From Lachnoclostridium sp. An76 (GTDB lineage: Bacteria; Bacillota; Clostridia; Lachnospirales; Lachnospiraceae): DNA of 64,000 nucleotides. Location: NCBI RefSeq assembly GCF_002161355.1, contig NZ_NFHL01000008.1, forward strand, positions 62,001 through 126,000. The letters are read 5' to 3'. The first letter of the stretch is position 1, and each line of letters opens with the position of its first letter. Both the position numbers and the translations under genes were made by a program. The notes beneath the pieces were generated by a model, which was given only the letters and a program-made list of their open reading frames with translations, was not told where the DNA came from and made no database searches. Below, in pieces: positions 1-64,000 of this stretch.

Positions 1-579
1 CAAATACCGGTTTTATTTATTGATGATAAGAAAATCGAATTCAAAAAATTACGCGAAGTGTTCGATAGGCAAAAATATTTCCGCTTGATCAATGATACTC
101 CTATATGTGATGAAGAAAGCAGTCGTATTTATAGTCGTGATGAACAGAAGAAGAAGATCATAAAGTTGATTGAAGAAAAAAAGGATGAGTACAAAATTAT
201 TTTGTTTGATTTGTCTATGAGAAATGAGACGGATAGAACTATTTTGGCAGAAGCCCTGGATAATTTGCTATGTGTTGAAATATATGAAGAAAAAAAGGAA
301 TGGTTCAAACAAGAAGGAAAATTATTTGTGTTTGTTTCGGGTTATGAATTTCCTGCCAATAATCGTAACATACGTGATCCATTCGATGTATTACAGGAGC
401 GTTTTCCGCAGGCAAAATGCCTGAAAAAATCAACGGATCCCGAAGAATATTATGGTGGATGCGTAAGGTATGATGATGAGATGAATTCTTTGTGTGGAGG
501 AACGTTTAAAAATTGCAGGAGGGATGAGTGCTTCAATAATATTTTAAAAAAATTTGCACAAGAAAGTGGAATTATATAA
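1..579 (+). CDS. Hypothetical protein, 5'-truncated by the window edge
   Basis: The reading frame is open from base 1, so the true start lies upstream; the GTG at 58 is inside the frame and has no ribosome site. About 192 residues are visible. They are charged and mostly helical in character, with a short beta-like segment (IPVLFIDD) at the visible start and a Cys-containing tail (CGGTFKNCRRDEC). I recognise no family. A good ribosome site and the ATG of the DUF2971 gene follow 16 bases after the stop, so the two genes probably form one transcript. Base composition is AT-rich like the rest of the island to 7.9 kb and unlike the core genes beyond 8.3 kb, which suggests horizontal acquisition. 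Confidence 0.6.
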   Translation, partial: QIPVLFIDDKKIEFKKLREVFDRQKYFRLINDTPICDEESSRIYSRDEQKKKIIKLIEEKKDEYKIILFDLSMRNETDRTILAEALDNLLCVEIYEEKKEWFKQEGKLFVFVSGYEFPANNRNIRDPFDVLQERFPQAKCLKKSTDPEEYYGGCVRYDDEMNSLCGGTFKNCRRDECFNNILKKFAQESGII

Positions 580-595
580 GAATAGGAGGTTACAT

Positions 596-1600
596 ATGGA
601 TTATAGTAAATATATTGAGGAATATCTAATACGACCAGACTCAAAATTTCAAGGGGAAGGGAAATACTTTCATTACACTTCTTTGGAGAGTTGTATCAAT
701 ATGCTTAAACATACAGATGGAGAGTTTGAAATATGGGCGTCTCATTTGTCATTTCTAAATGATAAAGAAGAATTGATAAACGGTATGAAACTTATTGATC
801 GGAAAGTTGAAGATTTATTGTTAAGCAAGGGGGATACTTTAAGCGATTGGATAGAGGAATATCAAGAGGGAAGGATGAATGAAGATAATTTGTTAGACGA
901 TATATATGTTGTATGTTTCTGTAGTAAAAGAAGCCTCTTGAGTCAATGGAAGTATTATGGCAAAAACAGTGGAATTGCAATAGAATATAATCTTGATTTT
1001 TGTGAGTATTCAGGTTATATTGCCAGCAATATCCCTTTTAAAAATATGAATCAGGAGTATCTTCCTAATTATGTAAATAAAGTCATATATGATAATATGG
1101 AAAAACAGGAAATCATTGATGCTTTTATAAAGGAACATATTTATAAAATTTATAATTCGGATGCTGAGCAGAGCGATATAGAGAAGAAGCGATGTATTTA
1201 TAGGCAAATGGATAAATTGTATTCATTGGCTCCATTATTTAAACATGACTCTTTTCAAGAAGAAAATGAGTCTCGATTACTATTTTTCCCGCTTAGTATA
1301 AAGGGCTGTGAGACAGGAAAATTAGTAAACTACCGTAGTAGCGATGGTAAAATAGTCCCATATATGAAAATAAAAATTCGAGGACGGATGGAAGGCACAA
1401 AAAGAGAATCTGTGATTAAATCTTTAACGGTAGGGCCAGGGCAAAATCAGGACTTAATATTTGAAGCTTTAAAACATCTTGTGATAAACAAATTTCCTAA
1501 AAAAAATAGTAGATTTCAGATGATACAAAGGAAGGATTATTCGTACGTAAACGTAAATGGAATTGAAATAAGGAAAGTATCAACCCCTTTCAGAGGATAA
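596..1600 (+). CDS. DUF2971 family protein
   Basis: A 334-residue protein. The start is ATG 596, seven bases after AGGAGG; an in-frame start at 554 overlaps the previous gene and has no ribosome site. Recognisable DUF2971 features are FHYTS near residues 25-29, WASHLSFLNDKEE near 47-59 and the block CFCSK...SQWKYYG...GIAIEY near 103-127, followed by a long helical C-terminal half. The family is of unknown biochemical function and is frequently found in accessory and defence islands. Here it lies in an AT-rich island, downstream of an unknown gene and convergent with the nucleotide operon at 1882-5988. Whether it belongs functionally with that operon cannot be told; it is on the opposite strand and would be transcribed separately. 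Confidence 0.7.
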   Translation: MDYSKYIEEYLIRPDSKFQGEGKYFHYTSLESCINMLKHTDGEFEIWASHLSFLNDKEELINGMKLIDRKVEDLLLSKGDTLSDWIEEYQEGRMNEDNLLDDIYVVCFCSKRSLLSQWKYYGKNSGIAIEYNLDFCEYSGYIASNIPFKNMNQEYLPNYVNKVIYDNMEKQEIIDAFIKEHIYKIYNSDAEQSDIEKKRCIYRQMDKLYSLAPLFKHDSFQEENESRLLFFPLSIKGCETGKLVNYRSSDGKIVPYMKIKIRGRMEGTKRESVIKSLTVGPGQNQDLIFEALKHLVINKFPKKNSRFQMIQRKDYSYVNVNGIEIRKVSTPFRG

Positions 1601-1651
1601 ATTAATAGTTTGTAAGGGAGGGAGTATCCCAAAGTTCGTTTTAATTCGTGT

Positions 1652-1689
1652 CGCAACAGTTTAGAATTTAGGCATTCAAAACTGTTGCG
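1652..1689. other. Stem-loop between convergent genes
   Basis: CGCAACAGTTT at 1652-1662 is the inverted complement of AAACTGTTGCG at 1679-1689, giving an 11-bp perfect stem with a 16-base loop. It lies in the 281-bp gap between the converging DUF2971 and radical-SAM genes. There is no clear T-run on either side, so it may act as a weak bidirectional terminator or be the end of a small mobile element. The rest of 1601-1881 shows nothing else recognisable. Confidence 0.45.
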
Positions 1690-1881
1690 GCCATACATAC
1701 AGCCCGCTTTTCAGCTTATTTACCTTCCCGAATATTCTCGTGCGGGCGAGTCCGAAATTGATTTTCGCTAAAGCTCTGAATATCATCACTACAACACCAA
1801 AATCCTTATCAAAAATCTACTCTCTACACGATTTTCTTATAATAAAAACAATACACCTGCAATTTTAGCTGGTTTACTGAG

Positions 1882-2769
1882 TTATTTACAAAGTATTTTC
1901 CCATCTAATTTGGTTTGGAATAAATTCCAATTTTTAACTATATCCATCTCACTAATATTTCCTATTTTATATTCTACTTTCCTTTTAACACTCGCACAGG
2001 GAAAAATATCGCCATTATTTGTGACATAAATTAACCATTTCCCAGCCGGACAGGTTTGAATATTACAACCATGCCTGCAGGGTAAAATATCTATTGCTCC
2101 GGAAGCTGTTATTCGAAGTTTATTTCTTCTTTTCATAGCATTCTGTATAACATTTTTATAATTCTGTTCGGTAACGCCTATGTCTTCCCAGCACTCCTTT
2201 GCCCTTCCTTGCCTGATCAGCTTAAGTATTCTTACTTCGGTTGCTCCTATACTTTCGGCAAACTCTATGATCTTATTAAAAGAAGACATATTCCTATTTG
2301 TAACCACAGAATTAAACCTAATCTCAATTCCTACAGCTCGTAAATGACTTATCGATTCTTTAATCATTTTGTATGATCCTTGTAATCTTGTCATCCAGTC
2401 ATGTTCCTGTTCCAAATGACTGTATACAGACAAATAACATACTTTAAGACCACATTCTGCTAATTTTTCTGCATACTTTTGAGATATTGGCTTTGCCTGT
2501 CCTGAATCCGATATAATGCCGGTTGTAAATATTCCCAAACTGATGTCCGTTATCTGGGTTTGCAGATCATTGAGCATCCCGTCAAGATTTGTATATAAAA
2601 GTGGTTCTCCTCCTGTCAGAAAAACCTCTTTTTCCCCCTTTATGGCTTTTAGCAACTTAATCATATCCTGTTTAGAGTATTCCTTCTCCAACTTCAATTT
2701 CGACGCCATTGATGAACAATGTCTGCAACTTAATAAACATTGATTTATTATTTCAAAATGAATCTCCAT
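1882..2769 (-). CDS. Radical SAM protein with SPASM/twitch-type C-terminal cysteines
   Basis: A 295-residue enzyme. The radical-SAM iron-sulfur motif CxxxCxxC is at C11, C15 and C18, and the SAM-contacting GGEP motif is at residues 53-56. The C-terminal region carries further cysteines at 231, 235, 240 and 258 in a pattern (CPAGKW...GDIFPC) typical of SPASM or twitch domains that hold an auxiliary cluster. This argues against a prokaryotic viperin, which lacks such a domain, although viperins are also found beside nucleotide kinases. It is the last gene of the five-gene operon and overlaps the thymidylate kinase gene by 17 bases. The substrate is unknown; the neighbours suggest a pyrimidine nucleotide or a peptide, but this is inference. 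Confidence 0.85.
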   Translation of the reverse strand: MEIHFEIINQCLLSCRHCSSMASKLKLEKEYSKQDMIKLLKAIKGEKEVFLTGGEPLLYTNLDGMLNDLQTQITDISLGIFTTGIISDSGQAKPISQKYAEKLAECGLKVCYLSVYSHLEQEHDWMTRLQGSYKMIKESISHLRAVGIEIRFNSVVTNRNMSSFNKIIEFAESIGATEVRILKLIRQGRAKECWEDIGVTEQNYKNVIQNAMKRRNKLRITASGAIDILPCRHGCNIQTCPAGKWLIYVTNNGDIFPCASVKRKVEYKIGNISEMDIVKNWNLFQTKLDGKILCK

Positions 2770-3445
2770 TCCTATCCATCATCTTTCCATCTTCAATAAA
2801 ATATTTTTTTACTTCATTCCAAATATCCTCTGCAATTTCATCTTGAGATTTATTTCCGTCAATAATAACATAATTTTCTTCGTCCTTTAATTTTTTGAAC
2901 GCCTCTAAATACTTTTCTCTCACTTTTATCAATCTTGATTTTTTTTCAAATAATTCCTGATGGAACCTATTTTTTGCAATTCTTTCAACAGCAGTGTCCG
3001 GATCCACATCAATAAAAATGGTAATTGTTGGCTGTAATATCTCTTTACTTTGTGCGTTTGCCTGAATTACCCATTCCATTGGCATATCAATACTGTGATA
3101 CGCATAAGAAGAGAAATAATATCTATCGGTAATTACTGTTGTCCCCTCCAAGATTTGCGGCAAGACTCCATCCACATCGTTTAATAAATGATCCAGTCGA
3201 TCAGCAACAAACAGTCCAGCAATTACTCTATTATCAGTTTTTATCCTTCCGGTCATGATCTGATGAATCAATGAACCAATCGGCGAGTCTGTTGGCTCCA
3301 TTGTCGTGTAACAATAAATTCCCAGATTTCTTAATTTATTTGATAATAATTGAATCTGAGTACTTTTTCCGCTTCCATCAATTCCTTCAAAAGCAATAAA
3401 TTTTCCCTTTTTAACCTTCTGCCTCTTTTGTTCCCTGTTTTTCAT
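2753..3445 (-). CDS. Thymidylate kinase family protein (dTMP kinase-like)
   Basis: A 230-residue P-loop kinase. It has GIDGSGKST (residues 21-29), EPTDSPIGSLI (50-60), an ADR motif (81-83) and the DRYYFSSYAYH block (107-117), all hallmarks of dTMP kinase; the EPTD form is more like archaeal-type Tmk than the TREPGG form usual in core bacterial Tmk. The family phosphorylates dTMP to dTDP. It overlaps the MazG-like gene upstream by 35 bases and the radical-SAM gene downstream by 17, so translation is probably coupled. As an accessory copy in an island it is unlikely to be the cell's essential tmk, and it may act on an altered pyrimidine nucleotide (inference). Confidence 0.85.
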   Translation of the reverse strand: MKNREQKRQKVKKGKFIAFEGIDGSGKSTQIQLLSNKLRNLGIYCYTTMEPTDSPIGSLIHQIMTGRIKTDNRVIAGLFVADRLDHLLNDVDGVLPQILEGTTVITDRYYFSSYAYHSIDMPMEWVIQANAQSKEILQPTITIFIDVDPDTAVERIAKNRFHQELFEKKSRLIKVREKYLEAFKKLKDEENYVIIDGNKSQDEIAEDIWNEVKKYFIEDGKMMDRNGDSF

Positions 3446-3773
3446 AATTTAAAAACCTTTCTCGATTTTTTCCCATCTTTGCCATATATGCTTTTTCCAA
3501 ATCTATATCTAATTGATAAGATAGTTTCATAAGATAGATAAAGACATCTGCCAATTCCTCTTGTATATCTGATTTCCTTTCGCTTAGTTTAAAATCTCCT
3601 CTTACAATTTTCTTTACAATATTAGCAACTTCACCTACTTCCCCAGTTAAAGAAACTAGTAAAAATTCCAGCATTTCGATATTAGAATCGGTAACTTTGC
3701 TGTCCCATTTAAAGTTGCCTCGATGCTTACCGTCAAATTCTTTTTGTAATTCTATTAATTCTTGTAAAGTCAT
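3411..3773 (-). CDS. MazG-like nucleotide pyrophosphohydrolase
   Basis: A 120-residue all-alpha protein. It shows the MazG metal-binding pattern GEVGE at residues 44-48 and EELAD at 72-76, followed by a helix ending KMGKNRERF. Members hydrolyse (d)NTPs to (d)NMP and pyrophosphate, with specificity varying by subgroup. Its ATG overlaps the stop of the phosphoesterase gene as ATGA, and its own end overlaps the thymidylate kinase start by 35 bases. In this setting it could supply a nucleoside monophosphate for the kinase, or remove a particular triphosphate. Substrate unknown. Confidence 0.85.
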   Translation of the reverse strand: MTLQELIELQKEFDGKHRGNFKWDSKVTDSNIEMLEFLLVSLTGEVGEVANIVKKIVRGDFKLSERKSDIQEELADVFIYLMKLSYQLDIDLEKAYMAKMGKNRERFLNYEKQGTKEAEG

Positions 3774-5608
3774 GAAACTTCCACCTCTTCAAGCTCATTT
3801 ATACTATTTATTATTGTTTCTAATAAATTATCTATATTTTCTGCATAAGATTTTTCTATATCGCTTTGAATCGACATAGTTTTATGTATTTTATCCAGTT
3901 CTTCATATACATCTAAAACTTGTTTTAAAAGTCCAATAAGCTCTTCGCTATATATTTCTTTTTCACCACTCTTTTTCATTGCTTTATTAGATGCTTTCAT
4001 TGCTTTGTAAATAATCTCAAGCCCTTTCGTTTTTATAACGGTTTCCTGCCCATCTCTTTTTTCTTTAATCAACTGCGACAACTTCAAGAAATCCTTATAG
4101 TTTACAGCTGTGATAAGATCTGTTGAATCCATCACATCAATTTCTGACTTTAAAAAACAATGAAACTTATCTATCTTTTGTACTCTAAATGCCGATATTA
4201 CAATTTCCACATTTTCAAATGTAATACCATTGTCTATTAATTTCTTCAATAAATAATCTATTTCACAAATATTTATTTTTAAAAACTGTTTTGCCTCTAA
4301 TGCACGCAAGTGCATATGAACAATCAATTTTGTTTCGTGTTTTCCAAATTGAATCGATGCAAGTGATGGCAAATAATTCTTATCATCCAATGACTTCATT
4401 ATATTTTCCATATTATATGTCGGCAATACTATTCGATTACTTGTGGGTTTTTTCTTCAATGCCTCAACGACATAGTCTATTCCACTCGTTTCTCCCATTT
4501 TATAATAAGAGCCATGATTAAAATATAACTCATCTGGCACCTCATCGGCTTGCCACAACTTGCCCAAATCAAAATATGACCATTCCTTATCTCCTATTTT
4601 CAGTTTATCTTCATAGAAAAATTTTTCTAAATCCTCAGCAAATTCTCTATATGTGGTTTTAAGTTCCATTCGCATATTATAAATTGGTGTCATCACATTC
4701 AATGTATCCATCAATTTCCGATATGCTTTTGAGAAGGTATTGCCTGAAAAAATATTACTTATTTCACAATTGTTCAAATCTTTTATATCCCACGGATCAT
4801 TGCCTCCGTCTGCAATATATCTGCAATTTAAAATCTTTAGAAAAATATTATTCTTTAACTCAATAATATTAAATTGGGAATTCACGTTCGGATTATTTCT
4901 ACTCAACAGTGCACCGGTTCCAATAATTTTACACTGATTTTGTCCTAAGCTTAAAATCTCTCTGCCGTGAATATGTCCATGCAAAACACCTATTACATCA
5001 AATTTGTCAATCAAATTAACTAACTTTGCTGCATTTCTAATAGGTGAACTATCCTCCTCAAACATGCTCATAACCGTATGATGCAGAACAATTATCTTTT
5101 TATTATCCTGTCCTAAATTTATTAATTCTTGTTCAAGCGCATCAAAGTCAATACATCCTTTTTCATACTGATCCCCTTCACAAGAATTCACAAAAATAAT
5201 TTTAGTTTCCAAGCCCTCAATTTTAACCGAATAACACTTTCTTAATTTTGTTTTAGAAGGATGCGTATCATCTACTTTTGATATAAACTCCCACAAATCA
5301 TCTATATGCGTTGCATCATGATTACCGGGACAACATTTTATAATAACATTATATTCATTTTCAAGCCCATTCTTAAAATCATTAATCAGATTTTCGGCTT
5401 TCTCATATCTTTTTTTTGTTTCTTCGCTCGAACCTGCTAACACTTTTTCACTGTCTATAATATCCCCACATAAACATATTAGAATTGTTTCATTTGAAGG
5501 AATCTGATTTTTTATTAACTCTACACTTTTCAAAAAAAGAGCTTTTTCTTCTGGCATTGTCCGTGAAGACGAACCTATGTGTAAATCTGCCATTTGTACA
5601 ATATACAT
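3770..5608 (-). CDS. Calcineurin-like metallophosphoesterase fused to a thymidylate-synthase-like domain
   Basis: A 612-residue two-part protein. Residues 1-260 hold a complete metallophosphoesterase site: DLH (8-10), GDIID (48-52), GNHD (95-98), HH (176-177) and GHIH (211-214). Residues about 300-490 resemble thymidylate synthase in order and spacing: a KKKPTSNRIV segment (385-394), LPSLASIQF (413-421) where TS has LPPCHALCQF, then HMHLRALEAKQFLKIN (431-446) where TS has YQRSxDxxLGxPFN. The TS nucleophile cysteine is absent. Residues 500-612 are helical, probably coiled coil. The start is ATG 5608, behind AGGGGGAAAA and 5 bases after the ParB-like stop. The phosphoesterase call is firm; the TS-like call is my reading by eye and moderately certain. 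Confidence 0.8.
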   Translation of the reverse strand: MYIVQMADLHIGSSSRTMPEEKALFLKSVELIKNQIPSNETILICLCGDIIDSEKVLAGSSEETKKRYEKAENLINDFKNGLENEYNVIIKCCPGNHDATHIDDLWEFISKVDDTHPSKTKLRKCYSVKIEGLETKIIFVNSCEGDQYEKGCIDFDALEQELINLGQDNKKIIVLHHTVMSMFEEDSSPIRNAAKLVNLIDKFDVIGVLHGHIHGREILSLGQNQCKIIGTGALLSRNNPNVNSQFNIIELKNNIFLKILNCRYIADGGNDPWDIKDLNNCEISNIFSGNTFSKAYRKLMDTLNVMTPIYNMRMELKTTYREFAEDLEKFFYEDKLKIGDKEWSYFDLGKLWQADEVPDELYFNHGSYYKMGETSGIDYVVEALKKKPTSNRIVLPTYNMENIMKSLDDKNYLPSLASIQFGKHETKLIVHMHLRALEAKQFLKINICEIDYLLKKLIDNGITFENVEIVISAFRVQKIDKFHCFLKSEIDVMDSTDLITAVNYKDFLKLSQLIKEKRDGQETVIKTKGLEIIYKAMKASNKAMKKSGEKEIYSEELIGLLKQVLDVYEELDKIHKTMSIQSDIEKSYAENIDNLLETIINSINELEEVEVS

Positions 5609-5613
5609 ACTGA

Positions 5614-5988
5614 TTATTTTCCCCCTTTGTAGAAAACCGGATATTCCGGATATTTAAATCCACCTAATGCTTCAAAATCATATAATGCGTTCATCCCCAC
5701 TGTTTTCAGTTGTTCTTCAATCCCCTCTTCAGAAAGCCAACTATTTTGTTGTTCCAATGGTATTATCTCAACATCAACTTGTAATTTCCCAACCATATTT
5801 GCTGCAATCATTTCATAATTTCCATTCCAAATAAAATAATATCCTCCAAATTCAATAACTTGAATTAATGGCATATCTACTCCGTTTTTTATCTCATATA
5901 CAACCTTCTGTAAAGTATCTGGATTAATTGATGCAATTGTTGTCATAGGATAAAGAACGTTAGGGCTTACACTTTTTATTTCATTCAT
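5614..5988 (-). CDS. Small ParB/sulfiredoxin-like protein with a degenerate motif
   Basis: A 124-residue protein, first gene of the five-gene operon. Two ATGs are in frame (5994 and 5988); AGAGGA sits directly against the first but six bases before the second, so 5988 is preferred. Residues 39-68 follow the ParB-N/Srx pattern: MPLIQVIEFGGYYFIWNGN followed by YEMIAANMVGK, resembling P-I-x-V...Y-x-I-x-DG-x-x-R-x-x-AA-x-x-x-G. The acidic/basic residues of the usual DGxHR nucleotide-binding box are replaced by NGNYE, so NTP binding may be lost or changed. The coding ends 5 bases before the phosphoesterase ATG. It could be a regulator or adaptor; the family call is moderate. Confidence 0.55.
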   Translation of the reverse strand: MNEIKSVSPNVLYPMTTIASINPDTLQKVVYEIKNGVDMPLIQVIEFGGYYFIWNGNYEMIAANMVGKLQVDVEIIPLEQQNSWLSEEGIEEQLKTVGMNALYDFEALGGFKYPEYPVFYKGGK

Positions 5989-6112
5989 AGACATTCCTCT
6001 TTTCTCATAAAATCATGATGCGAATTTTTCAATTGTATACATTTTACCACACTATTTATTTTTATAGTACTAATTTTTATATTTAATACCCATTCTAGAA
6101 ATTTGGCAAAAA

Positions 6113-6128
6113 GGCAAAAATTTTTGCC
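6113..6128. promoter_or_regulatory. Perfect 16-bp palindrome upstream of the five-gene operon
   Basis: GGCAAAAATTTTTGCC at 6113-6128 is a perfect palindrome, with a nearby half-site TTTGGCAAAA at 6102-6110. It lies about 125 bases upstream of the first gene of the minus-strand operon, inside an AT-rich gap (5989-6376) that holds no other gene. The position suits an operator. I could not resolve a convincing -35/-10 pair here; a weak TAAAAT on the minus strand (6041-6046) is the nearest candidate. Confidence 0.35.
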
Positions 6129-6376
6129 ATAACAATTGCAGCTCCTTTTTCGTAAATGTCAAATTCTTCGCTCTAAAACGCTTATAGGACGGTTAGTTTT
6201 TAGGCCGAATCACTACTTTATAGTATTTGTCTTCCTTCCTATAAGTATCGCATTGGTCAATACTTTATCACTAAGGATCATTGAAGTCTAACTGTCCGAC
6301 TTTCTCTAAGAAGAAACAAAAGCGCATCCTGATAATTCACTAACTAAGACTTCCCATACCTGAAATGGGCTTCGCT

Positions 6377-7896
6377 CCTTGAAAATTCAATATTTCAGCT
6401 GACAAAATAGTGATTTATGCCCCTATAGCCTCAGGATGGAGTGCGTTACGCAGATATTTCGGCAGTCTTGCTTCAAAATCAGCAGTAAAAGCTGTCAATT
6501 GCTCATCGCTGAGTTTTAAGATTTCCTGAAGGCTTGCCATCAAGGCATCCATTAGGATGCCAAGTGATCTATGGAAAGTAATGTCCGCCATTTCATCAAC
6601 AAGGAAAAAGAACAATTCGCCAAGCGTCCTCTGATCTTCATTTTGGCGCTGTTCCATTGCGAGTAACATGTATCTGGTAAACACGATAGCTACGTGAGCT
6701 GTCAGTGCATCATAGGATAAGCTGCGGCATTCTCCAATCAGATTCAGCATAGATTTGCAGGTCTTGAAGAAAACCTCAATCTGCCAGCGCTTTCCATAAA
6801 CACGGATAATCTCTTCTTCGGAAAGGGTCGTATCTGTACAGATAAAAGCAAGCCAGTCCTTGCGATTTGCTTTATTCCTTACGCAAACGATTTTCGCCGG
6901 AATAGGATTCTCTTTTCCTACCATGACGTCAACAGAAAGCAGATACTTTGATCTGCCACGGCGTTTTTTGTTCCTGGAATAGATCTCTTTGATATTCAGC
7001 TGTTCACCACAGTATGAATACTTGATGCGGCTGCTTTTCTTGAGCATAGCAATCACATCCATCCCCTTTGAATGGATGGCTGTGATCTGTGCCGGGTTGG
7101 AAAACCAGGAATCAAAAAGGACATAATCAGCCTTTAGTCCTGCACTGAGAGCAGTATCCAACAAGGCCATCATTGCTTCAGGTGCTTTTGTCTGGGCAAG
7201 CTTGCGCCTTTTTCCTGCAATGGTTCTGTTATCAAAGTTCTTTACCGGACCGATAATATTTGCTTCTTTTGCAGATGCTAACAGACAGCTGTTTACCGGG
7301 ATCAGTGTATTTCCGTCACTCCAGCTTAATGTAAGCATCCGAAACCCTTTTTTGAAATGCATATCGGTGTGGTCGAATACTTTTGATCCCAGTTCTGTTT
7401 TCTTGCAGCTGGTTCGACTAAAAAGGCTGTCATCAACAATGAACACATTTTTCCTGCTATCGTCCGTTAGATCTTTGAGATCATTATTGACGATATCAGC
7501 AGCCAGAAGAGAAGTAAAACGGAGCCAGTTTGTTTTTGCCGAATTTAGGAACCGATAAAAAGTGTTCTTTGAAAAATCTTCCTTAAAAGAGCCAGTTCGT
7601 TGCTGCATATACATGCTTCTTCCGACAAAAATGTTGCTGAGCTTGTAGCGGAGCAGAGAAACAGGTGAAACACCTTTTTCTTTCATCCCATTGCATTTGG
7701 CGAGAAGCTTGCCGACATGATGCCTGGAAAAAAATCTCTGAACACAATCAATTAACTCGTTCTCATCGCAATAGTTTTGTGGTATACTGGACATGGCATA
7801 AATCTCCTTTGTATAGATGGTTTTTCGTCAATTCCATTATACCAAACGGGACAGGTTTATGCCTTTTTTATTGGCTGAAATATTGAATTTTCAAGG
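6377..7896 (-). mobile_element. IS4-family insertion sequence, complete, 1520 bp
   Basis: Perfect 23-bp terminal inverted repeats lie at 6377-6399 and 7874-7896 (left end reads CCTTGAAAATTCAATATTTC). They enclose one full-length transposase gene with intact catalytic residues. I found no matching target-site duplication directly outside the repeats. Each end is followed outward by a small hairpin and a shared, imperfect inverted segment (6343-6355 and 7918-7930), so either the element is longer than the perfect repeats or it sits inside an older palindromic element. It separates the AT-rich island from the recO region. Confidence 0.85.
6415..7794 (-). CDS. IS4-family DDE transposase
   Basis: A 459-residue transposase. 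The catalytic triad is visible: D121 in FIVDDS, D228 in VLFDSWFS and E340 inside YGKRWQIEVFFKTCK, which fits the Y-x2-R-x3-E-x6-K signature of the IS4 family. Length and domain order are normal and there is no frameshift, so the element may be active. The gene fills the insertion sequence bounded at 6377 and 7896. An upstream ribosome site (AAAGGAG on the minus strand near 7808) serves the ATG. Confidence 0.9.
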   Translation of the reverse strand: MSSIPQNYCDENELIDCVQRFFSRHHVGKLLAKCNGMKEKGVSPVSLLRYKLSNIFVGRSMYMQQRTGSFKEDFSKNTFYRFLNSAKTNWLRFTSLLAADIVNNDLKDLTDDSRKNVFIVDDSLFSRTSCKKTELGSKVFDHTDMHFKKGFRMLTLSWSDGNTLIPVNSCLLASAKEANIIGPVKNFDNRTIAGKRRKLAQTKAPEAMMALLDTALSAGLKADYVLFDSWFSNPAQITAIHSKGMDVIAMLKKSSRIKYSYCGEQLNIKEIYSRNKKRRGRSKYLLSVDVMVGKENPIPAKIVCVRNKANRKDWLAFICTDTTLSEEEIIRVYGKRWQIEVFFKTCKSMLNLIGECRSLSYDALTAHVAIVFTRYMLLAMEQRQNEDQRTLGELFFFLVDEMADITFHRSLGILMDALMASLQEILKLSDEQLTAFTADFEARLPKYLRNALHPEAIGA

Positions 7897-7934
7897 TTCA
7901 ACACACCGTATTGGTGTGGGAAGTTTTAGTATAT

Positions 7935-7970
7935 AATAGTTGCACACAGATGAATAGTTGCACACAGATG
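7935..7970. repeat. 18-bp perfect tandem duplication
   Basis: AATAGTTGCACACAGATG occurs twice head to tail at 7935-7952 and 7953-7970, just outside the IS4-family element. It may be a scar of an excision or of replication slippage at the island border. The stretch 7971-8179 that follows contains no gene I can recognise. Confidence 0.8.
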
Positions 7971-8179
7971 TCAAGACTATTATTCTATGACCGAAACAGT
8001 TAGGTAACCAGGCTGTACGGGCGAGAAAAACGTGCCTGTATGATTTTTCAACCGGTCAGCCGGATGAATTGAGCACCTGTTAATGAGGAAAACGGCGGCA
8101 GCCTCGATCAGCACATCAGTGCGGTCTCCCGAATGGCACGGCTGTGTTCTATGCGATCCGGAAAAATTAGGGGAAAATG

Positions 8180-8208
8180 TTGTCTGTCAAGGCATTTTCG
8201 GGTAAAAT
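8180..8208 (+). promoter_or_regulatory. Probable promoter of yqzL-recO
   Basis: TTGTCT (8180-8185) and TAAAAT (8203-8208) are separated by 17 bases. This would start transcription about 125 bases upstream of yqzL, giving the operon its own promoter after the island and insertion sequence had separated it from whatever lay upstream. Confidence 0.5.
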
Positions 8209-8341
8209 AATATGGTATTTTTTATACAGTATAGTGTCCGATGGATCGGAGAACCTAATATATATAACCATCTTCGAAGAAAAGTTTGACAAAGGGGAAC
8301 TGAAACTGAGAAAGTGGGATCACATAAGACGAGGTGAGCTG

Positions 8342-8524
8342 ATGCAGGACACATATTGGAAGCAGTTTATGATGAGCGGGAAAATAGACGATTATCTGAA
8401 TTACAAAAACAGCCGAACAGATGATACGGATGACAGACCGTGTCATAACAGAAACAGGACGGAACAAACAGAAAGACAGCCATATGAACCGGATCAGTCT
8501 CACGGCCGGATGGGCAGGCGGTGA
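8342..8524 (+). CDS. YqzL-like small protein
   Basis: A 60-residue protein. The start ATG 8342 follows GAGGTGAG; longer in-frame starts upstream have no ribosome site. The N-terminus MQDTYWKQFMMSGKIDDYLN matches the short YqzL family (W-K-x-F-x-x-[ST]-G-x-[IV]-x-x-Y-L), which is regularly encoded just ahead of recO in Firmicutes. The C-terminal half is a polar, low-complexity tail without homology I can name. Function is unknown. It ends 30 bases before recO and is presumably co-transcribed with it. Confidence 0.7.
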   Translation: MQDTYWKQFMMSGKIDDYLNYKNSRTDDTDDRPCHNRNRTEQTERQPYEPDQSHGRMGRR

Positions 8525-8554
8525 GGAAGATGAGGTGCGGCAGAAAGGAATCGC

Positions 8555-9295
8555 GTGAACCAGATCGTACTGACAGGCATGGTGCTTTCCACCATGCCGG
8601 TAGGGGAATATGACCGCAGGGTGGTCATACTGACAAAAGAACAGGGCAAGATATCAGCATTCGCGAAGGGATCCAGGCGCCCGAACAGCCCGCTGGTGGG
8701 CGCGGTGAATCCGTTTTCTTTTGGGACATTTACTATGTATGAAGGGCGTTCGTCGTATACTATCCAATCTGCTGATATTTCCAATTATTTTGCGGAACTC
8801 CGATCGGATATGATAGGCGCGTATTACGGGTTTTATTTTCTTGAGTTTGCCGATTATTATACGAAAGAATTTAACGATGAGAGGGAAATGTTAAAACTTC
8901 TGTATCAGACTATGCGTGCCTTGATCAATCCTCATATTCCGAACAGGCTTATCCGCTACATATTCGAACTGAAGGCGCTGACTGTCAACGGGCAGGGGCC
9001 GCAGGTGTTCCAGTGCGTCACCTGCGGGAATAAGGACCGGCCGGCTGTGTTCAGCGCCGCGAAAGGCGGGCTGGTGTGCAGCGAGTGTGACAGGGACGTG
9101 ATCGACGGAATGATACTGGACAACTCGACTTTATATAGCATGCAATATATAGAATCCAGCAGTATTGAAAAATTATATACATTTACGGTTACGGATAAAG
9201 TGATGGATGAGCTGGGGAGGATCATGGGCCGGCTCATGGAGATTTATGTGAATAAGAGGTTTAAGTCACTGGAGATACTGGAGACGCTGCTTTAA
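8555..9295 (+). CDS. recO: DNA repair protein RecO
   Basis: A 246-residue protein. The GTG start at 8555 lies behind AAAGGA. The N-terminal OB-fold begins VNQIVLTGMVLSTMPVGEYD; the helical C-terminal domain carries a zinc-finger pair, CVTCGN and CSECD, as in most Firmicute RecO proteins. RecO loads RecA onto SSB-coated gaps together with RecR. It follows yqzL and precedes glyS, the usual Lachnospiraceae order, except that era, commonly found upstream, is replaced here by the island. Length is normal and no defect is visible. Confidence 0.95.
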   Translation: MNQIVLTGMVLSTMPVGEYDRRVVILTKEQGKISAFAKGSRRPNSPLVGAVNPFSFGTFTMYEGRSSYTIQSADISNYFAELRSDMIGAYYGFYFLEFADYYTKEFNDEREMLKLLYQTMRALINPHIPNRLIRYIFELKALTVNGQGPQVFQCVTCGNKDRPAVFSAAKGGLVCSECDRDVIDGMILDNSTLYSMQYIESSSIEKLYTFTVTDKVMDELGRIMGRLMEIYVNKRFKSLEILETLL

Positions 9296-9330
9296 AATCT
9301 AATGAATACAGTACAAAAGAAGGTAAGGAA

Positions 9331-9526
9331 ATGAGTTTGGAGAAACTGATACAGGGCGGATTGATCTATGAATTTGAAGAGATTTCTGTTGGTCCGCGTT
9401 CTAGTAAATTCTGTTTCGTATTAGGAGCGGGGCTTCGAAAATGTCCGTGATAAAAACAGGGCAGGAATATACCCTGTGTGGATTCTGTCTGATGCAGGTT
9501 TACAAAAACGTCCCTACCCGTTATAA
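9331..9526 (+). pseudogene. Frameshifted small gene between recO and glyS
   Basis: ATG 9331, behind AAGGTAAGGAA, opens a 39-codon frame (MSLEKLIQGGLIYEFEE...) that ends at TGA 9448. If one G is removed from the GGGG run at 9429-9432, the frame continues without interruption (GFENVRDKNRAGIYPVWIL...) to a tandem TAA-TAA at 9524, making a coherent 64-residue protein. This is either a true pseudogene or a homopolymer sequencing error. I recognise no family. It fills most of the gap ahead of glyS. Confidence 0.5.
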
Positions 9527-9564
9527 TAAGTACCGATTGAAAAAAGAATGTGAGGAACATAACT

Positions 9565-10965
9565 ATGGTTGAAAAGACAATGGATAAGATCGTAGCTCTT
9601 GCTAAGTCCCGCGGATTCGTATATCCGGGTTCCGAGATCTACGGCGGGCTCGCGAATACATGGGATTATGGCAATCTCGGCGTAGAGCTGAAAAATAATG
9701 TAAAGAGAGCATGGTGGAAGAAATTCGTACAGGAGAATCCGTACAACGTTGGGGTTGACTGCGCGATCCTGATGAACCCGCAGACCTGGGTGGCTTCCGG
9801 ACATCTGGGCGGCTTCAGCGATCCGCTGATGGACTGTAAAGAATGCCATGAGCGCTTCCGCGCTGACAAACTGATCGAAGATTACTGCGAAGATAAGGGC
9901 ATTGCGCTGGACGGATCTGTGGACGGATGGTCACAGGAGCAGATGACAGCGTTTATTGAGGAGCATCAGATCCCGTGCCCGACCTGCGGCAAGCATAATT
10001 TTACAGATATCCGTCAGTTCAACCTGATGTTCAAGACATTCCAGGGCGTGACAGAGGATGCGAAGAATACTGTGTATTTAAGACCGGAGACTGCGCAGGG
10101 GATTTTTGTGAACTTTAAGAATGTGCAGCGTACATCCAGAAAGAAACTGCCTTTTGGTATCGCGCAGATCGGAAAATCCTTCCGAAACGAGATCACGCCG
10201 GGCAACTTTACATTCCGTACAAGAGAGTTTGAGCAGATGGAGTTGGAGTTCTTCTGCAAGCCGGATACAGACCTTGAGTGGTTTGATTACTGGAAGAGCT
10301 TCTGCCTGAACTGGCTGTCATCTCTCGGCCTGAAGGATGATGAGGTACGCTACCGCGACCACGATAAAGAGGAGCTTTCTTTCTACAGCAAGGCAACTAC
10401 GGACGTGGAATTCCTCTTCCCGTTCGGATGGGGCGAGCTGTGGGGTATCGCGGACCGTACAGATTATGACCTGACGCAGCATCAGAACGTATCTGGTCAG
10501 GATCTGACATATTTTGATGATGAGGTGAAAGAGAAATATATCCCGTACGTGATCGAACCGTCTCTCGGTGCGGACCGTATGGTGCTTGCGTTCCTGTGCA
10601 GCGCCTATGATGAGGAGAATATCGGTACAGAGGAAAAACCGGATATGCGTACAGTACTTCATTTCCATCCGGCGCTGGCTCCGGTGAAGATCGGCGTGCT
10701 GCCGCTCTCCAAGAAGCTGAACGAGGGCGCGGAGAAGATTTATACAGAACTGTGCAAGTATTACAACTGCGAGTTCGACGACCGCGGCAATATCGGGAAG
10801 CGCTACCGCAGGCAGGATGAGATCGGAACGCCGTTCTGCGTGACATATGACTTTGAGTCAGAAGAAGATGGGGCGGTGACTGTCCGTGACCGCGATACCA
10901 TGGAGCAGGAGAGGATCAAGATTGAAGATCTGAAAGCATATTTTGAGAAAAAATTCGAGTGGTAA
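9565..10965 (+). CDS. glyS: Glycyl-tRNA synthetase, single-chain dimeric type
   Basis: A 466-residue class II synthetase of the alpha-2 type (glyQS-like), not the alpha2-beta2 form. ATG 9565 follows GAGGA by 8 bases. It shows an early zinc-site pair (CKECH and CPTCGKH), motif 2 ([23 protein letters not shown]) and motif 3 ([13 protein letters not shown]), and ends in an anticodon-binding domain. It attaches glycine to tRNA-Gly. A glycine T-box might be expected upstream; I looked for one and could not support it. A REP-type palindrome begins 8 bases after the stop. Confidence 0.95.
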
Positions 10966-10973
10966 CTGTATTC

Positions 10974-11008
10974 GGGGACGTAGTAAAATCGCATTTGTCT
11001 ACGTCCCC
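10974..11008. repeat. REP-like palindrome, left copy
   Basis: A 35-base hairpin with a 10-bp perfect outer stem GGGGACGTAG/CTACGTCCCC and a partly paired interior. It starts 8 bases after the glyS stop and could end that transcript. It matches the copies at 11891-11925 and 47794-47828 with a few interior changes. Confidence 0.85.
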
Positions 11009-11073
11009 AATTAAGAATGAGTGTGTCCCCGATTGAATTTTGCCCTGTCCCAAATCGGGAAAGGGGTGACAGG

Positions 11074-11841
11074 ATGCCGCGTATCGCACGTCGGAGAAGT
11101 AACACAGATTTTTATCATGTGATAGCGAGAGGGATTAACAAGGAACCTATTTTTAAACAGAAAAGAGAGAAGAACAATTTCTTGAGGCTTCTTTTGAAGC
11201 ATCTTAAAGATCGCGAAATTGAAATATATGCGTATGCGGTCATGTCTACGCATTTTCATATTTTGCTTCGCGCTGATCTGAAACTCTTATCTAATTATAT
11301 GGCCATTGTCTTGGCAGAATTTGCAGAATATTACAACTTTAAACACAATCGTAACGGACATGTTTTTCAGGATAGATTCAAAAGTGAATGCGTGGAGGAC
11401 CGGCAGTATTTTTGGAATTGTATACGCTATATCCACATGAATCCTGTGAATGCAAATGTCGTAAAAGCACCGCTAAACTATAATTTTTCGAGCTTAAAAG
11501 AATATGAAACAGAGAAATGCCGGATAATACATCCTAAAGCGATAGAACTGTATCAAGCAAAGTTTACAGATTTTGAGGATTTTCTGGATTTTCACGATAA
11601 ATCAGTCAAACATATTTTTACCGATGTACCCGAAGAAATGGAGATACAGTTTATGCAAGCCGCACGCAGGCTGCTTGAGCAGGAAGCACATCTTAGGGGA
11701 TTAAATGAATCCAGAGAACTGCTGGAAGATCTAGAGCTGAGGAATATGTATAAAGAAAAGCTGCAGAAGGAATTGAACATAACCAAGGCAAAATCTGAAC
11801 GATTGTATCGAATGGTAAAAAGTTGTATAATTGGTAAATGA
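11074..11841 (+). CDS. REP-associated tyrosine transposase (Y1_Tnp / RAYT)
   Basis: A 255-residue HUH-superfamily protein. ATG 11074 is used, behind AAAGGGG; an in-frame start at 11017 runs through the inner repeat and is less likely. The metal-binding HFH is at residues 60-62 (MSTHFHILL), and the catalytic tyrosine is in AEYYNFKHN (Y86 or Y87), followed by GHVFQDRFKS. The C-terminal 90 residues form a basic helical tail, perhaps for hairpin recognition. These single-strand nucleases cut and rejoin DNA at REP hairpins. The flanking palindromes make a self-contained unit between glyS and the aminopeptidase gene. Confidence 0.9.
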   Translation: MPRIARRRSNTDFYHVIARGINKEPIFKQKREKNNFLRLLLKHLKDREIEIYAYAVMSTHFHILLRADLKLLSNYMAIVLAEFAEYYNFKHNRNGHVFQDRFKSECVEDRQYFWNCIRYIHMNPVNANVVKAPLNYNFSSLKEYETEKCRIIHPKAIELYQAKFTDFEDFLDFHDKSVKHIFTDVPEEMEIQFMQAARRLLEQEAHLRGLNESRELLEDLELRNMYKEKLQKELNITKAKSERLYRMVKSCIIGK

Positions 11842-11890
11842 TAAAAGGGGACAGGGCAAAATTCAATTTGGGACATATTTAAAGCGAATC

Positions 11891-11925
11891 GGGGACGTAG
11901 TAAAATCCGATTTTACTACGTCCCC
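11891..11925. repeat. REP-like palindrome, right copy
   Basis: A perfect 17-bp stem (GGGGACGTAGTAAAATC and its complement) with a single-base centre. It ends 20 bases before the aminopeptidase ATG, just ahead of its ribosome site at 11933-11940, so the hairpin would lie in the leader of that mRNA or end the transposase transcript. Confidence 0.9.
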
Positions 11926-11944
11926 GAAGAAGAAAGGAGTTAAT

Positions 11945-13333
11945 ATGAAACAGACTACATGGATAACTTATACTCACGAACAGATGCAGGAGCTCAAAGA
12001 CATCACCGAGCGATATAAATCCTGTCTTGATGCCGGCAAGACGGAACGCGAATGTGTGGAGCTGAGCATACGAATGGCAGAAAAGGCCGGATACCGTGAT
12101 CTGAAAGCGGTGATGGCAGCCGGGGAAAAACTGAAAGCCGGAGACAAGATCTACGCGGTGAATATGGATAAGATGCTGGCATTATTCCGCATAGGGGAAG
12201 AACCGCTCTCAGCAGGAATGAACATCCTGGGTGCTCACATTGATTCGCCCCGCATTGATGTGAAACAGAATCCTCTCTATGAAAACGAAGGATTTGCCTA
12301 TCTGGACACCCATTACTACGGCGGCATCAAAAAATATCAGTGGGTGGCGCAGCCTCTTTCCCTGCACGGAGTCATCGTGAAAAAGGATGGTACTGTACAG
12401 AAAGTAGCCATCGGGGAAGATGAGAGCGATCCCGTGTTCGTGATCACGGACCTTCTCGTGCATCTTGCACAGGAACAACTTGAGAAAAAGGCGTCCAAAG
12501 TCATTGACGGAGAAAAGCTTGACCTGCTCATCGGCAACTGTCCTCTGGACGGAGCGGTCGAAGATAAAGAGCAGAAAGAAGCTGTCAAAGCAAATATTCT
12601 TAAGCTGTTGAAGAATAAATATGACATGGATGAGGAGGACTTCTCTTCCGCAGAGCTGGAGATCGTTCCGGCGGGAAGGGCAAGGGACTGTGGCATGGAC
12701 CGCAGCATGATCCTCTCCTACGGGCAGGATGACCGCGTGTGCGCATTTACCTCGCTGTTTGCGATGCTGGATGTGACAGAGGCGAAAAAGACCGGGTGCT
12801 GCCTGCTTGTAGATAAAGAAGAGATCGGCAGCGTAGGCGCGACGGGCATGCATTCCCGCTTCTTTGAGAATACAGTTGCAGAGTTGGTGGCAATGACAGA
12901 GGGTGAGTCTGAATTGAAGGTGAGGAGGGCACTTATGAACTCCCGGATGCTTTCCTCAGATGTAAGCGCGGCCTATGACCCTATGTTCGCGGAAGCGTTT
13001 GAAAAGAGAAGTTCCGCATTTTTTGCAAAAGGGATCACCTTTAATAAATTTACAGGGAGCAGAGGAAAATCCGGTTCCAATGACGCGAATGCAGAATATA
13101 TCGCAGCGCTTAGGAAAGCAATGGATGACGCGGGGGTGGCATACCAGTTCGCGGAACTCGGGCGGGTGGACCTCGGCGGCGGCGGAACCATTGCATATAT
13201 CATGGCCAATTACGGGATGGAAGTTATCGACAGTGGTGTCGCTGTATTGAACATGCATGCGCCTTATGAGGTATCCAGCAAAGCGGACGTGTATGAGGCT
13301 GTGAAAGGATACCGGGCGTTCCTGAGAATGTAG
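11945..13333 (+). CDS. M18-family zinc aminopeptidase
   Basis: A 462-residue cytoplasmic metallopeptidase of the aspartyl/leucyl aminopeptidase family (apeA/LAP4 type). The ATG at 11945 follows AAAGGAGT; the frame is open further upstream only through the REP repeat. Metal and catalytic blocks are visible: GAHIDSPR (zinc His and Asp), LLVDKEEIGSVGATG (general-base and metal glutamates), SSDVSAAYDP and the His-containing GVAVLNMHAPYE near the end. It removes N-terminal amino acids from peptides and forms large oligomers. It appears monocistronic. Confidence 0.9.
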   Translation: MKQTTWITYTHEQMQELKDITERYKSCLDAGKTERECVELSIRMAEKAGYRDLKAVMAAGEKLKAGDKIYAVNMDKMLALFRIGEEPLSAGMNILGAHIDSPRIDVKQNPLYENEGFAYLDTHYYGGIKKYQWVAQPLSLHGVIVKKDGTVQKVAIGEDESDPVFVITDLLVHLAQEQLEKKASKVIDGEKLDLLIGNCPLDGAVEDKEQKEAVKANILKLLKNKYDMDEEDFSSAELEIVPAGRARDCGMDRSMILSYGQDDRVCAFTSLFAMLDVTEAKKTGCCLLVDKEEIGSVGATGMHSRFFENTVAELVAMTEGESELKVRRALMNSRMLSSDVSAAYDPMFAEAFEKRSSAFFAKGITFNKFTGSRGKSGSNDANAEYIAALRKAMDDAGVAYQFAELGRVDLGGGGTIAYIMANYGMEVIDSGVAVLNMHAPYEVSSKADVYEAVKGYRAFLRM

Positions 13334-13522
13334 CAGAATGGAATCCCACCTGAAAAAGGCAGAGCACAGCGCCTGAAACCGGATATAAACGTAAAACCGG
13401 ATCAGGCATAAGATCATGTGTGAAACAGAGATCCAAACAGAAGTGAAATAAGGATAAAACAGTTGAAGTCCCTGCTAGTGGGTGGTAAGATAGCGGTATC
13501 ATACAAAAAGGGGGAAGCTATC

Positions 13523-13987
13523 ATGAAAAAACAAATGTGCGCGATTATGGCAGGCGCGGCAGTGCTGTGCCTTACAGCATGCGGCGGCGGAAAAGAAGTC
13601 CAGAATGCAGCGACAGCGACTCTGGAGCAGAATGGCGTGACAATGACCATGTCTTTTGACGCAAAAGGCGATGTGGTGACAAAGATCACCCAGGAGTCTG
13701 TGATCGACCTTTCAGGATATACGGATGAAATGATCGATACGCTCAACAGCACCGTGGAATCCGCGGAAGAGACTTATGCGGATGTGGAAGGTGTCGAATA
13801 CAGCTGTGAGCAGGAAGATGGGAAACTGGTGGAGAAGATCGTGATCCCTACGGATAAAGATACACTCCAGACAGTGGTAGAACAGGGGCTGCTTCCGGTA
13901 GATGACGAGAATGTGACCCAGCTTTCTCTGAAAGCCACGACCGATAATCTGGAAGCGTCGGGCTGGACAGTAGAGACTGCCGAGTAA
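13523..13987 (+). CDS. Lipoprotein of the YehR/DUF1307 type
   Basis: A 154-residue secreted lipoprotein. ATG 13523 follows GGGGGAAG. The signal peptide MKKQMCAIMAGAAVLCLTAC ends in the lipobox LTAC, so the mature protein should start at Cys20 and be lipid-anchored on the outer face of the membrane. The remaining sequence (repeated beta-like segments, FDAKGDVVTKITQES, DTLQTVVEQGLLPV) agrees with DUF1307. Function unknown. A strong terminator follows at 14022. Confidence 0.75.
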   Translation: MKKQMCAIMAGAAVLCLTACGGGKEVQNAATATLEQNGVTMTMSFDAKGDVVTKITQESVIDLSGYTDEMIDTLNSTVESAEETYADVEGVEYSCEQEDGKLVEKIVIPTDKDTLQTVVEQGLLPVDDENVTQLSLKATTDNLEASGWTVETAE

Positions 13988-14021
13988 GATTAGGATAGCA
14001 GAACAGAAATAACAGGGATGT

Positions 14022-14063
14022 CCTTTCCGCGAATGGACCGGATTCGCGGAAAGGGCATTTTTT
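14022..14063 (+). terminator. Rho-independent terminator after the lipoprotein gene
   Basis: CCTTTCCGCGAAT (14022-14034) pairs with ATTCGCGGAAAGG (14042-14054) around a short loop, followed by GCATTTTTTCTG. This isolates ppdK from the genes before it. Confidence 0.85.
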
Positions 14064-14131
14064 CTGTTCGAAATCAGGCAAAGAACAAGCAGATTTATGG
14101 TAAAGGTTATGCATATTTACTGATAAAACGC

Positions 14132-14160
14132 TTGACGCATGTCTGCAAAACCATTAAAAT
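14132..14160 (+). promoter_or_regulatory. Promoter of ppdK
   Basis: TTGACG (14132-14137) and TAAAAT (14155-14160) with a 17-base spacer, about 50 bases upstream of the ppdK ribosome site AAGGAGG. This is close to the sigma-A consensus and fits the apparently optimised codon use of ppdK. Confidence 0.75.
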
Positions 14161-14217
14161 ATTATATGCGAATTATTGCGAAAATATTTGCAAATTTTTT
14201 AAGGAGGTCATTGGAAC

Positions 14218-16851
14218 ATGGCAACAAAATGGGTTTATATGTTCAAAGAAGGTAACGCGACAATGAGAAACCTTCTTGGCGGTAAAGGCGCCAACCTTGC
14301 AGAGATGACAGGCCTGGGCCTTCCGGTTCCGCAGGGATTCACTGTTACAACAGAGGCTTGTACACAGTACTATGAGGACGGAAGACAGATCAACGATGAG
14401 ATCATGAGCCAGATCATGGACGCAATGGCAAAACTCGAGGAGATCACAGGAAAGAAATTCGGAGACAAAGAGAATCCGCTTCTCGTTTCCGTACGTTCCG
14501 GTGCAAGAGCTTCCATGCCGGGTATGATGGACACGATCCTGAACCTTGGTCTGAACGAAGAAGTAGTTGAGGCGCTGGCGTCTGCATCAGGCAACGAGCG
14601 CTGGGCTTGGGACTGCTACAGAAGATTCATCCAGATGTATTCTGACGTAGTTATGGAAGTAGGTAAGAAATACTTCGAAGAGCTCATCGACAAGATGAAA
14701 GAAGAAAAAGGCGTGAAACAGGACGTTGAGCTGACAGCAGAGGATCTGAAGACTCTGGCAGGACAGTTCAAGGCTGAGTACAAAGAGAAGATCGGCGCAG
14801 ACTTCCCGTCTGATGCGAAAGAGCAGCTGATCGGTGCTGTTAAGGCTGTATTCCGTTCATGGGACAACCCGAGAGCAAACGTATACCGTCGTGACAACGA
14901 TATCCCGTATTCATGGGGAACAGCTGTCAACGTACAGATGATGGCGTTCGGTAACATGGGTGACGACTGCGGTACAGGTGTTGCGTTCACACGTGACCCG
15001 GCTACAGGAGCAAACGGACTTTTCGGTGAGTTCCTTACAAACGCACAGGGCGAGGACGTTGTTGCCGGCGTTCGTACACCGATGCACATCTCCGAGATGG
15101 AGCAGAAGTTCCCGGAAGCTTTCGCACAGTTCAAAGATGTGTGCAAGACTCTGGAGACACACTACAGAGATATGCAGGACATGGAGTTTACTGTAGAGCA
15201 CGGTAAGCTGTACATGCTTCAGACACGTAACGGTAAGAGAACAGCTCAGGCTGCTCTGAAGATCGCATGCGACCTTGTTGACGAGGGCATGAGAACAGAG
15301 GAAGAGGCTGTAGCTATGATCGATCCGCGTAACCTTGATACACTGCTTCACCCGCAGTTCGATGCAGCGGCTCTGAAGGCTGCTACACCGATGGGCAAAG
15401 CGCTCGGCGCTTCACCGGGAGCTGCATGCGGTAAGATCGTCTTCACAGCAGACGATGCGGTAGAGTGGGCTGCAAGAGGAGAGAAAGTCGTTCTCGTTCG
15501 TCTTGAGACATCACCGGAAGATATCACAGGTATGAAATCTGCTCAGGGTATCCTGACAGTCCGCGGCGGTATGACATCACACGCAGCCGTTGTTGCACGT
15601 GGTATGGGTACATGCTGTGTATCCGGATGCGGCGATATCGTTATGGACGAGGCGAATAAGAAATTCACACTCGCCGGAAAAGAGTTCCACGAGGGAGACC
15701 CGATCTCCATCGACGGATCCACAGGTAACATCTACGACGGTATCATCCCGACAGTAGACGCTACGATCGCAGGTGAGTTCGGACGTATCATGGGCTGGGC
15801 TGACAAGTACAGAACAATGAAAGTCCGCACAAACGCTGATACACCGGCTGACGCTAAGAAGGCTCGCGAGCTGGGCGCTGAGGGTATCGGTCTCTGCCGT
15901 ACAGAGCATATGTTCTTCGAGGGCGACAGGATCGACGCATTCCGCGAGATGATCTGCTCTGAGACAGAGGAAGAGAGAGAGGCAGCTCTTGAGAAGATCC
16001 TTCCGGAGCAGCAGGGAGACTTCGAGAAGCTGTACGAGGCTCTTGAGGGCAACCCGGTAACGATCCGTTTCCTTGATCCGCCGCTTCACGAGTTCGTTCC
16101 GACAGAGGAAGAGGACATCAAGAAACTGGCTGACGCTCAGGGCAAGACAGTTGAGCAGATCAAAGCGATCATCGACAGCCTGCACGAGTTCAACCCGATG
16201 ATGGGCCACCGTGGATGCCGTCTGGCAGTCACATATCCGGAGATCGCTAAGATGCAGACAAAGGCTGTTATCCGCGCGGCTATCAATGTGAAGAAAGCTC
16301 ATCCGGACTGGAATGTAAAACCGGAGATCATGATCCCGCTCGTAGGCGATATCAAAGAGCTGAAATACGTGAAGAAATTCGTTGTTGAGACAGCAGACGC
16401 TGAGATCGCGGCAGCAGGCAGCGACCTTGAGTATGAAGTTGGTACAATGATCGAGATCCCGAGAGCTGCCCTTACAGCTGACGAGATCGCAAAAGAGGCG
16501 GACTTCTTCTGCTTCGGTACAAACGACCTGACACAGATGACATACGGATTCTCCCGTGACGATGCTGGTAAGTTCCTTGACGCTTACTATGACGCGAAGA
16601 TCTTCGAGAACGATCCGTTCGCTAAGCTGGATCAGGTTGGCGTAGGCAAGCTGATGAAGATGGCGATCGACCTCGGCAAACCGGTTAACCCGAACCTGCA
16701 CGTTGGTATCTGCGGCGAGCACGGCGGAGACCCGAGCTCTGTTGAGTTCTGCAACAGCATCGGACTTGACTATGTATCCTGCTCACCGTTCCGTGTGCCG
16801 ATCGCAAGACTGGCAGCAGCGCAGGCAGCGATCGCTCAGAAGAACGCGTAA
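14218..16851 (+). CDS. ppdK: Pyruvate, phosphate dikinase
   Basis: An 877-residue enzyme that interconverts pyruvate + ATP + Pi and PEP + AMP + PPi, a glycolytic/gluconeogenic step typical of PPi-using clostridia. It has the N-terminal ATP-grasp domain (GGKGANLAEM), the phospho-histidine domain with GGMTSHAAVVARG (His455, the same number as in the well-studied Clostridium symbiosum enzyme) and the C-terminal PEP/pyruvate barrel (GLCRTEHMF, FGTNDLTQMTYGFSRDD). ATG 14218 lies 10 bases after AAGGAGG. Codon use is strongly biased, suggesting high expression. A hairpin follows (AGGCTG/CAGCCT, near 16897-16914), beyond which an IS1182 element has inserted. The inorganic pyrophosphatase at 24.2 kb draws on the same PPi pool. 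Confidence 0.97.
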   Translation: MATKWVYMFKEGNATMRNLLGGKGANLAEMTGLGLPVPQGFTVTTEACTQYYEDGRQINDEIMSQIMDAMAKLEEITGKKFGDKENPLLVSVRSGARASMPGMMDTILNLGLNEEVVEALASASGNERWAWDCYRRFIQMYSDVVMEVGKKYFEELIDKMKEEKGVKQDVELTAEDLKTLAGQFKAEYKEKIGADFPSDAKEQLIGAVKAVFRSWDNPRANVYRRDNDIPYSWGTAVNVQMMAFGNMGDDCGTGVAFTRDPATGANGLFGEFLTNAQGEDVVAGVRTPMHISEMEQKFPEAFAQFKDVCKTLETHYRDMQDMEFTVEHGKLYMLQTRNGKRTAQAALKIACDLVDEGMRTEEEAVAMIDPRNLDTLLHPQFDAAALKAATPMGKALGASPGAACGKIVFTADDAVEWAARGEKVVLVRLETSPEDITGMKSAQGILTVRGGMTSHAAVVARGMGTCCVSGCGDIVMDEANKKFTLAGKEFHEGDPISIDGSTGNIYDGIIPTVDATIAGEFGRIMGWADKYRTMKVRTNADTPADAKKARELGAEGIGLCRTEHMFFEGDRIDAFREMICSETEEEREAALEKILPEQQGDFEKLYEALEGNPVTIRFLDPPLHEFVPTEEEDIKKLADAQGKTVEQIKAIIDSLHEFNPMMGHRGCRLAVTYPEIAKMQTKAVIRAAINVKKAHPDWNVKPEIMIPLVGDIKELKYVKKFVVETADAEIAAAGSDLEYEVGTMIEIPRAALTADEIAKEADFFCFGTNDLTQMTYGFSRDDAGKFLDAYYDAKIFENDPFAKLDQVGVGKLMKMAIDLGKPVNPNLHVGICGEHGGDPSSVEFCNSIGLDYVSCSPFRVPIARLAAAQAAIAQKNA

Positions 16852-17099
16852 GCAATACTGGCTGATATCAAATTGCAAAGCATGATAAGATAAAAGGCTG
16901 TGGACCAGCAGCCTGACATAAAAAAGGGGCTGTCGGTTAATACCGATTTTTGACTCCTGACAAACAAGACGGAGACAATCCCGAAGAATATGGACATTTT
17001 TTAATCCATAATTCTGTCGGAGATTGCCTCCGTCTTTTTGCAAGCGCTATTTTAGGGCGCAATAACCCCTTGGCTGGATTTTTCAGAGCACTCCTTTGG

Positions 17100-18854
17100 T
17101 TAAGCCGCTTCCTGCTCCTTTTTCCCTTCAAATTTTTCGATTTCCTGATGTAAAAACCGATGATATTTCATGATGTTCCGCCCTATGGCATACAGCATGA
17201 ACTCTTTATATACTTTCTCTTTCGAACGGTAGTTAAAACGACGGAAGTTTTCGTTCTCTTTGATATCTCCAAAGTGACCCTCTGTCTGGATCGACCGTGT
17301 CTGACGTTTCAGGATCCCTTCTTCACTCTGGATATTCGTGTTGGACTCCTCCCTCAGTTCTTCCCAGCGTTCATTGATCTTCATGACCTTGTTCTGGTCC
17401 GGATTCTTTTCGGGATTGTATTTATAAAGACATTTCGATTTATATTCACATTCACTGCAGTCCGCACAGCCGTATACCTCTACTGTCTGTGTGTAGCCGT
17501 CCTGTTCTTTGCTTTCTGTCCGGATATGGTGCAGTTCTCTTCCGTCATGGCAGATATAATAGTGCTCATTCTCAAAAACGGCGTATGTCATGTTGTAATA
17601 CTTCCCGATGTCTTCTTTGTATGCCCGTGTCTTCCTCTTCTCATGGTCCTGCAGCTTGATGAAGCTGCGGATCCTGTTCTCTTTCAGATACAGCAGGTTC
17701 TTTTCACTGCAGTAGCCGCTGTCGGCAGTGACTGCCTCCAGCTTATCCCCAAACGCTTTCCTGTGTTTTTCCAGAACTGGGATCAGCGTGTTGTAGTCTG
17801 TCCGGTCATTGCTTACATATCCGTGGACAATAAAGTAATTTTCTACTGCGATCTGGACGTTATAGGCAGGTTTTAACTGCCCGTTCATCATATGGTCCTC
17901 TTTCATCCGCATGAATGTCGCTTCCAGATCTGTCTTAGAATAGCTGTTGCGGTCTTTCCCCATGATCTTAAAGCATTCTTTATACTCCATCAGGCGCTTT
18001 CCGCATTCTTCCAGTCCCTCATAAAGTTTCTGGATCTCCGGCTTACGCATTCCCTTCCCGAAAACAAACTCAATCCCTTCTCCCTCTGCAATCCGCATCA
18101 GGTTCTTCTGCAGTTTCCGGATTTCAAGCGGGGAACAATGATCGATCTCGATTATGGTATTATTAGGGATCTTCTTATGCTTTGTCAGTTTCCGCTCCCT
18201 GTTCTTTTGGATGATCTTCCTGACTTTGTCCATCCCCTCAATCACAAACATATGTGCATCCCCAAGGTCATATTTCGGGCCATACCCATTGTCCAGCAGG
18301 AAAGCGTTGTACTTTGTATAAAGGGCATCAATCGTATCCAGCAGGCCTGCAAGATGGTAATTCAGGCTGCCCCGCCAGACAAAGGTATATCTGTTGGCAT
18401 TTGCCTCCAGTTTCGTTCCATCGATATAAAGTTCTTTCAGTGTAAGAAACCCTTCTTTTTCCAGGCGGCGCATGAACTGGTAATTCAATTCATCCAGGAC
18501 TTCCCCTGTGAGCTTTTTGCCTTTAAAATCGTAAAAAACATCCCTTTGAGGCTTCTGCCCTTTCGTCAGCCAGATAAAAGCAAGGTCTCTCTGGCACAGA
18601 TCAACAATCCGGTCAACGGCCCGGACTCCGCGCATGTTTGCGTAGGTAACGACAGCATACAGCATGATTGGGTTAAACCCGGTTCTTCCCTTGTTTGGAT
18701 AACAGGCCAGCAGGCCTGAAAAATCTAATTCCTCCATCACTTTTTTCAGGGTATAGACTGGATCGTCATCGGGTAGACTCAATTCGAAGAAACTGAAGTT
18801 AATTTTCTGTTGCCCAATTTCAAAAAAGTCGTTATAATAATCTTGTTTTTGCAT
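17100..18854 (-). CDS. IS1182-family transposase
   Basis: A 584-residue transposase with the N-terminal DUF772-type region (GRTGFNPIMLYAVVTYA), the family core LYIDGTKLEANANRYTFVWRG and a cysteine cluster near the C-terminus (YGCADCSECEYKSKC) preceding the RSIQTEGHFGDIKEN block that holds the catalytic glutamate. It is full length and without a frameshift. The gene occupies nearly all of the element at 16921-19004 and is transcribed away from amtB-glnK towards ppdK. Confidence 0.9.
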   Translation of the reverse strand: MQKQDYYNDFFEIGQQKINFSFFELSLPDDDPVYTLKKVMEELDFSGLLACYPNKGRTGFNPIMLYAVVTYANMRGVRAVDRIVDLCQRDLAFIWLTKGQKPQRDVFYDFKGKKLTGEVLDELNYQFMRRLEKEGFLTLKELYIDGTKLEANANRYTFVWRGSLNYHLAGLLDTIDALYTKYNAFLLDNGYGPKYDLGDAHMFVIEGMDKVRKIIQKNRERKLTKHKKIPNNTIIEIDHCSPLEIRKLQKNLMRIAEGEGIEFVFGKGMRKPEIQKLYEGLEECGKRLMEYKECFKIMGKDRNSYSKTDLEATFMRMKEDHMMNGQLKPAYNVQIAVENYFIVHGYVSNDRTDYNTLIPVLEKHRKAFGDKLEAVTADSGYCSEKNLLYLKENRIRSFIKLQDHEKRKTRAYKEDIGKYYNMTYAVFENEHYYICHDGRELHHIRTESKEQDGYTQTVEVYGCADCSECEYKSKCLYKYNPEKNPDQNKVMKINERWEELREESNTNIQSEEGILKRQTRSIQTEGHFGDIKENENFRRFNYRSKEKVYKEFMLYAIGRNIMKYHRFLHQEIEKFEGKKEQEAA

Positions 18855-18930
18855 AGTTCCATTATAACATGGAACGGAGAGAAAGATGGTTGTCGTTAGC
18901 CATCTTTTTCTCTTTTTACAGGATAAATTT

Positions 18931-18970
18931 CAGGGGCAGTTGTGACTCATGCGAGTCACAACTGCCCCTG
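18931..18970. terminator. Strong hairpin inside the IS1182 element
   Basis: CAGGGGCAGTTGTGACT (18931-18947) is followed by a 6-base loop and its exact complement to 18970, with TTTT immediately after on the plus strand. A 17-bp stem near the end of an insertion sequence commonly blocks outside transcription from entering the transposase gene. Confidence 0.7.
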
Positions 18971-19085
18971 TTTTGGACTATCTATTTCCCGACAGCCCCT
19001 TTTTATGTCTGTATAAGATTATTTTAAACTTTATACAATAAACTTAAACCGAAAATGCCTGCTGCGGTTTCCGTAAGGCTGCATC

Positions 19086-19129
19086 ACTCTCTCAGCCCTG
19101 TAGTGCAACTCTCTCAGCCCTGCAGTGCA
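19086..19129. repeat. 22-bp tandem duplication at the end of glnK
   Basis: Two copies differing at one base lie at 19086-19107 and 19108-19129 (ACTCTCTCAGCCCTG...AGTGCA). The second copy covers the last codons and stop of glnK, so the first is a duplicate of the gene's 3' end lying just behind the stop codon. Confidence 0.8.
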
Positions 19130-19464
19130 TCATATCCGGTCTCTCCGGTACGGATCTTCATTACGCTGCGGATCTCATAGCTGAAGATCTTTCCGTCCCC
19201 GACTTCGCCGGTGAATGCGGCCTTTTGTATCGCCTCGATCGTCTTTTTCTCCCATTCTTCCGAGGAGACGACGATCTCGAACTTGATCTTGGGATGCATG
19301 AAGATCTCGACTTCCGAGCCTCGGACTACTTCTTTAAAGCCTCTCTGGGCGCCGAAACCCATGACCTGGGAGACGGTGATACCGTTGACTTCTATGTCGC
19401 TTAAGGCGGCTTTCACATCCTCAAATTTTTCTTCCCGTATGATCGCTTCCACTTTTATTATCAT
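19114..19464 (-). CDS. glnK: P-II family nitrogen regulator (GlnK-like)
   Basis: A 116-residue trimeric signal protein that binds ATP/ADP and 2-oxoglutarate and gates AmtB. It has MIIKVEAIIREEKFEDVKAAL, the GFGAQRG loop start and the C-terminal block GEVGDGKIFSYEI. In the T-loop the usual RGAEY is RGSEVEI, so the tyrosine uridylylated in proteobacteria (Tyr51) is absent and control must be by ligand binding or another route. The next gene upstream on the same strand is amtB, 75 bases away, and the two form an operon with a promoter and attenuator at 20820-20913. Confidence 0.9.
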   Translation of the reverse strand: MIIKVEAIIREEKFEDVKAALSDIEVNGITVSQVMGFGAQRGFKEVVRGSEVEIFMHPKIKFEIVVSSEEWEKKTIEAIQKAAFTGEVGDGKIFSYEIRSVMKIRTGETGYDALQG

Positions 19465-19539
19465 AGGAACATTCCCTCCTGTTTCTGTAATCCTGTTTCT
19501 ATCAAATAGATTATTTTACCTTTGATCGGAGCCTGTCTG

Positions 19540-20778
19540 TCAGTCGAGCCCGTTGAAGGACGGGTAAGCGCTCTCGCCGTGCTGGGTGATATCAAGGCCG
19601 ATCAGCTCTTCCTTCGGCTCTACCCGCAGTTTTGTGAATATGCGGACAATACCGATGCAGATGAGCGTACCCACGACTGCGACTGCGATGGTGACCAGGA
19701 TGCTGATGACCTGAGCGGTAAAAAGTCTGGTCTCGCCGAATACAAGGCCGTCCCAGCGCGCTACGGAGTTGATGGAGCTCTGTCCGAAGAGTCCGGTGGC
19801 AATGCCGCCCCATACACCGCCGATCCCGTGGCATCCGAACGCATCCAGCGCATCGTCGATCTTCAGCTTATGTTTCACGAGCTGCATTGTAAAATAGCAG
19901 ATCGGGCTGACCAGCGCGCCGATGATAAAAGAGGACCAGACCGGGACGAAACCAGCTCCCGGCGTGATGGCGACGAGGCCGATGACCAGGCCCGTGCAGG
20001 CGCCCACAAGCGTCGGCTTGCCGTTTTTGACCGTGTCGATCAGCATCCAGGAGAGAAGTGCGGCCGCTGCGGAGATGGAGGTTGTCATGAATGCGTGCGC
20101 TGCCAGGCCATCCGCTGCGAGAGCGCTGCCGGCGTTGAACCCATACCATCCGAACCACAGAAGCGATGCGCCCAGGGCCACGAAGGGAATATTGTGGATG
20201 CGGTAGGAAGTCTGCTCGTATCCCTTTCTCCTGCCGAGATAAATGGCGAGTACAAGTGCGCTCACTCCGGAGCTGATATGTACCACGTTGCCCCCTGCAA
20301 AGTCTACAGAGCCGATAGATGCGAGGAATCCGCCTTCGCCCCAGACCATGTGTGCCATCGGGTAATAGACGATGACAGACCAGAGTGCGATAAATGCGAA
20401 CAGCGCTTTGAATTTCATCCTGCCGACCACTGCGCCTGTGATGAGTGCCGGAGTGATCATGGCGAACATCATTTGGAATGCCGCGAATACAAGATGCGGG
20501 ATCGTGTCAGAGTAAGGCCCTGCCTCCCAGCCTACGCCGTTTAATGCCGCCCATCGGAAATCTCCGATGATCCCGCCGTGGTTCCCGCCGAAGGACAGCG
20601 AGTAGCCGAAGAGCGTCCACATGACAACGGACAGTCCCATGATCGCCACACATGCCATCATGGTGTTGCATACATTTTTCCTGCGTACCAGCCCGCCGTA
20701 GAAAAAGGCGAGTCCCGGCGTCATGATAAATACAAGCGCCGTGCAGATCATCATAAATCCAGTGTTTCCTGTGTCCAT
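19540..20778 (-). CDS. amtB: Ammonium transporter AmtB
   Basis: A 412-residue inner-membrane protein with the 11-helix Amt/Rh fold. Characteristic segments are GLAFFYGGLVRRKNV near the N-terminus, GNVVHISSGVSALVLAIYLGRR with the first pore histidine, LLWFGWYGFNAGSAL, and DDALDAFGCHGIGGVWGGIATGLF with the second pore histidine. It conducts ammonia/ammonium under nitrogen limitation. Its ATG follows GGGAGGT. It is cotranscribed with glnK, whose product blocks the pore. Confidence 0.95.
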   Translation of the reverse strand: MDTGNTGFMMICTALVFIMTPGLAFFYGGLVRRKNVCNTMMACVAIMGLSVVMWTLFGYSLSFGGNHGGIIGDFRWAALNGVGWEAGPYSDTIPHLVFAAFQMMFAMITPALITGAVVGRMKFKALFAFIALWSVIVYYPMAHMVWGEGGFLASIGSVDFAGGNVVHISSGVSALVLAIYLGRRKGYEQTSYRIHNIPFVALGASLLWFGWYGFNAGSALAADGLAAHAFMTTSISAAAALLSWMLIDTVKNGKPTLVGACTGLVIGLVAITPGAGFVPVWSSFIIGALVSPICYFTMQLVKHKLKIDDALDAFGCHGIGGVWGGIATGLFGQSSINSVARWDGLVFGETRLFTAQVISILVTIAVAVVGTLICIGIVRIFTKLRVEPKEELIGLDITQHGESAYPSFNGLD

Positions 20779-20819
20779 ACAAATACCTCCCGTTCCTTTT
20801 GGAATAGATTTTTATATAG

Positions 20820-20873
20820 AAAAAGACGCCTGCCGCGGATCGGGGTGTCCCGTCTCCGTTGTCAGACGTCTTT
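20820..20873 (-). terminator. Leader terminator (attenuator) of amtB-glnK
   Basis: Read on the minus strand, AAAGACGTCTG (20873-20863) pairs with CAGGCGTCTTT (20832-20822) and is followed by a run of T, all between the promoter and the amtB start. The stem encloses a second small hairpin. An intrinsic terminator placed in a leader implies antitermination control; ANTAR-type RNA-binding regulators act this way on nitrogen genes in other Firmicutes, but which factor works here is unknown. Confidence 0.65.
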
Positions 20874-20884
20874 GTCATGCCGTA

Positions 20885-20913
20885 AGGATAGCAGAAGAAA
20901 AAATGAATGTCAA
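20885..20913 (-). promoter_or_regulatory. Promoter of amtB-glnK
   Basis: On the minus strand TTGACA (20913-20908) and TATCCT (20890-20885) are separated by 17 bases. The start of transcription would fall just ahead of the leader hairpin at 20873. Confidence 0.75.
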
Positions 20914-20927
20914 GAAAAAATTGTCGG

Positions 20928-21203
20928 TCAATTTTCGTTTTGCTGTGAACTGTGTGATGATCTTCCGTCGATCAGCTCTTCGTAAGTGACCCCGAAGACT
21001 TCACAGAGCGCTTTTAATTCAATATCAGTTACATATCTTTTATTTGTCTCGATCCGGGTGATGACATTCTTGTCCATATCGTATCCGGCGAGCTGAAGTT
21101 TGTAAGCGAGGAGCCGCTGTGATATGTGATGAGCCCGCCTGAGCTCGATCAGGTTTTTGGCTATCAGATTCTTCTGTCCGGTCGATGTCTTTGGCTTTGG
21201 CAT
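20928..21203 (-). CDS. XRE-family helix-turn-helix regulator
   Basis: A 91-residue DNA-binding protein. The ATG at 21203 follows AGGTAGGG; the open frame upstream of it has no other good start. The helix-turn-helix runs NLIELRRAHHISQRLLAYKLQLAGYDMDKNVITRIETNKR, followed by LKALCEVFGVTYEELIDG, a compact Cro/C1-type domain with no effector domain. It lies just upstream of the amtB promoter and could regulate it, or itself, but nothing in the sequence proves this. The adjacent gene on the plus strand is divergent. Confidence 0.8.
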   Translation of the reverse strand: MPKPKTSTGQKNLIAKNLIELRRAHHISQRLLAYKLQLAGYDMDKNVITRIETNKRYVTDIELKALCEVFGVTYEELIDGRSSHSSQQNEN

Positions 21204-21315
21204 AGTATAGTCCCTACCTTTCTGAAATGTCTCATTTTCTGCACTGTTTTTATTGATTTTATTATCCCGGACTCTTATAATCGGTTGTAAAAGTGATACA
21301 AAATGGAGCATGGTG

Positions 21316-21855
21316 ATGAGAAAGCAAAGAAATGTTGACAAAGTATATCGGGATAAGGGGAATAAATGGGCAAGAGAACGGAAAAGCAGGCGGAATAGGA
21401 AGCGGAAGGCAGCGGTCATCCTGATCGCGGCATTCTTTCTTCTGTGCGGAGCAGGCAGCTGGTACAGGAGTTGGCAGGCGGAACATACGGGGATACCGGA
21501 TGCGGTGAGCAGCCGGACAGAAAACGGGGAATGTTTTCTGGATGTTACAGCAAATGCGGACCGGATCGAAGATACAGAGGGATTTGCACGGACTGTGATA
21601 CAGATGTGCAGGGAGAATTCTTTCCGCTCGATCCGTTTGTCCACTGATCTGTACGGCTATCCGGAGCGTCTGGAGATCAATGTCTATCTGCACCGGGAGG
21701 AGGTCAATAAAGAGGAGCCTGTGATGCGGATCAGGTATGAGCCGGCGGAGGATCCTGTGGAAGGAGAGGGCGGGGAAAAATATAATATAAAAGACCATGT
21801 GGGAAAATATAAGCTTTATGTGGATGGGAAAGAGATTCCATGCTATTATTATTGA
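21316..21855 (+). CDS. Hypothetical membrane-anchored protein
   Basis: A 179-residue protein of unknown function. ATG 21316 is preferred, with GGAG seven bases ahead. A very basic N-terminal 30 residues (KARERKSRRNRKRK) are followed by one transmembrane helix (AAVILIAAFFLLCGAGSW), then an extracytoplasmic domain of about 125 residues containing NGECFLDVTANADRIEDTEGFA and LYVDGKEIPCYYY. The topology is type II (N-in). It has no signal cleavage site or known domain. It is followed within 65 bases by the TetR-type regulator on the same strand. Confidence 0.6.
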   Translation: MRKQRNVDKVYRDKGNKWARERKSRRNRKRKAAVILIAAFFLLCGAGSWYRSWQAEHTGIPDAVSSRTENGECFLDVTANADRIEDTEGFARTVIQMCRENSFRSIRLSTDLYGYPERLEINVYLHREEVNKEEPVMRIRYEPAEDPVEGEGGEKYNIKDHVGKYKLYVDGKEIPCYYY

Positions 21856-21917
21856 TGAAATGAATGGCTGAGAATGTTGAAAGATTAATGAATATCCGGA
21901 TAATGGGAGAGACTTGC

Positions 21918-22478
21918 ATGGAAAGAACCCGTGAAAATATGAAATACTATCTTGCAGATGCGCTGAAACGATGTATGAAGCGGGCGCCCCTGGAGAAAGT
22001 CACAGTAGGAGAGATCGCTGAGGAGTGCGGTACATCCCGGCAGACTTTTTACCGTCATTTTAAAGATAAATACGACCTTGTAAACTGGTATTTTGACAAG
22101 ATCCTTCAGGAATCTTTTGAGCATATGGGGGAAGGGCGTACGATTTTCGAGGGGATTGTCAACAAATTTCAATATATTGAAGAGGAACGGATGTTTTTTA
22201 AAGCGGCATTCAAAAATGATGCCCAGAATAATCTGAGAGAGCATGACTTTCATCTCATTTTGGCGTTTTACACAGAGAGGATCGAGGGGAAGACCGGGAT
22301 GAAGATGCCGGATCATCTGCGGTTCCTTCTGGAAATGTACTGCCAGGGCTCTATCTACATGACTGTACAGTGGGTCCTGGGCAAGATCAAAGGCAGTCCG
22401 GAGGAGATGGCGGAGGCCCTGGTAGATGCAATGCCGGCCGAACTGGGAGAGGTGTTCAGGAGACTGGAGCTATTGTGA
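21918..22478 (+). CDS. TetR/AcrR-family transcriptional regulator (DhaS-like C-terminal domain)
   Basis: A 186-residue regulator. ATG 21918 follows GGGAGAGA. The N-terminal helix-turn-helix is VTVGEIAEECGTSRQTFYRHFKDKYDLVNWYFD; the tail (FEGIVNKFQYIEEERMFFKAAF...FLLEMYCQGSIYMTVQWVLG) matches the TetR_C type found in DhaS-like activators. It precedes the FucO-like dehydrogenase, from which it is separated by a terminator, so control of that gene is plausible but not shown. Confidence 0.85.
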   Translation: MERTRENMKYYLADALKRCMKRAPLEKVTVGEIAEECGTSRQTFYRHFKDKYDLVNWYFDKILQESFEHMGEGRTIFEGIVNKFQYIEEERMFFKAAFKNDAQNNLREHDFHLILAFYTERIEGKTGMKMPDHLRFLLEMYCQGSIYMTVQWVLGKIKGSPEEMAEALVDAMPAELGEVFRRLELL

Positions 22479-22509
22479 AAGGAAAGCGATATTTCAAGGT
22501 CTGAGAAAG

Positions 22510-22554
22510 AGGGCCGGTCTGTCCGAAATGAGGTGACAGATCGGCCCTTTTGTA
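22510..22554 (+). terminator. Rho-independent terminator after the TetR gene
   Basis: GGGCCG-TCTGTC (from 22511) pairs with GACAGA-CGGCCC (to 22547) with one internal mismatch, and is followed by TTTT. It separates the regulator gene from the dehydrogenase gene. Confidence 0.8.
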
Positions 22555-22614
22555 ACTTTTCATTTGTTCCCTGGATTGTTAAAATATAGACAGAAAGAAA
22601 GGAGACTGATACCA

Positions 22615-23760
22615 ATGGCAAACAGAATCATGCTTAATGAGACATCTTATCACGGCGCAGGCGCGATCAGTGAGATCGCTGCGGAGGCAAAGGCAAGAGG
22701 ATACAAAAAAGCTTTCGTATGCTCAGATCCGGACCTGATCAAGTTCGAGGTAACTAAGAAAGTTACCGATGTACTTGACAACGCAGAACTTGCTTATGAA
22801 ATTTATTCGGATATCAAGGCGAATCCTACGATCGAGAATGTACAGCACGGGGTACAGGCATTCAAGGACGCGCAGGCAGACTATATCATCGCGATCGGCG
22901 GCGGTTCCTCCATGGACACGGCAAAAGCGATCGGCATTATCATTGCAAACCCGGAGTTTGAGGATGTGAGGAGCCTGGAGGGCACGGCACCCACAAAGAA
23001 TCCGTGCGTTCCCATCATCGCTGTGCCGACCACAGCCGGGACAGCGGCTGAGGTGACGATCAACTATGTGATCACAGACGTGGAGAGAAAGAGGAAATTT
23101 GTATGTGTGGATCCTCATGACATGCCGGTGATCGCGGTCGTTGACCCGGATATGATGGCTTCCATGCCGAAAGGCCTGACCGCTTCTACCGGAATGGACG
23201 CTCTTACGCACGCAATCGAGGGTTATACTACGAAGGCTGCATGGGAGATGACAGATATGTTCCACCTCAAGGCGATCGAGATCATTTCAAAATCTCTGAG
23301 AGGCGCTGTGGCAAACGAAAAAGAAGGAAGAGATGGAATGGCACTGGGCCAGTACATCGCGGGAATGGGATTCTCAAACGTAGGTCTCGGCATCGCCCAC
23401 TCTATGGCTCATACACTGGGAGCTGTATATGATACGCCCCACGGAGTCGCATGTGCTATGATGCTCCCGATCGTTATGGAGTACAATGCGGACTGCACGG
23501 GCGAGAAGTACCGTGAGATCGCAAGGGCAATGGGAGTCAAAGGCGTGGACGATATGACAGTAGAGGAATACAGAAAAGCGGCTGTGGACGCAGTACAGCA
23601 GCTCTCCATTGATGTAGGCATCCCGACAAAACTGGATGCGATAAAGGAAGAGGACCTTCAGTTCCTCGCTGAATCAGCACACGCAGACGCATGTGCTCCG
23701 GGCAACCCGAAGGATGCCAGCGTGGAAGACCTGAAAAATCTGTTCAGGAAGATCATGTAA
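22615..23760 (+). CDS. fucO: Iron-containing alcohol dehydrogenase, lactaldehyde reductase (FucO-like)
   Basis: A 381-residue group III alcohol dehydrogenase. ATG 22615 follows AAAGGAG. The start MANRIMLNETSYHGAGAI and internal blocks IAIGGGSSMDTAKAIGI, VPTTAGTAAEVTINYVITD, RKFVCVDPHDMPVI and the metal-binding DALTHAIEGY, GMGFSNVGLGIAHSMAHTLGA and DTPHGVA closely follow E. coli FucO as I recall it. FucO reduces lactaldehyde to 1,2-propanediol with NADH in fucose or rhamnose fermentation. No fucose genes lie nearby, so the substrate could be another aldehyde. A strong terminator ends the transcript at 23840. Confidence 0.9.
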   Translation: MANRIMLNETSYHGAGAISEIAAEAKARGYKKAFVCSDPDLIKFEVTKKVTDVLDNAELAYEIYSDIKANPTIENVQHGVQAFKDAQADYIIAIGGGSSMDTAKAIGIIIANPEFEDVRSLEGTAPTKNPCVPIIAVPTTAGTAAEVTINYVITDVERKRKFVCVDPHDMPVIAVVDPDMMASMPKGLTASTGMDALTHAIEGYTTKAAWEMTDMFHLKAIEIISKSLRGAVANEKEGRDGMALGQYIAGMGFSNVGLGIAHSMAHTLGAVYDTPHGVACAMMLPIVMEYNADCTGEKYREIARAMGVKGVDDMTVEEYRKAAVDAVQQLSIDVGIPTKLDAIKEEDLQFLAESAHADACAPGNPKDASVEDLKNLFRKIM

Positions 23761-23781
23761 AACCTCTGTCTCAGCAGGATA

Positions 23782-23840
23782 AAAGCCCCTGCCCGGGAAG
23801 GCCGCAGAATGCGGAAAGATCCGGGGCAGGGGCTTTTTTT
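23782..23840 (+). terminator. Rho-independent terminator after fucO
   Basis: AAAGCCCCTGCCC (23782-23794) pairs with GGGCAGGGGCTTT, ending in seven T; a second small hairpin forms the loop. Confidence 0.9.
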
Positions 23841-23924
23841 GCCGTTCCGGTACTGGACGGAATGCCCCGGAAGAGGTAAAATCATAGTATGAAACTGGCA
23901 GTGCCAGAGAAGGGAGATGACCGG

Positions 23925-24182
23925 ATGAGATCATTTGTCTATGTTATCAGAGACCGGGCGGGAATCCATGCCAGACCCGCGGGGATCGTGGTGAAAGAAG
24001 CAAAGAAACACAGCTCTGAGATCACAGTCAGCCTTGGAGAGAAACAAGCAGACGCAAAGAGCCTGACAGGGCTTATGTCCATGGGGATCCGCTTCGGGGA
24101 TGAGATCAGAGTGGAAGTCAGCGGCGGGGACGAGGCGGCTGCGTCCGCGGCCATGGAAGCCGTATTGCAAGAGCATCTGTAA
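23925..24182 (+). CDS. HPr-family phosphocarrier protein
   Basis: An 85-residue protein. ATG 23925 follows AAGGGAG. The phosphorylatable histidine lies in AGIHARPAG and the regulatory serine region is AKSLTGLMSMGI, as in HPr; both key residues are kept. It passes phosphate from enzyme I to PTS permeases and, as Ser-P HPr, would be a CcpA cofactor. No enzyme I gene accompanies it, so it may be the general HPr or a Crh-like paralogue. It starts a probable operon with ppa and the UbiB genes (14-base gap to ppa). Confidence 0.85.
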   Translation: MRSFVYVIRDRAGIHARPAGIVVKEAKKHSSEITVSLGEKQADAKSLTGLMSMGIRFGDEIRVEVSGGDEAAASAAMEAVLQEHL

Positions 24183-24196
24183 AAAGGGAGGAAGTT

Positions 24197-24745
24197 ATGG
24201 GAAATATTTGGCATGATATCAGTGAAGAGAGGATATTCCCGACGGATTTTATTTCTGTGATCGAGATATCGAAGGGAAGCAAGAAAAAGTACGAGCTGGA
24301 TAAAGAGACCGGATATATCATACTGGACCGGGTGCTCTATACATCGACCCATTATCCCATGAATTACGGCTTTATCCCGCGAACGCTCGGGGACGACGGC
24401 GATCCGCTTGACGTGCTCGTCATGTGCTCGGAGCCGCTGGAGCCGCTGACGCTCGTGCGCTGTTATCCCATCGGAGTGATGAAGATGACAGACGGGGATG
24501 CGGGGGATGAGAAGATCATCGCGATCCCCTGGGCGGATCCTACATACGAGGCGTATACCGACATATCCGAGCTGCCGCGGCATATCTTTGATGAGATCCG
24601 CCATTTCTTTACCGTGTACAAGGATCTGGAAGGCAAGAAGACTGCGGTAAATGAGTTCGACGGGGCGCTGGGCGCTGTCCAGGTCATCGAGGAATGCATT
24701 GACAGATATAAGGAAAAATACGGGACACAGACAGAGGAGGCATAG
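24197..24745 (+). CDS. ppa: Inorganic pyrophosphatase, family I
   Basis: A 182-residue soluble pyrophosphatase hydrolysing PPi to two phosphates. It has KKKYELDKETGYIILDRVLYTSTHYPMNYGFIP and the metal-binding signature DGDPLDVLV, followed by DAGDEKIIAIPWADP, all typical of family I enzymes. ATG 24197 follows AGGGAGGAAG. The neighbours are an HPr gene upstream and a phasin-like gene 4 bases downstream. Keeping a soluble PPase together with a PPi-dependent dikinase is noteworthy, because it would set the direction of ppdK. Confidence 0.92.
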   Translation: MGNIWHDISEERIFPTDFISVIEISKGSKKKYELDKETGYIILDRVLYTSTHYPMNYGFIPRTLGDDGDPLDVLVMCSEPLEPLTLVRCYPIGVMKMTDGDAGDEKIIAIPWADPTYEAYTDISELPRHIFDEIRHFFTVYKDLEGKKTAVNEFDGALGAVQVIEECIDRYKEKYGTQTEEA

Positions 24746-24749
24746 CATC

Positions 24750-25127
24750 ATGGAAAAATTCAGTGATAACATTAAGAAAGTGATCCTTGCCGGGATCGGC
24801 GCGGTCGCAGTAACAGCAGAAAAATCAAAAGATCTTCTGGACGAAATGGTGGAAAAAGGCGAGCTGACCGTGGAGCAGGGCAAGGTGCTCAATGAAGAGT
24901 TAAAGTACAATATCAAAAAGACAGTGAAAGAGAAAATGGGCGGCGCAAAGCCGGGGACAGACGATCTGGCTGACATGCTGGACCGGATGACGCCCGGGGA
25001 GATCGAGGCGCTGAAAGAACAGATCAGGAAAAAAGAGGCAGAGGCCGCCGGACAGGATGGATCAGACCAGGACGCACCAGACCAGGGCGCATCAGATCAG
25101 GAGGCTTCCGATAAAGAAGAGTCATGA
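24750..25127 (+). CDS. Phasin-like coiled-coil protein
   Basis: A 125-residue protein. ATG 24750 follows GAGGAGG and lies 4 bases after ppa. Residues 1-65 (IKKVILAGIGAVAVTAEKSKDLLDEMVEKGELTVEQGKVLNEELK) match the small phasin/PHA-granule-like family; the middle predicts a coiled coil, and the tail is a QDGSDQDAPDQ-type repeat rich in Asp, Gln and Ser. Such genes are commonly next to UbiB-type kinases in clostridia. Its stop overlaps the UbiB ATG by 4 bases. Function unknown. Confidence 0.7.
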   Translation: MEKFSDNIKKVILAGIGAVAVTAEKSKDLLDEMVEKGELTVEQGKVLNEELKYNIKKTVKEKMGGAKPGTDDLADMLDRMTPGEIEALKEQIRKKEAEAAGQDGSDQDAPDQGASDQEASDKEES

Positions 25128-26707
25128 GCAGGATAGAACCGATCGAATATAATTCAAGGCTCAGGGAGATCACGGCAGTGCTCCGCAGGCATAACATCAC
25201 CCGCGGAGTGACGCCGAAAAAACTCCGGGCCATCCTGGAGGACCTGGGCCCGACCTTCATTAAGCTGGGGCAGATCATGTCCATGCACTCGGATATCCTG
25301 CCGAAGAGGTACTGCGACGAGCTCATGAGGCTGCGGACAGAAGTCACGCCCATGCCCTTTGAGGAAGTGATCTCCGTGATCGAGGAATCCTACGGAAGAT
25401 CATGGAAAAGGGTGTTTGCCTCCATAGAGGAAACGCCTCAGGGGTCGGCCTCTATCGCGCAGGTGCACCGGGCAGTATTAAGAAGCGGCGAGGAAGTCGT
25501 GGTCAAAGTCCAGCGCAGAGGGATCTATGAGAAGATGGCAAGAGATATCGCTCTTCTCCACAAGGCGGTAAAGCTCATGCCTCCCGTGAGCATCAAAGGG
25601 ATGGCTGACCTGGACCTGGTGCTTGACGAGCTGTGGTCCGTTACCCGCGACGAGATGAATTTCCTCACGGAAGCTGCCAATATGGAAGAGTTCGCCCGCA
25701 GGAACAAGGATGTGAACTTCGTGGGCACGCCTGCTCTGTACCAGCAGTATACGACGGTGAATGTGCTGGTGATGGAGTATATCGACGGGTGTGGGATCGA
25801 TGACAAGGAAGCGCTGACCGAGCAGGGGTATGATCTAAAGGAGATCGGGAGCAAGCTGGTGGACAATTACATCAAGCAGGTCATGGACGACGGTTTCTTT
25901 CACGCGGACCCGCATTCCGGCAATGTGAAGATACGGGACGGCAAGATCATCTGGATCGATATGGGGATGATGGGCCGGCTCACGGAGCACGACCGGGAGA
26001 TGATCGGAAAGGCTGTACAGGGTGTGGCACTGGGCGATGTGGGACTCATCCAGCAGGCTGTGCTGGGGATCGGCGAGTTCAAAGAGCGGCCGGACCAGAG
26101 GAAGCTCTACGAGGATATTGACGGACTGCTCATGAAATACGGAAGCGTGGATATGGGGAAGATCAATGTGGCGGAAGTTATGACGGACCTGATGGATGTC
26201 ATGAAGGACAATAAGATCAAGATGCCCCACGGGCTGACCATGCTGGCGAGGGGCCTGACCCATATGGAGGGAGTGCTGGCGGATATCGCGCCGGATATCA
26301 ATATGGTCGAGATTGCCACAGCGCATATGTCCGGGGAATTCTTCCGTCATCTGGATATAAAAAAGGAATTAAAGAGCAGCGGGAAAAGTGTCCTTCGTTC
26401 CTTCCGAAAGGCGCTGGACATCCCTTCCATGATATCTGATATGATGAGCGGATACCTGAAAGGGCAGGCAAAGATCAACCTGGACTTACAGGTCACGGAT
26501 AATCTGGCAAACCTGCTGCGGAGACTGGTACGCAATATCGTGATGGGGCTGTGGGTCATGGCGCTCCTGATCAGTTCCAGTATCATATGCACTACGGACA
26601 TGACGCCGAAAGTGCTGGGGATACCGGCTCTGGGCGCCTTCGGATACATGCTTGCATTTGTGATCGTGATGTATGTATTTATCAAACATCTGCTTTCCAG
26701 GAAATAA
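25124..26707 (+). CDS. ABC1/UbiB-family atypical kinase
   Basis: A 527-residue protein. The kinase-like core includes LRAILEDLGPTFIKLGQIMS (the KxGQ motif), the alanine/glycine region GSASIAQVHRA, VVKVQRRG with the lysine, and DGFFHADPHSGNV with the catalytic Asp and Asn, ending in IWIDMGMMG. Two C-terminal transmembrane helices follow (MGLWVMALLISSSIICT and IPALGAFGYMLAFVIVMYVFI). UbiB proteins are ATPases that support ubiquinone or lipid handling; an anaerobe lacking ubiquinone suggests another membrane-lipid role. It overlaps the phasin-like gene by 4 bases. Confidence 0.88.
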   Translation: MSRIEPIEYNSRLREITAVLRRHNITRGVTPKKLRAILEDLGPTFIKLGQIMSMHSDILPKRYCDELMRLRTEVTPMPFEEVISVIEESYGRSWKRVFASIEETPQGSASIAQVHRAVLRSGEEVVVKVQRRGIYEKMARDIALLHKAVKLMPPVSIKGMADLDLVLDELWSVTRDEMNFLTEAANMEEFARRNKDVNFVGTPALYQQYTTVNVLVMEYIDGCGIDDKEALTEQGYDLKEIGSKLVDNYIKQVMDDGFFHADPHSGNVKIRDGKIIWIDMGMMGRLTEHDREMIGKAVQGVALGDVGLIQQAVLGIGEFKERPDQRKLYEDIDGLLMKYGSVDMGKINVAEVMTDLMDVMKDNKIKMPHGLTMLARGLTHMEGVLADIAPDINMVEIATAHMSGEFFRHLDIKKELKSSGKSVLRSFRKALDIPSMISDMMSGYLKGQAKINLDLQVTDNLANLLRRLVRNIVMGLWVMALLISSSIICTTDMTPKVLGIPALGAFGYMLAFVIVMYVFIKHLLSRK

Positions 26708-26786
26708 GGATGAGAATAAAATTAAAAAGTGACAAAAGAAACTATAAAATATAAAAAGACAGATTAAAGTAGAAAGACAGATTAAA

Positions 26787-27167
26787 ATGGATAAAGACAG
26801 AAAAAATCCTCTGATACAGAGCTTTGGATATGCGTTTGAGGGCATATGGGCATGTATCCGGAAGGAGAGAAATATGAAGATACACTGCCTGGCGGTCATC
26901 CTTGTCACACTGGCAGGGACCCTGTTTCAGATCACAGCATCTGAATGGTGCGTCTGCCTGCTGCTTTTCGCGCTGGTGGCGTCGCTGGAACTGGTGAACA
27001 CTGCGATAGAGGCAGTGGTGGACCTTGTGACAGAAGAAAAGAAGCCTCTGGCAAAGCTGGCCAAGGATACAGCGGCCGGGGCAGTGCTTTTCTCTGCGAT
27101 CGTGTCCGTGATCGCGGGATGCATTATTTTCCTTCCATACCTATTGGAACTGGCGGAGAAGTTGTGA
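26787..27167 (+). CDS. dgkA: Diacylglycerol/undecaprenol kinase (DgkA family)
   Basis: A 126-residue integral membrane kinase with three transmembrane helices. The signature CIRKERNMKIHCLA and the catalytic motif LELVNTAIEAVVDLVTEEKKPLAKLAKDTAAGAV are intact. Gram-positive members phosphorylate undecaprenol rather than diacylglycerol, recycling the lipid carrier for wall synthesis. The ribosome site is weak. A duplicated AAAGACAGATTAAA lies just upstream. It follows the UbiB gene by 79 bases and may share its transcript. Confidence 0.85.
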   Translation: MDKDRKNPLIQSFGYAFEGIWACIRKERNMKIHCLAVILVTLAGTLFQITASEWCVCLLLFALVASLELVNTAIEAVVDLVTEEKKPLAKLAKDTAAGAVLFSAIVSVIAGCIIFLPYLLELAEKL

Positions 27168-27240
27168 TACAATAGCAGAGTATGAAAGCGGCAGGGCGGA
27201 CCGTGAAATCCCGCCTGATATGGAAAGGAAAGACAGGACA

Positions 27241-28011
27241 ATGAATGAGAACAGTACAACAGTGACAAAACAGGAGACTCTTGCAGCTCTCAAGAATCCA
27301 GGCGAAATATATGTGATCATGTCAGGGGCGACAAGGCTGCCTTTCGTATCCTGTGATGAGGAGACATTTGACGACGAAGTTTTCCTGTATTACAGAGTTG
27401 AGGATGCAAAGAGCAAGGCGAAAGAACTCCTGGAGAAAAAATATGCAGCGGCAGTGGTGAAACTGGAGGATAAGCAGCTCCTTGCTTTTTATACAAGCCT
27501 GTATACAATGGGAGTAAACTGTCTCGCTGTCAACAGCGGCACAGATACCCAGATCAACATACAGCTCTCAGATCTTGTGATCCGCAGGAAACCCGAAAAT
27601 ATGCCGGAGGGGAAACAGCCAGTGGAGAACCCGGCCCTGCATCTTACCGCGATCTATTTTATGCAGGAGATGCGCAGGCAGGCGCAGCCGCAGCCGACAG
27701 AAGAGTTGAAGGAATTGCAGGAGGAGCTGCTGGCGCACTACGGAAAAGGGACTTTTGTCATTGCAGTCCGGGAGGACGGACAGCTTCCGATCCTGAAACA
27801 GAAGGACGGAACGGTATACCAGCCATTGTTTACGGATATGCTTGAATTCCAGAAATTTGCCCGCGGAGAGAAGATGCGGACAGCGGTGGTCCCTGCGGCG
27901 AAGATCCCGGAGATCCTCATCAACGAGGCAAAAGGAGTGGTCATCAATCCTTTCGGGGTCAATGTACAGCTCCAGGTAGCGAAAAGGAAGCAGCCGGCGC
28001 AGGAAGCATGA
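27241..28011 (+). CDS. SseB-family protein
   Basis: A 256-residue protein. ATG 27241 is chosen because GGAAAGG precedes it. Two related halves are visible; the second carries the SseB N-terminal-type pattern KGTFVIAVREDGQLPILKQKDG...PLFTDMLEFQKFA and ends KGVVINPFGVNVQL. SseB-like domains are found as chaperone-like or enhancer proteins of unknown mechanism in many Firmicutes. No catalytic residues are evident. The GNAT gene follows about 100 bases on. Confidence 0.65.
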   Translation: MNENSTTVTKQETLAALKNPGEIYVIMSGATRLPFVSCDEETFDDEVFLYYRVEDAKSKAKELLEKKYAAAVVKLEDKQLLAFYTSLYTMGVNCLAVNSGTDTQINIQLSDLVIRRKPENMPEGKQPVENPALHLTAIYFMQEMRRQAQPQPTEELKELQEELLAHYGKGTFVIAVREDGQLPILKQKDGTVYQPLFTDMLEFQKFARGEKMRTAVVPAAKIPEILINEAKGVVINPFGVNVQLQVAKRKQPAQEA

Positions 28012-28115
28012 GAAACAGCCAGGAAGCATGAGACCGGGTGCATGAGGAAGCGAGACGCGCTGGAGGCGTACAGTAAGTGCGTCAGGAGAACAGCTATACC
28101 AGACGGGAGGAGAAA

Positions 28116-28535
28116 ATGTCGATACCAGTATACATACGGAAAGAATATTTCAGGGCAGTAGATCTTACGGACAAGAGTGCTCATATACTGGAATTCCATT
28201 ACCGTCCTGAGACAGTGGATGTATATGAGAAGGGGCTTTCTGTCTTTCACATGCAGTATTATCTGGAAAGCCGGACACGAGCTGAGATCATTGAATTTTA
28301 TCTGACAGATTTTTCACTGAGAGGGAAGGGATACGGGACAGCCTGTATGAATGAGATCATTGACCAGTTCGGGAAAAAGGGGGTGACAAAAGTTACTGCT
28401 CCGAATGGCTATGAACTCGCTCCCCTCGGATATACCGGACCGGACCAGTACCGGGAGCTGATCGCAGGCTTCTATGAAAAGACAGGATTCTCTGTCAGCG
28501 GAGACGGGGACATAGCAGTGAAGATCCTGGGATGA
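28116..28535 (+). CDS. GNAT-family N-acetyltransferase
   Basis: A 139-residue protein. ATG 28116 follows GGGAGGA. The acetyl-CoA-binding loop RGKGYGTACMNEI and the downstream FYEKTGFSVSGDG segment mark the GNAT fold. The substrate is not indicated. It appears to end a run of same-strand small genes; the PTS promoter begins 65 bases downstream. Confidence 0.75.
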   Translation: MSIPVYIRKEYFRAVDLTDKSAHILEFHYRPETVDVYEKGLSVFHMQYYLESRTRAEIIEFYLTDFSLRGKGYGTACMNEIIDQFGKKGVTKVTAPNGYELAPLGYTGPDQYRELIAGFYEKTGFSVSGDGDIAVKILG

Positions 28536-28599
28536 GGACGGCAGAAAATCTGTGAAAACTGCACATTTTTCCAACGCGAATTTAGGCAATAATCCCAGA

Positions 28600-28628
28600 T
28601 TGACATATGAGTGAATGATTCTTATACT
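28600..28628 (+). promoter_or_regulatory. Promoter of the ptsG locus
   Basis: TTGACA (28600-28605) and TATACT (28623-28628) with a 17-base spacer: a near-consensus promoter, as expected for genes controlled by antitermination rather than by initiation. The antiterminator target follows about 30 bases on. Confidence 0.85.
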
Positions 28629-28655
28629 AGACATGTAAATCGAATACGCGCGATA

Positions 28656-28683
28656 GAGTGTTACTGTAAGGCAGGCATAAACT
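28656..28683 (+). promoter_or_regulatory. RAT site, LicT/GlcT-type RNA antiterminator
   Basis: The segment GAGTGTTACTG...GGCAGGCATAAACT closely resembles the ribonucleic antiterminator consensus bound by BglG/LicT proteins (GGATTGTTACTG...GCAGGCAAAACC). Its 3' arm is shared with the terminator at 28675-28746, so the two folds exclude each other. The licT-type gene downstream of ptsG is the obvious partner. Confidence 0.85.
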
Positions 28684-28746
28684 ATCCTTTTATTTAACAG
28701 ACCCGACACAAGGTCAAAAAGAAAAGGAACAGTTTATGCTTTTTTT
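28675..28746 (+). terminator. Conditional terminator in the ptsG leader
   Basis: GCATAAACT-ATCCTTTT (from 28675) pairs with AAAAGGA-AC-AGTTTATGC (to 28739), followed by seven T. It overlaps the RAT site and should stop transcription unless the antiterminator protein holds the RNA. Confidence 0.85.
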
Positions 28747-28826
28747 ACGTGTAAGCACAAAGCCGTGCGCCAAAAGGAAGAAATGCGTCGGAAAGCTCGC
28801 TTTCCAGAGCATTTATTCCTTTTGGC

Positions 28827-31423
<2,597 letters not shown>

Positions 31424-31433
31424 GACGGCATTA

Positions 31434-31476
31434 CCCCCTGCTCCTGCTGCATAAGCGGCGGGAGAGGGGGATTTTC
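31434..31476 (+). terminator. Hairpin between ptsG and licT
   Basis: CCCCCTGCTCCTGCTGC (31434-31450) pairs imperfectly with GCGGCGGGAGAGGGGG (to 31470), followed by ATTTTCT. The short T-run suggests partial termination, which would lower the antiterminator level relative to the transporter. Confidence 0.5.
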
Positions 31477-31497
31477 TATATGGAACATGGGGGGACA

Positions 31498-32337
31498 ATG
31501 TTTATGTATCGCATCATAAAAGTATTGAACAATAACGGGATCCTTGTGTATGACGATCATACCGGCAGGGAGATGATCCTGCTTGGGAATGGCGTTGGGT
31601 TTGGAAAGCGGCCGGCCCAGCAGATCGGCAGCCTGCCCGGGGCGAAAGTTTACACCCTTGTGAACCGGCAGAAGGAGCATTCGGTCCTTCAGGTGGTAAA
31701 TGGGATCCGGCCGGAATTTATAGAGGCTGCGGGGCGTATCATAGACGAAGCGGATAAGATGTTTCAGAATGTCAGCAGGGATATCCTCCTGCCTATGGCG
31801 GACCACATCGCACTTGCGGCGAAACGGGCGGCGGAGGGGCGCCAGATCCCAAATCCATTTACCCCGGACATCCGGGTCCTTTTTGAAAAGGAATACGCGG
31901 CGGCCCTGAAAGGCAGGGAGATCATACGGGAGCTGGCAGGATGCGAGATTTCGGACGATGAGGTAGGATTCATCACACTTCATATCCACGCCGGGCTGTC
32001 TGACGAGCAGGTGTCCGAGGCGCTGGAGACGACCCGGATCATTGATGAAGGGATTGTGATGATCGAGAAGGCGTTCGGGCAGGAGTTTGAAAAAGATTCC
32101 CTGGCGTACACAAGGCTGATGAGCCATCTGTATTACATGATAGCAAGGACGCGGAAAGGGGAGTCCACGAAAGCGGACTTCAATGAGTTTATCTTTGCCA
32201 ATTATCCGTACACAGGACAGGTGGCTGAGGAAATATGCGCCCATATGTCGCGGCAGCTGAAAAAAGAGGTGGCGCGGGAAGAGATCGGCTTCCTGGCGAT
32301 CCATATCCAGAGAGTAGTCGATCCGGACGCAGTGTAA
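31498..32337 (+). CDS. licT: BglG/LicT-family transcriptional antiterminator
   Basis: A 279-residue RNA-binding regulator; ATG 31498 follows GGGGGGA. The N-terminal CAT domain is MFMYRIIKVLNNNGILVYDD...GNGVGFGKRPAQ. Two PRD domains follow, with the paired histidines in DHIALAAKR and FITLHIHAGL (PRD1) and in LMSHLYYMIARTRKG and FLAIHIQRV (PRD2). Phosphorylation by the PTS on these histidines sets dimerisation and RNA binding. The likely target is the RAT at 28656. The name licT is by family; a GlcT-like role is equally possible given the glucose-type permease. Confidence 0.88.
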   Translation: MFMYRIIKVLNNNGILVYDDHTGREMILLGNGVGFGKRPAQQIGSLPGAKVYTLVNRQKEHSVLQVVNGIRPEFIEAAGRIIDEADKMFQNVSRDILLPMADHIALAAKRAAEGRQIPNPFTPDIRVLFEKEYAAALKGREIIRELAGCEISDDEVGFITLHIHAGLSDEQVSEALETTRIIDEGIVMIEKAFGQEFEKDSLAYTRLMSHLYYMIARTRKGESTKADFNEFIFANYPYTGQVAEEICAHMSRQLKKEVAREEIGFLAIHIQRVVDPDAV

Positions 32338-32419
32338 GGCGGGTTAAGCGGTGCGAAGGCAGTCGGGAAGAAATGGTGGGAACGGTGACAGATAAGAAAG
32401 GCAGAACAAGGAGGACATC

Positions 32420-33097
32420 ATGTATAAAATACTGATCGTGGAGGATGACCTGCCTATGGCGCAGGCGATACAAAAGGAGATGAAAATGTGGGGGAATGAG
32501 GCGGAGTACGTACGGGATTTCCAGAATGTACTGACAACGTTTACGGAATATGATCCCCATCTTGTCCTGATGGACATCACGCTCCCGTTCTATAACGGGT
32601 ACCACTGGTGCAGTGAGATCCGCAGGATCTCCAACGTGCCGGTCATATTTATCTCGTCCGCGTCAGACAATATGAATATCATCATGGCAGTCAACATGGG
32701 CGGCGATGATTTTATACCAAAGCCCTTTAATCTGAGCGTGCTTACGGCAAAGGTGCAGGCAGTGCTCCGCAGGACCTATGACCTGGCGGGGAAGATCCCG
32801 GTGCTGGAGCACAGAGGCGCGATCCTGAACTTATACGATACGACGCTGGTCTACGAAGGAGAAAAGATCAGCCTGACAAAGAATGAATTCCGGATCCTTC
32901 AGACGCTCATGGAGAATAAGGGCAGGCTTGTGAGCCGGGAGACTCTGATGACCAGACTGTGGGAGACGGATAATTATATAGAAGAAAATACACTGACCGT
33001 GAATATCGCCAGGCTCAGGAAGAAGCTGGAAAAGGCGGGGCTTAAGGACTTTATCACCACAAAAGTGGGCGAAGGGTATATCATACAGCAGTTATAA
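32420..33097 (+). CDS. BceR-type response regulator (OmpR family)
   Basis: A 225-residue two-domain regulator. ATG 32420 follows AAGGAGG. The receiver domain starts MYKILIVEDDLPMAQ and carries the phosphoacceptor in LVLMDITLPFYNG and the lysine in FIPKPFN; the winged helix contains LTKNEFRILQTLMENKGRLVSRE and NIARLRKKLE. With the sensor kinase 71 bases downstream it forms a Bce-type pair that responds to cell-wall-active peptides through the ABC transporter encoded beyond the inserted cassette. Confidence 0.88.
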   Translation: MYKILIVEDDLPMAQAIQKEMKMWGNEAEYVRDFQNVLTTFTEYDPHLVLMDITLPFYNGYHWCSEIRRISNVPVIFISSASDNMNIIMAVNMGGDDFIPKPFNLSVLTAKVQAVLRRTYDLAGKIPVLEHRGAILNLYDTTLVYEGEKISLTKNEFRILQTLMENKGRLVSRETLMTRLWETDNYIEENTLTVNIARLRKKLEKAGLKDFITTKVGEGYIIQQL

Positions 33098-33168
33098 AGA
33101 CGCTGGGAGAAGCAGAAAGAAGCAGGAAAGCAAGAAGATAAAGATGCAGGAGAGGCAGGACGGAAGCT

Positions 33169-34167
33169 ATGAGACGGTTTTTCAGATATTTCTATGACTA
33201 CAGGGGCGTGTGCATCTGGATGTGCCTGAGCGGCGCAGTGTTTGCCGTGGTATTTGCCATGTACGGGATCACCCTGGAGGCTGTGTGGTACCCTCTTCTG
33301 ATCTCGGCGCTCTTCGGTGCGATCATGCTGGCGGCAGGTTTTGCACACAGCAGGAGAAGGCGGCGCGGGATGGAGCAGGTCCTGGCGTCCGAAGCTCTGT
33401 TCCCTGATGTGACGGACATCCTACCCAGGGCGGGAAGCCTTGCCGAGGAGGATTATCAGGCGCTGGTCGGGAAAATGGAAAACGCCTACAGGGCGAAAAA
33501 GGGAGAGTGGGACGCTGCCCGCAGGGATATGGCGGACTATTATGCCACATGGGTGCACCAGATCAAAGCGCCCATCGCGGTCATGAAAGTCATGCTCCAG
33601 CAGGAGGATACGCCGGAGAACCGGGAACTCTCGGCAGAGCTTTTCCGGGTGGAGCAGTATGTAGAGATGGCGCTGTGCTATGTGCGGCTCGGAGAAGGCG
33701 CCTCGGATCTGGTCATCCAGGAGTATGATCTGGATCCGGTCATACGCAAGGCAGTGCGCAAATATGCAGGGCAGTTCATACGCCGGAGGATCCGGCTTGT
33801 CTATGAGGGGACGGACGTCCGCGTGCTGACAGATGAGAAGTGGCTGTCCTTTATCATCGAACAACTTTTGTCCAATGCGGTCAAATATACGGCTGAGGGT
33901 TCTGTCACGATCTCAGTCGATAAGGGAAAGAAGCTCTCGGTCACGGACACTGGCATCGGGATCTCCCCAGAGGACATGCCCCGTATCTTTGAGAAAGGGT
34001 ATACCGGGTATAACGGCAGGCTGGACAAGAAGTCCACAGGGCTCGGGCTGTATCTGTGCAGGAAGGCGGCTGACAGGCTGGGACATGTTCTGACAGCGGA
34101 GTCTGAGCCGGGGAAGGGCAGCAGGTTTACGATAGATCTGGAGTCCTATCCGTTCCGGGCGGAATAA
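33169..34167 (+). CDS. BceS-type intramembrane-sensing histidine kinase
   Basis: A 332-residue kinase with two N-terminal transmembrane helices and almost no external loop (VCIWMCLSGAVFAVVFAMY and VWYPLLISALFGAIMLAAGFA), the mark of intramembrane-sensing kinases. The phospho-histidine is in YATWVHQIKAPIAVMK. ATP-binding motifs: LLSNAVKYT, DTGIGIS and STGLGLYLC. Such kinases cannot sense peptides alone but read the flux of the BceAB transporter. Here bceAB lies 3.1 kb away, separated by three unrelated genes. Confidence 0.88.
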   Translation: MRRFFRYFYDYRGVCIWMCLSGAVFAVVFAMYGITLEAVWYPLLISALFGAIMLAAGFAHSRRRRRGMEQVLASEALFPDVTDILPRAGSLAEEDYQALVGKMENAYRAKKGEWDAARRDMADYYATWVHQIKAPIAVMKVMLQQEDTPENRELSAELFRVEQYVEMALCYVRLGEGASDLVIQEYDLDPVIRKAVRKYAGQFIRRRIRLVYEGTDVRVLTDEKWLSFIIEQLLSNAVKYTAEGSVTISVDKGKKLSVTDTGIGISPEDMPRIFEKGYTGYNGRLDKKSTGLGLYLCRKAADRLGHVLTAESEPGKGSRFTIDLESYPFRAE

Positions 34168-34194
34168 AAGTAAGGGGCGGGTATTATATTCCGA

Positions 34195-34223
34195 TTGTAT
34201 TGTATGGGAAAAACGGTTACAAT
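34195..34223 (+). promoter_or_regulatory. Promoter of the DUF262-ATPase-HNH cassette
   Basis: TTGTAT (34195-34200) and TACAAT (34218-34223) with a 17-base spacer, just behind the sensor-kinase stop and before the DUF262 gene. The cassette therefore seems to be independently transcribed. Confidence 0.6.
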
Positions 34224-34274
34224 CTGAGTTAGATGGAAAGGCATATATTTATAAGGATCGAGGAGTATATAGAT

Positions 34275-35402
34275 ATGAACAGAAAGTATACGGCAGATAG
34301 CCTGAAGGGCGTTACGATTCAGCAATACAAAACAGATATAGGTTTTCGGACGCTTGTGGAAAGTGTAGATGAAAATTTATATATTATACCTAAATATCAG
34401 AGAAAATATCGTTGGACCAAAGCTCAGGTGACATCTTTGGTTGAATCGCTTATATGTGGACTTCCTATTCCGCCTATTTATACATGCAGAAACAATTTGA
34501 ACCAACTGGAAATCCTGGATGGGCAGCAGCGTATCATGAGTCTGTTTTTTTATTATATAGGTTACTATTTAAATAAAAGAAAAAACAGTAGTGTTGATTT
34601 TTCTGAGCTGGTTACAGATCAAAAATCTTTTAAAGAAGCACTGTTCAGCCAGTATGAACTTGAAGAGCTCCATATTAATTTACAGGGATCAGATGGCAAA
34701 GAAAAAAATGTCGATTACAAGACTCTGCCAGTTGAATTGAAGAGGCAAATTGACTACACTCCGATCACAGTGATAGAGATAAAAATAAATGATGAGAAAA
34801 GAAAATCGGAAGTATTGAGACAGATTTTTGCAAATTTAAATAGAGGAGGATCACTTTTATCACCACAGGAGCAGAGAAATGGTATCTATGTATGCTCATT
34901 TTATGATAAGTTACAGGAGTTTAATCGGAATAATAGTAAATGGAGACAATTATGGGGGAGAGAAGATGCTAAAGAAAAGGATATGGAAACCCTCCTCAGA
35001 TTATGTGCTTTAAAACGTTATGCTCGTGTGAGAAAAAAACTGGTGGATTATGAGTTTGTGATTAAGGGATATAGAAGCTCCTATGGGGAATTGCTGGATC
35101 ATTTTTCAGAAGAAGCAATGTGGTTTGAAAAAAAAGAAATTGATGAATATATAAATAGTCTTTCTGATTTTCTGGATTTATTTCAAATGAGTGGAAAACC
35201 AGCTTCTAAAGTGGCGCTATTGGAAAGTTTTTATATTGTCCATGAAAAAATGAATGTCAATAAACCGATCACGTCCCATATATATAATGCGGTTTTAGAA
35301 AATCCACGGTATAAGCAGTATGCAAGGCAGGGAACTGTAAAGATGAAAAGCATGAATGAAAGGTGGAAAACAGTCTATGAAATTTGGACGGGAGCAGATT
35401 GA
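34275..35402 (+). CDS. DUF262 (GmrSD N-terminal-like) domain protein
   Basis: A 375-residue protein. ATG 34275 follows AGGAG; an earlier ATG at 34233 lacks a ribosome site. The DUF262 motifs are IIPKYQRKYRWTKAQV (37-52) and LEILDGQQRIMSL (78-90); DGQQR is the ParB/Srx-type nucleotide-binding box. The rest is helical and contains NLNRGGSLLSPQEQRNG, also typical of the family. There is no DUF1524 HNH domain in this chain; a separate nuclease gene follows. DUF262 proteins occur in type IV restriction (GmrSD) and in BREX and other defence modules. It overlaps the ATPase gene by 26 bases. Confidence 0.88.
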   Translation: MNRKYTADSLKGVTIQQYKTDIGFRTLVESVDENLYIIPKYQRKYRWTKAQVTSLVESLICGLPIPPIYTCRNNLNQLEILDGQQRIMSLFFYYIGYYLNKRKNSSVDFSELVTDQKSFKEALFSQYELEELHINLQGSDGKEKNVDYKTLPVELKRQIDYTPITVIEIKINDEKRKSEVLRQIFANLNRGGSLLSPQEQRNGIYVCSFYDKLQEFNRNNSKWRQLWGREDAKEKDMETLLRLCALKRYARVRKKLVDYEFVIKGYRSSYGELLDHFSEEAMWFEKKEIDEYINSLSDFLDLFQMSGKPASKVALLESFYIVHEKMNVNKPITSHIYNAVLENPRYKQYARQGTVKMKSMNERWKTVYEIWTGAD

Positions 35403-36330
35403 AGATATAGTAAGAAAAATATCTGCTAAGGAATTGAATTACATTGATTCGGTTGTCGTAGGGGACAATTCAAGCGGGAAGTCTTTGCTGCTGAAAGAAT
35501 TTGTACAGCAGGTAAATTCCAGCGGAGCGGAAGTCTATTTCATAGATGCAGTAAACAGGAGTTTTAATGTAAAAGAAGTACCGGTCCTGCCGGATGAAAA
35601 ACCTGAGTATAAGCCTGTGCTCCTTGAGACCCGGATGAGGGAGGACTATTTTAATCTGAAGGATTCGTTCAACTGCTATGGAACGCTTACCGAGACGGCA
35701 GAGAGGATTTATCCGATATATGAAGCTGAGGTTCAGGCACTGTTTTATGAGCTTACCGGGACGAAATTTACATTGATGCCGGAGGATCCTTTCGGAGAGG
35801 TTAGATTTCAAGAGGGAAAAGGTCTTTTGTCAAGCGGCTATCAGGCAATCGTGCGGATCCTGCTGGAACTCCTTTATTATGATGACGCTGTGATCGGAGA
35901 AAAAGGCGGGCGGAAAGCATGGGTGGTGATCGATGAGCTGGATGAATTCCTCTCTCCCAGGTATTCAGCCAGGATCCTGGAGTTCCTGAAGGAAAAATTC
36001 CCGTGGGCTGACTGGCTGGTCAGTACGCACTCCTGCGACCTCATCGCAAATTCATCGGATGCTAATTTGATCGTTTTGGATGATGGGGAGTGCGAGGTGA
36101 TCGATATCAACGATTATTCTTCAGTATCAGAAGTCCAGATTATTTTTGAAAGACTGTTTGGAAGGATAAAGAATGAAGAAGATGCCATTGACGGGAAGCT
36201 CCGCCGGCTGCTCAACAATAAAATCAATAATGCATGGAAAGATTCGGACGAAGAACTGTTGAAAGGATTACAGCAGGAGCAGCTTACGGCTTCCCAATCA
36301 GTTATTTTACGCCAGATACAGGAGTGGTGA
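35377..36330 (+). CDS. ABC/AAA-type ATPase of the cassette
   Basis: A 317-residue ATPase. ATG 35377, ten bases after AAAGGTGG, lies inside the end of the DUF262 gene, so translation is coupled. Walker A is GDNSSGKS (29-36), an ABC-like signature is LLSSGYQAI (150-158), Walker B is WVVIDELDE (182-190) and the switch histidine is in VSTHSCDLI (215-223). There is no long coiled-coil insertion, so it is shorter than typical PtuA or OLD proteins; the C-terminal 70 residues are helical. It probably powers or gates the nuclease. Similar small ATPases pair with HNH proteins in Septu- and retron-type defence. Confidence 0.85.
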   Translation: MKFGREQIEDIVRKISAKELNYIDSVVVGDNSSGKSLLLKEFVQQVNSSGAEVYFIDAVNRSFNVKEVPVLPDEKPEYKPVLLETRMREDYFNLKDSFNCYGTLTETAERIYPIYEAEVQALFYELTGTKFTLMPEDPFGEVRFQEGKGLLSSGYQAIVRILLELLYYDDAVIGEKGGRKAWVVIDELDEFLSPRYSARILEFLKEKFPWADWLVSTHSCDLIANSSDANLIVLDDGECEVIDINDYSSVSEVQIIFERLFGRIKNEEDAIDGKLRRLLNNKINNAWKDSDEELLKGLQQEQLTASQSVILRQIQEW

Positions 36331-36340
36331 GTATATAGGA

Positions 36341-37129
36341 ATGGAAGATAACCTGATTTTACAGATGCCTTTGTTTCGGCCCCGGTATAAGAAGTGGAAG
36401 AAATACGGGTATACAAAGAAAGACGAAAAAGAGAATTTGAAAGAGGTTCTCGAGGAAAGCTCCGGCGGGTACTGTATGTATTGCTATACAAGGATCCGGG
36501 TTGATGGGAAATTATATGCAAATCTGGAACATGCGATAGAAAAGTCAAATTCAGCAAAACTGAGAGAATGTATACCGAATATCGGCATCGCATGTCCGCA
36601 GTGCAATCAGTCTCTCAAAAAAGCCGGAGAAAGAAAGAGAAAACTGCCATCTGAAATAATAGAAAACTATGAAAAAGAAAGCCGCTGTTCATTGGAAAAA
36701 AGAAAACAGTGTACCGTGGCATGCAAAGCGCTCCGCAGATTACAGAAAGCATGCTGCAACAATTGTGAAGGGAAGATAATCCTGCAGCCAATGGGCGTAA
36801 AAGGAGAGGACACAGGGCAGCCGCTGGCATTGCAGTATGACATACTGCATATGGAGTTTCAGCCGGCAAAGGACAGATATACATATTCAGGTGCAGAAAA
36901 GGAATTTATCGAAGCGCACATCAGGCGTTTCCGTCTGAATGATCCGGTTTATAAAACACGGGGGATTTATGAGTTTATAAAAAATGTGATCAACGGCAAT
37001 GGCGTCATACCTGAATATGAATACAATAACTGGATCGTAGATAAATTCCGGGAACAGCTGTCGGGAAAATCCCGGGAAGAAATTTTGAAAATATGTGAAA
37101 GTATCTTTAAGATCATATTCAGGATCTGA
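36341..37129 (+). CDS. HNH-type endonuclease of the cassette
   Basis: A 262-residue protein. The nuclease region is GYCMYCYTRI (zinc cysteines C45 and C48), NLEHAIEKSNS (catalytic-type His64) and GIACPQCNQS (C85, C88, N89), which fits the His-Asn-His/zinc-ribbon fold used by PtuB-like and retron-linked nucleases. A second cysteine cluster (KACCNNCEG, 137-144) may hold another zinc. The C-terminal 110 residues are helical and of unknown fold. It starts 10 bases after the ATPase stop and ends the cassette. DNA or RNA cleavage is presumed from the family. Confidence 0.8.
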   Translation: MEDNLILQMPLFRPRYKKWKKYGYTKKDEKENLKEVLEESSGGYCMYCYTRIRVDGKLYANLEHAIEKSNSAKLRECIPNIGIACPQCNQSLKKAGERKRKLPSEIIENYEKESRCSLEKRKQCTVACKALRRLQKACCNNCEGKIILQPMGVKGEDTGQPLALQYDILHMEFQPAKDRYTYSGAEKEFIEAHIRRFRLNDPVYKTRGIYEFIKNVINGNGVIPEYEYNNWIVDKFREQLSGKSREEILKICESIFKIIFRI

Positions 37130-37169
37130 ATCATACTATAAGAGGCCATATTACAATAATGTCACACAG

Positions 37170-37210
37170 GACAGGCGGAATGTCACCGGATTCGATGTCA
37201 TCCGCCTGTC
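37170..37210 (+). terminator. Hairpin after the cassette, just upstream of bceA
   Basis: GACAGGCGGA (37170-37179) pairs with TCCGCCTGTC (37201-37210), followed by TTCCTTT. It would end the cassette transcript. TGTCAC is repeated at 37160 and 37181, with TGTCAT at 37196, so the same stretch might also bind BceR; a TATACT (37220-37225) lies where a bceA -10 box would be. Confidence 0.55.
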
Positions 37211-37258
37211 TTCCTTTGCTATACTGTCTCCAGACAAGAAAAAGGAGGAGCATAATAC

Positions 37259-38023
37259 ATGGCAGTTTTGGAAGTGAAAAATCTAAAGAAAATATACAGG
37301 CCGCGGTTCGGCGGCAATCAGGTGCAGGCGCTCTCCTGCGTGAATTTCTCTGTGGAGGAGGGCGAGTATGTGGCGATCATGGGCGAGAGCGGTTCCGGAA
37401 AGACCACGCTTTTGAACATCATGGCTGCCCTTGACAAACCGACGGAAGGAACGGTCTGTCTGGACGGGAAACCGCTTTCGGATATTAAGGATAAGGACAT
37501 CTCGGAATTCCGCCGCGATCATCTGGGCTTTGTGTTCCAGGAGTTTAACCTGCTGGATACGTTTAATGTAAGGGATAATATCCTTCTGCCCCTGGTGCTC
37601 AAAGGCGTGCCGCACAAGAAAATGCTGGAGCGCGTCACTCCGCTGGCGAAGGAACTGGGGATCACCGCGCTCCTAGACAAGTACCCATACGAGATTTCGG
37701 GCGGACAGAAACAGCGGGTGGCAGTGGCGAGGGCTCTCATCACAGAGCCGAGGCTGATCCTTGCGGATGAGCCCACGGGCGCGCTGGATTCCCGTTCCAC
37801 TGACGAGCTGCTGTCCCTGTTTGCCAAGATCAACGGGAAAGGGCAGACCATACTCATGGTGACCCATTCGGTAAAGGCGGCAAGCCGCGCGGGAAGGGTG
37901 CTTTTTATCCGGGACGGAGAAGTGTACCATCAGGTGTACAGGGGCGCCATGTCGGATGAACAGCTCTACCAGAAGATCTCCGACACGCTCACAATGCTTG
38001 CGACAGGTGGTGACAGGCGATGA
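37259..38023 (+). CDS. bceA: BceA-type ABC transporter ATP-binding protein
   Basis: A 254-residue ATPase of the MacB/Bce class. ATG 37259 follows AAGGAGG. Walker [11 protein letters not shown]-loop [10 protein letters not shown], signature [15 protein letters not shown], Walker [13 protein letters not shown] and H-loop MVTHSVKAA are all intact. With the FtsX-like permease next to it, it removes wall-active peptide antibiotics such as bacitracin from their lipid targets and signals to the kinase at 33.2 kb. It overlaps bceB by 4 bases. Confidence 0.92.
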
Positions 38024-40086
38024 GGAGAGGATTCTATTTAAAACTGGCAGCGGAAGGAATTTCTAAAAACCGCAAATTCTATTTCCCGTATTTTCTGACC
38101 TGCATCTGCATGGTTATGATGTTTTATATTGTGGCGTACCTGTCTATGAGCGCGGATTTTTCGGGAATATTCGGCGGGGATATGCTCCAGTCCATGCTTG
38201 GGTTCGGCGTTTTTGTGATAGGGATCTTTTCCCTTATCTTCCTGTATTATACGAACTCCTTTCTGATCCGCAGGAGGCAGAAGGAATTCGGGCTGTATAA
38301 TATCCTGGGAATGGGGAAGAGGAATCTGGTAAAGATCCTGCTTTGGGAAAATATACTGACTGCTGTGGTATCTATTGCGGCAGGTCTGGTGTTCGGCATC
38401 TTATTTTCCAAGCTTGCCGAGATGGCAGCGGTAAAGATCCTGGGAGGAAAGACCGGATTTGATATGAATTTCGCAGCCAAGCCGGTCATGTGGACGGTCA
38501 TTCTCTTCCTGGCGATCACCCTGCTGATCATGCTGCGGATGGTGGTCTCCATCTTCCGGCTCCGCCCGGTGGAGATGCTCCGCAGTGAGAACACGGGAGA
38601 GAAGCCGCCGAAGGCAAACTGGCTGCTCGCCGTCCTGGGGGCAGCGCTGCTCGGGGCTGCCTATTATCTGGCAGTGGCTGTCCTTGACCCAATGGCGGCG
38701 ATGGTCCTGTTCTTCCTGGCGGTGGTCATGGTCATCCTTGCGACGTATTTCCTCTTTATCGCAGGGTCAGTGGCACTCTGCCGCCTGCTCCAGAAGAATA
38801 AGAGATACTACTATAAGACAAAGCATTTTATCTCGCTCTCATCCATGACATACCGCATGAAACGCAACGGGGCAGGGCTGGCGTCGATCTGTATCCTGTC
38901 CACGATGGTGCTCGTCACAGTGTCGTCCACGACCTGCCTGTTCGCCCAGTCAGAGGATGCGGTGGGCAAGCGGTATCCAAAGGATCTGTCAGTGCAGATC
39001 AGCTTTGCCGACCAGACCACTCTGAGTGAGGAAGATACAGAGCCGTATATCAGTGCGGTGGAAGAGATACTGGACGAACATGGGGAGGCCGCGGAAAACC
39101 TTGAAGATTACCGCATGTACAGCCTGACCGTCTATCAGGCCGGGGCGGAATTTATGATCGACCTGGCTGCAGGGGAGCAGAGCGGGCAGATAGATACAGA
39201 TACCGGAGAATTCCGCGGAGTTTATGTGATCCCTCTGGAAGATTACAACAGACTGTCCGGAACGGAGACAGAACTGTCAGACAATGAGGCGCTCATCTAT
39301 CCGTACAAGATGGAGTATGCGTATGATACCGCGCACTTTGAAGGATTCGATACATGGAAAGCAGAAAAGATGGAAAAGGAACCCTTCCGGATCGGGGAGG
39401 CGGACGCAAATGCAAGGGGATGTCTTCTGGTTGTGGCAAAGGATGTATCCGTGCTGGAGCAGATGTGCCGGATCAAAAATGATTCTCTTGAAGGGGAAGG
39501 CGTCTCTTCCATCAAGAGATGTTACAGTTTTGACATGGGCTGCGGGGATGAAGAACAGTCCGAGATCTATGATGAGATAAGAGACCGGTTCATGGCCCTG
39601 TCAGAAGAGGATGATTCCGGGAATTATGTATACTGGTATGCTGAATCAAAGGCTGCGAGCCGGGCAGAGTACGTTGCCCTTTTCGGCGGGCTCTTCTTCC
39701 TGGGGATCCTCCTGGGAGCGGTATTCCTCTTCGGGACCGTGCTGATCATGTATTACAAGCAGATCTCGGAAGGCTATGAGGATCAGGACCGGTTTGATAT
39801 CCTGATGAAAGTGGGAATGAGCCGGAAGGAAGTGAAGCAGAGCATTAATTCCCAGGTGCTGACCGTATTCTTCCTGCCGCTGATCGCCGCGGGAGTACAT
39901 CTGGCGTTTGCCTACCCGCTTATCTCCAGGATCCTGAATCTGATCTCAGCCGGGACGGATGAAAAACTTTTCCTGTTTGTGACTGCCTGCTGTTATCTGG
40001 TGTTTGCGATTTTCTATGTGATTTTATACTGGGTGACGTCAAAGAGCTATTATGGGATCGTCAGCGCGAAAGAGAAGGAGCGGTAA
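38020..40086 (+). CDS. bceB: BceB-type ABC transporter permease (FtsX family)
   Basis: A 688-residue membrane protein. The topology is that of BceB permeases: an FtsX-like core near the N-terminus (FLIRRRQKEFGLYNILGMGKRNL), further helices to about residue 310, a large extracellular domain of about 240 residues (roughly 310-550) and three C-terminal helices including a second FtsX-like segment (LMKVGMSRKEVKQSINSQVLTVFFLPL). The extracellular domain determines which peptide is recognised. The ATGA overlap with bceA indicates one operon. Confidence 0.9.
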   Translation: MRRGFYLKLAAEGISKNRKFYFPYFLTCICMVMMFYIVAYLSMSADFSGIFGGDMLQSMLGFGVFVIGIFSLIFLYYTNSFLIRRRQKEFGLYNILGMGKRNLVKILLWENILTAVVSIAAGLVFGILFSKLAEMAAVKILGGKTGFDMNFAAKPVMWTVILFLAITLLIMLRMVVSIFRLRPVEMLRSENTGEKPPKANWLLAVLGAALLGAAYYLAVAVLDPMAAMVLFFLAVVMVILATYFLFIAGSVALCRLLQKNKRYYYKTKHFISLSSMTYRMKRNGAGLASICILSTMVLVTVSSTTCLFAQSEDAVGKRYPKDLSVQISFADQTTLSEEDTEPYISAVEEILDEHGEAAENLEDYRMYSLTVYQAGAEFMIDLAAGEQSGQIDTDTGEFRGVYVIPLEDYNRLSGTETELSDNEALIYPYKMEYAYDTAHFEGFDTWKAEKMEKEPFRIGEADANARGCLLVVAKDVSVLEQMCRIKNDSLEGEGVSSIKRCYSFDMGCGDEEQSEIYDEIRDRFMALSEEDDSGNYVYWYAESKAASRAEYVALFGGLFFLGILLGAVFLFGTVLIMYYKQISEGYEDQDRFDILMKVGMSRKEVKQSINSQVLTVFFLPLIAAGVHLAFAYPLISRILNLISAGTDEKLFLFVTACCYLVFAIFYVILYWVTSKSYYGIVSAKEKER

Positions 40087-40141
40087 AAGAGCATTCGGAA
40101 ACATTACGGAAAATCTTGTAGGAACTAAAAATAATATTCGG

Positions 40142-40170
40142 GCAGGCGGAAATTTTTCCGTCTGCATTTA
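40142..40170 (+). terminator. Short hairpin after bceB
   Basis: GCAGGCGGAAA (40142-40152) pairs with TTTCCGTCTGC (40155-40165) with a G-T pair, followed by ATTTAATT. The T-run is poor, so termination is only possible. Confidence 0.45.
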
Positions 40171-40283
40171 ATTGGCTGAAAAAATCAAATTTTTATCAGA
40201 TCGCAGGTTACTGCCCAAATCCGACTGAGTTATGGTATAATATATCCATAAAAATCAGCGATCCGCAGGGAGGAGTGACAGAT

Positions 40284-40913
40284 ATGATGCAACACACGAT
40301 AATCACGATCGGAAGGCAGTTCGGGAGCGGCGGGCATGAGATTGGAAATCAGCTGTCAGAGCGTCTCAACATCCCGCTCTACGACCATAACCTGATCCGC
40401 ATGGCAGCGCAGGAACTTCGTATCAGTAATGAGGACGCGACCAGGGTAGATGAGACAGTGCTCGGAAGGTTCCTGTCAGCTTATGCAGCCAACAGCCTGG
40501 AATACCGGGCCTTTGTTACAAGCGACGAGTCCGGGAAGCCTCTGACAGACCGGGTATATGAACAGCAGTCAGCCATCATCCGCAAGCTGGCGGAGAAGGG
40601 GCCGGGCATATTTGTCGGGCGGTGCGCGGATTACATCCTCGGCGATTATACAAACTGTATCAACACCTTTATCTATGCGTACAAAGAAGACCGCATCCGG
40701 CGCATCATGAAGCTCTATAAGCTGGAAGAAAAACAGGCGCTGGACAAGATCAAAAAGACTGACCGGGAGAGGAAGCTGTACTACGAAGCCCGGACCGGAC
40801 GGGAATGGGGAGGGATCGAGGCGAACAGCATGATGTTCAATGCGAGCCTGCTCGGGATCGACGGAGTGGTGGACGCGCTGGAGGCGATCTACCGGAAATG
40901 GGAGACGAGATAA
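40284..40913 (+). CDS. Cytidylate-kinase-like family protein
   Basis: A 209-residue protein. ATG 40284 lies 8 bases after GGGAGGAG; a GTG nine bases earlier is too close to it. The N-terminus TIITIGRQFGSGGHEIGNQL has the P-loop-like GRQFGSGGHE of the cytidylate_kin2 family, which is common in Lachnospiraceae and distinct from the housekeeping Cmk. Other blocks are LYDHNLIRMAA and FVGRCADYIL. It lacks the standard GxxGxGK[ST], so its activity is uncertain. An extended -10 sequence TATGGTATAAT is found at 40231-40241. Confidence 0.8.
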   Translation: MMQHTIITIGRQFGSGGHEIGNQLSERLNIPLYDHNLIRMAAQELRISNEDATRVDETVLGRFLSAYAANSLEYRAFVTSDESGKPLTDRVYEQQSAIIRKLAEKGPGIFVGRCADYILGDYTNCINTFIYAYKEDRIRRIMKLYKLEEKQALDKIKKTDRERKLYYEARTGREWGGIEANSMMFNASLLGIDGVVDALEAIYRKWETR

Positions 40914-40938
40914 AATATTCCAAAGCATTAAGTTATAA

Positions 40939-40987
40939 AACACAGAAAGGCAGCCCGTTGCGGCGGCCTTTCTGTGTTGTTTTGCTG
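40939..40987 (+). terminator. Rho-independent terminator after the kinase-like gene
   Basis: AACACAGAAAGGC (40939-40951) pairs exactly with GCCTTTCTGTGTT (40966-40978), with an inner GCC/GGC pairing, then TGTTTTGCTGTTTT. Confidence 0.88.
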
Positions 40988-41114
40988 TTTTAAGTTGAAC
41001 TGCATAAAGAGAATTGATATATTTGTACTATTTAGATTGTTTGCACTATTTAAATACTTTAGCATGGATGGATGGTAAAAACTGAAAAAAGGGTGTAGAA
41101 TAATACATAATATC

Positions 41115-41157
41115 TGCCAGAATTTTAAATTGATTGTGAAAAATATACAAAATCTGG
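41115..41157. promoter_or_regulatory. Inverted repeat upstream of the GH31 gene
   Basis: GCCAGAATTTT (41115-41125) and AAAATCTGGC (41148-41157) form an imperfect inverted repeat with a 22-base centre. It lies in the AT-rich 41.0-41.3 kb leader ahead of the GH31 gene, where a partial direct repeat (TTTGYACTATTTA, near 41029 and 41049) is also seen. It could be an operator or an mRNA hairpin. I found no confident -35/-10 pair in this gap. Confidence 0.35.
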
Positions 41158-41302
41158 CGGATGAGTAGTATGCCACACAAAATATTTTGAGTAAAATGCA
41201 CAAGAAATAGCGGCATCTATTTCGGTGGCAGGAAAGGAGGGGGTGCGGAGAAGAAGATAAAAAACGAGGGGAAATGGGGAAGTAAAGAAACAGGAGGAAG
41301 AA

Positions 41303-44300
41303 ATGAAAAAGAGACAGAAACAAATTCTGACCGGCTCAATGGCATTTGTGATGACGTTCACAACTGCGGCGTCGATGCTGCCGGCAGATGTATTTGCCGC
41401 CCCGGAAGAGTTCAGAGGGCAGTTGTCATCCGTGACAGATGTAAAGGATGACGGTAATGTTGTTTATGTGGAATTCAACGACGGCGCAGTTGAAGCGAAG
41501 ATCACATTCCTTGAGGAAGGTATCTTCCGCTACAATGTTGATCCCACAGGTGAATTTTCCAAGTATGCTGCACCAAGATCAGCAAGCCATAAAGGAAGGA
41601 TTCAGCAGCGCCCGGATGAGTCTGGTGACTACTCTCACCCGGCAGCAAAGGTAACTGAGGATGGCGATAATGTGACGATCACAGCTGGGACTACATCTAT
41701 CGTGTTTGATAAAGGTACAGCCCTGATGACTGTGAAAAACGGCGATCAGGTCGTGATGCAGGAGAAAGAGCCGCTCCGGATCAATGATTCATCAACGGTC
41801 CAGACACTGGTCAAACAGGATGCAGAGGATTTCTTCGGAGGCGGAACGCAGAACGGCCGCTTTGTGCATACTGGAGAATCTATTAACATTGTAAATGAAA
41901 GCGGCTGGACAGATGGCGGAGTGGCTTCGCCGAATCCGTTCTATTATACGACCGGCGGATACGGCGTGCTGAGAAACACGTTCGCAGACGGATGGTATGA
42001 TTTTGGCGAGGACAGCGCTGACACAGTTACTACTGAGCACCGCGAAGCAGAACTGGATGCGTACTACTTTGTGTCCGATACAGCGGACAAGACATCCACA
42101 GTCCAGAACCTGCTCCAGGATTATTACACAGTTACAGGTAATCCGGTGCTCCTTCCGGAATATGGATTCTATCTTGGGCATCTGAACGCGTATAACCGTG
42201 ATTCCTGGGATACAAATTATTATGAAGAAACCAATGCGGAAACTGAAACTACATACAGAGCACAGGCATGGACCACAAAGGGAACGGATTCTTCTGACTC
42301 GGAAGGAACGACTGTCTATGAGAACGGACGTGCTGCAGGATATGTCCTCTCAGGAGAGTATGCGGCGGAGACTCTGAACGGACACGGACCGTCAGTTGCA
42401 GCAGAAAACTTCCCGGCAGGTACTGAGACACCGTATGAGTATTCCGCGCGGCACGTGCTTGATACATATCAGGAATATGATATGCCTCTCGGATTCTTCC
42501 TGCCGAATGACGGGTATGGAGCAGGATACGGACAGAATGGTTATTACAAGACCGGCGGTGTTGACGAGGATGGCAGCAGCAGTGCTGAAAGACTTGCAGC
42601 CGTAGAGGCAAACGTAGAGAACCTTGCAGAGTTTACAAAATATGCAAACAGCAAGGGTGTAGCGACTGGTCTGTGGACTCAGAGCTACCTTGTGCCGGAT
42701 TCAAATCCGAATACATACTGGCATCTGCTCCGCGATTTCGCGGCGGAGGTAAAGACCGGCGGCGTTACAACTCTGAAGACAGACGTTGCATGGGTAGGAA
42801 ACGGATACTCTATGCAGCTTGACGGAGTTAAGATGGCTTATGAGACTGTGACGACATCTGTCGGAATGAGACCGAATATCATCTCGCTTGACGGATGGGC
42901 TGGATCCCAGCGTTACAACAGTGTTTGGACAGGCGACCAGAGCGGCGGACAGTGGGAGTACATTCGATTCCACATCCCGACTTATATCGGACAGTCCTTA
43001 AGCGGTAACCCGAATATCGGAAGCGATATGGACGGTATCCACGGCGGCGCGCCGCTGATCGCGGCAAGAGATTACCAGTGGAAATCCATGACTCCGCAGA
43101 TGCTGGATATGGACGGCTGGGGATCTTATGTGAAGGCTCCGTACACACACGGTGATCCGTATACAGGTATCTCCCGTATGTATCTGAAGCTGAAAGCCCA
43201 GATGATGCCGTATACATACACAAATGCGTACGCAGCGGCAAACATCGATACAGGCAACGGCGATACAGGCCTTCCGATGGTACGCGCCATGTTCCTGGAA
43301 TTCCCGGAAGATGACTATGCGGCAAGCAAGGCAATGCAGTATCAGTATATGTACGGCCCGAGCCTGCTGGTAGCTCCGGTATACCAGGATACGGAAGCGG
43401 ATGCCGAAGGAAATGATATCCGCAATAATATCTATCTGCCGAATGATGACGGGGAAGAAACAGTCTGGATCGACTACTTTACCGGCGAGCAGTACCAGGG
43501 CGGCCAGGCGGTCAACGGATATGACGCTCCTCTCTGGAAGCTTCCGCTGTTTGTAAAGAACGGCGCGATCATCCCGATGTACGAAGAGAACAACAATCCG
43601 GAAACAGATCTGGACAAGTCAAACAGGATCGTAGAATTCTGGCCGGCTGGTTCTACAGAGTACACCGTGATTGAGGATGACGGAAGCACGATGACAAACG
43701 AGACGACAGAAGACGAGGAATATGGAACAATCGATCATATTTCTTATGGCGGCCATGTTTCTACGAAGCTGACATCTGTTGTGGAGGACGATACGGTTAC
43801 TTTGACAGCCGAAGCATCTGAAGGCTCTTATGTTGGATATGACAAGAATAAGAACACAGAGTTCATTGTAAACGTATCCGAAAAGCCGGAAGGCATTGTT
43901 GCGAAGAATGGCGATCAGGAGCTGAAGGTTAAGGAAGTTGATACTCTGGCGGATTTTGAGCAGACAGTGCCGGGTGAAAAGGAAGTTGTATACTTCTATG
44001 ACGCTTCTCCGGCGATCAAGACATACATCCCGGATGAGAGCAAGGAGCAGAAGCTTCAGGAAATGGTAGCAGATGTCAAAGTTGCTCCGAAGCTGCACGT
44101 GAAATTTGCTGAGACAGATGCAAGTAAAAACGCGCAGACACTGGTGATCAACGGATTTGCAAATGACGGCGAGTTCGGAAAGGATCAGCTGAACGAGAAC
44201 CTTGCAGCACCGACACCGACAGCGCCGGAGGAAAGCAAGACTCCTACCAGCATTCATGTGACATGGGAGCCGGTTGCTGATGCGGAAAGCTATGAAGTCA

Positions 44301-47300
44301 TGGTTGACGGCATTATCAACAGCGTAGGAAGCAACACATATTTTGACCATGTGGATCTGGTTTACAACAGCGAGCATACATATCAGGTCCGCTCAAGAAA
44401 TGCGGAAGGCTATTCAGAGTGGAGCACAGAACTGAAGACAAACTCTCTGGATGACCCGTGGAGGAATGTGCCGGATGCAACAGTGAGTTGGTCTGGTGGA
44501 GATCAGTGGGGTGCTCTTGCGAACGCGACTGACCACAATACTGCTACAATGTTCCATTCTACAGGAAATGTAGTAAATGACGCTGTTCCGTTTATCTTAG
44601 ACCTCGGACAGGGATATCGCCTGGATGAGTTCAGGTATTATCCGCGTGGAGAAGGCCAGGGCGGTGACGGCAATGTTGGCGTAAACAGCAACGGTACGGT
44701 TCAGCAGATGGATGTCTATATCTCGCTGGACGGACAGAACTGGAAACAGATGCATGTGGGGGCGGATGATCCGTGGTCATATGTGGAAGATACAAGCATA
44801 GATGACAATGTGAAGACAGTTGAGCTTAACGGTGAGTTTGCCCGTTATGTGAAGCTTGTTGTTACAAGGTCTAACGGTGGATTTTTTGCGGCAAATGAGC
44901 TGGCAGTGTATAAGGTTGACGGCTCGAAAGGCTTTGCGGTAGGAAGTATCGCGATCAACGGTAATTCCGAGGTGACAGATACAGATTTTACTAATTTGGC
45001 TAATTATCTGGGTATCTGTTCTGAAGCACCGGCGTTTGCTACACAGGTAGCTCAGTATGGTCTGGATATCAACTACAATAATGTATATGATGTATATGAC
45101 TATGCATATACCCTGTTCAAACTGGACGGGGGGACAAAGAAGACAGGTTCCGTAGCAGGAAATGCTCTTCTGCTGGCAAGCGCAGAATCCTTGAATACAG
45201 GTGACACTCTGACAATCGATGTTTACGCAGATAATGTGGAGAATCTGAATGCTTTTGGTGAAGTGCTTTATTATGATAATGATCAGCTGGAGTTTGCTAA
45301 GATCGAAGGCGGAGCAGCTACCATTGACATGGAAAATCTTTCCATAGCTCAGAGCGGATATGAGAATCCATATGTAAACCTGGCATTTGCAAACAGAGGC
45401 GACAAGGATCTTTACAGTGGAAGCGGCATTCTGGCAACGATTACTATGACTGCGAAGACGGATATTGAAAATGTTGCGGATGCGATCGATCTTTCATCTG
45501 TTATGCTCATCGGACCGGATTACAGTGTGATCACAACGGACGCAGGCAATGTTCCGACGATCCCGGAGGTTCCGGAGGGGACAACAACAGAATACGGCGT
45601 GAGTGATTTCACGATCACAATGACGAACGAGTGGCTTGAAGAAGATGATGGCACGAACGTCCAGAAGATCGTACAGGGGCAGAGCTATGATCCGCTGTTT
45701 AACGGGACAAAAGGACGTGAGTTCGAATTTAAGTATACGGCTCAGAGTGAAGATGCAGAAAAGCTTCCGGATTATGTACAGCTTCCGACAACGATGCATT
45801 TTGCATTCAATACTCCAAGCCCGCTTACGAATTTCGTTGTTTACAATGCAGAATCAGGTACAAATGGATATCTTACGAGTGTGAAGGCGGTTGTTACGTT
45901 TGAAGATGATTCGACGAAAGAGATATCCTTTGATTCTGAAGCTGCATCATATGATTTTGCTGTGGGTTCAGACCAAAATGTAAAGAATGTAGATATTACA
46001 TTCCTTAGTTCAAAGGGAACGGCTACATATGATGAGCCGCAGGAAAACAGAATGCTGACACTGGGCGAGATTGATTTCCTCTATACTGATACTATAAAAG
46101 TGACAGGCATCGCTCCGGCAGAGGATAACGTAACAGAGCTCTATGTGGGATATCTTGCAGATGTAAATGCTGTGATCACACCGGAGAATGCTCCAAACCA
46201 GTTCTTCAAGGTGGAGAGCAGTGATCCGTCGGTTGCAAGCATTCTCACACTTGCAGATGAAAACGGTTATCCGATCTACAAGGTCCGCGGTATGTCAGAA
46301 GGTACAGCTAAGATCAAACTGATCTCCGCTGCTGATGAAACTATCACGGCTGAGTATACGGTCAATGTCAAAGCAGGCGTTGACAAGTCAGCGCTCCAGG
46401 CAGTATATGATCAGTATAAGAATACACCGGAAAGCCTGTATACTGAGGAATCTTATCAGGAGTTCAAGACAGAGCTTGACAATGCGGCTGCGATCCTGGC
46501 GAAAGTGGATGCTACCCGTTCAGAAGTTGAGACGGCAACAGTGACTCTGGAGCAAAAATATAAGGCTCTGGAAGTTGTGCCTGTAGATGACAGCCTGGCG
46601 CTTGATTCTGAAATTGTTGCGAGTGCAGACGGGCCTTACAGCGAGTCTAATACGGCGGACAAGATGTTTGACGGCGACATTAAATCTTTCTGGGAATCCC
46701 CGTATGGAGGATCGGATGCCAATCTTCCGAAAGATGTGATCATTACTCTGGATGATATTTATCGTCTGGAACAGGTATCCTTCACCTCACATACGATCCA
46801 GAACGGTGGTGTCACGGAATATGAAGTGGCAGTGAGCGTGGATGGGCAGACCTGGACAAAGGTTGCTGCAGGCAGTGTTGATCCGGAAGAGTATAAGCAG
46901 GGCAGAAATGTTACTGTGGATGCAAGATTCCTTCCGGTGAACGCGCAGTATGTGAAGTTTACTGTGCTCGGAGCTGTGGGACGTGTTCCGGCAGAAGATA
47001 ATATGTATGGACGCATCGCAGAGATGCAGCTCTTCGGTACATCACAGTCAGCGATCGATAAAGAGCAGGCTCAGGCAGAACTCCAGGCAAAAGTAGATGC
47101 CATGAAAGCGAAACCGAATCTCAATTATACAGTTGATTCCTGGAATGCATTCCAGGCGAAGATTGCAGAGGCAGAGGCTATGCTCGAGAATCCGGGCGAG
47201 TACACTGCACAGAATATGAGAGATATGGCGACAGTGCTCGACAATGCATTTGCGGCTCTGAAAGTAAATGATCAGCCGGGTGAGACGACTCCGAAGGAAA

Positions 47301-47662
47301 ACCTCCAGGCAGCGGTTGACGCTCTGAAGGGGCTGGATGAGAATCGCTACACAGCTGATTCCTGGGCGGTATTTAAGAATGCTCTGGATGCTGCGCAGGC
47401 AGTCCTGGATAAGGAAGGGGCTTCTGATCAGGAATATACAGATGCGCTTGCAGCGCTTGATGCGGCTTACAGAGGTCTGATCGAGAAAGAAACACCAGTC
47501 GGTCCGTCCAAACCGGGCAGCGGCAGTGCAGGCGGAAGCAGCACTGACGGAGACAAAGCAGTCCAGACAGGAGACGCCGCAGTACCGGCAGGACTCCTCG
47601 CGGTACTTGCGGTCTCCGGCGGAGCAGTCGTAGTGCTTGCACGCAGGAAAAAAGTAAGATAA
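41303..47662 (+). CDS. Cell-wall-anchored multidomain glycoside hydrolase family 31 protein
   Basis: A 2119-residue exported enzyme. Signal peptide residues 1-33 (cleavage near VFA-APEE). GH31 catalytic region about 150-860: nucleophile Asp494 in TTLKTDVAWVG, acid/base Asp545 in WTGDQSGG. Then fibronectin III-like (970-1050), F5/8C/CBM32 (1051-1206), dockerin-like (1213-1276), cohesin-like (1283-1410), an unassigned beta domain (1430-1596), a Big-like domain (1598-1688), FIVAR (1693-1760), second F5/8C (1767-1913), two more FIVAR (1917-2063), and a Gly/Ser linker ending VQTGD (2087-2091) + helix + RRKK, a non-LPXTG sorting signal. It probably trims alpha-glucosides or mucin/host glycans at the surface. 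GH31 is firm; later domain limits are approximate. Confidence 0.9.
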   Translation: MKKRQKQILTGSMAFVMTFTTAASMLPADVFAAPEEFRGQLSSVTDVKDDGNVVYVEFNDGAVEAKITFLEEGIFRYNVDPTGEFSKYAAPRSASHKGRIQQRPDESGDYSHPAAKVTEDGDNVTITAGTTSIVFDKGTALMTVKNGDQVVMQEKEPLRINDSSTVQTLVKQDAEDFFGGGTQNGRFVHTGESINIVNESGWTDGGVASPNPFYYTTGGYGVLRNTFADGWYDFGEDSADTVTTEHREAELDAYYFVSDTADKTSTVQNLLQDYYTVTGNPVLLPEYGFYLGHLNAYNRDSWDTNYYEETNAETETTYRAQAWTTKGTDSSDSEGTTVYENGRAAGYVLSGEYAAETLNGHGPSVAAENFPAGTETPYEYSARHVLDTYQEYDMPLGFFLPNDGYGAGYGQNGYYKTGGVDEDGSSSAERLAAVEANVENLAEFTKYANSKGVATGLWTQSYLVPDSNPNTYWHLLRDFAAEVKTGGVTTLKTDVAWVGNGYSMQLDGVKMAYETVTTSVGMRPNIISLDGWAGSQRYNSVWTGDQSGGQWEYIRFHIPTYIGQSLSGNPNIGSDMDGIHGGAPLIAARDYQWKSMTPQMLDMDGWGSYVKAPYTHGDPYTGISRMYLKLKAQMMPYTYTNAYAAANIDTGNGDTGLPMVRAMFLEFPEDDYAASKAMQYQYMYGPSLLVAPVYQDTEADAEGNDIRNNIYLPNDDGEETVWIDYFTGEQYQGGQAVNGYDAPLWKLPLFVKNGAIIPMYEENNNPETDLDKSNRIVEFWPAGSTEYTVIEDDGSTMTNETTEDEEYGTIDHISYGGHVSTKLTSVVEDDTVTLTAEASEGSYVGYDKNKNTEFIVNVSEKPEGIVAKNGDQELKVKEVDTLADFEQTVPGEKEVVYFYDASPAIKTYIPDESKEQKLQEMVADVKVAPKLHVKFAETDASKNAQTLVINGFANDGEFGKDQLNENLAAPTPTAPEESKTPTSIHVTWEPVADAESYEVMVDGIINSVGSNTYFDHVDLVYNSEHTYQVRSRNAEGYSEWSTELKTNSLDDPWRNVPDATVSWSGGDQWGALANATDHNTATMFHSTGNVVNDAVPFILDLGQGYRLDEFRYYPRGEGQGGDGNVGVNSNGTVQQMDVYISLDGQNWKQMHVGADDPWSYVEDTSIDDNVKTVELNGEFARYVKLVVTRSNGGFFAANELAVYKVDGSKGFAVGSIAINGNSEVTDTDFTNLANYLGICSEAPAFATQVAQYGLDINYNNVYDVYDYAYTLFKLDGGTKKTGSVAGNALLLASAESLNTGDTLTIDVYADNVENLNAFGEVLYYDNDQLEFAKIEGGAATIDMENLSIAQSGYENPYVNLAFANRGDKDLYSGSGILATITMTAKTDIENVADAIDLSSVMLIGPDYSVITTDAGNVPTIPEVPEGTTTEYGVSDFTITMTNEWLEEDDGTNVQKIVQGQSYDPLFNGTKGREFEFKYTAQSEDAEKLPDYVQLPTTMHFAFNTPSPLTNFVVYNAESGTNGYLTSVKAVVTFEDDSTKEISFDSEAASYDFAVGSDQNVKNVDITFLSSKGTATYDEPQENRMLTLGEIDFLYTDTIKVTGIAPAEDNVTELYVGYLADVNAVITPENAPNQFFKVESSDPSVASILTLADENGYPIYKVRGMSEGTAKIKLISAADETITAEYTVNVKAGVDKSALQAVYDQYKNTPESLYTEESYQEFKTELDNAAAILAKVDATRSEVETATVTLEQKYKALEVVPVDDSLALDSEIVASADGPYSESNTADKMFDGDIKSFWESPYGGSDANLPKDVIITLDDIYRLEQVSFTSHTIQNGGVTEYEVAVSVDGQTWTKVAAGSVDPEEYKQGRNVTVDARFLPVNAQYVKFTVLGAVGRVPAEDNMYGRIAEMQLFGTSQSAIDKEQAQAELQAKVDAMKAKPNLNYTVDSWNAFQAKIAEAEAMLENPGEYTAQNMRDMATVLDNAFAALKVNDQPGETTPKENLQAAVDALKGLDENRYTADSWAVFKNALDAAQAVLDKEGASDQEYTDALAALDAAYRGLIEKETPVGPSKPGSGSAGGSSTDGDKAVQTGDAAVPAGLLAVLAVSGGAVVVLARRKKVR

Positions 47663-47712
47663 AACAAAAACAAAACACGTGGTAAAATATCAGTTTATTG
47701 CTGATATGTGTT

Positions 47713-47765
47713 CTCCCTTCCGAGGGGCGGGGTTATAGGACCTGTCTCCCGGGAGGGAGTTTTTT
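47713..47765 (+). terminator. Rho-independent terminator after the GH31 gene
   Basis: CTCCCTTCCG (from 47713) pairs with CGGGAGGGAG (to about 47759) and is followed by six T. The long loop contains a GGGG/CCTGTC-rich segment. Confidence 0.85.
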
Positions 47766-47772
47766 GCGTTTT

Positions 47773-47849
47773 GGGACAGGTTGAAATCGGATTGGGGACG
47801 TAGTCAAATCGCATTTGACTACGTCCCCGATCCGATTTCAACCTGTCCC
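47773..47849. repeat. Solitary REP-family double palindrome, 77 bp
   Basis: An outer perfect 20-bp inverted repeat (GGGACAGGTTGAAATCGGAT at 47773-47792 and its complement at 47830-47849) encloses a 35-base palindrome GGGGACGTAG...CTACGTCCCC (47794-47828). The architecture and core equal the repeats flanking the transposase at 11 kb, without any gene inside. It looks like a non-autonomous copy. It sits between the GH31 terminator and the feoAB promoter. Confidence 0.9.
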
Positions 47850-47853
47850 TGAA

Positions 47854-47882
47854 TTGACTTCTCTAATTGAAGTGTATATAAT
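47854..47882 (+). promoter_or_regulatory. Promoter of feoAB
   Basis: TTGACT (47854-47859) and TATAAT (47877-47882) with a 17-base spacer, starting 5 bases after the REP-like palindrome. GTTGAGAAATATTATCAATAG just downstream (47887-47907) is a loose inverted repeat that might be a metal-regulator site; no clear Fur box is seen. Confidence 0.8.
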
Positions 47883-47932
47883 GACTGTTGAGAAATATTA
47901 TCAATAGCACACATACGAAGGAAGACGAGTAC

Positions 47933-48160
47933 ATGAGACTGAAAGAAGGAAAGAATCACCATACATATGTGGTCGAGAGGATCGAGACCGAGCTGGACCT
48001 GGAGCGCAGGCTTGAGGCGCTTGGCCTGACAGAAGGCTCAAGGATCACGATCTTAAATAATGATAAAAAAGGTGCTATGACCGTGAAATTCCGCGGGACG
48101 CGCTTCGCGCTCGGGAGACGTATTGCAGACAGTATCTTCGTAAAGGAGGATGCGGCATGA
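47933..48160 (+). CDS. feoA: Ferrous iron transport protein FeoA
   Basis: A 75-residue SH3-like protein. ATG 47933 follows GAAGGAAG; a start at 47888 would be within the promoter transcript but lacks a ribosome site. The family pattern ERRLEALGLTEGSRITIL...FRGTRFALGRRIADSIFV is clear. FeoA assists the FeoB channel in taking up Fe(II), the main soluble iron in an anoxic gut. Its stop overlaps the feoB ATG by 4 bases. Confidence 0.9.
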   Translation: MRLKEGKNHHTYVVERIETELDLERRLEALGLTEGSRITILNNDKKGAMTVKFRGTRFALGRRIADSIFVKEDAA

Positions 48161-50202
48161 GCGGGAAAGTGATCAATGTAGGCTTTATCGGTAATCCGAA
48201 CTGTGGGAAGACGACTCTTTTTAACGCGTACACCGGAGCAAACTTAAAGGTCGCGAACTGGCCCGGCGTTACCGTGGAGAAAAAAGAAGGGAAGACAACA
48301 TATAAAGGGCAGGAGTTCAAGCTGATCGACCTGCCGGGCATTTACAGCCTGACGTCCTATACGATGGAAGAGAAGGTGTCCAGAGAGTGTATCATGAGCG
48401 ATGAGGTAGATGTGATCGTGGACGTAGTCGATGCGTCCAGCCTGGAGAGGAACCTCTACCTGACACTCCAGCTCATCGAGCTGGGCAAGCCGGTCGTGCT
48501 GGCTCTGAACATGATGGACGTGGTCGAAGAGCGGGGCATGGAGATCGACCTGCACCGTCTGCCGGAGATGCTGGGGATCCCCGCGATCCCGGTTTCCGCC
48601 AGGAAAAGGAGCGGGCTGGAGATCCTGATGCACGCGGTGGCGCACCACAATGAATACGCGAAGCCGGGTCCCTTTATCCACCATCACCCGGACAAGACCG
48701 GGCACAGGCATGACCACCACAGTGAATATGCCATGGTATATGACGATGTGATCGAGGATAAGATTGACGCAGTCATTGAGAAATACCGCGCAAAATACCC
48801 GGACATGCAGAACATGCGCTGGCATGCGATCAAAGTTCTGGAGCAGGACCAGTCTGTACTGGAGCGTTATCCGGTGGACCTGGATGGTATCGTGGACCGC
48901 AGTTATGAGAAGGATATCATCAATGAAAAATATGATTTTATAGAAGAAGTGATCGAGGAGACGCTGGTAAATAAGAGCGAGAAGGAAGAGCGGACAGAGC
49001 GTGCTGACCGGTTCATGACCGGGAAATGGCTGGGGCTTCCGATCTTTCTGCTCATCATGGCTCTTGTGTTTTTCCTGACATTCGCGGTGGGCGACTGGCT
49101 GAAAGGATATTTTGAGACAGGGCTGGAACTGTTCAGCGGCTTTGTGAGTAATGGGCTCCAGGCCGTGGGAACATCGCCTCTGCTGGAATCCCTGATCGTG
49201 GACGGGATCATTTCCGGCGTGGGCGGTATCCTTACGTTCCTGCCGAATATCTTCATCCTCTTCCTGGCGCTCGCGTTTCTCGAGGACAGCGGGTACATGG
49301 CCAGGGTAGCATATGTGATGGATGACATTATGGGGCATCTGGGACTGTCGGGAAGGGCGTTCCTGCCTATGCTCCTGGGATTCGGCTGCTCCGTGCCGGC
49401 GGTCATGGCGTCGCGGGCGCTGGAACACAAAAAAGACCGACTGAAGACGATCCTTGTGACGCCATTTATGTCGTGCAGCGCAAGGCTTCCGATCTACGTC
49501 CTGTTTTCCTCTATGTTTTTCGGGAAATATGCGATGCTTGCCTGCTATTCCATGTATCTCCTCGGTATCGTGATCGCGATCCTGACCGCGTATATCATCT
49601 CCAAGATCGATGGGAGCAAGGCGGAACACGCGCTCCTGATCGAGCTGCCGGAATATAAGGCGCCGAATGCCAGGACGATCGCGGTGTATGTGTGGGAGAA
49701 GGTAAAGGACTACCTGACAAAGGCAGGGACAGTCATCTTTTTCGCGTCCATCGTTATGTGGCTTTTGTTAAATGTCGGTCCGTCCGGTTTTGTGACTGAT
49801 ATCACGGAGAGCTTCGGGGCTGTGATCGGGAAAGCTATCGTGCCGTTCTTCAGGCCTCTGGGGCTCGGGTACTGGCAGATCGTCGTCGCCCTCATCTCGG
49901 GGATCGCGGCGAAAGAGGTGGTCGTATCCAGCTGCAGCGTCCTCTTCGGGATCCAGAATATCACGACCGCTCATGGTATGGACAGCTTCGTGGCGACGCT
50001 GGGGGCGATGGGATTCGGCGCGGCGAACGCATATGCGCTGATGGTATTCTGTCTCCTGTATGTGCCCTGTACGGCGACGATCGCTACGATCCGCAGGGAA
50101 GTGGGAAGTACGAAGACCACGGCAGGGATCGTGCTTTTCCAGCTTGCAGTGGCGTGGGTAATAAGCTTTATCGCATTCCATGTGGCAGGTCTGTTCATGT
50201 AA
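48157..50202 (+). CDS. feoB: Ferrous iron transporter FeoB
   Basis: A 681-residue membrane GTPase. G motifs in the N-terminal domain: GFIGNPNCGKTTLFN (G1), DLPGIYSLTSY (G3, DxPG) and ALNMMDVVEE (G4, NxxD). A His-rich stretch (FIHHHPDKTGHRHDHH) follows near residue 175 and may bind metal. The C-terminal half has two Gate domains and about 8-10 helices, including LMLLGFGCSVPAVMASRALE and TPFMSCSARLPIYVLFSS. It is cotranscribed with feoA. Confidence 0.95.
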   Translation: MSGKVINVGFIGNPNCGKTTLFNAYTGANLKVANWPGVTVEKKEGKTTYKGQEFKLIDLPGIYSLTSYTMEEKVSRECIMSDEVDVIVDVVDASSLERNLYLTLQLIELGKPVVLALNMMDVVEERGMEIDLHRLPEMLGIPAIPVSARKRSGLEILMHAVAHHNEYAKPGPFIHHHPDKTGHRHDHHSEYAMVYDDVIEDKIDAVIEKYRAKYPDMQNMRWHAIKVLEQDQSVLERYPVDLDGIVDRSYEKDIINEKYDFIEEVIEETLVNKSEKEERTERADRFMTGKWLGLPIFLLIMALVFFLTFAVGDWLKGYFETGLELFSGFVSNGLQAVGTSPLLESLIVDGIISGVGGILTFLPNIFILFLALAFLEDSGYMARVAYVMDDIMGHLGLSGRAFLPMLLGFGCSVPAVMASRALEHKKDRLKTILVTPFMSCSARLPIYVLFSSMFFGKYAMLACYSMYLLGIVIAILTAYIISKIDGSKAEHALLIELPEYKAPNARTIAVYVWEKVKDYLTKAGTVIFFASIVMWLLLNVGPSGFVTDITESFGAVIGKAIVPFFRPLGLGYWQIVVALISGIAAKEVVVSSCSVLFGIQNITTAHGMDSFVATLGAMGFGAANAYALMVFCLLYVPCTATIATIRREVGSTKTTAGIVLFQLAVAWVISFIAFHVAGLFM

Positions 50203-50259
50203 AAAGATCAGAGAAGAGCCCCTGGGACTTAGCTGCCGCATTATATACAAAGCAGGTTT

Positions 50260-51024
50260 TCAATATTTTATGGAAGTGAGCAGAAGACCTTTTGCATCAC
50301 AGGTAACAGCAGACGTTTCCTTCCCGGAAAAAATAAGCGGGATGACGTCTGCTGTCCGTTTTTGCATCCCGATTTCAAGAAGCACGCTGACAATGCGCAG
50401 CGGCATCTGATAGAGAAAATCATCTGCGGTGAGAGAGATGACCAGGGTGTCCGCATCGTTGGACGCGGGGGATGGCGTTTCTTTGATGTGTTCAAACCGG
50501 ATGTCATAAAGAGTTTTTTCCGTCCCTTTTTTCTTCCGGGCACCGGAAAAAGAGCCGAAGTCATGCGTGCCTTTCAGCAGGCCGGCGGCTGTTTCCATTA
50601 GGCTGATATCAGGACAGGGAGATATACTGGCGGTGTAAGCTGATGTAAATATGTCATACACAGGTGCAGTGCAGATGTGGTATCCGTAAGTGCGGCGCTT
50701 TGCGTTCAGATCCGCCCGGAAGCGCTCCGGCTCCGCTTCGGCTGACAGGACAGAGATATCCTGAGGAAGGAAGCGGTTCAGTTCAGCGCGGAACTGTTCT
50801 GGTGTCAGCGCTGCTTCAGTGTGGAAACTGACAGTCTGGGAGAGTGCGTGGACTCCTGGCTCAGTCTTTGCGCCTGCGTAAAGCACAATATCCTCTCCGG
50901 TCATCCTGCACAGCGCAGAGATTATTTTATAGGAAACTGTTTTTTCAAAACCGTCTTTCGGCGGGCGCTGCCAGCCAAGATAACGTGTTCCTTTGTACTG
51001 AAGGGTGAGCCTGATATTCTGCAT
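50260..51024 (-). CDS. TruA-like pseudouridine synthase with altered catalytic residue
   Basis: A 254-residue protein. The TruA fold is evident from LTLQYKGTRYLGWQ, the motif AGAKTEPGVHALSQTVSF, RRTYGYHI, GTHDFGSFSGARKKKGTEKTLYDI and DDFLYQMPLRIVSVLLEIG. TruA forms pseudouridine at positions 38-40 of tRNA using the Asp of AGRTDAGVHA. Here that residue is Glu55 (KTEPGVHA) and the preceding Arg is Lys. The protein may therefore be inactive, altered, or a paralogue beside a normal truA elsewhere. It lies opposite to its neighbours; the 57-bp gap to feoB holds no clear terminator. Confidence 0.8.
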   Translation of the reverse strand: MQNIRLTLQYKGTRYLGWQRPPKDGFEKTVSYKIISALCRMTGEDIVLYAGAKTEPGVHALSQTVSFHTEAALTPEQFRAELNRFLPQDISVLSAEAEPERFRADLNAKRRTYGYHICTAPVYDIFTSAYTASISPCPDISLMETAAGLLKGTHDFGSFSGARKKKGTEKTLYDIRFEHIKETPSPASNDADTLVISLTADDFLYQMPLRIVSVLLEIGMQKRTADVIPLIFSGKETSAVTCDAKGLLLTSIKY

Positions 51025-51259
51025 GAATTTCCTCCTGGTCTGTGGTTTCAGATTTTAAGCCTGCCTTTAGCAGATTGGTTTTCTGGATGTAATTGTAACA
51101 GAAGACAGAGAAAATTCCCAGATTTTATGTTATACTGATTTTGAAAACATGGTGTACTGACCTGATAAGAGGAAATATCCTGATAAAGGGAAATTTTCCG
51201 TAAAGGCGGGCAGAGATACGAAGAGCAGTGGCCGTAAATGAGTAGGAGAATGAGCGAAG

Positions 51260-51886
51260 ATGAGGAAGGATGCGTTATTAACTGGCATGATGGCTTTGGC
51301 AGCAGTGTCGGTCCTGCTGACCGGGTGTACAGATGTAACAAATGAAAAGCCTGTGATCTATCTTTATCCGGAGCAGGTGCAGGAAGTGTATGTGCAGCTT
51401 GAACTTGACGGAGAATTTACATGTACTTACCCGGAGTATGATAACGGATGGAAAGTAAAGGCATATCCTGACGGGACACTTCGGGATCAGGACACAGGAA
51501 AAGAATATAATTATCTGTTTTGGGAAGGCACATCCGGGACTGAATATGACCTCAGCAGGGGTTTTGTCGTTGAGGGAAAGGATACGGCGGGATTTCTGGA
51601 GGAAAAACTGGCGTACCTGGGCTTAAATGAAAAGGAAAGAAATGAATTTATTGTTTACTGGCTTCCCCGTATGGAGGATAATAAATATAATCTGATCACT
51701 TTCCAGGGGGAAGATTATACAGAACATGCAAAGCTGAAGATCAGCCCGGAACCGGACAGTATCCTTCGTGTATTCATGGTTTATAAGCCGCTTGATAAAG
51801 CGATCAATATACCTGAGCAGGAGTTGGAACCGTTTGAGAGAGAAGGCTTTACTGTCATTGAGTGGGGCGGAGCGGAAATGGAGTGA
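51260..51886 (+). CDS. Hypothetical lipoprotein
   Basis: A 208-residue exported lipoprotein. Signal peptide MRKDALLTGMMALAAVSVLL followed by the lipobox LLTGC (Cys23). The mature part begins with NEKPVIYLYPEQVQEVYVQLELDG, a KPVIYLYP pattern seen in a family of uncharacterised secreted Firmicute proteins, and is rich in Trp, Tyr and acidic residues, suggesting a beta-sandwich. No enzymatic motif is visible. It ends 4 bases before the thioesterase ATG and so is probably cotranscribed with it. Confidence 0.7.
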   Translation: MRKDALLTGMMALAAVSVLLTGCTDVTNEKPVIYLYPEQVQEVYVQLELDGEFTCTYPEYDNGWKVKAYPDGTLRDQDTGKEYNYLFWEGTSGTEYDLSRGFVVEGKDTAGFLEEKLAYLGLNEKERNEFIVYWLPRMEDNKYNLITFQGEDYTEHAKLKISPEPDSILRVFMVYKPLDKAINIPEQELEPFEREGFTVIEWGGAEME

Positions 51887-51890
51887 AATT

Positions 51891-52373
51891 ATGAATGTTA
51901 TAGAGGAAAGAAAAGTTTCAGACTCAATGGTAGAGACCGTGCACATGGTCAGGCCGAATCATATGAACGCGGCGGGCAGGCTCTTCGGAGGCATGCTCAT
52001 GCAGTGGCTTGACGAAGTGGCCGGGTTAGTGGCAAAGAGGCATACAAGGTCAAATGTCATCACAGCGTCCGTTGACAACCTGCATTTTATCCATGGGGCG
52101 TACCAGGGCGAGATGGTCGTGATCATCGGCAAAGTCACTTATGTGGGAAATTCATCCATGGAGGTGCGGGTGGACACTTATGTGGAACATCTGGAGGACG
52201 GGATGCGCCATGCGATAAACAGGGCGTATTTTACGATGGTGGCACTGGATGAGAACGATAAGCCGAAAAAGGCGCCAAGGCTCATACTGGAGACAGAGGC
52301 CGAAAAGGCAGAGTGGGCGGCCGCGGAGAAACGGCGGGAAATGCGGATGAGGAGAAAAAAAGAAGGGTTCTGA
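51891..52373 (+). CDS. Acyl-CoA thioesterase, hotdog fold
   Basis: A 160-residue enzyme of the YciA/cytosolic long-chain acyl-CoA hydrolase group. ATG 51891 follows ATGGAG. The conserved block MVRPNHMNAAGRLFGGMLMQWLDEVAGLVAKRHTRSNVITASVDNLHF contains the Asn-x-x-Gly-x-x-FGG-x-x-x-x-x-x-D signature with catalytic Asp. The tail is short and basic. It hydrolyses acyl-CoA to free acid and CoA. The DUF5721-type gene follows on the other strand with its stop one base beyond. Confidence 0.88.
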   Translation: MNVIEERKVSDSMVETVHMVRPNHMNAAGRLFGGMLMQWLDEVAGLVAKRHTRSNVITASVDNLHFIHGAYQGEMVVIIGKVTYVGNSSMEVRVDTYVEHLEDGMRHAINRAYFTMVALDENDKPKKAPRLILETEAEKAEWAAAEKRREMRMRRKKEGF

Positions 52374-52859
52374 TCACATCTTCTCGAATGCGATCTGTTT
52401 CTGCTCCAGGAATTTTTCTACCGTTTCGTCCCATGCATGTTCCAGTGTCTTATCCATTGTGAATGTTTTGAAAGATGTTCCGGTCACACAGGACAGGCGT
52501 GTGCCGTCGAACTGGATGTTCATGTAGAGCCCCTGTACGCTGTCCGGGTCCAGCGAGGGTGTGCTCTGCGCGATCAGGCGGCTGATGTTCCTGCGCGACA
52601 GGCTGAATATGAATCGAAAGCTTAACGGGGTGCGTTTCCCTTTGATCACAGAGAAGCAGAAGTCCCGCACATTTTTCCAGGGGGAGTACTCGGGCAGATC
52701 CGCCCCGGTGTCAAAGAAATCTTTCTGTATAAAACCATCGATCCTGAATGTGTTAAATGTGACGATCTCCCCTTCGATAAAAGAAAAGTGATCGAATGTA
52801 TCCGCGAGAAGCAGATGGGACATAAATTCTTTTGTGTTTGTCAGGGCAAATGCGATCAT
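52374..52859 (-). CDS. DUF5721-type hypothetical protein
   Basis: A 161-residue cytoplasmic protein (MIAFALTNTKEFMSHLLLADTFDHF...). It has the look of the DUF5721 family found in Lachnospiraceae, with conserved W in SPWKNVRDFCFSVIKGKRTPLSF and the end DKTLEHAWDETVEKFLEQKQI. Function is unknown and no catalytic motif can be seen. The ATG follows AAAGGAGCAC. It converges on the thioesterase gene with no gap, so the transcripts overlap. Confidence 0.6.
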   Translation of the reverse strand: MIAFALTNTKEFMSHLLLADTFDHFSFIEGEIVTFNTFRIDGFIQKDFFDTGADLPEYSPWKNVRDFCFSVIKGKRTPLSFRFIFSLSRRNISRLIAQSTPSLDPDSVQGLYMNIQFDGTRLSCVTGTSFKTFTMDKTLEHAWDETVEKFLEQKQIAFEKM

Positions 52860-52974
52860 GGTGTGCTCCTTTGGTTGAATATTTTCAGTAACAGCTGACC
52901 CGTTGGGCTGTCTGTTTTCCAGGACAGCGCGTCCGGACTGTTACCCATTGTACCACAAAAGAGGAGTGCCGTCA

Positions 52975-53003
52975 TTGACTTTTAGGATTAAAAAAAGTAT
53001 TAT
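52975..53003 (+). promoter_or_regulatory. Promoter of the SGNH/DUF4358/MBOAT cluster
   Basis: TTGACT (52975-52980) and TATTAT (52998-53003) with a 17-base spacer, 82 bases ahead of the SGNH gene. Confidence 0.7.
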
Positions 53004-53084
53004 TAATAGATGATACGGCGGCGGGGTTCTGCCGCGTGTTATCTGACAGTCAGAGTAGATTCACACAGAGAGCAAGAGTGATTT

Positions 53085-53840
53085 ATGGACAGGATAAGAC
53101 AGAGAACGAAAAGGCGGATCGTCCTCGGCGTGTGTATCGCGGCAGCTGCTGCGGCGGTCATCCTTATCGTGCTGGCGGTGAGAGGCCTCCTGCATAAAGG
53201 GGCGGATACATCGGCCGGGGTAGAATACATTAAGGCTGAGGAGGCTGGGGATATAACGGCGATCGAAAAAAAGATCAGCCTGCTCGAGCAGCAGGACGGC
53301 AGTGGAGAAGAAGGGCGCAGCATTAAGGAGAGATTTGCAGGGGCTGTGATCCTTGGGGATTCTGTAGCCGAAGGATTCGAGGAGTATGATATCCTGAATG
53401 CTTCAAGCGTGGCAGCGGAGATCGGGGTGCATCTGGATGAGCTGGACGGACAGATTTCAAAGGTAAAGGAATTAAGTCCCGGCGTCCTGTTCCTGTACCT
53501 GGGGATGAACGATGTGACTGCGACAAACGGGGATGTGGACAGGTTTGTTTCGGAATACAAGAGTGTCCTCGACCGGCTCAGGGAAGAAGTGCCGGACGCG
53601 CACATTTTTGTCAATTCGATCTTCCCGGTCCAGGAAAAGGCGTTGGAAGAAGAACCTCTTCTGGAGAAGATCCCGGAATACAATGACGCGCTGAAGGAGC
53701 TCTGCGACGGCCAGACGATCGCATTTATCGACAATACAGATCTGGTATCGGATCAGTATTATGAGCAGGACGGGATCCACTTTAAGGCGGATTTTTATCC
53801 GGTCTGGGCAGAGCATATGGCGGAGGTGGCATCATTATGA
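53085..53840 (+). CDS. Membrane-anchored SGNH hydrolase
   Basis: A 251-residue protein with one N-terminal transmembrane helix (RIVLGVCIAAAAAAVILIVLAV) and an extracytoplasmic SGNH/GDSL domain. Catalytic elements: AVILGDSVAEG with nucleophile Ser93, YLGMNDV with Asn142 and QDGIHFKAD with Asp and His near the end. Such enzymes transfer or remove O-acetyl groups on wall polymers. It starts a cluster with DUF4358, MBOAT and DHHW genes, all consistent with polysaccharide acetylation. It overlaps the DUF4358 gene by 4 bases. Confidence 0.8.
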   Translation: MDRIRQRTKRRIVLGVCIAAAAAAVILIVLAVRGLLHKGADTSAGVEYIKAEEAGDITAIEKKISLLEQQDGSGEEGRSIKERFAGAVILGDSVAEGFEEYDILNASSVAAEIGVHLDELDGQISKVKELSPGVLFLYLGMNDVTATNGDVDRFVSEYKSVLDRLREEVPDAHIFVNSIFPVQEKALEEEPLLEKIPEYNDALKELCDGQTIAFIDNTDLVSDQYYEQDGIHFKADFYPVWAEHMAEVASL

Positions 53841-54322
53841 AAACAGGTGGATTTACGTTCAGCCGGGTTATGAAATATGTTGTCCTTGGACTGCTCATAG
53901 CGTTTGTGGTGCTGCTCATGATCTATGCCAGCGGGAGCAGCCGTCCATTTGAGGAAGTGGAAGACGCAGTGAGCAGTTCTCTTGATAAAAGCAATCTGGT
54001 CCGTAAGGACGGGGCGGCTTTTAAGAGGGAGTTCGGCTTGAGCGAAGCAGATTATGCGGGCGTTATGTATTATGCCTCGGAGTTCAGTATCTCTGCGGAG
54101 GAGGTGCTGGTCATACTGGTGAAAGATGAAAGCCAGGTCCAGGAGGTCATGGAAGCGATCGACAGGCAGGTCGAGGCGAGGAAGAATGATTTTGACGGTT
54201 ATGCACCGGAAGAGGTAAAGCTTTTGGAGGATGCGAAGCAGAGCGTGAGGGGGAGATATATCTTCTTTGCTGCTGCGCCAAAGGCTGAGGAATATCTGGA
54301 GGCCTTCAGCAGCAGCCTGTGA
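53837..54322 (+). CDS. DUF4358 protein
   Basis: A 161-residue protein with an N-terminal transmembrane helix (VMKYVVLGLLIAFVVLLMIYA) and an extracellular domain matching DUF4358 (VKDESQVQEVMEAIDRQVEARKNDFDGYAPEEVKLLE). In Lachnospiraceae this family is often encoded with SGNH and MBOAT acylation genes, as here, but its role is not established. ATG 53837 overlaps the preceding stop as ATGA. Confidence 0.78.
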   Translation: MKTGGFTFSRVMKYVVLGLLIAFVVLLMIYASGSSRPFEEVEDAVSSSLDKSNLVRKDGAAFKREFGLSEADYAGVMYYASEFSISAEEVLVILVKDESQVQEVMEAIDRQVEARKNDFDGYAPEEVKLLEDAKQSVRGRYIFFAAAPKAEEYLEAFSSSL

Positions 54323-54336
54323 TCTGTCGTGAGGCG

Positions 54337-54389
54337 GCCGGCTTGTTTTCAGGGCAGCCGGCATATTTTCGGGACAGCCGGCAGGCCGG
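54337..54389. repeat. 20-bp imperfect tandem repeat
   Basis: GCCGGCTTGTTTTCAGGGCA (54337-54356), GCCGGCATATTTTCGGGACA (54357-54376) and a partial GCCGGCAGGCCGG form two and a half units in the gap between the DUF4358 and MBOAT genes. The GCCGGC cores can pair with each other as an mRNA hairpin. Confidence 0.65.
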
Positions 54390-54430
54390 AGTGATACGTA
54401 GCCCATGGGGCTAAGAGAGGAATCTGTTAC

Positions 54431-55840
54431 ATGTTATTCAGCAGTATTACGTTTTTGTTTTTATTTCTGCCTGTTGTGATGGCAGTTTACTATATTGTTC
54501 CGGGCAGGGCGAAAAATATCGTCCTGCTGATCGCGAGCCTGTTTTTCTATGCCTGGGGGGAACCGGTCTACGTGGTGCTCATGATCCTGTCCATCCTGTT
54601 TAATTATTTCTGCGGGCGGGATATCCGGGCGAACGCTGAGGATGAGAGGAAAGCAAAGCTCAGCCTGGCATTCGCGGTGGCAGTCAATGTGCTGATCCTC
54701 GGATTTTTTAAGTATTATGGCTTTATCCTGGATACGGTGAATTCGTTCCTGCCGTCAGATATCCCTTACCGGGAGCTCCCTCTGCCGGTTGGGATCTCCT
54801 TTTATACATTCCAGGCGATCTCCTATCTTGTGGATATTTACCGGAAGAAGGCAGAGCCGCAGAAAAATATCCTCTATTTCGCGCTGTACATCAGTATGTT
54901 CCCGCAGCTGATCGCAGGGCCGATCGTGCGCTATGTGGATATCGAGGCACAGCTTCGCAGCAGGAAGATCTCGATCAGGAGACTGGGGCAGGGGGCAGTG
55001 TTCTTTATCATCGGACTCGCGAAGAAGGTGATCATCGCCAATACGGCGGGCGAGGTGTTTGACCAGATCGCCGGGGTGCCAGCCAGCAGTCTGTCCATGC
55101 TCACGGCATGGGTGGGTGTTTTTTCCTATGCGTTCCAGATATATTTTGATTTCAGCGGATACTCGGATATGGCTGTGGGACTGGGGAAGATGTTCGGGTT
55201 TGAATTTAAAAAGAATTTCGACTATCCATACATATCGAAGAGTATCACGGAATTCTGGCGGAGATGGCATATTTCCCTGAGTACATGGTTCCGGGAATAT
55301 GTGTACATCCCTCTGGGCGGGAACCGCTGCTCAGTGTCCAGGAATATCTTTAACCTGATGGTCGTGTGGGCGCTGACAGGCATGTGGCACGGCGCGGCGT
55401 GGAATTTTATCGCGTGGGGCGTCTACTATGGTGTGATCCTTGTACTGGAAAAGTATATATGGGGAGATTCCCTGGAGCGCCTGCCCGCAGTGGCAAGGCA
55501 TATTTATACAGTCATCCTGGTGCTCGTGGGCTGGGTGTTCTTCTTCAGCCCAAGCCTGGGCTACTCGCTGAGGTATCTGGCCGCAATGGTCGGAGGAGGA
55601 GCGGGGATCGCGGATTCGGAAGGCGCATTCCTCCTCTTTACGCACTGGCTTTTGTATGTCCTGGCAGTGCTCGGCTCCTCATCGCTCGGGCTGAGGCTCC
55701 TGAACACAGTGCCGCGGATGATCCGGAATGAGAAGGCGAAGGCAGTGACAGCGGCGGTCATATATATGGGTGTTTTTGTGATTGCGGTCGCATTTCTCGT
55801 GACAGATACGTTTAACCCGTTTTTGTATTTCAGATTTTAG
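54431..55840 (+). CDS. MBOAT-family O-acyltransferase (AlgI/DltB-like)
   Basis: A 469-residue polytopic membrane enzyme. ATG 54431 follows GAGAGGAA. Marks of the family are LPLPVGISFYTFQAISYLVDIYR, IAGPIVRY, DFSGYSDMAVGLGKMFGF, EFWRRWHISLSTWFREYVYIPLGGNR and the catalytic TGMWHGAAWNF (His320). It carries acyl groups across the membrane for transfer to an extracellular polysaccharide by a partner of the DHHW/AlgJ type, encoded next. The genes are 9 bases apart. Confidence 0.92.
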   Translation: MLFSSITFLFLFLPVVMAVYYIVPGRAKNIVLLIASLFFYAWGEPVYVVLMILSILFNYFCGRDIRANAEDERKAKLSLAFAVAVNVLILGFFKYYGFILDTVNSFLPSDIPYRELPLPVGISFYTFQAISYLVDIYRKKAEPQKNILYFALYISMFPQLIAGPIVRYVDIEAQLRSRKISIRRLGQGAVFFIIGLAKKVIIANTAGEVFDQIAGVPASSLSMLTAWVGVFSYAFQIYFDFSGYSDMAVGLGKMFGFEFKKNFDYPYISKSITEFWRRWHISLSTWFREYVYIPLGGNRCSVSRNIFNLMVVWALTGMWHGAAWNFIAWGVYYGVILVLEKYIWGDSLERLPAVARHIYTVILVLVGWVFFFSPSLGYSLRYLAAMVGGGAGIADSEGAFLLFTHWLLYVLAVLGSSSLGLRLLNTVPRMIRNEKAKAVTAAVIYMGVFVIAVAFLVTDTFNPFLYFRF

Positions 55841-55849
55841 GTGGGAGCT

Positions 55850-57004
55850 ATGGATAACAGAAAAAGAAGAGGGCGGATCGAGAGCCTGATCGGTAAGATC
55901 TTCCTGTTGAGCCTGTTCCTCGTACTGCTCGTGAATATCATTGCCCCGGACAGGGAGCAGTCGGACCAGGAAAACAGGATGCTGGATACGATGCCGAAGC
56001 TGAGCCTTACGGGCGTTCTGAACGGGGACTTTATGGAGCAGTGGGAGAGCTATATGAGCGACCAGTTTGCCGGGAGAAATCTTCTGAGAGGGCTTAAGGT
56101 AAAGCTTGACCGGCTTGGCGGGAGCAGGATGGAAAACGGGGTGATCATCGGGAAAGACGGCCAGCTCTTCGAGGATATCGCGGTGCCGGACGATGAATTG
56201 TTTAAAGACAATATCAATGCCGTAAGGAGCTTTGCGGAGATGTATCCGGACATCCCGACGACAGTCATGCTGATCCCGGACGCGGCGTGTATCCTGAGCG
56301 ACAGCCTGCCCGCCTTCGCGACTGTGGAAGACCAGAGCCAGATGTTCAGTATGGTGGAGCGCGGGCTCGGGGATTCGGTCAGCTGGGTGGACGCGTATTC
56401 CGCTCTGAATAAACACAAAACAGAGAAGCTATACTATAAGACGGATCATCACTGGACGACCCAGGCGGCTTTTTATGTATTCCAGGAGGCGGCCGCAGGG
56501 CTGGGGATCGAAGGGGATGTGTCAGATGATTATGTCTCCTACACTGTGACAGACAGCTTTAACGGCGTGCTCGCGTCAAAGAGCGGGGCAGGGCTGGATG
56601 AAAAAGAACAGATCGACATTTATGTGCCCACAGAAGGGGACGACGATGTGATCGTAAATTATGTGGATGAGGCAAAGAAGCGGACTTCCCTCTATGATTC
56701 GTCAAAGCTGGAGACAAGGGATAAGTACGGCGTGTTCTTCGGCGGGAATACTTCGGTCATGGATATCAGGACGATGTCTACGAGCAGGCAGAGGCTGCTC
56801 GTGGTGAAGGATTCGTTCGCGGACTGTTTTATCCCCTTCCTTACGCCGTATTACAGGGAGATCGTAGTGGTGGATCCCAGATACTACAGCGGCACTCTGG
56901 AGGATATCATGGAGACGTACAGGATCACGGATGCCCTGATCCTTTACAGCGGGAATACCTTTATGACAGATAATAATATAAGCGGAGTATTTACAGGTGA
57001 GTAA
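55850..57004 (+). CDS. DHHW-family protein (AlgJ/AlgX-like)
   Basis: A 384-residue exported protein. ATG 55850 is chosen, with GGTGGGA just before it; a GTG at 55841 would leave no ribosome site. One N-terminal helix (IFLLSLFLVLLVNIIAP) anchors it. The SGNH-like domain includes the KTDHHWTTQAA motif (Asp199, His200, His201, Trp202) that names the family and LLVVKDSFADCFIPFL with the likely nucleophile Ser. It works with the MBOAT protein to O-acetylate a surface polymer. Its end overlaps the pseudouridine synthase start by 8 bases. Confidence 0.85.
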   Translation: MDNRKRRGRIESLIGKIFLLSLFLVLLVNIIAPDREQSDQENRMLDTMPKLSLTGVLNGDFMEQWESYMSDQFAGRNLLRGLKVKLDRLGGSRMENGVIIGKDGQLFEDIAVPDDELFKDNINAVRSFAEMYPDIPTTVMLIPDAACILSDSLPAFATVEDQSQMFSMVERGLGDSVSWVDAYSALNKHKTEKLYYKTDHHWTTQAAFYVFQEAAAGLGIEGDVSDDYVSYTVTDSFNGVLASKSGAGLDEKEQIDIYVPTEGDDDVIVNYVDEAKKRTSLYDSSKLETRDKYGVFFGGNTSVMDIRTMSTSRQRLLVVKDSFADCFIPFLTPYYREIVVVDPRYYSGTLEDIMETYRITDALILYSGNTFMTDNNISGVFTGE

Positions 57005-57743
57005 TCGGATAAAAGAGGAATTTATACAGAAGAAAGAGCCGGTGAGGCTGAATAAGTATCTGAGTGAGGCGGGCGTTTGTTCCAGAAGGGAGGCGGACCG
57101 CCTCATTGAGGCTGGGAAGGTGACTGTGGACGGGAAGACGGCGCAGACCGGCATGCGCGTCGCGCCGGGACAGACGGTGAAGGTGGGCGCGAAGGTGGTC
57201 TCCCGTCAGGAGGACATGATCGTGCTCGCGGTCAATAAGCCGAGAGGGATCGTCTGTACAGAGGAGAAGCGGGAGAGGAACAGTATCGTCCGCTTTCTGG
57301 ATTACCCTGTGCGCGTCACTTATGCGGGGCGGCTGGATAAAGACTCACGGGGGCTGCTGCTCATGACGAACAACGGGGATATCATCAACCGGATGATGCG
57401 CGCCGCGAACCGCCACGAAAAAGAATATAAAGTGACCGTGGACCGGGAGGTCACAGAGGATTTCGTGAGGCAGATGTCAGAAGGTGTCCCAATACTGGAT
57501 ACAGTGACGCGCCCGTGCAGGGTGGAGAAGATCGGGAAATATACATTTTCTATCATACTGACCCAGGGGCTGAACCGCCAGATCCGGCGCATGTGCGAGG
57601 CGCTGGGGTACGAAGTCCGGGATCTGGTGCGCGTGCGCATCATGAATATCCGGCTGGGGAGCCTGAGAGACGGACAGTACAGGAAGCTGACAGATGCGGA
57701 GCTGAACGAGCTTTATGAAGGATTAAATGATCCGCCCTCATAG
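56997..57743 (+). CDS. RluB/RluF-type 23S rRNA pseudouridine synthase
   Basis: A 248-residue enzyme of the RsuA family. The GTG start at 56997 lies inside the end of the previous gene. An N-terminal S4 domain (VRLNKYLSEAGVCSRREADRLIEAGKVTVDG) precedes the catalytic domain with AGRLDKDSRGLLLMTNNGD, in which Asp114 is catalytic, and LTQGLNRQIRRMCEALGYEV. It isomerises a uridine in 23S rRNA near the peptidyl-transferase centre. Family members differ in target; RluF-like is my best guess. Confidence 0.88.
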   Translation: MSNRIKEEFIQKKEPVRLNKYLSEAGVCSRREADRLIEAGKVTVDGKTAQTGMRVAPGQTVKVGAKVVSRQEDMIVLAVNKPRGIVCTEEKRERNSIVRFLDYPVRVTYAGRLDKDSRGLLLMTNNGDIINRMMRAANRHEKEYKVTVDREVTEDFVRQMSEGVPILDTVTRPCRVEKIGKYTFSIILTQGLNRQIRRMCEALGYEVRDLVRVRIMNIRLGSLRDGQYRKLTDAELNELYEGLNDPPS

Positions 57744-57772
57744 CCCAGGTCCGGGCAGAGGTGATGGAAAAC

Positions 57773-57838
57773 ATCGGCGGCGGAAAACAGCAGCGGCGGA
57801 AAAATATCGGCGGCGGAAAACAGCAGCGGCGGAAAAAC
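57773..57838. repeat. 33-bp tandem repeat ahead of ligA
   Basis: Two units of ATCGGCGGCGGAAAACAGCA... occur at 57773-57805 and 57806-57837, each containing two GCGGCGGAAAA copies. The period is a multiple of three. They lie between the pseudouridine synthase stop and the ligA ribosome site. Confidence 0.85.
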
Positions 57839-57869
57839 AGTGGTTATGGAAAAGACAGGGAGAATAGAT

Positions 57870-59876
57870 ATGACAGAGAGACAGGGGAATCGAAAACAGA
57901 CAGATCGGATGGAGCGGATGCGCGGACTGGTGGAACTTCTGAACCGGGCGCGCCGTGCTTACGAGCAGGAAGACACGGAGATCATGAGCAATTACGAGTA
58001 TGACCAACTCTACGACGAGCTCCTGGGGCTGGAAAAGGAGCTCAACACAACGCTCGCGTCAAGCCCTACGGTGAATGTGGGATATGAGGTGCTGAGCGAG
58101 CTGCCGAAAGAGAGACATGAAAGTCCCATGCTCTCTCTGGACAAGACGAAAGAAGTGAGCAGGCTGAAAGAGTTTCTGGGGGACCAGAAGGCGGTCATCT
58201 CCTGGAAGCTAGACGGTTTGACCATTGTCCTGACGTACAGGAACGGTACTCTCGCAAAGGCTGTGACCCGCGGGAACGGCGAGGTGGGAGAAGTCGTTAC
58301 AAACAATGCGAGAGTCTTCCGGAACCTGCCCCTTCATATCCCCTATCAGGGCGAACTTGTCCTGAGGGGGGAAGCGGTCATCTCGTACAAAGACTTTGAG
58401 AAGATCAATGAGGAGATCGGGGACGCGGATGCAAAGTACAAGAATCCGAGGAATCTGTGCAGCGGCTCTGTGCGCCAGCTGAATAACGAGATCACGGCAA
58501 AGCGGAGGGTGAGATTCTATGCCTTTACCCTCGTGAGCGCGGACGGCGTGGATTTCAGGAATTCCAGGCAGTACCAGATGCAGTGGCTGGAGGAGCAGGG
58601 ATTTGACGTAGTGGAGAACCATCTGGTCACAGCCGGGACGATCGATGAGGAAGTAGAGTGGTTCGCGCGCCATATCGAGACCAATGAGCTGCCCTCTGAC
58701 GGGCTTGTGCTGGTGTATGACGACATTGCCTACGGCCAGTCGCTCGGGGCTACGGCAAAGTTCCCAAGGGATTCTTTTGCCTTTAAGTGGGCGGATGAGA
58801 TCCGGGAGACAACGCTCAAAGAGATCGAGTGGAGCCCGTCCAGGACCGGGCTGATCAATCCGGTGGCTGTCTTTGAGCCTGTGGAGCTGGAGGGTACGAC
58901 GGTGAGCCGCGCCAGCGTCCACAATATCAGCATCATGGAAGAGCTGGAGCTGGGCGTGGGAGACCGGATCACCGTATACAAGGCGAATATGATCATCCCG
59001 CAGATCGCGGAGAACCTGACCAGGAGCGGGGTGAAGGATATCCCCGAGACCTGTCCTGTATGCGGCGGGGCGACCAGGATCGCCATGGAAAACGAGACAA
59101 AGACACTGTACTGTACGAATCCCAGATGCCAGGCAAAGCATGTCAAATCATTTTCCCTCTTTGTGAGCAGGGACGCCATGAATATCGAGGGGCTCTCAGA
59201 GGCGACGCTGGAGAAATTTATCGCGAACGGGTATGTAAAAGACCTGACGGATCTTTTCCATCTGGACAGATATGCAGAGGAGATCAAGAATATGGACGGA
59301 TTCGGGGAAAAGTCCTATGAGAATCTCCAAAACAGTGTGGACAATGCGCGCACGACAACGCTCCCGAGGCTCGTATACAGCCTCGGCATCCCGAATATCG
59401 GGATCGCGAATGCAAAGGTGATCTGCCGGGCGCTGGGGAACGACCCGGAGAGGGTCATGAACGCGACGGCGGAGGAACTGGATGAGATCCCCGGCGTGGG
59501 AGATGTGATCGCAAAGGCTTATGTGGATTATTTCGCAGATGAGGAGCACAGGGATGTCTTCCGGCGTCTCCTGGAGGAAGTCCATATCCCTAAGGAAGAA
59601 GAGACGGCGGACAGTCAGAAGTTTGCCGGGGTAAACTTTGTGATCACAGGAAGCGTGGAGCATTTTGCAAACCGCGCTGAGGTGAAGGAAGAGATCGAAA
59701 AAAGAGGGGGAAAAGTGACGGGAAGCGTGACATCAAAGACGAATTATCTTATTAACAATGATGTCAATTCTACCTCTTCTAAAAACAGAAAGGCGAGAGA
59801 ACTCGGGATTCCGATCATATCAGAGGAGGAGTTCTTAAAAATGCTGGAAGGTCAGCCGGCAGAAGCGGAAGCCTGA
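57870..59876 (+). CDS. ligA: NAD+-dependent DNA ligase
   Basis: A 668-residue ligase. ATG 57870 follows AGGGAGA; an in-frame ATG at 57840 and another at 57909 are possible. Domain Ia at the N-terminus, adenylation domain with lysine 113 in SWKLDGLTIV, OB domain (SPSRTGLINPVAVFEPVELEG), zinc finger CPVCGG...CTNPRC, helix-hairpin-helix region (GIPNIGIANAK, GVGDVIAKAYVDYF) and C-terminal BRCT (GVNFVITGSVEHFANRAEVKEEIEKRGG). It seals nicks in replication. The N-terminus of the adenylation domain is normal in length. Whether this is the only ligA cannot be told. Confidence 0.95.
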   Translation: MTERQGNRKQTDRMERMRGLVELLNRARRAYEQEDTEIMSNYEYDQLYDELLGLEKELNTTLASSPTVNVGYEVLSELPKERHESPMLSLDKTKEVSRLKEFLGDQKAVISWKLDGLTIVLTYRNGTLAKAVTRGNGEVGEVVTNNARVFRNLPLHIPYQGELVLRGEAVISYKDFEKINEEIGDADAKYKNPRNLCSGSVRQLNNEITAKRRVRFYAFTLVSADGVDFRNSRQYQMQWLEEQGFDVVENHLVTAGTIDEEVEWFARHIETNELPSDGLVLVYDDIAYGQSLGATAKFPRDSFAFKWADEIRETTLKEIEWSPSRTGLINPVAVFEPVELEGTTVSRASVHNISIMEELELGVGDRITVYKANMIIPQIAENLTRSGVKDIPETCPVCGGATRIAMENETKTLYCTNPRCQAKHVKSFSLFVSRDAMNIEGLSEATLEKFIANGYVKDLTDLFHLDRYAEEIKNMDGFGEKSYENLQNSVDNARTTTLPRLVYSLGIPNIGIANAKVICRALGNDPERVMNATAEELDEIPGVGDVIAKAYVDYFADEEHRDVFRRLLEEVHIPKEEETADSQKFAGVNFVITGSVEHFANRAEVKEEIEKRGGKVTGSVTSKTNYLINNDVNSTSSKNRKARELGIPIISEEEFLKMLEGQPAEAEA

Positions 59877-59944
59877 GCACTGCGGACAGGACAGCACCGC
59901 ACCGCGGCTTGAAGACGTATCAGACAGAGAAAGGCAGGGAATGG

Positions 59945-61504
59945 GTGAATTTAAAGACAATAAGGATCAAAGAAAGATTACAGGAAAAATTACAGGAGAA
60001 ACTCAATGAGACATTAAAGGCAGTGCTGCCGATCATTGCGATCGTGCTCGTGCTGTGCTTTACGGTCGCGCCTGTGGAACCGGGCATCCTGCTCGCGTTC
60101 CTCCTTGGGGCGGTGATGCTGACGGTGGGGATGATGTTCTTTACTCTTGGAGTGGATATGTCTATGACCCCCATCGGAGAGAACGTAGGGACATGTATGA
60201 CACAGACGAAAAAACTGGGAGTTATGGTCCTCCTCAGTTTTATCCTCGGATTTATCGTTACGATATCCGAGCCGGATCTCCAGGTGCTGGCGGAGCAGGT
60301 CCCGGCAGTGCCGAATATGGTCCTGGTCCTCTCGGTGGCATTTGGAGTGGGGCTGTTTCTCGTGGCGGCGCTCCTCAGGATGCTTTTCAACGTCACTCTG
60401 GCGCACATGCTGATCGTGCTGTATGTGTTCGTATTCGGACTCGCGCTGCTGGCGCCGGGGGATTTTATCGCAGTGGCGTTTGACGCGGGCGGAGTGACGA
60501 CCGGACCGATGACTGTGCCGTTTATCATGTCGCTGGGCATCGGTATCTCCGCGATCCGAAGCGATGAGAGGGCGGAGGACGACAGCTTCGGGCTGGTGGC
60601 GCTGTCCTCAGTGGGGCCCATCCTGTCCGTGCTCGTGCTCAGTCTGATCTACCGGCCGGAAAGCGCGCAGTATGTGCCGGATCAGATCCCTCAGGTCACG
60701 GATTCTGTGGAGCTCTGGAAACTGTTCGCGCATGAATTCCCGGAATACATAAAGGAGATGGCAGTGTCTCTTCTGCCTATTATTGTATTCTTTATCCTCT
60801 TCCAGATCATCTTCCGAAGGATGCAGAGAAGAGCGCTGGTCAGGACTGCAGTGGGAATGGCGTACACTTATGCAGGGCTGGTCCTTTTCCTCACCGGGGT
60901 GAACGCAGGGTTTATGCCGGCGGGAAGCTATCTCGGGCAGGTGCTGGCTGACAATCCGTACCGATGGGTGATCGTCCCTGTGGGCATGGTCATCGGGTAT
61001 TTCATTGTCCGCGCGGAGCCGGCGGTGTTTGTGCTGACCCATCAGGTGGAGGACATCACATCCGGGGCCATCAGCGCGCGATCTATGAGTCTGAGTCTTT
61101 CCATCGGAGTCGCGGTTTCCCTCGGGCTGGCAATGATCCGGGTGCTGACCGGGATTTCTATCTTCTGGTTTGTGATACCGGGGTACGCGGCGGCGCTGAT
61201 CCTTTCGTTTTTTGTCCCGAAGATATTTACAGCGATCGCGTTTGACTCAGGCGGCGTGGCGTCCGGTCCGATGACGGCCACCTTCCTGCTCCCTTTTGCC
61301 ATAGGAGCGTGTGTGAGCACCGGAGGAGATATCGTTACGGATGCTTTCGGCGTGGTGGCAATGGTCGCCATGACGCCGCTGATCACGATACAGATCCTGG
61401 GACTTGTCTATCAGTTCCGTTCGAGACAGGCGGAAAATGCCGGGACAGAGCCAAAAGAGGCAGTATTTGCCCCGCTTTCGGATGATGAGATTATAGAACT
61501 TTAA
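59945..61504 (+). CDS. DUF1538 membrane protein
   Basis: A 519-residue polytopic membrane protein. GTG 59945, behind AGGGA, is preferred over a TTG at 59909. The sequence is an internal duplication: FDAGGVTTGPMTVPFIMSLG in the first half corresponds to FDSGGVASGPMTATFLLPFA in the second, each within a DUF1538 unit of about six helices. DUF1538 proteins are predicted transporters, frequently next to a P-II-like protein, as is true here (10 bases to the next gene). Substrate unknown. Confidence 0.88.
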   Translation: MNLKTIRIKERLQEKLQEKLNETLKAVLPIIAIVLVLCFTVAPVEPGILLAFLLGAVMLTVGMMFFTLGVDMSMTPIGENVGTCMTQTKKLGVMVLLSFILGFIVTISEPDLQVLAEQVPAVPNMVLVLSVAFGVGLFLVAALLRMLFNVTLAHMLIVLYVFVFGLALLAPGDFIAVAFDAGGVTTGPMTVPFIMSLGIGISAIRSDERAEDDSFGLVALSSVGPILSVLVLSLIYRPESAQYVPDQIPQVTDSVELWKLFAHEFPEYIKEMAVSLLPIIVFFILFQIIFRRMQRRALVRTAVGMAYTYAGLVLFLTGVNAGFMPAGSYLGQVLADNPYRWVIVPVGMVIGYFIVRAEPAVFVLTHQVEDITSGAISARSMSLSLSIGVAVSLGLAMIRVLTGISIFWFVIPGYAAALILSFFVPKIFTAIAFDSGGVASGPMTATFLLPFAIGACVSTGGDIVTDAFGVVAMVAMTPLITIQILGLVYQFRSRQAENAGTEPKEAVFAPLSDDEIIEL

Positions 61505-61514
61505 GAGGTATGGT

Positions 61515-62195
61515 ATGAGTGAGATATATTTGCTGACGACAGTTACAAAACGAGCCCTGGGACGCAGGCTCCTGTCGTGCTATGAACATAACGGGCTTTC
61601 CGCAGTGCTGTGCACTCTCGCAAAAGGGACCGCGACCAGTGAGATCCTGGACTGCCTGGGGCTGGAAATGACCGAGAAGGCGGTTATGATGGCAGTCATA
61701 ACGGAGGAGACATGGAAAGACGTGAAGCGGGATATGGAGGACAGCCTGCGGATCGATGTCCCCGGCACAGGGATCGCGTTCCTTGTCCCCGTGTCCAGCA
61801 TCGGCGGCGGGAAGGTGTTCCGGTTTCTTCTGGACGGACAGACGTATGAGAGAGAAGAGGAGAATGTGATGAAGAACACGAAATATGAATTGATCGTTGT
61901 GATCGCGAACCACGGATACAGCGAAGAAGTGATGGATGCTGCCAGGGCTCAGGGCGCCGGCGGGGGGACTGTGATCCATGCCAAGGGGACAGGGCTTGAA
62001 AAGGCGGAGAAATTCCTCGGGGTCTCCATCGCGGATGAGAAGGAGATGATCTTCATTGTGGCAAAGACAGAGATGAAGAATGCCATTATGCGCTCGATCA
62101 TGGAAAACGCGGGGCTGGAGAGCCGGGCGAGATCGGTTGTGTTTTCTCTTCCGGTGACGGATACGGCGGGACTGCGGCTCCAGGATATCCAATAG
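61515..62195 (+). CDS. Tandem P-II-like protein linked to DUF1538
   Basis: A 226-residue protein built from two P-II-like (ferredoxin-fold) units, about residues 1-105 (IYLLTTVTKRALGRRLLSCYE...) and 117-226 (KYELIVVIANHGYSEEVMDAARAQGAGGGTVIHAKGT...). The second unit keeps the GAGGGTVIHAKG segment that corresponds to the region before the T-loop in GlnB. Neither unit has the full nucleotide-binding signature of GlnK. It presumably binds a small molecule and controls the membrane partner. Confidence 0.8.
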   Translation: MSEIYLLTTVTKRALGRRLLSCYEHNGLSAVLCTLAKGTATSEILDCLGLEMTEKAVMMAVITEETWKDVKRDMEDSLRIDVPGTGIAFLVPVSSIGGGKVFRFLLDGQTYEREEENVMKNTKYELIVVIANHGYSEEVMDAARAQGAGGGTVIHAKGTGLEKAEKFLGVSIADEKEMIFIVAKTEMKNAIMRSIMENAGLESRARSVVFSLPVTDTAGLRLQDIQ

Positions 62196-62328
62196 GAGCG
62201 GCCGGGCGCCTGCCAATGTGGAAAAGCGGCGGCAGCCGCAGTGAGCGCGCCGGTGCAGGGATCCGAATGGCGCGGCCGGGCTGGCATCAGTCTGTATAAG
62301 TTAGAAAATACGTTTAGAAAAACTTCAT

Positions 62329-62357
62329 TTGTATAAGAAATGCAGGTGTACTATAAT
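62329..62357 (+). promoter_or_regulatory. Promoter of the clpX-like gene
   Basis: TTGTAT (62329-62334) and TATAAT (62352-62357) with a 17-base spacer, about 109 bases upstream of the ATG. The GC-rich stretch 62196-62290 ahead of it contains no gene. Confidence 0.65.
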
Positions 62358-62465
62358 AAAAAGCATCCGGAGAATTAGAATTAGGAATGCCGTGGGAAAT
62401 GCTGTGCAAGATGCTTCCGGGCGCAGATTTTCCGGAAATGGTTGGGAGATAGAAGGGAACGATTT

Positions 62466-64000
62466 ATGTCAGATCAGGATTTCATCTTAGTAGATGAGGA
62501 AGATAAAGAAAGAAGTACAGAAAACAACACAGAGAAAAATACGGGAAACAATACGGGCGGGGAGGACGGTCAGCCGGACAGAGACGCAGTCACAGAGAGT
62601 CCTTCTGCGGGAACAGTGAAAGATGAGATCGCTGCCGCTGAGAAAAAGGAGGAGGACAGTGAGGATGAGTATGAGAAGATCTGCTTTATCTGCCACCGCC
62701 CGGAAAGCGTGACAGGGAAGATGATCGAGCTTCCGAATCATATAACGGTGTGCCCGGACTGTATGCAGAAGAGCTTTGACGCCATGACCAGCGGGGCTGT
62801 GGACCTGAACCGCCTGATGAACACGCCGGGCATTCAGTTCCTCAATCTCTCTGACCTTGAAAATATGCAGCCGAGGCAGCAGAAGATCAAGAAAAAGAAA
62901 GAAAAGCCAAAGGAATTCCACCAGCTTGATATCAGGAAGATCCCCGCGCCCCACAAGATCAAGGCGCGGCTGGATGAGTATGTAGTGGGGCAGGAATATG
63001 CCAAGAAGGCGATGTCCGTGGCAGTGTATAACCACTATAAACGTGTGGCGGCAGGCGCGGCGGATGATATTGAGATCGAAAAATCGAATATGCTCATGAT
63101 CGGGCCTACAGGAAGCGGGAAGACCTATCTTGTCAAGACGCTGGCGCGGCTCCTCGACGTGCCGCTGGCGATCACGGACGCTACGTCCCTGACAGAGGCG
63201 GGCTACATAGGCGATGACATCGAGAGTGTTGTTTCCAAACTGCTGGCGGCAGCAGACAATGACGTGGAGAAGGCGGAGCAGGGGATCATCTTTATCGATG
63301 AGATCGATAAGATCGCGAAGAAACAGAACTCGAACCAGAGGGATGTGAGCGGCGAATCTGTCCAGCAGGGCATGCTGAAGCTCCTGGAAGGAAGCGACGT
63401 GGAAGTCCCGGTCGGGGCGAACAGCAAGAATGCCATGGTCCCCCTTACCACGGTAAATACGAAGAACATCCTCTTTATCTGCGCGGGGGCGTTCCCTGAC
63501 CTGGAAGGGATCATCCGGGAAAGACTCCAGAAGAAGACTTCCATGGGCTTTAACGCAGAGCTGAAAGACAAATATGAAAATGATAAGGATATCCTTTCCA
63601 AAGTAACGGTGGAGGACCTGAGGAAATTCGGCATGATCCCGGAATTCCTCGGAAGGCTTCCTATCATCTTTACCCTGAAAGGGCTGGATAAAGATATGCT
63701 TGTCAAGATACTCAAAGAGCCTAAGAACGCCATACTGAAGCAGTACCAGAAACTGCTGGCGCTGGACGAGGTGAGGCTGGACTTCAATAATGACGCGCTG
63801 GAGGCGATCGCGGAGAAGGCGATGAAAAAAGATACGGGGGCCCGTGCCCTGCGCGCGATCATCGAGGAGTTTATGCTGGATATCATGTATGAGATCCCAA
63901 AGGACGACAGCATCGGCGAGGTGATTATCACCAGGGAGTACATCGAGGGGACCGGGGGACCGGTCATACGGCTCCGGGGGCAGGAAATGCCTCTCCTGGG
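62466..64000 (+). CDS. clpX: ClpX-type AAA+ unfoldase, 3' end cut by the window
   Basis: About 511 codons are visible and the frame is open to the last base. ATG 62466 lies 7 bases after AAGGGA. Residues 1-70 are a very acidic, Asn/Glu/Asp-rich extension not found in ordinary ClpX. Then a zinc-binding domain (C73, C76, C96, C99), Walker A GPTGSGKT (213-220), pore loop GYIG (246-249), Walker B IIFIDEIDKIA (274-284), QQGMLKLLEG (300-309) and sensor 2 GARALRAI. The canonical IGF loop is MGF here (SMGFNAEL). ClpX unfolds tagged proteins for ClpP. No clpP or tig gene precedes it, so this may be a second, specialised ClpX rather than the main one. Confidence 0.88.
   Translation, partial: MSDQDFILVDEEDKERSTENNTEKNTGNNTGGEDGQPDRDAVTESPSAGTVKDEIAAAEKKEEDSEDEYEKICFICHRPESVTGKMIELPNHITVCPDCMQKSFDAMTSGAVDLNRLMNTPGIQFLNLSDLENMQPRQQKIKKKKEKPKEFHQLDIRKIPAPHKIKARLDEYVVGQEYAKKAMSVAVYNHYKRVAAGAADDIEIEKSNMLMIGPTGSGKTYLVKTLARLLDVPLAITDATSLTEAGYIGDDIESVVSKLLAAADNDVEKAEQGIIFIDEIDKIAKKQNSNQRDVSGESVQQGMLKLLEGSDVEVPVGANSKNAMVPLTTVNTKNILFICAGAFPDLEGIIRERLQKKTSMGFNAELKDKYENDKDILSKVTVEDLRKFGMIPEFLGRLPIIFTLKGLDKDMLVKILKEPKNAILKQYQKLLALDEVRLDFNNDALEAIAEKAMKKDTGARALRAIIEEFMLDIMYEIPKDDSIGEVIITREYIEGTGGPVIRLRGQEMPLL

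Follow-up and report, generated by a model that had tools for sequence, protein, structure and literature searches.

A recurrent bacterial operon that joins a metallophosphoesterase to a thymidylate-synthase fold without its nucleophile: a candidate antiphage system

What might be the function of an operon that brings together a metallophosphoesterase (MPE), a domain resembling thymidylate synthase (TS), a MazG-family pyrophosphohydrolase, a protein of the thymidylate kinase (TMK) family and a radical SAM enzyme? The question is raised by a locus of Lachnoclostridium sp. An76, situated in what we call the window – the whole stretch of 64,000 nucleotides that was analysed – and interpreted, in an earlier sequence-only reading, as a nucleotide-themed cluster possibly serving in phage defence. 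The best overall explanation, which we hold tentatively and at slightly less than an even chance, is a horizontally moved antiphage operon acting through an altered pyrimidine nucleotide.

All five genes are carried on the minus strand, in the order and with the junctions (+5, -4, -35 and -17 bases) that the sequence-only reading had given (Table 1). The AT-rich island that it described between a DUF2971 gene and an insertion sequence is likewise there, with both borders present and a GC content of 30-35% over the operon stretch, compared with 39-54% (mostly 44-54%) in the 1-kb windows between about 8 kb and 16 kb. None of the other loci described below has a counterpart of the DUF2971 gene in its flanks, and a second copy of the insertion sequence – 100% identical and in the same orientation – lies about 18.6 kb further off, outside the window. 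A promoter scan returned 24 sites against 24.3 expected. All five genes are under purifying selection, with dN/dS values of 0.045-0.34 in the comparison with Petralouisia muris.

Table 1. Features of the operon and its borders (positions within the window)
Feature	Position	Strand	Basis or remark
First gene (126 aa)	5614..5994	-	second ATG would put the end at 5988
Fused MPE (N-terminal) and domain X (C-terminal)	3770..5608	-	MPE calcineurin-like, X TS-like
MPE half	4646..5608 (boundary approximate)	-	metal-site motifs
Domain X (thymidylate-synthase relative)	3770..4645	-	profile and alignment
MazG-family nucleotide pyrophosphohydrolase	3411..3773	-	Pfam MazG
Thymidylate-kinase family protein (TMK)	2753..3445	-	PF02223
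Radical SAM enzyme	1882..2769	-	Pfam Radical_SAM, CxxxCxxC
DUF2971 protein, convergent neighbour	554..1600	+	family match
Insertion sequence (transposase 6415-7794)	6343..7930	-	

The operon is real and is not confined to this genome. The concern that its genes might co-occur only here falls away, as the order of the core – MPE, X, MazG and a modifying enzyme – is kept in six other loci, one of which, that of Petralouisia muris, has all five genes. The seven separate loci comprise six from Bacillota (the phylum being partly inferred) and one from E. coli; their junctions range from -38 to +19 bases, for some of which we chose the start codon. No gene was common to the flanks of different loci among those compared. 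The divergence of the components is correlated, with Pearson coefficients of 0.97 for X and the radical SAM protein (15 pairs) and 0.82 for X and MazG (21 pairs); Spearman coefficients are lower (0.73 and 0.59, respectively), the MPE-MazG correlation is weak (0.30), and the statistics are thin because the system is rare. Several candidates had been dropped before counting: a lone phosphoesterase gene next to a sugar-transport cluster (G286, judged by eye), a match spanning a RuvA/RuvB region with an in-frame stop (G484), and four loci (L018-L021) whose matches, at 3.5e-6 to 1.6e-4, cover the TS core alone. The first of these four is a stand-alone TS-like gene, and all four also match the TS of the E. 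coli operon. We found no description of a system with the five-family gene set in the open literature and libraries searched, in agreement with the sequence-only reading.

At the centre of the operon is domain X. The window copy matches Pfam Thymidylat_synt at 3e-4 and 20.5 bits, under the cut-off of 24.3, while a profile built from five X sequences matches E. coli TS chains at 6.9e-5 to 6e-4, with Ser at the catalytic position in both of the best alignments shown. This replacement of the catalytic Cys by Ser is found in X of all seven loci, whereas equivalents of TS residues R127, Q151, R166 and N177 are retained. A fold search with a low-confidence model (pLDDT 63) placed 9iqu, a TS-fold phage dCMP hydroxylase, at the top (7.3e-4), followed by thymidylate synthases. 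Judged by its sequence, X is a TS relative that has lost the nucleophile but kept nucleotide-binding residues.

The MPE, to which X is fused in the window and adjacent as a separate gene in E. coli and in the locus G145, matches Pfam Metallophos at 1.4e-9, and its D-x-H, GD, GNHD, HH and GHxH motifs are present in all six aligned homologues. The nearest named models of the E. coli and G145 proteins are the antiphage models DS9_1 and DS8, a resemblance that is weaker for the window. For the E. coli MPE, the score is 91.3 bits against DS9_1_antiphage, 65.5 against DS8 and 18.7 against a 3',5'-cAMP phosphodiesterase model, although the DS9_1 scores (91.3 for E. coli, 82.3 for G145 and 32.4 for the window) all fall far below the cut-off of 420. 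By these scores, the MPE is a putative relative of the DS-8/DS-9 metallophosphatases, yet stands outside their family. DS-8 and DS-9, found with DefensePredictor, are validated antiphage systems whose metallophosphatase mutants lose defence, as described in the accessible part of the source (PMC13092281). According to the same part, DS-8 pairs its metallophosphatase with a NACHT domain and DS-9 with a HAD phosphatase, and no TS-like domain, MazG, TMK or radical SAM protein is named for either (PMC13092281); neither a NACHT domain nor a HAD phosphatase was found among the five window genes or, at four other loci, in the proteins that contain the MPE. The validated DefensePredictor systems listed there also include, in one system or several, TS, dNMP kinase, 5-hmdU kinase and NMAD domains (PMC13092281) – a likeness in that TS-family and nucleotide-kinase domains serve antiphage defence, compared by description only, and a difference in that this text names no MPE-X fusion or radical SAM enzyme. 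The matches listed for those operon proteins that were scanned include no 5-hmdU kinase or NMAD domain.

MazG and TMK are more readily placed. The former matches its Pfam family at 1.3e-7 (32.2 bits against a cut-off of 22), keeps the acidic ExxE and EExxD motifs intact in all seven loci and has dCTP pyrophosphatase 1 as its closest solved relative. TMK, with a Pfam Thymidylate_kin match of 2.4e-43, is present in four of the seven loci. Across the 58 genomes searched within the genus, only the window TMK exceeds the PF02223 cut-off, so it is not a housekeeping gene; the operon copy is the sole TMK in the window, P. muris and metagenome-assembled (MAG) genomes. An operon TMK only where the host has none of its own is a rule that fits in part: the operon of G145 lacks a TMK and its host encodes one (181 bits), but G1142 combines a host TMK with an operon one, and G1093 lacks an operon TMK although its host has no more than a weaker homologue (57 bits), so the rule is not relied on here.

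The modifying enzyme is a radical SAM protein in six loci and a TS-family enzyme in E. coli. The window radical SAM protein matches Pfam Radical_SAM at 5.9e-17; its CxxxCxxC motif and four further Cys are conserved in six of six homologues, and it likely carries one auxiliary cluster. Its best curated matches are heme and peptide-maturase models, and it could act on a non-nucleotide substrate. Four other radical SAM matches were seen, at 2.3e-37 to 5.8e-36. The E. coli operon TS, encoded by the fourth gene, scores 110.4 bits with the Pfam TS family (cut-off 24.3) and keeps the catalytic Cys in a PC motif. Its nearest relative in the PDB is CMP 5-hydroxymethylase (5.8e-22), which we take to be MilA, an enzyme of a nucleoside-antibiotic pathway for which we know of no operon with MPE, X and MazG.

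Not every family label given by the sequence-only reading proved equally secure. Metallophos, TS-like, MazG, Thymidylate_kin and Radical_SAM stood; SPASM is a borderline label, as the window protein narrowly clears the cut-off of 21.5 with 22.2 bits and the three homologues scanned have no match, and the ParB-like label of the first gene is not secure, finding no support in Pfam, NCBIfam, PHROGs or PDB profile searches. An HH comparison with ParB_N, at three of six same-genome ParB_N places, gave an alignment in register, though at P 0.028 and a probability of 1.8%; the structure model was unusable (pLDDT 38.7). A radical SAM enzyme might be supposed to modify a small peptide, as in RiPP pathways, with the first-gene product as its substrate. 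This idea was rejected as a general explanation, since the first gene is found only in this genome, P. muris and G048, and the flanks compared have no gene in common.

Four of the seven loci adjoin known or candidate defence genes. In G1142, the operon lies inside a Wadjet III locus that also includes an AbiLi-like ATPase, with JetB on one side and JetC on the other; in G1093, it adjoins mod/res-like genes resembling type III restriction-modification, the res-like protein having no PADLOC match; in G145, it comes after TrlF (over cut-off) and PDC-M02B; and in E. coli, it adjoins a broken Avs2 and PDC-S50. No recognised defence system was seen near the operon in the window or in P. muris, where some neighbours were scanned, or in the flank of a Lachnospiraceae MAG, inspected by eye; among the P. 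muris neighbours scanned, only an HTH protein matched PADLOC regulator models. The window genes include no nucleotide cyclase/CD-NTase of the CBASS type. Together with the MPE, whose nearest relatives are validated antiphage metallophosphatases, albeit below their cut-offs, these neighbourhoods support the idea of phage defence as a candidate function, and we consider a defence function likely.

How could the parts act together? MazG would cleave a (d)NTP to its monophosphate, and the modifying enzyme – radical SAM here, hydroxymethylase-like TS in E. coli – would alter the base or sugar; the product would be re-phosphorylated by TMK, or by a host kinase where the operon has none. As a sensor, X would bind either this altered nucleotide or the pyrimidine nucleotides with which the phage competes, and would control the fused or adjacent MPE; once released, the MPE would hydrolyse a nucleotide or a nucleic-acid phosphodiester, stopping infection. 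The nucleotide theme of the sequence-only reading stands: X is a TS relative without the catalytic Cys, the E. coli operon has a second TS-family enzyme with its Cys in place, and MazG preserves its catalytic acids. That the pathway makes a modified pyrimidine nucleotide is the side on which we come down, without great assurance, while the role of X as a sensor gating the MPE is a conjecture to which we give not quite an even chance. A new class of nucleotide-signalling immunity, in which a swappable radical SAM or TS enzyme makes a nucleotide, a dead TS reads it and an MPE effector is switched, is conceivable, though we would sooner expect it to be wrong. If true, an inactivated thymidylate synthase would be a bacterial immune sensor – a TS-derived one being without precedent to our knowledge – and a radical SAM enzyme and a TS-type hydroxymethylase would be interchangeable in one operon slot. 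If this is read correctly, the swap suggests a product common to both enzymes and thereby offers a handle on the identity of the nucleotide; it could also tie the validated, unexplained DS-8/DS-9 metallophosphatase defences to a definable nucleotide.

Other readings share parts of this scheme. One invokes a poison like that of viperin, whose prokaryotic product is a 3'-deoxy-3',4'-didehydro nucleotide: a modified pyrimidine triphosphate would block phage polymerases, with MPE-X (and MazG) restraining it in uninfected cells. A radical SAM enzyme beside a nucleotide kinase does recall some viperin neighbourhoods, and the PADLOC models pVip and VakA match the radical SAM protein (55.9 bits, 1.1e-15) and TMK (5e-11), respectively. 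Nonetheless, the radical SAM protein scores better with other radical SAM families and reaches 44.7 of the 180 bits that the curated prokaryotic viperin model NF038283 requires, and the four extra Cys are at odds with viperin, which has no auxiliary-cluster (SPASM/twitch) tail; with an MPE-X-MazG core besides, and a TS in place of radical SAM in E. coli, this reading is unlikely, and the analogy, as had been proposed, is conceptual only. In a related alternative, the pyrimidine monophosphates that phage TS-family enzymes make, whether modified or in excess, would be detected by X, which would then fire the MPE, leaving MazG, TMK and the modifier to clean or buffer the host pool. X retains its predicted binding site with the nucleophile gone, relatives of the E. 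coli operon TS occur in 408 of 50,697 phage records (the best 15 of the 408 being TS-family proteins of 37-42% identity), and analogous sensing has been predicted for the nucleotide kinase domain of DndF, as far as the available part of the source goes (PMC10853773). However, a dedicated modifier in seven of seven loci, swapped between two families, would be left unexplained, and we think this version improbable.

Two further explanations depart more widely from the antiphage operon that we prefer. Host nucleotide pools and DNA might be salted with a modified base, DNA without it being attacked by the MPE as nuclease and X as reader. The enzyme logic is that of the phage base-modification pathways (T4, SPO1), where a dNTPase, a TS-family hydroxymethylase and a dNMP kinase cleave, modify at the monophosphate and re-phosphorylate, and the window MPE weakly matches phage exonuclease families (PHROG 9.2e-4). 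But the operon lies on bacterial islands, often by defence genes, and adds an MPE and a Cys-less TS fold; the window genes have no recognised DNA-binding domain, modification at pool level cannot mark sites, and the DS-8/DS-9 models are a closer match for the MPEs of E. coli and G145, making this restriction-like scheme very improbable. Alternatively, the operon could be no defence system but a mobile cassette that makes a nucleoside compound or a cofactor and lies in islands by chance. It contains relatives of CMP 5-hydroxymethylase and, weakly, of cytosylglucuronate decarboxylase, another nucleoside-antibiotic enzyme, and three loci have no recognised defence neighbours; against this, the operons have no transporter, ligase or more tailoring genes, and four loci sit among defence genes, one within Wadjet, so we give it little chance.

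The operon shows signs of mobility. Neither MPE-X nor X relatives were found in the viral_contigs or phages collections, where viral contigs include radical SAM relatives in 16 cases and MazG relatives in seven. At 2e-6, two phage records match the operon radical SAM protein; plasmids give no match to it at 1e-15, and the G1142 TMK has no phage match at 1e-20. The E. coli MazG, in turn, is matched on two E. coli plasmids and one Priestia plasmid (34.5%).

All seven loci compared share one core: a calcineurin-like metallophosphoesterase (MPE), a thymidylate-synthase-like domain (here termed X), a MazG protein and a single modifier, which is a radical SAM enzyme at six loci and a thymidylate synthase (TS)-family enzyme, in the same slot, at the seventh. 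In the window, the operon has five genes with junctions of +5, −4, −35 and −17 bases, and its stretch has 30–35% GC; at about 8–16 kb the content is 39–54% per 1-kb window, mostly 44–54%. Petralouisia muris has the same gene order, including the thymidylate-kinase family protein (TMK). A Lachnospiraceae MAG (whose contig begins inside the MPE, leaving it visible in part) and genome G1142 have MPE–X, MazG, TMK and radical SAM; genome G1093 has MPE–X, MazG and radical SAM; genome G145 has MPE, X, MazG and radical SAM; and Escherichia coli, whose plasmid and chromosome copies are counted as one locus, has MPE, X, MazG and TS. TMK is therefore present at four of the seven, and the small gene was found only in the window, P. 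muris and G048, a genome left out of the seven because its contig runs out early in the MPE, the gene that follows the small gene. The limits of the operon were set by the flanks compared, in which no gene is common to different loci. Divergence is correlated among the operon parts (Pearson 0.82–0.99; Spearman weaker, 0.30–0.94), and selection between the window and P. muris is purifying on every gene (dN/dS lowest in TMK, 0.045, and highest in the small gene, 0.34).

Features of the window and of the compared contig stretches (L003, same genome as the window; L064, G1093; L065, G1142)
Feature	Place	Coordinates	Basis
Operon	minus strand	window 1882-5994	
Small gene, 126 aa	first of five		gene reading
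MPE–X fusion, calcineurin-like phosphoesterase + thymidylate-synthase-like domain	second of five		family scan
MazG protein	third of five		family scan
TMK, thymidylate-kinase family	fourth of five		family scan
Radical SAM enzyme	fifth of five		family scan
173-aa gene	overlaps DUF2971 gene; convergent with operon	window 58-579	
DUF2971 gene	convergent with operon	window 554-1600	
IS copies, 1.59 kb	same orientation	window 6343-7930; L003:7769-9356	
2029-aa protein	just upstream of window	L003:13887-19976	
Operon within Wadjet III locus	G1142	L065:277-16766	
Direct repeat, ~228 bases	brackets operon, G1093	L064:6606-6832; L064:10324-10551	

The sequence-only reading would have been refuted had the genes co-occurred only here; the core recurs at six further loci. 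The whole MPE–X query matched two of 99 relatives (the window's genome and G048) and four of 398 phylum genomes, of which the window's genome and G145 were retained. A profile of X matched five of 348 genomes in the window's family (the only full match being the window's own), and three of 391 in the class (the window's genome, G1093 and G1142). Among the four genomes of G145's class it matched G145 alone, and the two matches among 14 genomes of G1142's family were once more G1142 and G1093. A contig scan of genomes added P. muris and the MAG, and a plasmid tblastn gave two E. coli plasmids, with near-identical copies on the chromosomes of five of 5426 E. coli genomes; the viral_contigs and phages collections searched contained no relatives. 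The operon is rare, yet present in E. coli and in several families of the window's phylum (Bacillota, judging by the named relatives).

Domain X falls below every Pfam and NCBIfam cut-off, and in PHROGs it matched TS families alone (4e-4 to 0.1). Searched against the PDB, a five-sequence profile picked up E. coli thymidylate synthases (6.9e-5 to 6e-4). Foldseek, run with a poor model (pLDDT 63), ranked a TS-fold phage dCMP hydroxylase top (7.3e-4), followed by thymidylate synthases. Ser replaces the catalytic Cys in each of the seven X sequences, as in the two best PDB chains aligned to the profile (the PDB entry 1f4d is described as C146S), and the following His is lost. In TS residue numbering, alignments show Arg, Gln, Arg and Asn kept at R127, Q151, R166 and N177, with ‘RS’ at R166 changed to ‘RA’ and R126 to Asn or Ser. 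We read X as TS-folded and perhaps still able to bind a pyrimidine monophosphate, with methylation by the usual route predicted to be impossible.

The motifs of the other core proteins are intact: the metal-site motifs of the MPE are complete in six of six, the acidic motifs of MazG are present in seven of seven, and the radical SAM CxxxCxxC motif, with four further conserved Cys, in six of six. The closest solved relatives of MazG are dCTP pyrophosphatases, and the radical SAM profile matches include SkfB, PqqE, cytosylglucuronate decarboxylase and MoaA. The E. coli operon TS retains its catalytic Cys and has a CMP 5-hydroxymethylase as its closest PDB relative. It was matched at 1e-20 by 408 of 50,697 phage records, best by Pseudomonas phage PaMx11 (39.8% over 69% of the query), none of the phage matches reaching 80% query coverage. 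In PaMx11-like and ViI-like phages, a dUMP hydroxymethylase serves the synthesis of hypermodified thymidine. Because radical SAM and hydroxymethylase-like TS swap in the same slot, the two modifiers are suggested to share one job, a pyrimidine nucleotide change. A viral contig (L043) carries, by eye, QueD/QueE/FolE-like genes together with a MazG 40% identical to the operon MazG over the matched part.

As for housekeeping functions, ThyA is encoded elsewhere in the window's genome (306.5 bits), and the operon TMK is that genome's sole PF02223 match. Among the 58 genomes of the genus, no other reached the PF02223 cut-off, G045 remaining below it at 20.2 bits. The genus therefore probably uses another kinase for dTMP phosphorylation, and the operon TMK is not a displaced housekeeping gene.

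Known or candidate defence genes adjoin the operon at four of the seven loci (a raw count of loci). In G1142, it lies between JetB and JetC, splitting a Wadjet III locus in the order JetD, JetA, JetB, AbiLi-like ATPase, operon, AAA ATPase, JetC. In G1093, it adjoins a type III-like methyltransferase (MTase_III 2.8e-50) and a ResIII protein that is over the Pfam cut-off and has no PADLOC match; in G145, it is preceded by TrlF (387.9 bits, cut-off 350) and PDC-M02B (504 bits); and in E. coli, it is followed by a broken Avs2 in two pieces and a PDC-S50 protein (264.5 bits). The inspected flanks of the window, P. muris and the MAG contain no recognised defence system: the neighbours are a DUF2971 gene in the window and a 2029-aa protein just upstream of it (the latter with only a weak HATPase-like C-terminus, E 0.078, and no PADLOC match), and an integrase-like gene and an HTH protein in P. 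muris. The DUF2971 protein shows weak similarity to an ABC-3C middle component (0.0049).

We consider the operon most likely antiphage. Going by the known reaction types of the three families, MazG would release a nucleotide monophosphate, the modifier would alter it and the kinase would re-phosphorylate the product; X, we infer, would sense the altered nucleotide, or its disturbance by phage, and gate the MPE as effector. The two chief alternatives are that the operon makes a viperin-like poison, or that it senses nucleotides made by the phage itself. DS-8 and DS-9 are antiphage systems validated in DefensePredictor (PMC13092281), where their metallophosphatase residues proved essential; their models, DS9_1 and DS8, score best for the E. 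coli and G145 MPEs, well under the model cut-offs, and the window MPE scores 32.4 bits against DS9_1. The earlier suggestion that no described system has this gene set still stands in open-access main texts, Pfam, PADLOC, NCBIfam and PHROGs. DS-8 and DS-9 come closest in print, together with systems validated in the same paper that hold domains of the thymidylate synthase, dNMP kinase and 5-hmdU kinase types; its text leaves unsaid whether these belong to one system.

The identical IS copies of the window's genome bracket about 20 kb holding the operon, the DUF2971 gene and the 2029-aa gene; ATATA is common to the outer flanks at the IS ends, and no matching pair surrounds either copy alone. 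The pair resembles a composite transposon, for which five A/T bases are weak evidence. In G1093, the direct repeat has the look of a cassette insertion trace; its copies are 79–87% identical, and one of them overlaps an RNA methyltransferase-like gene (by eye) at its 3′ end.
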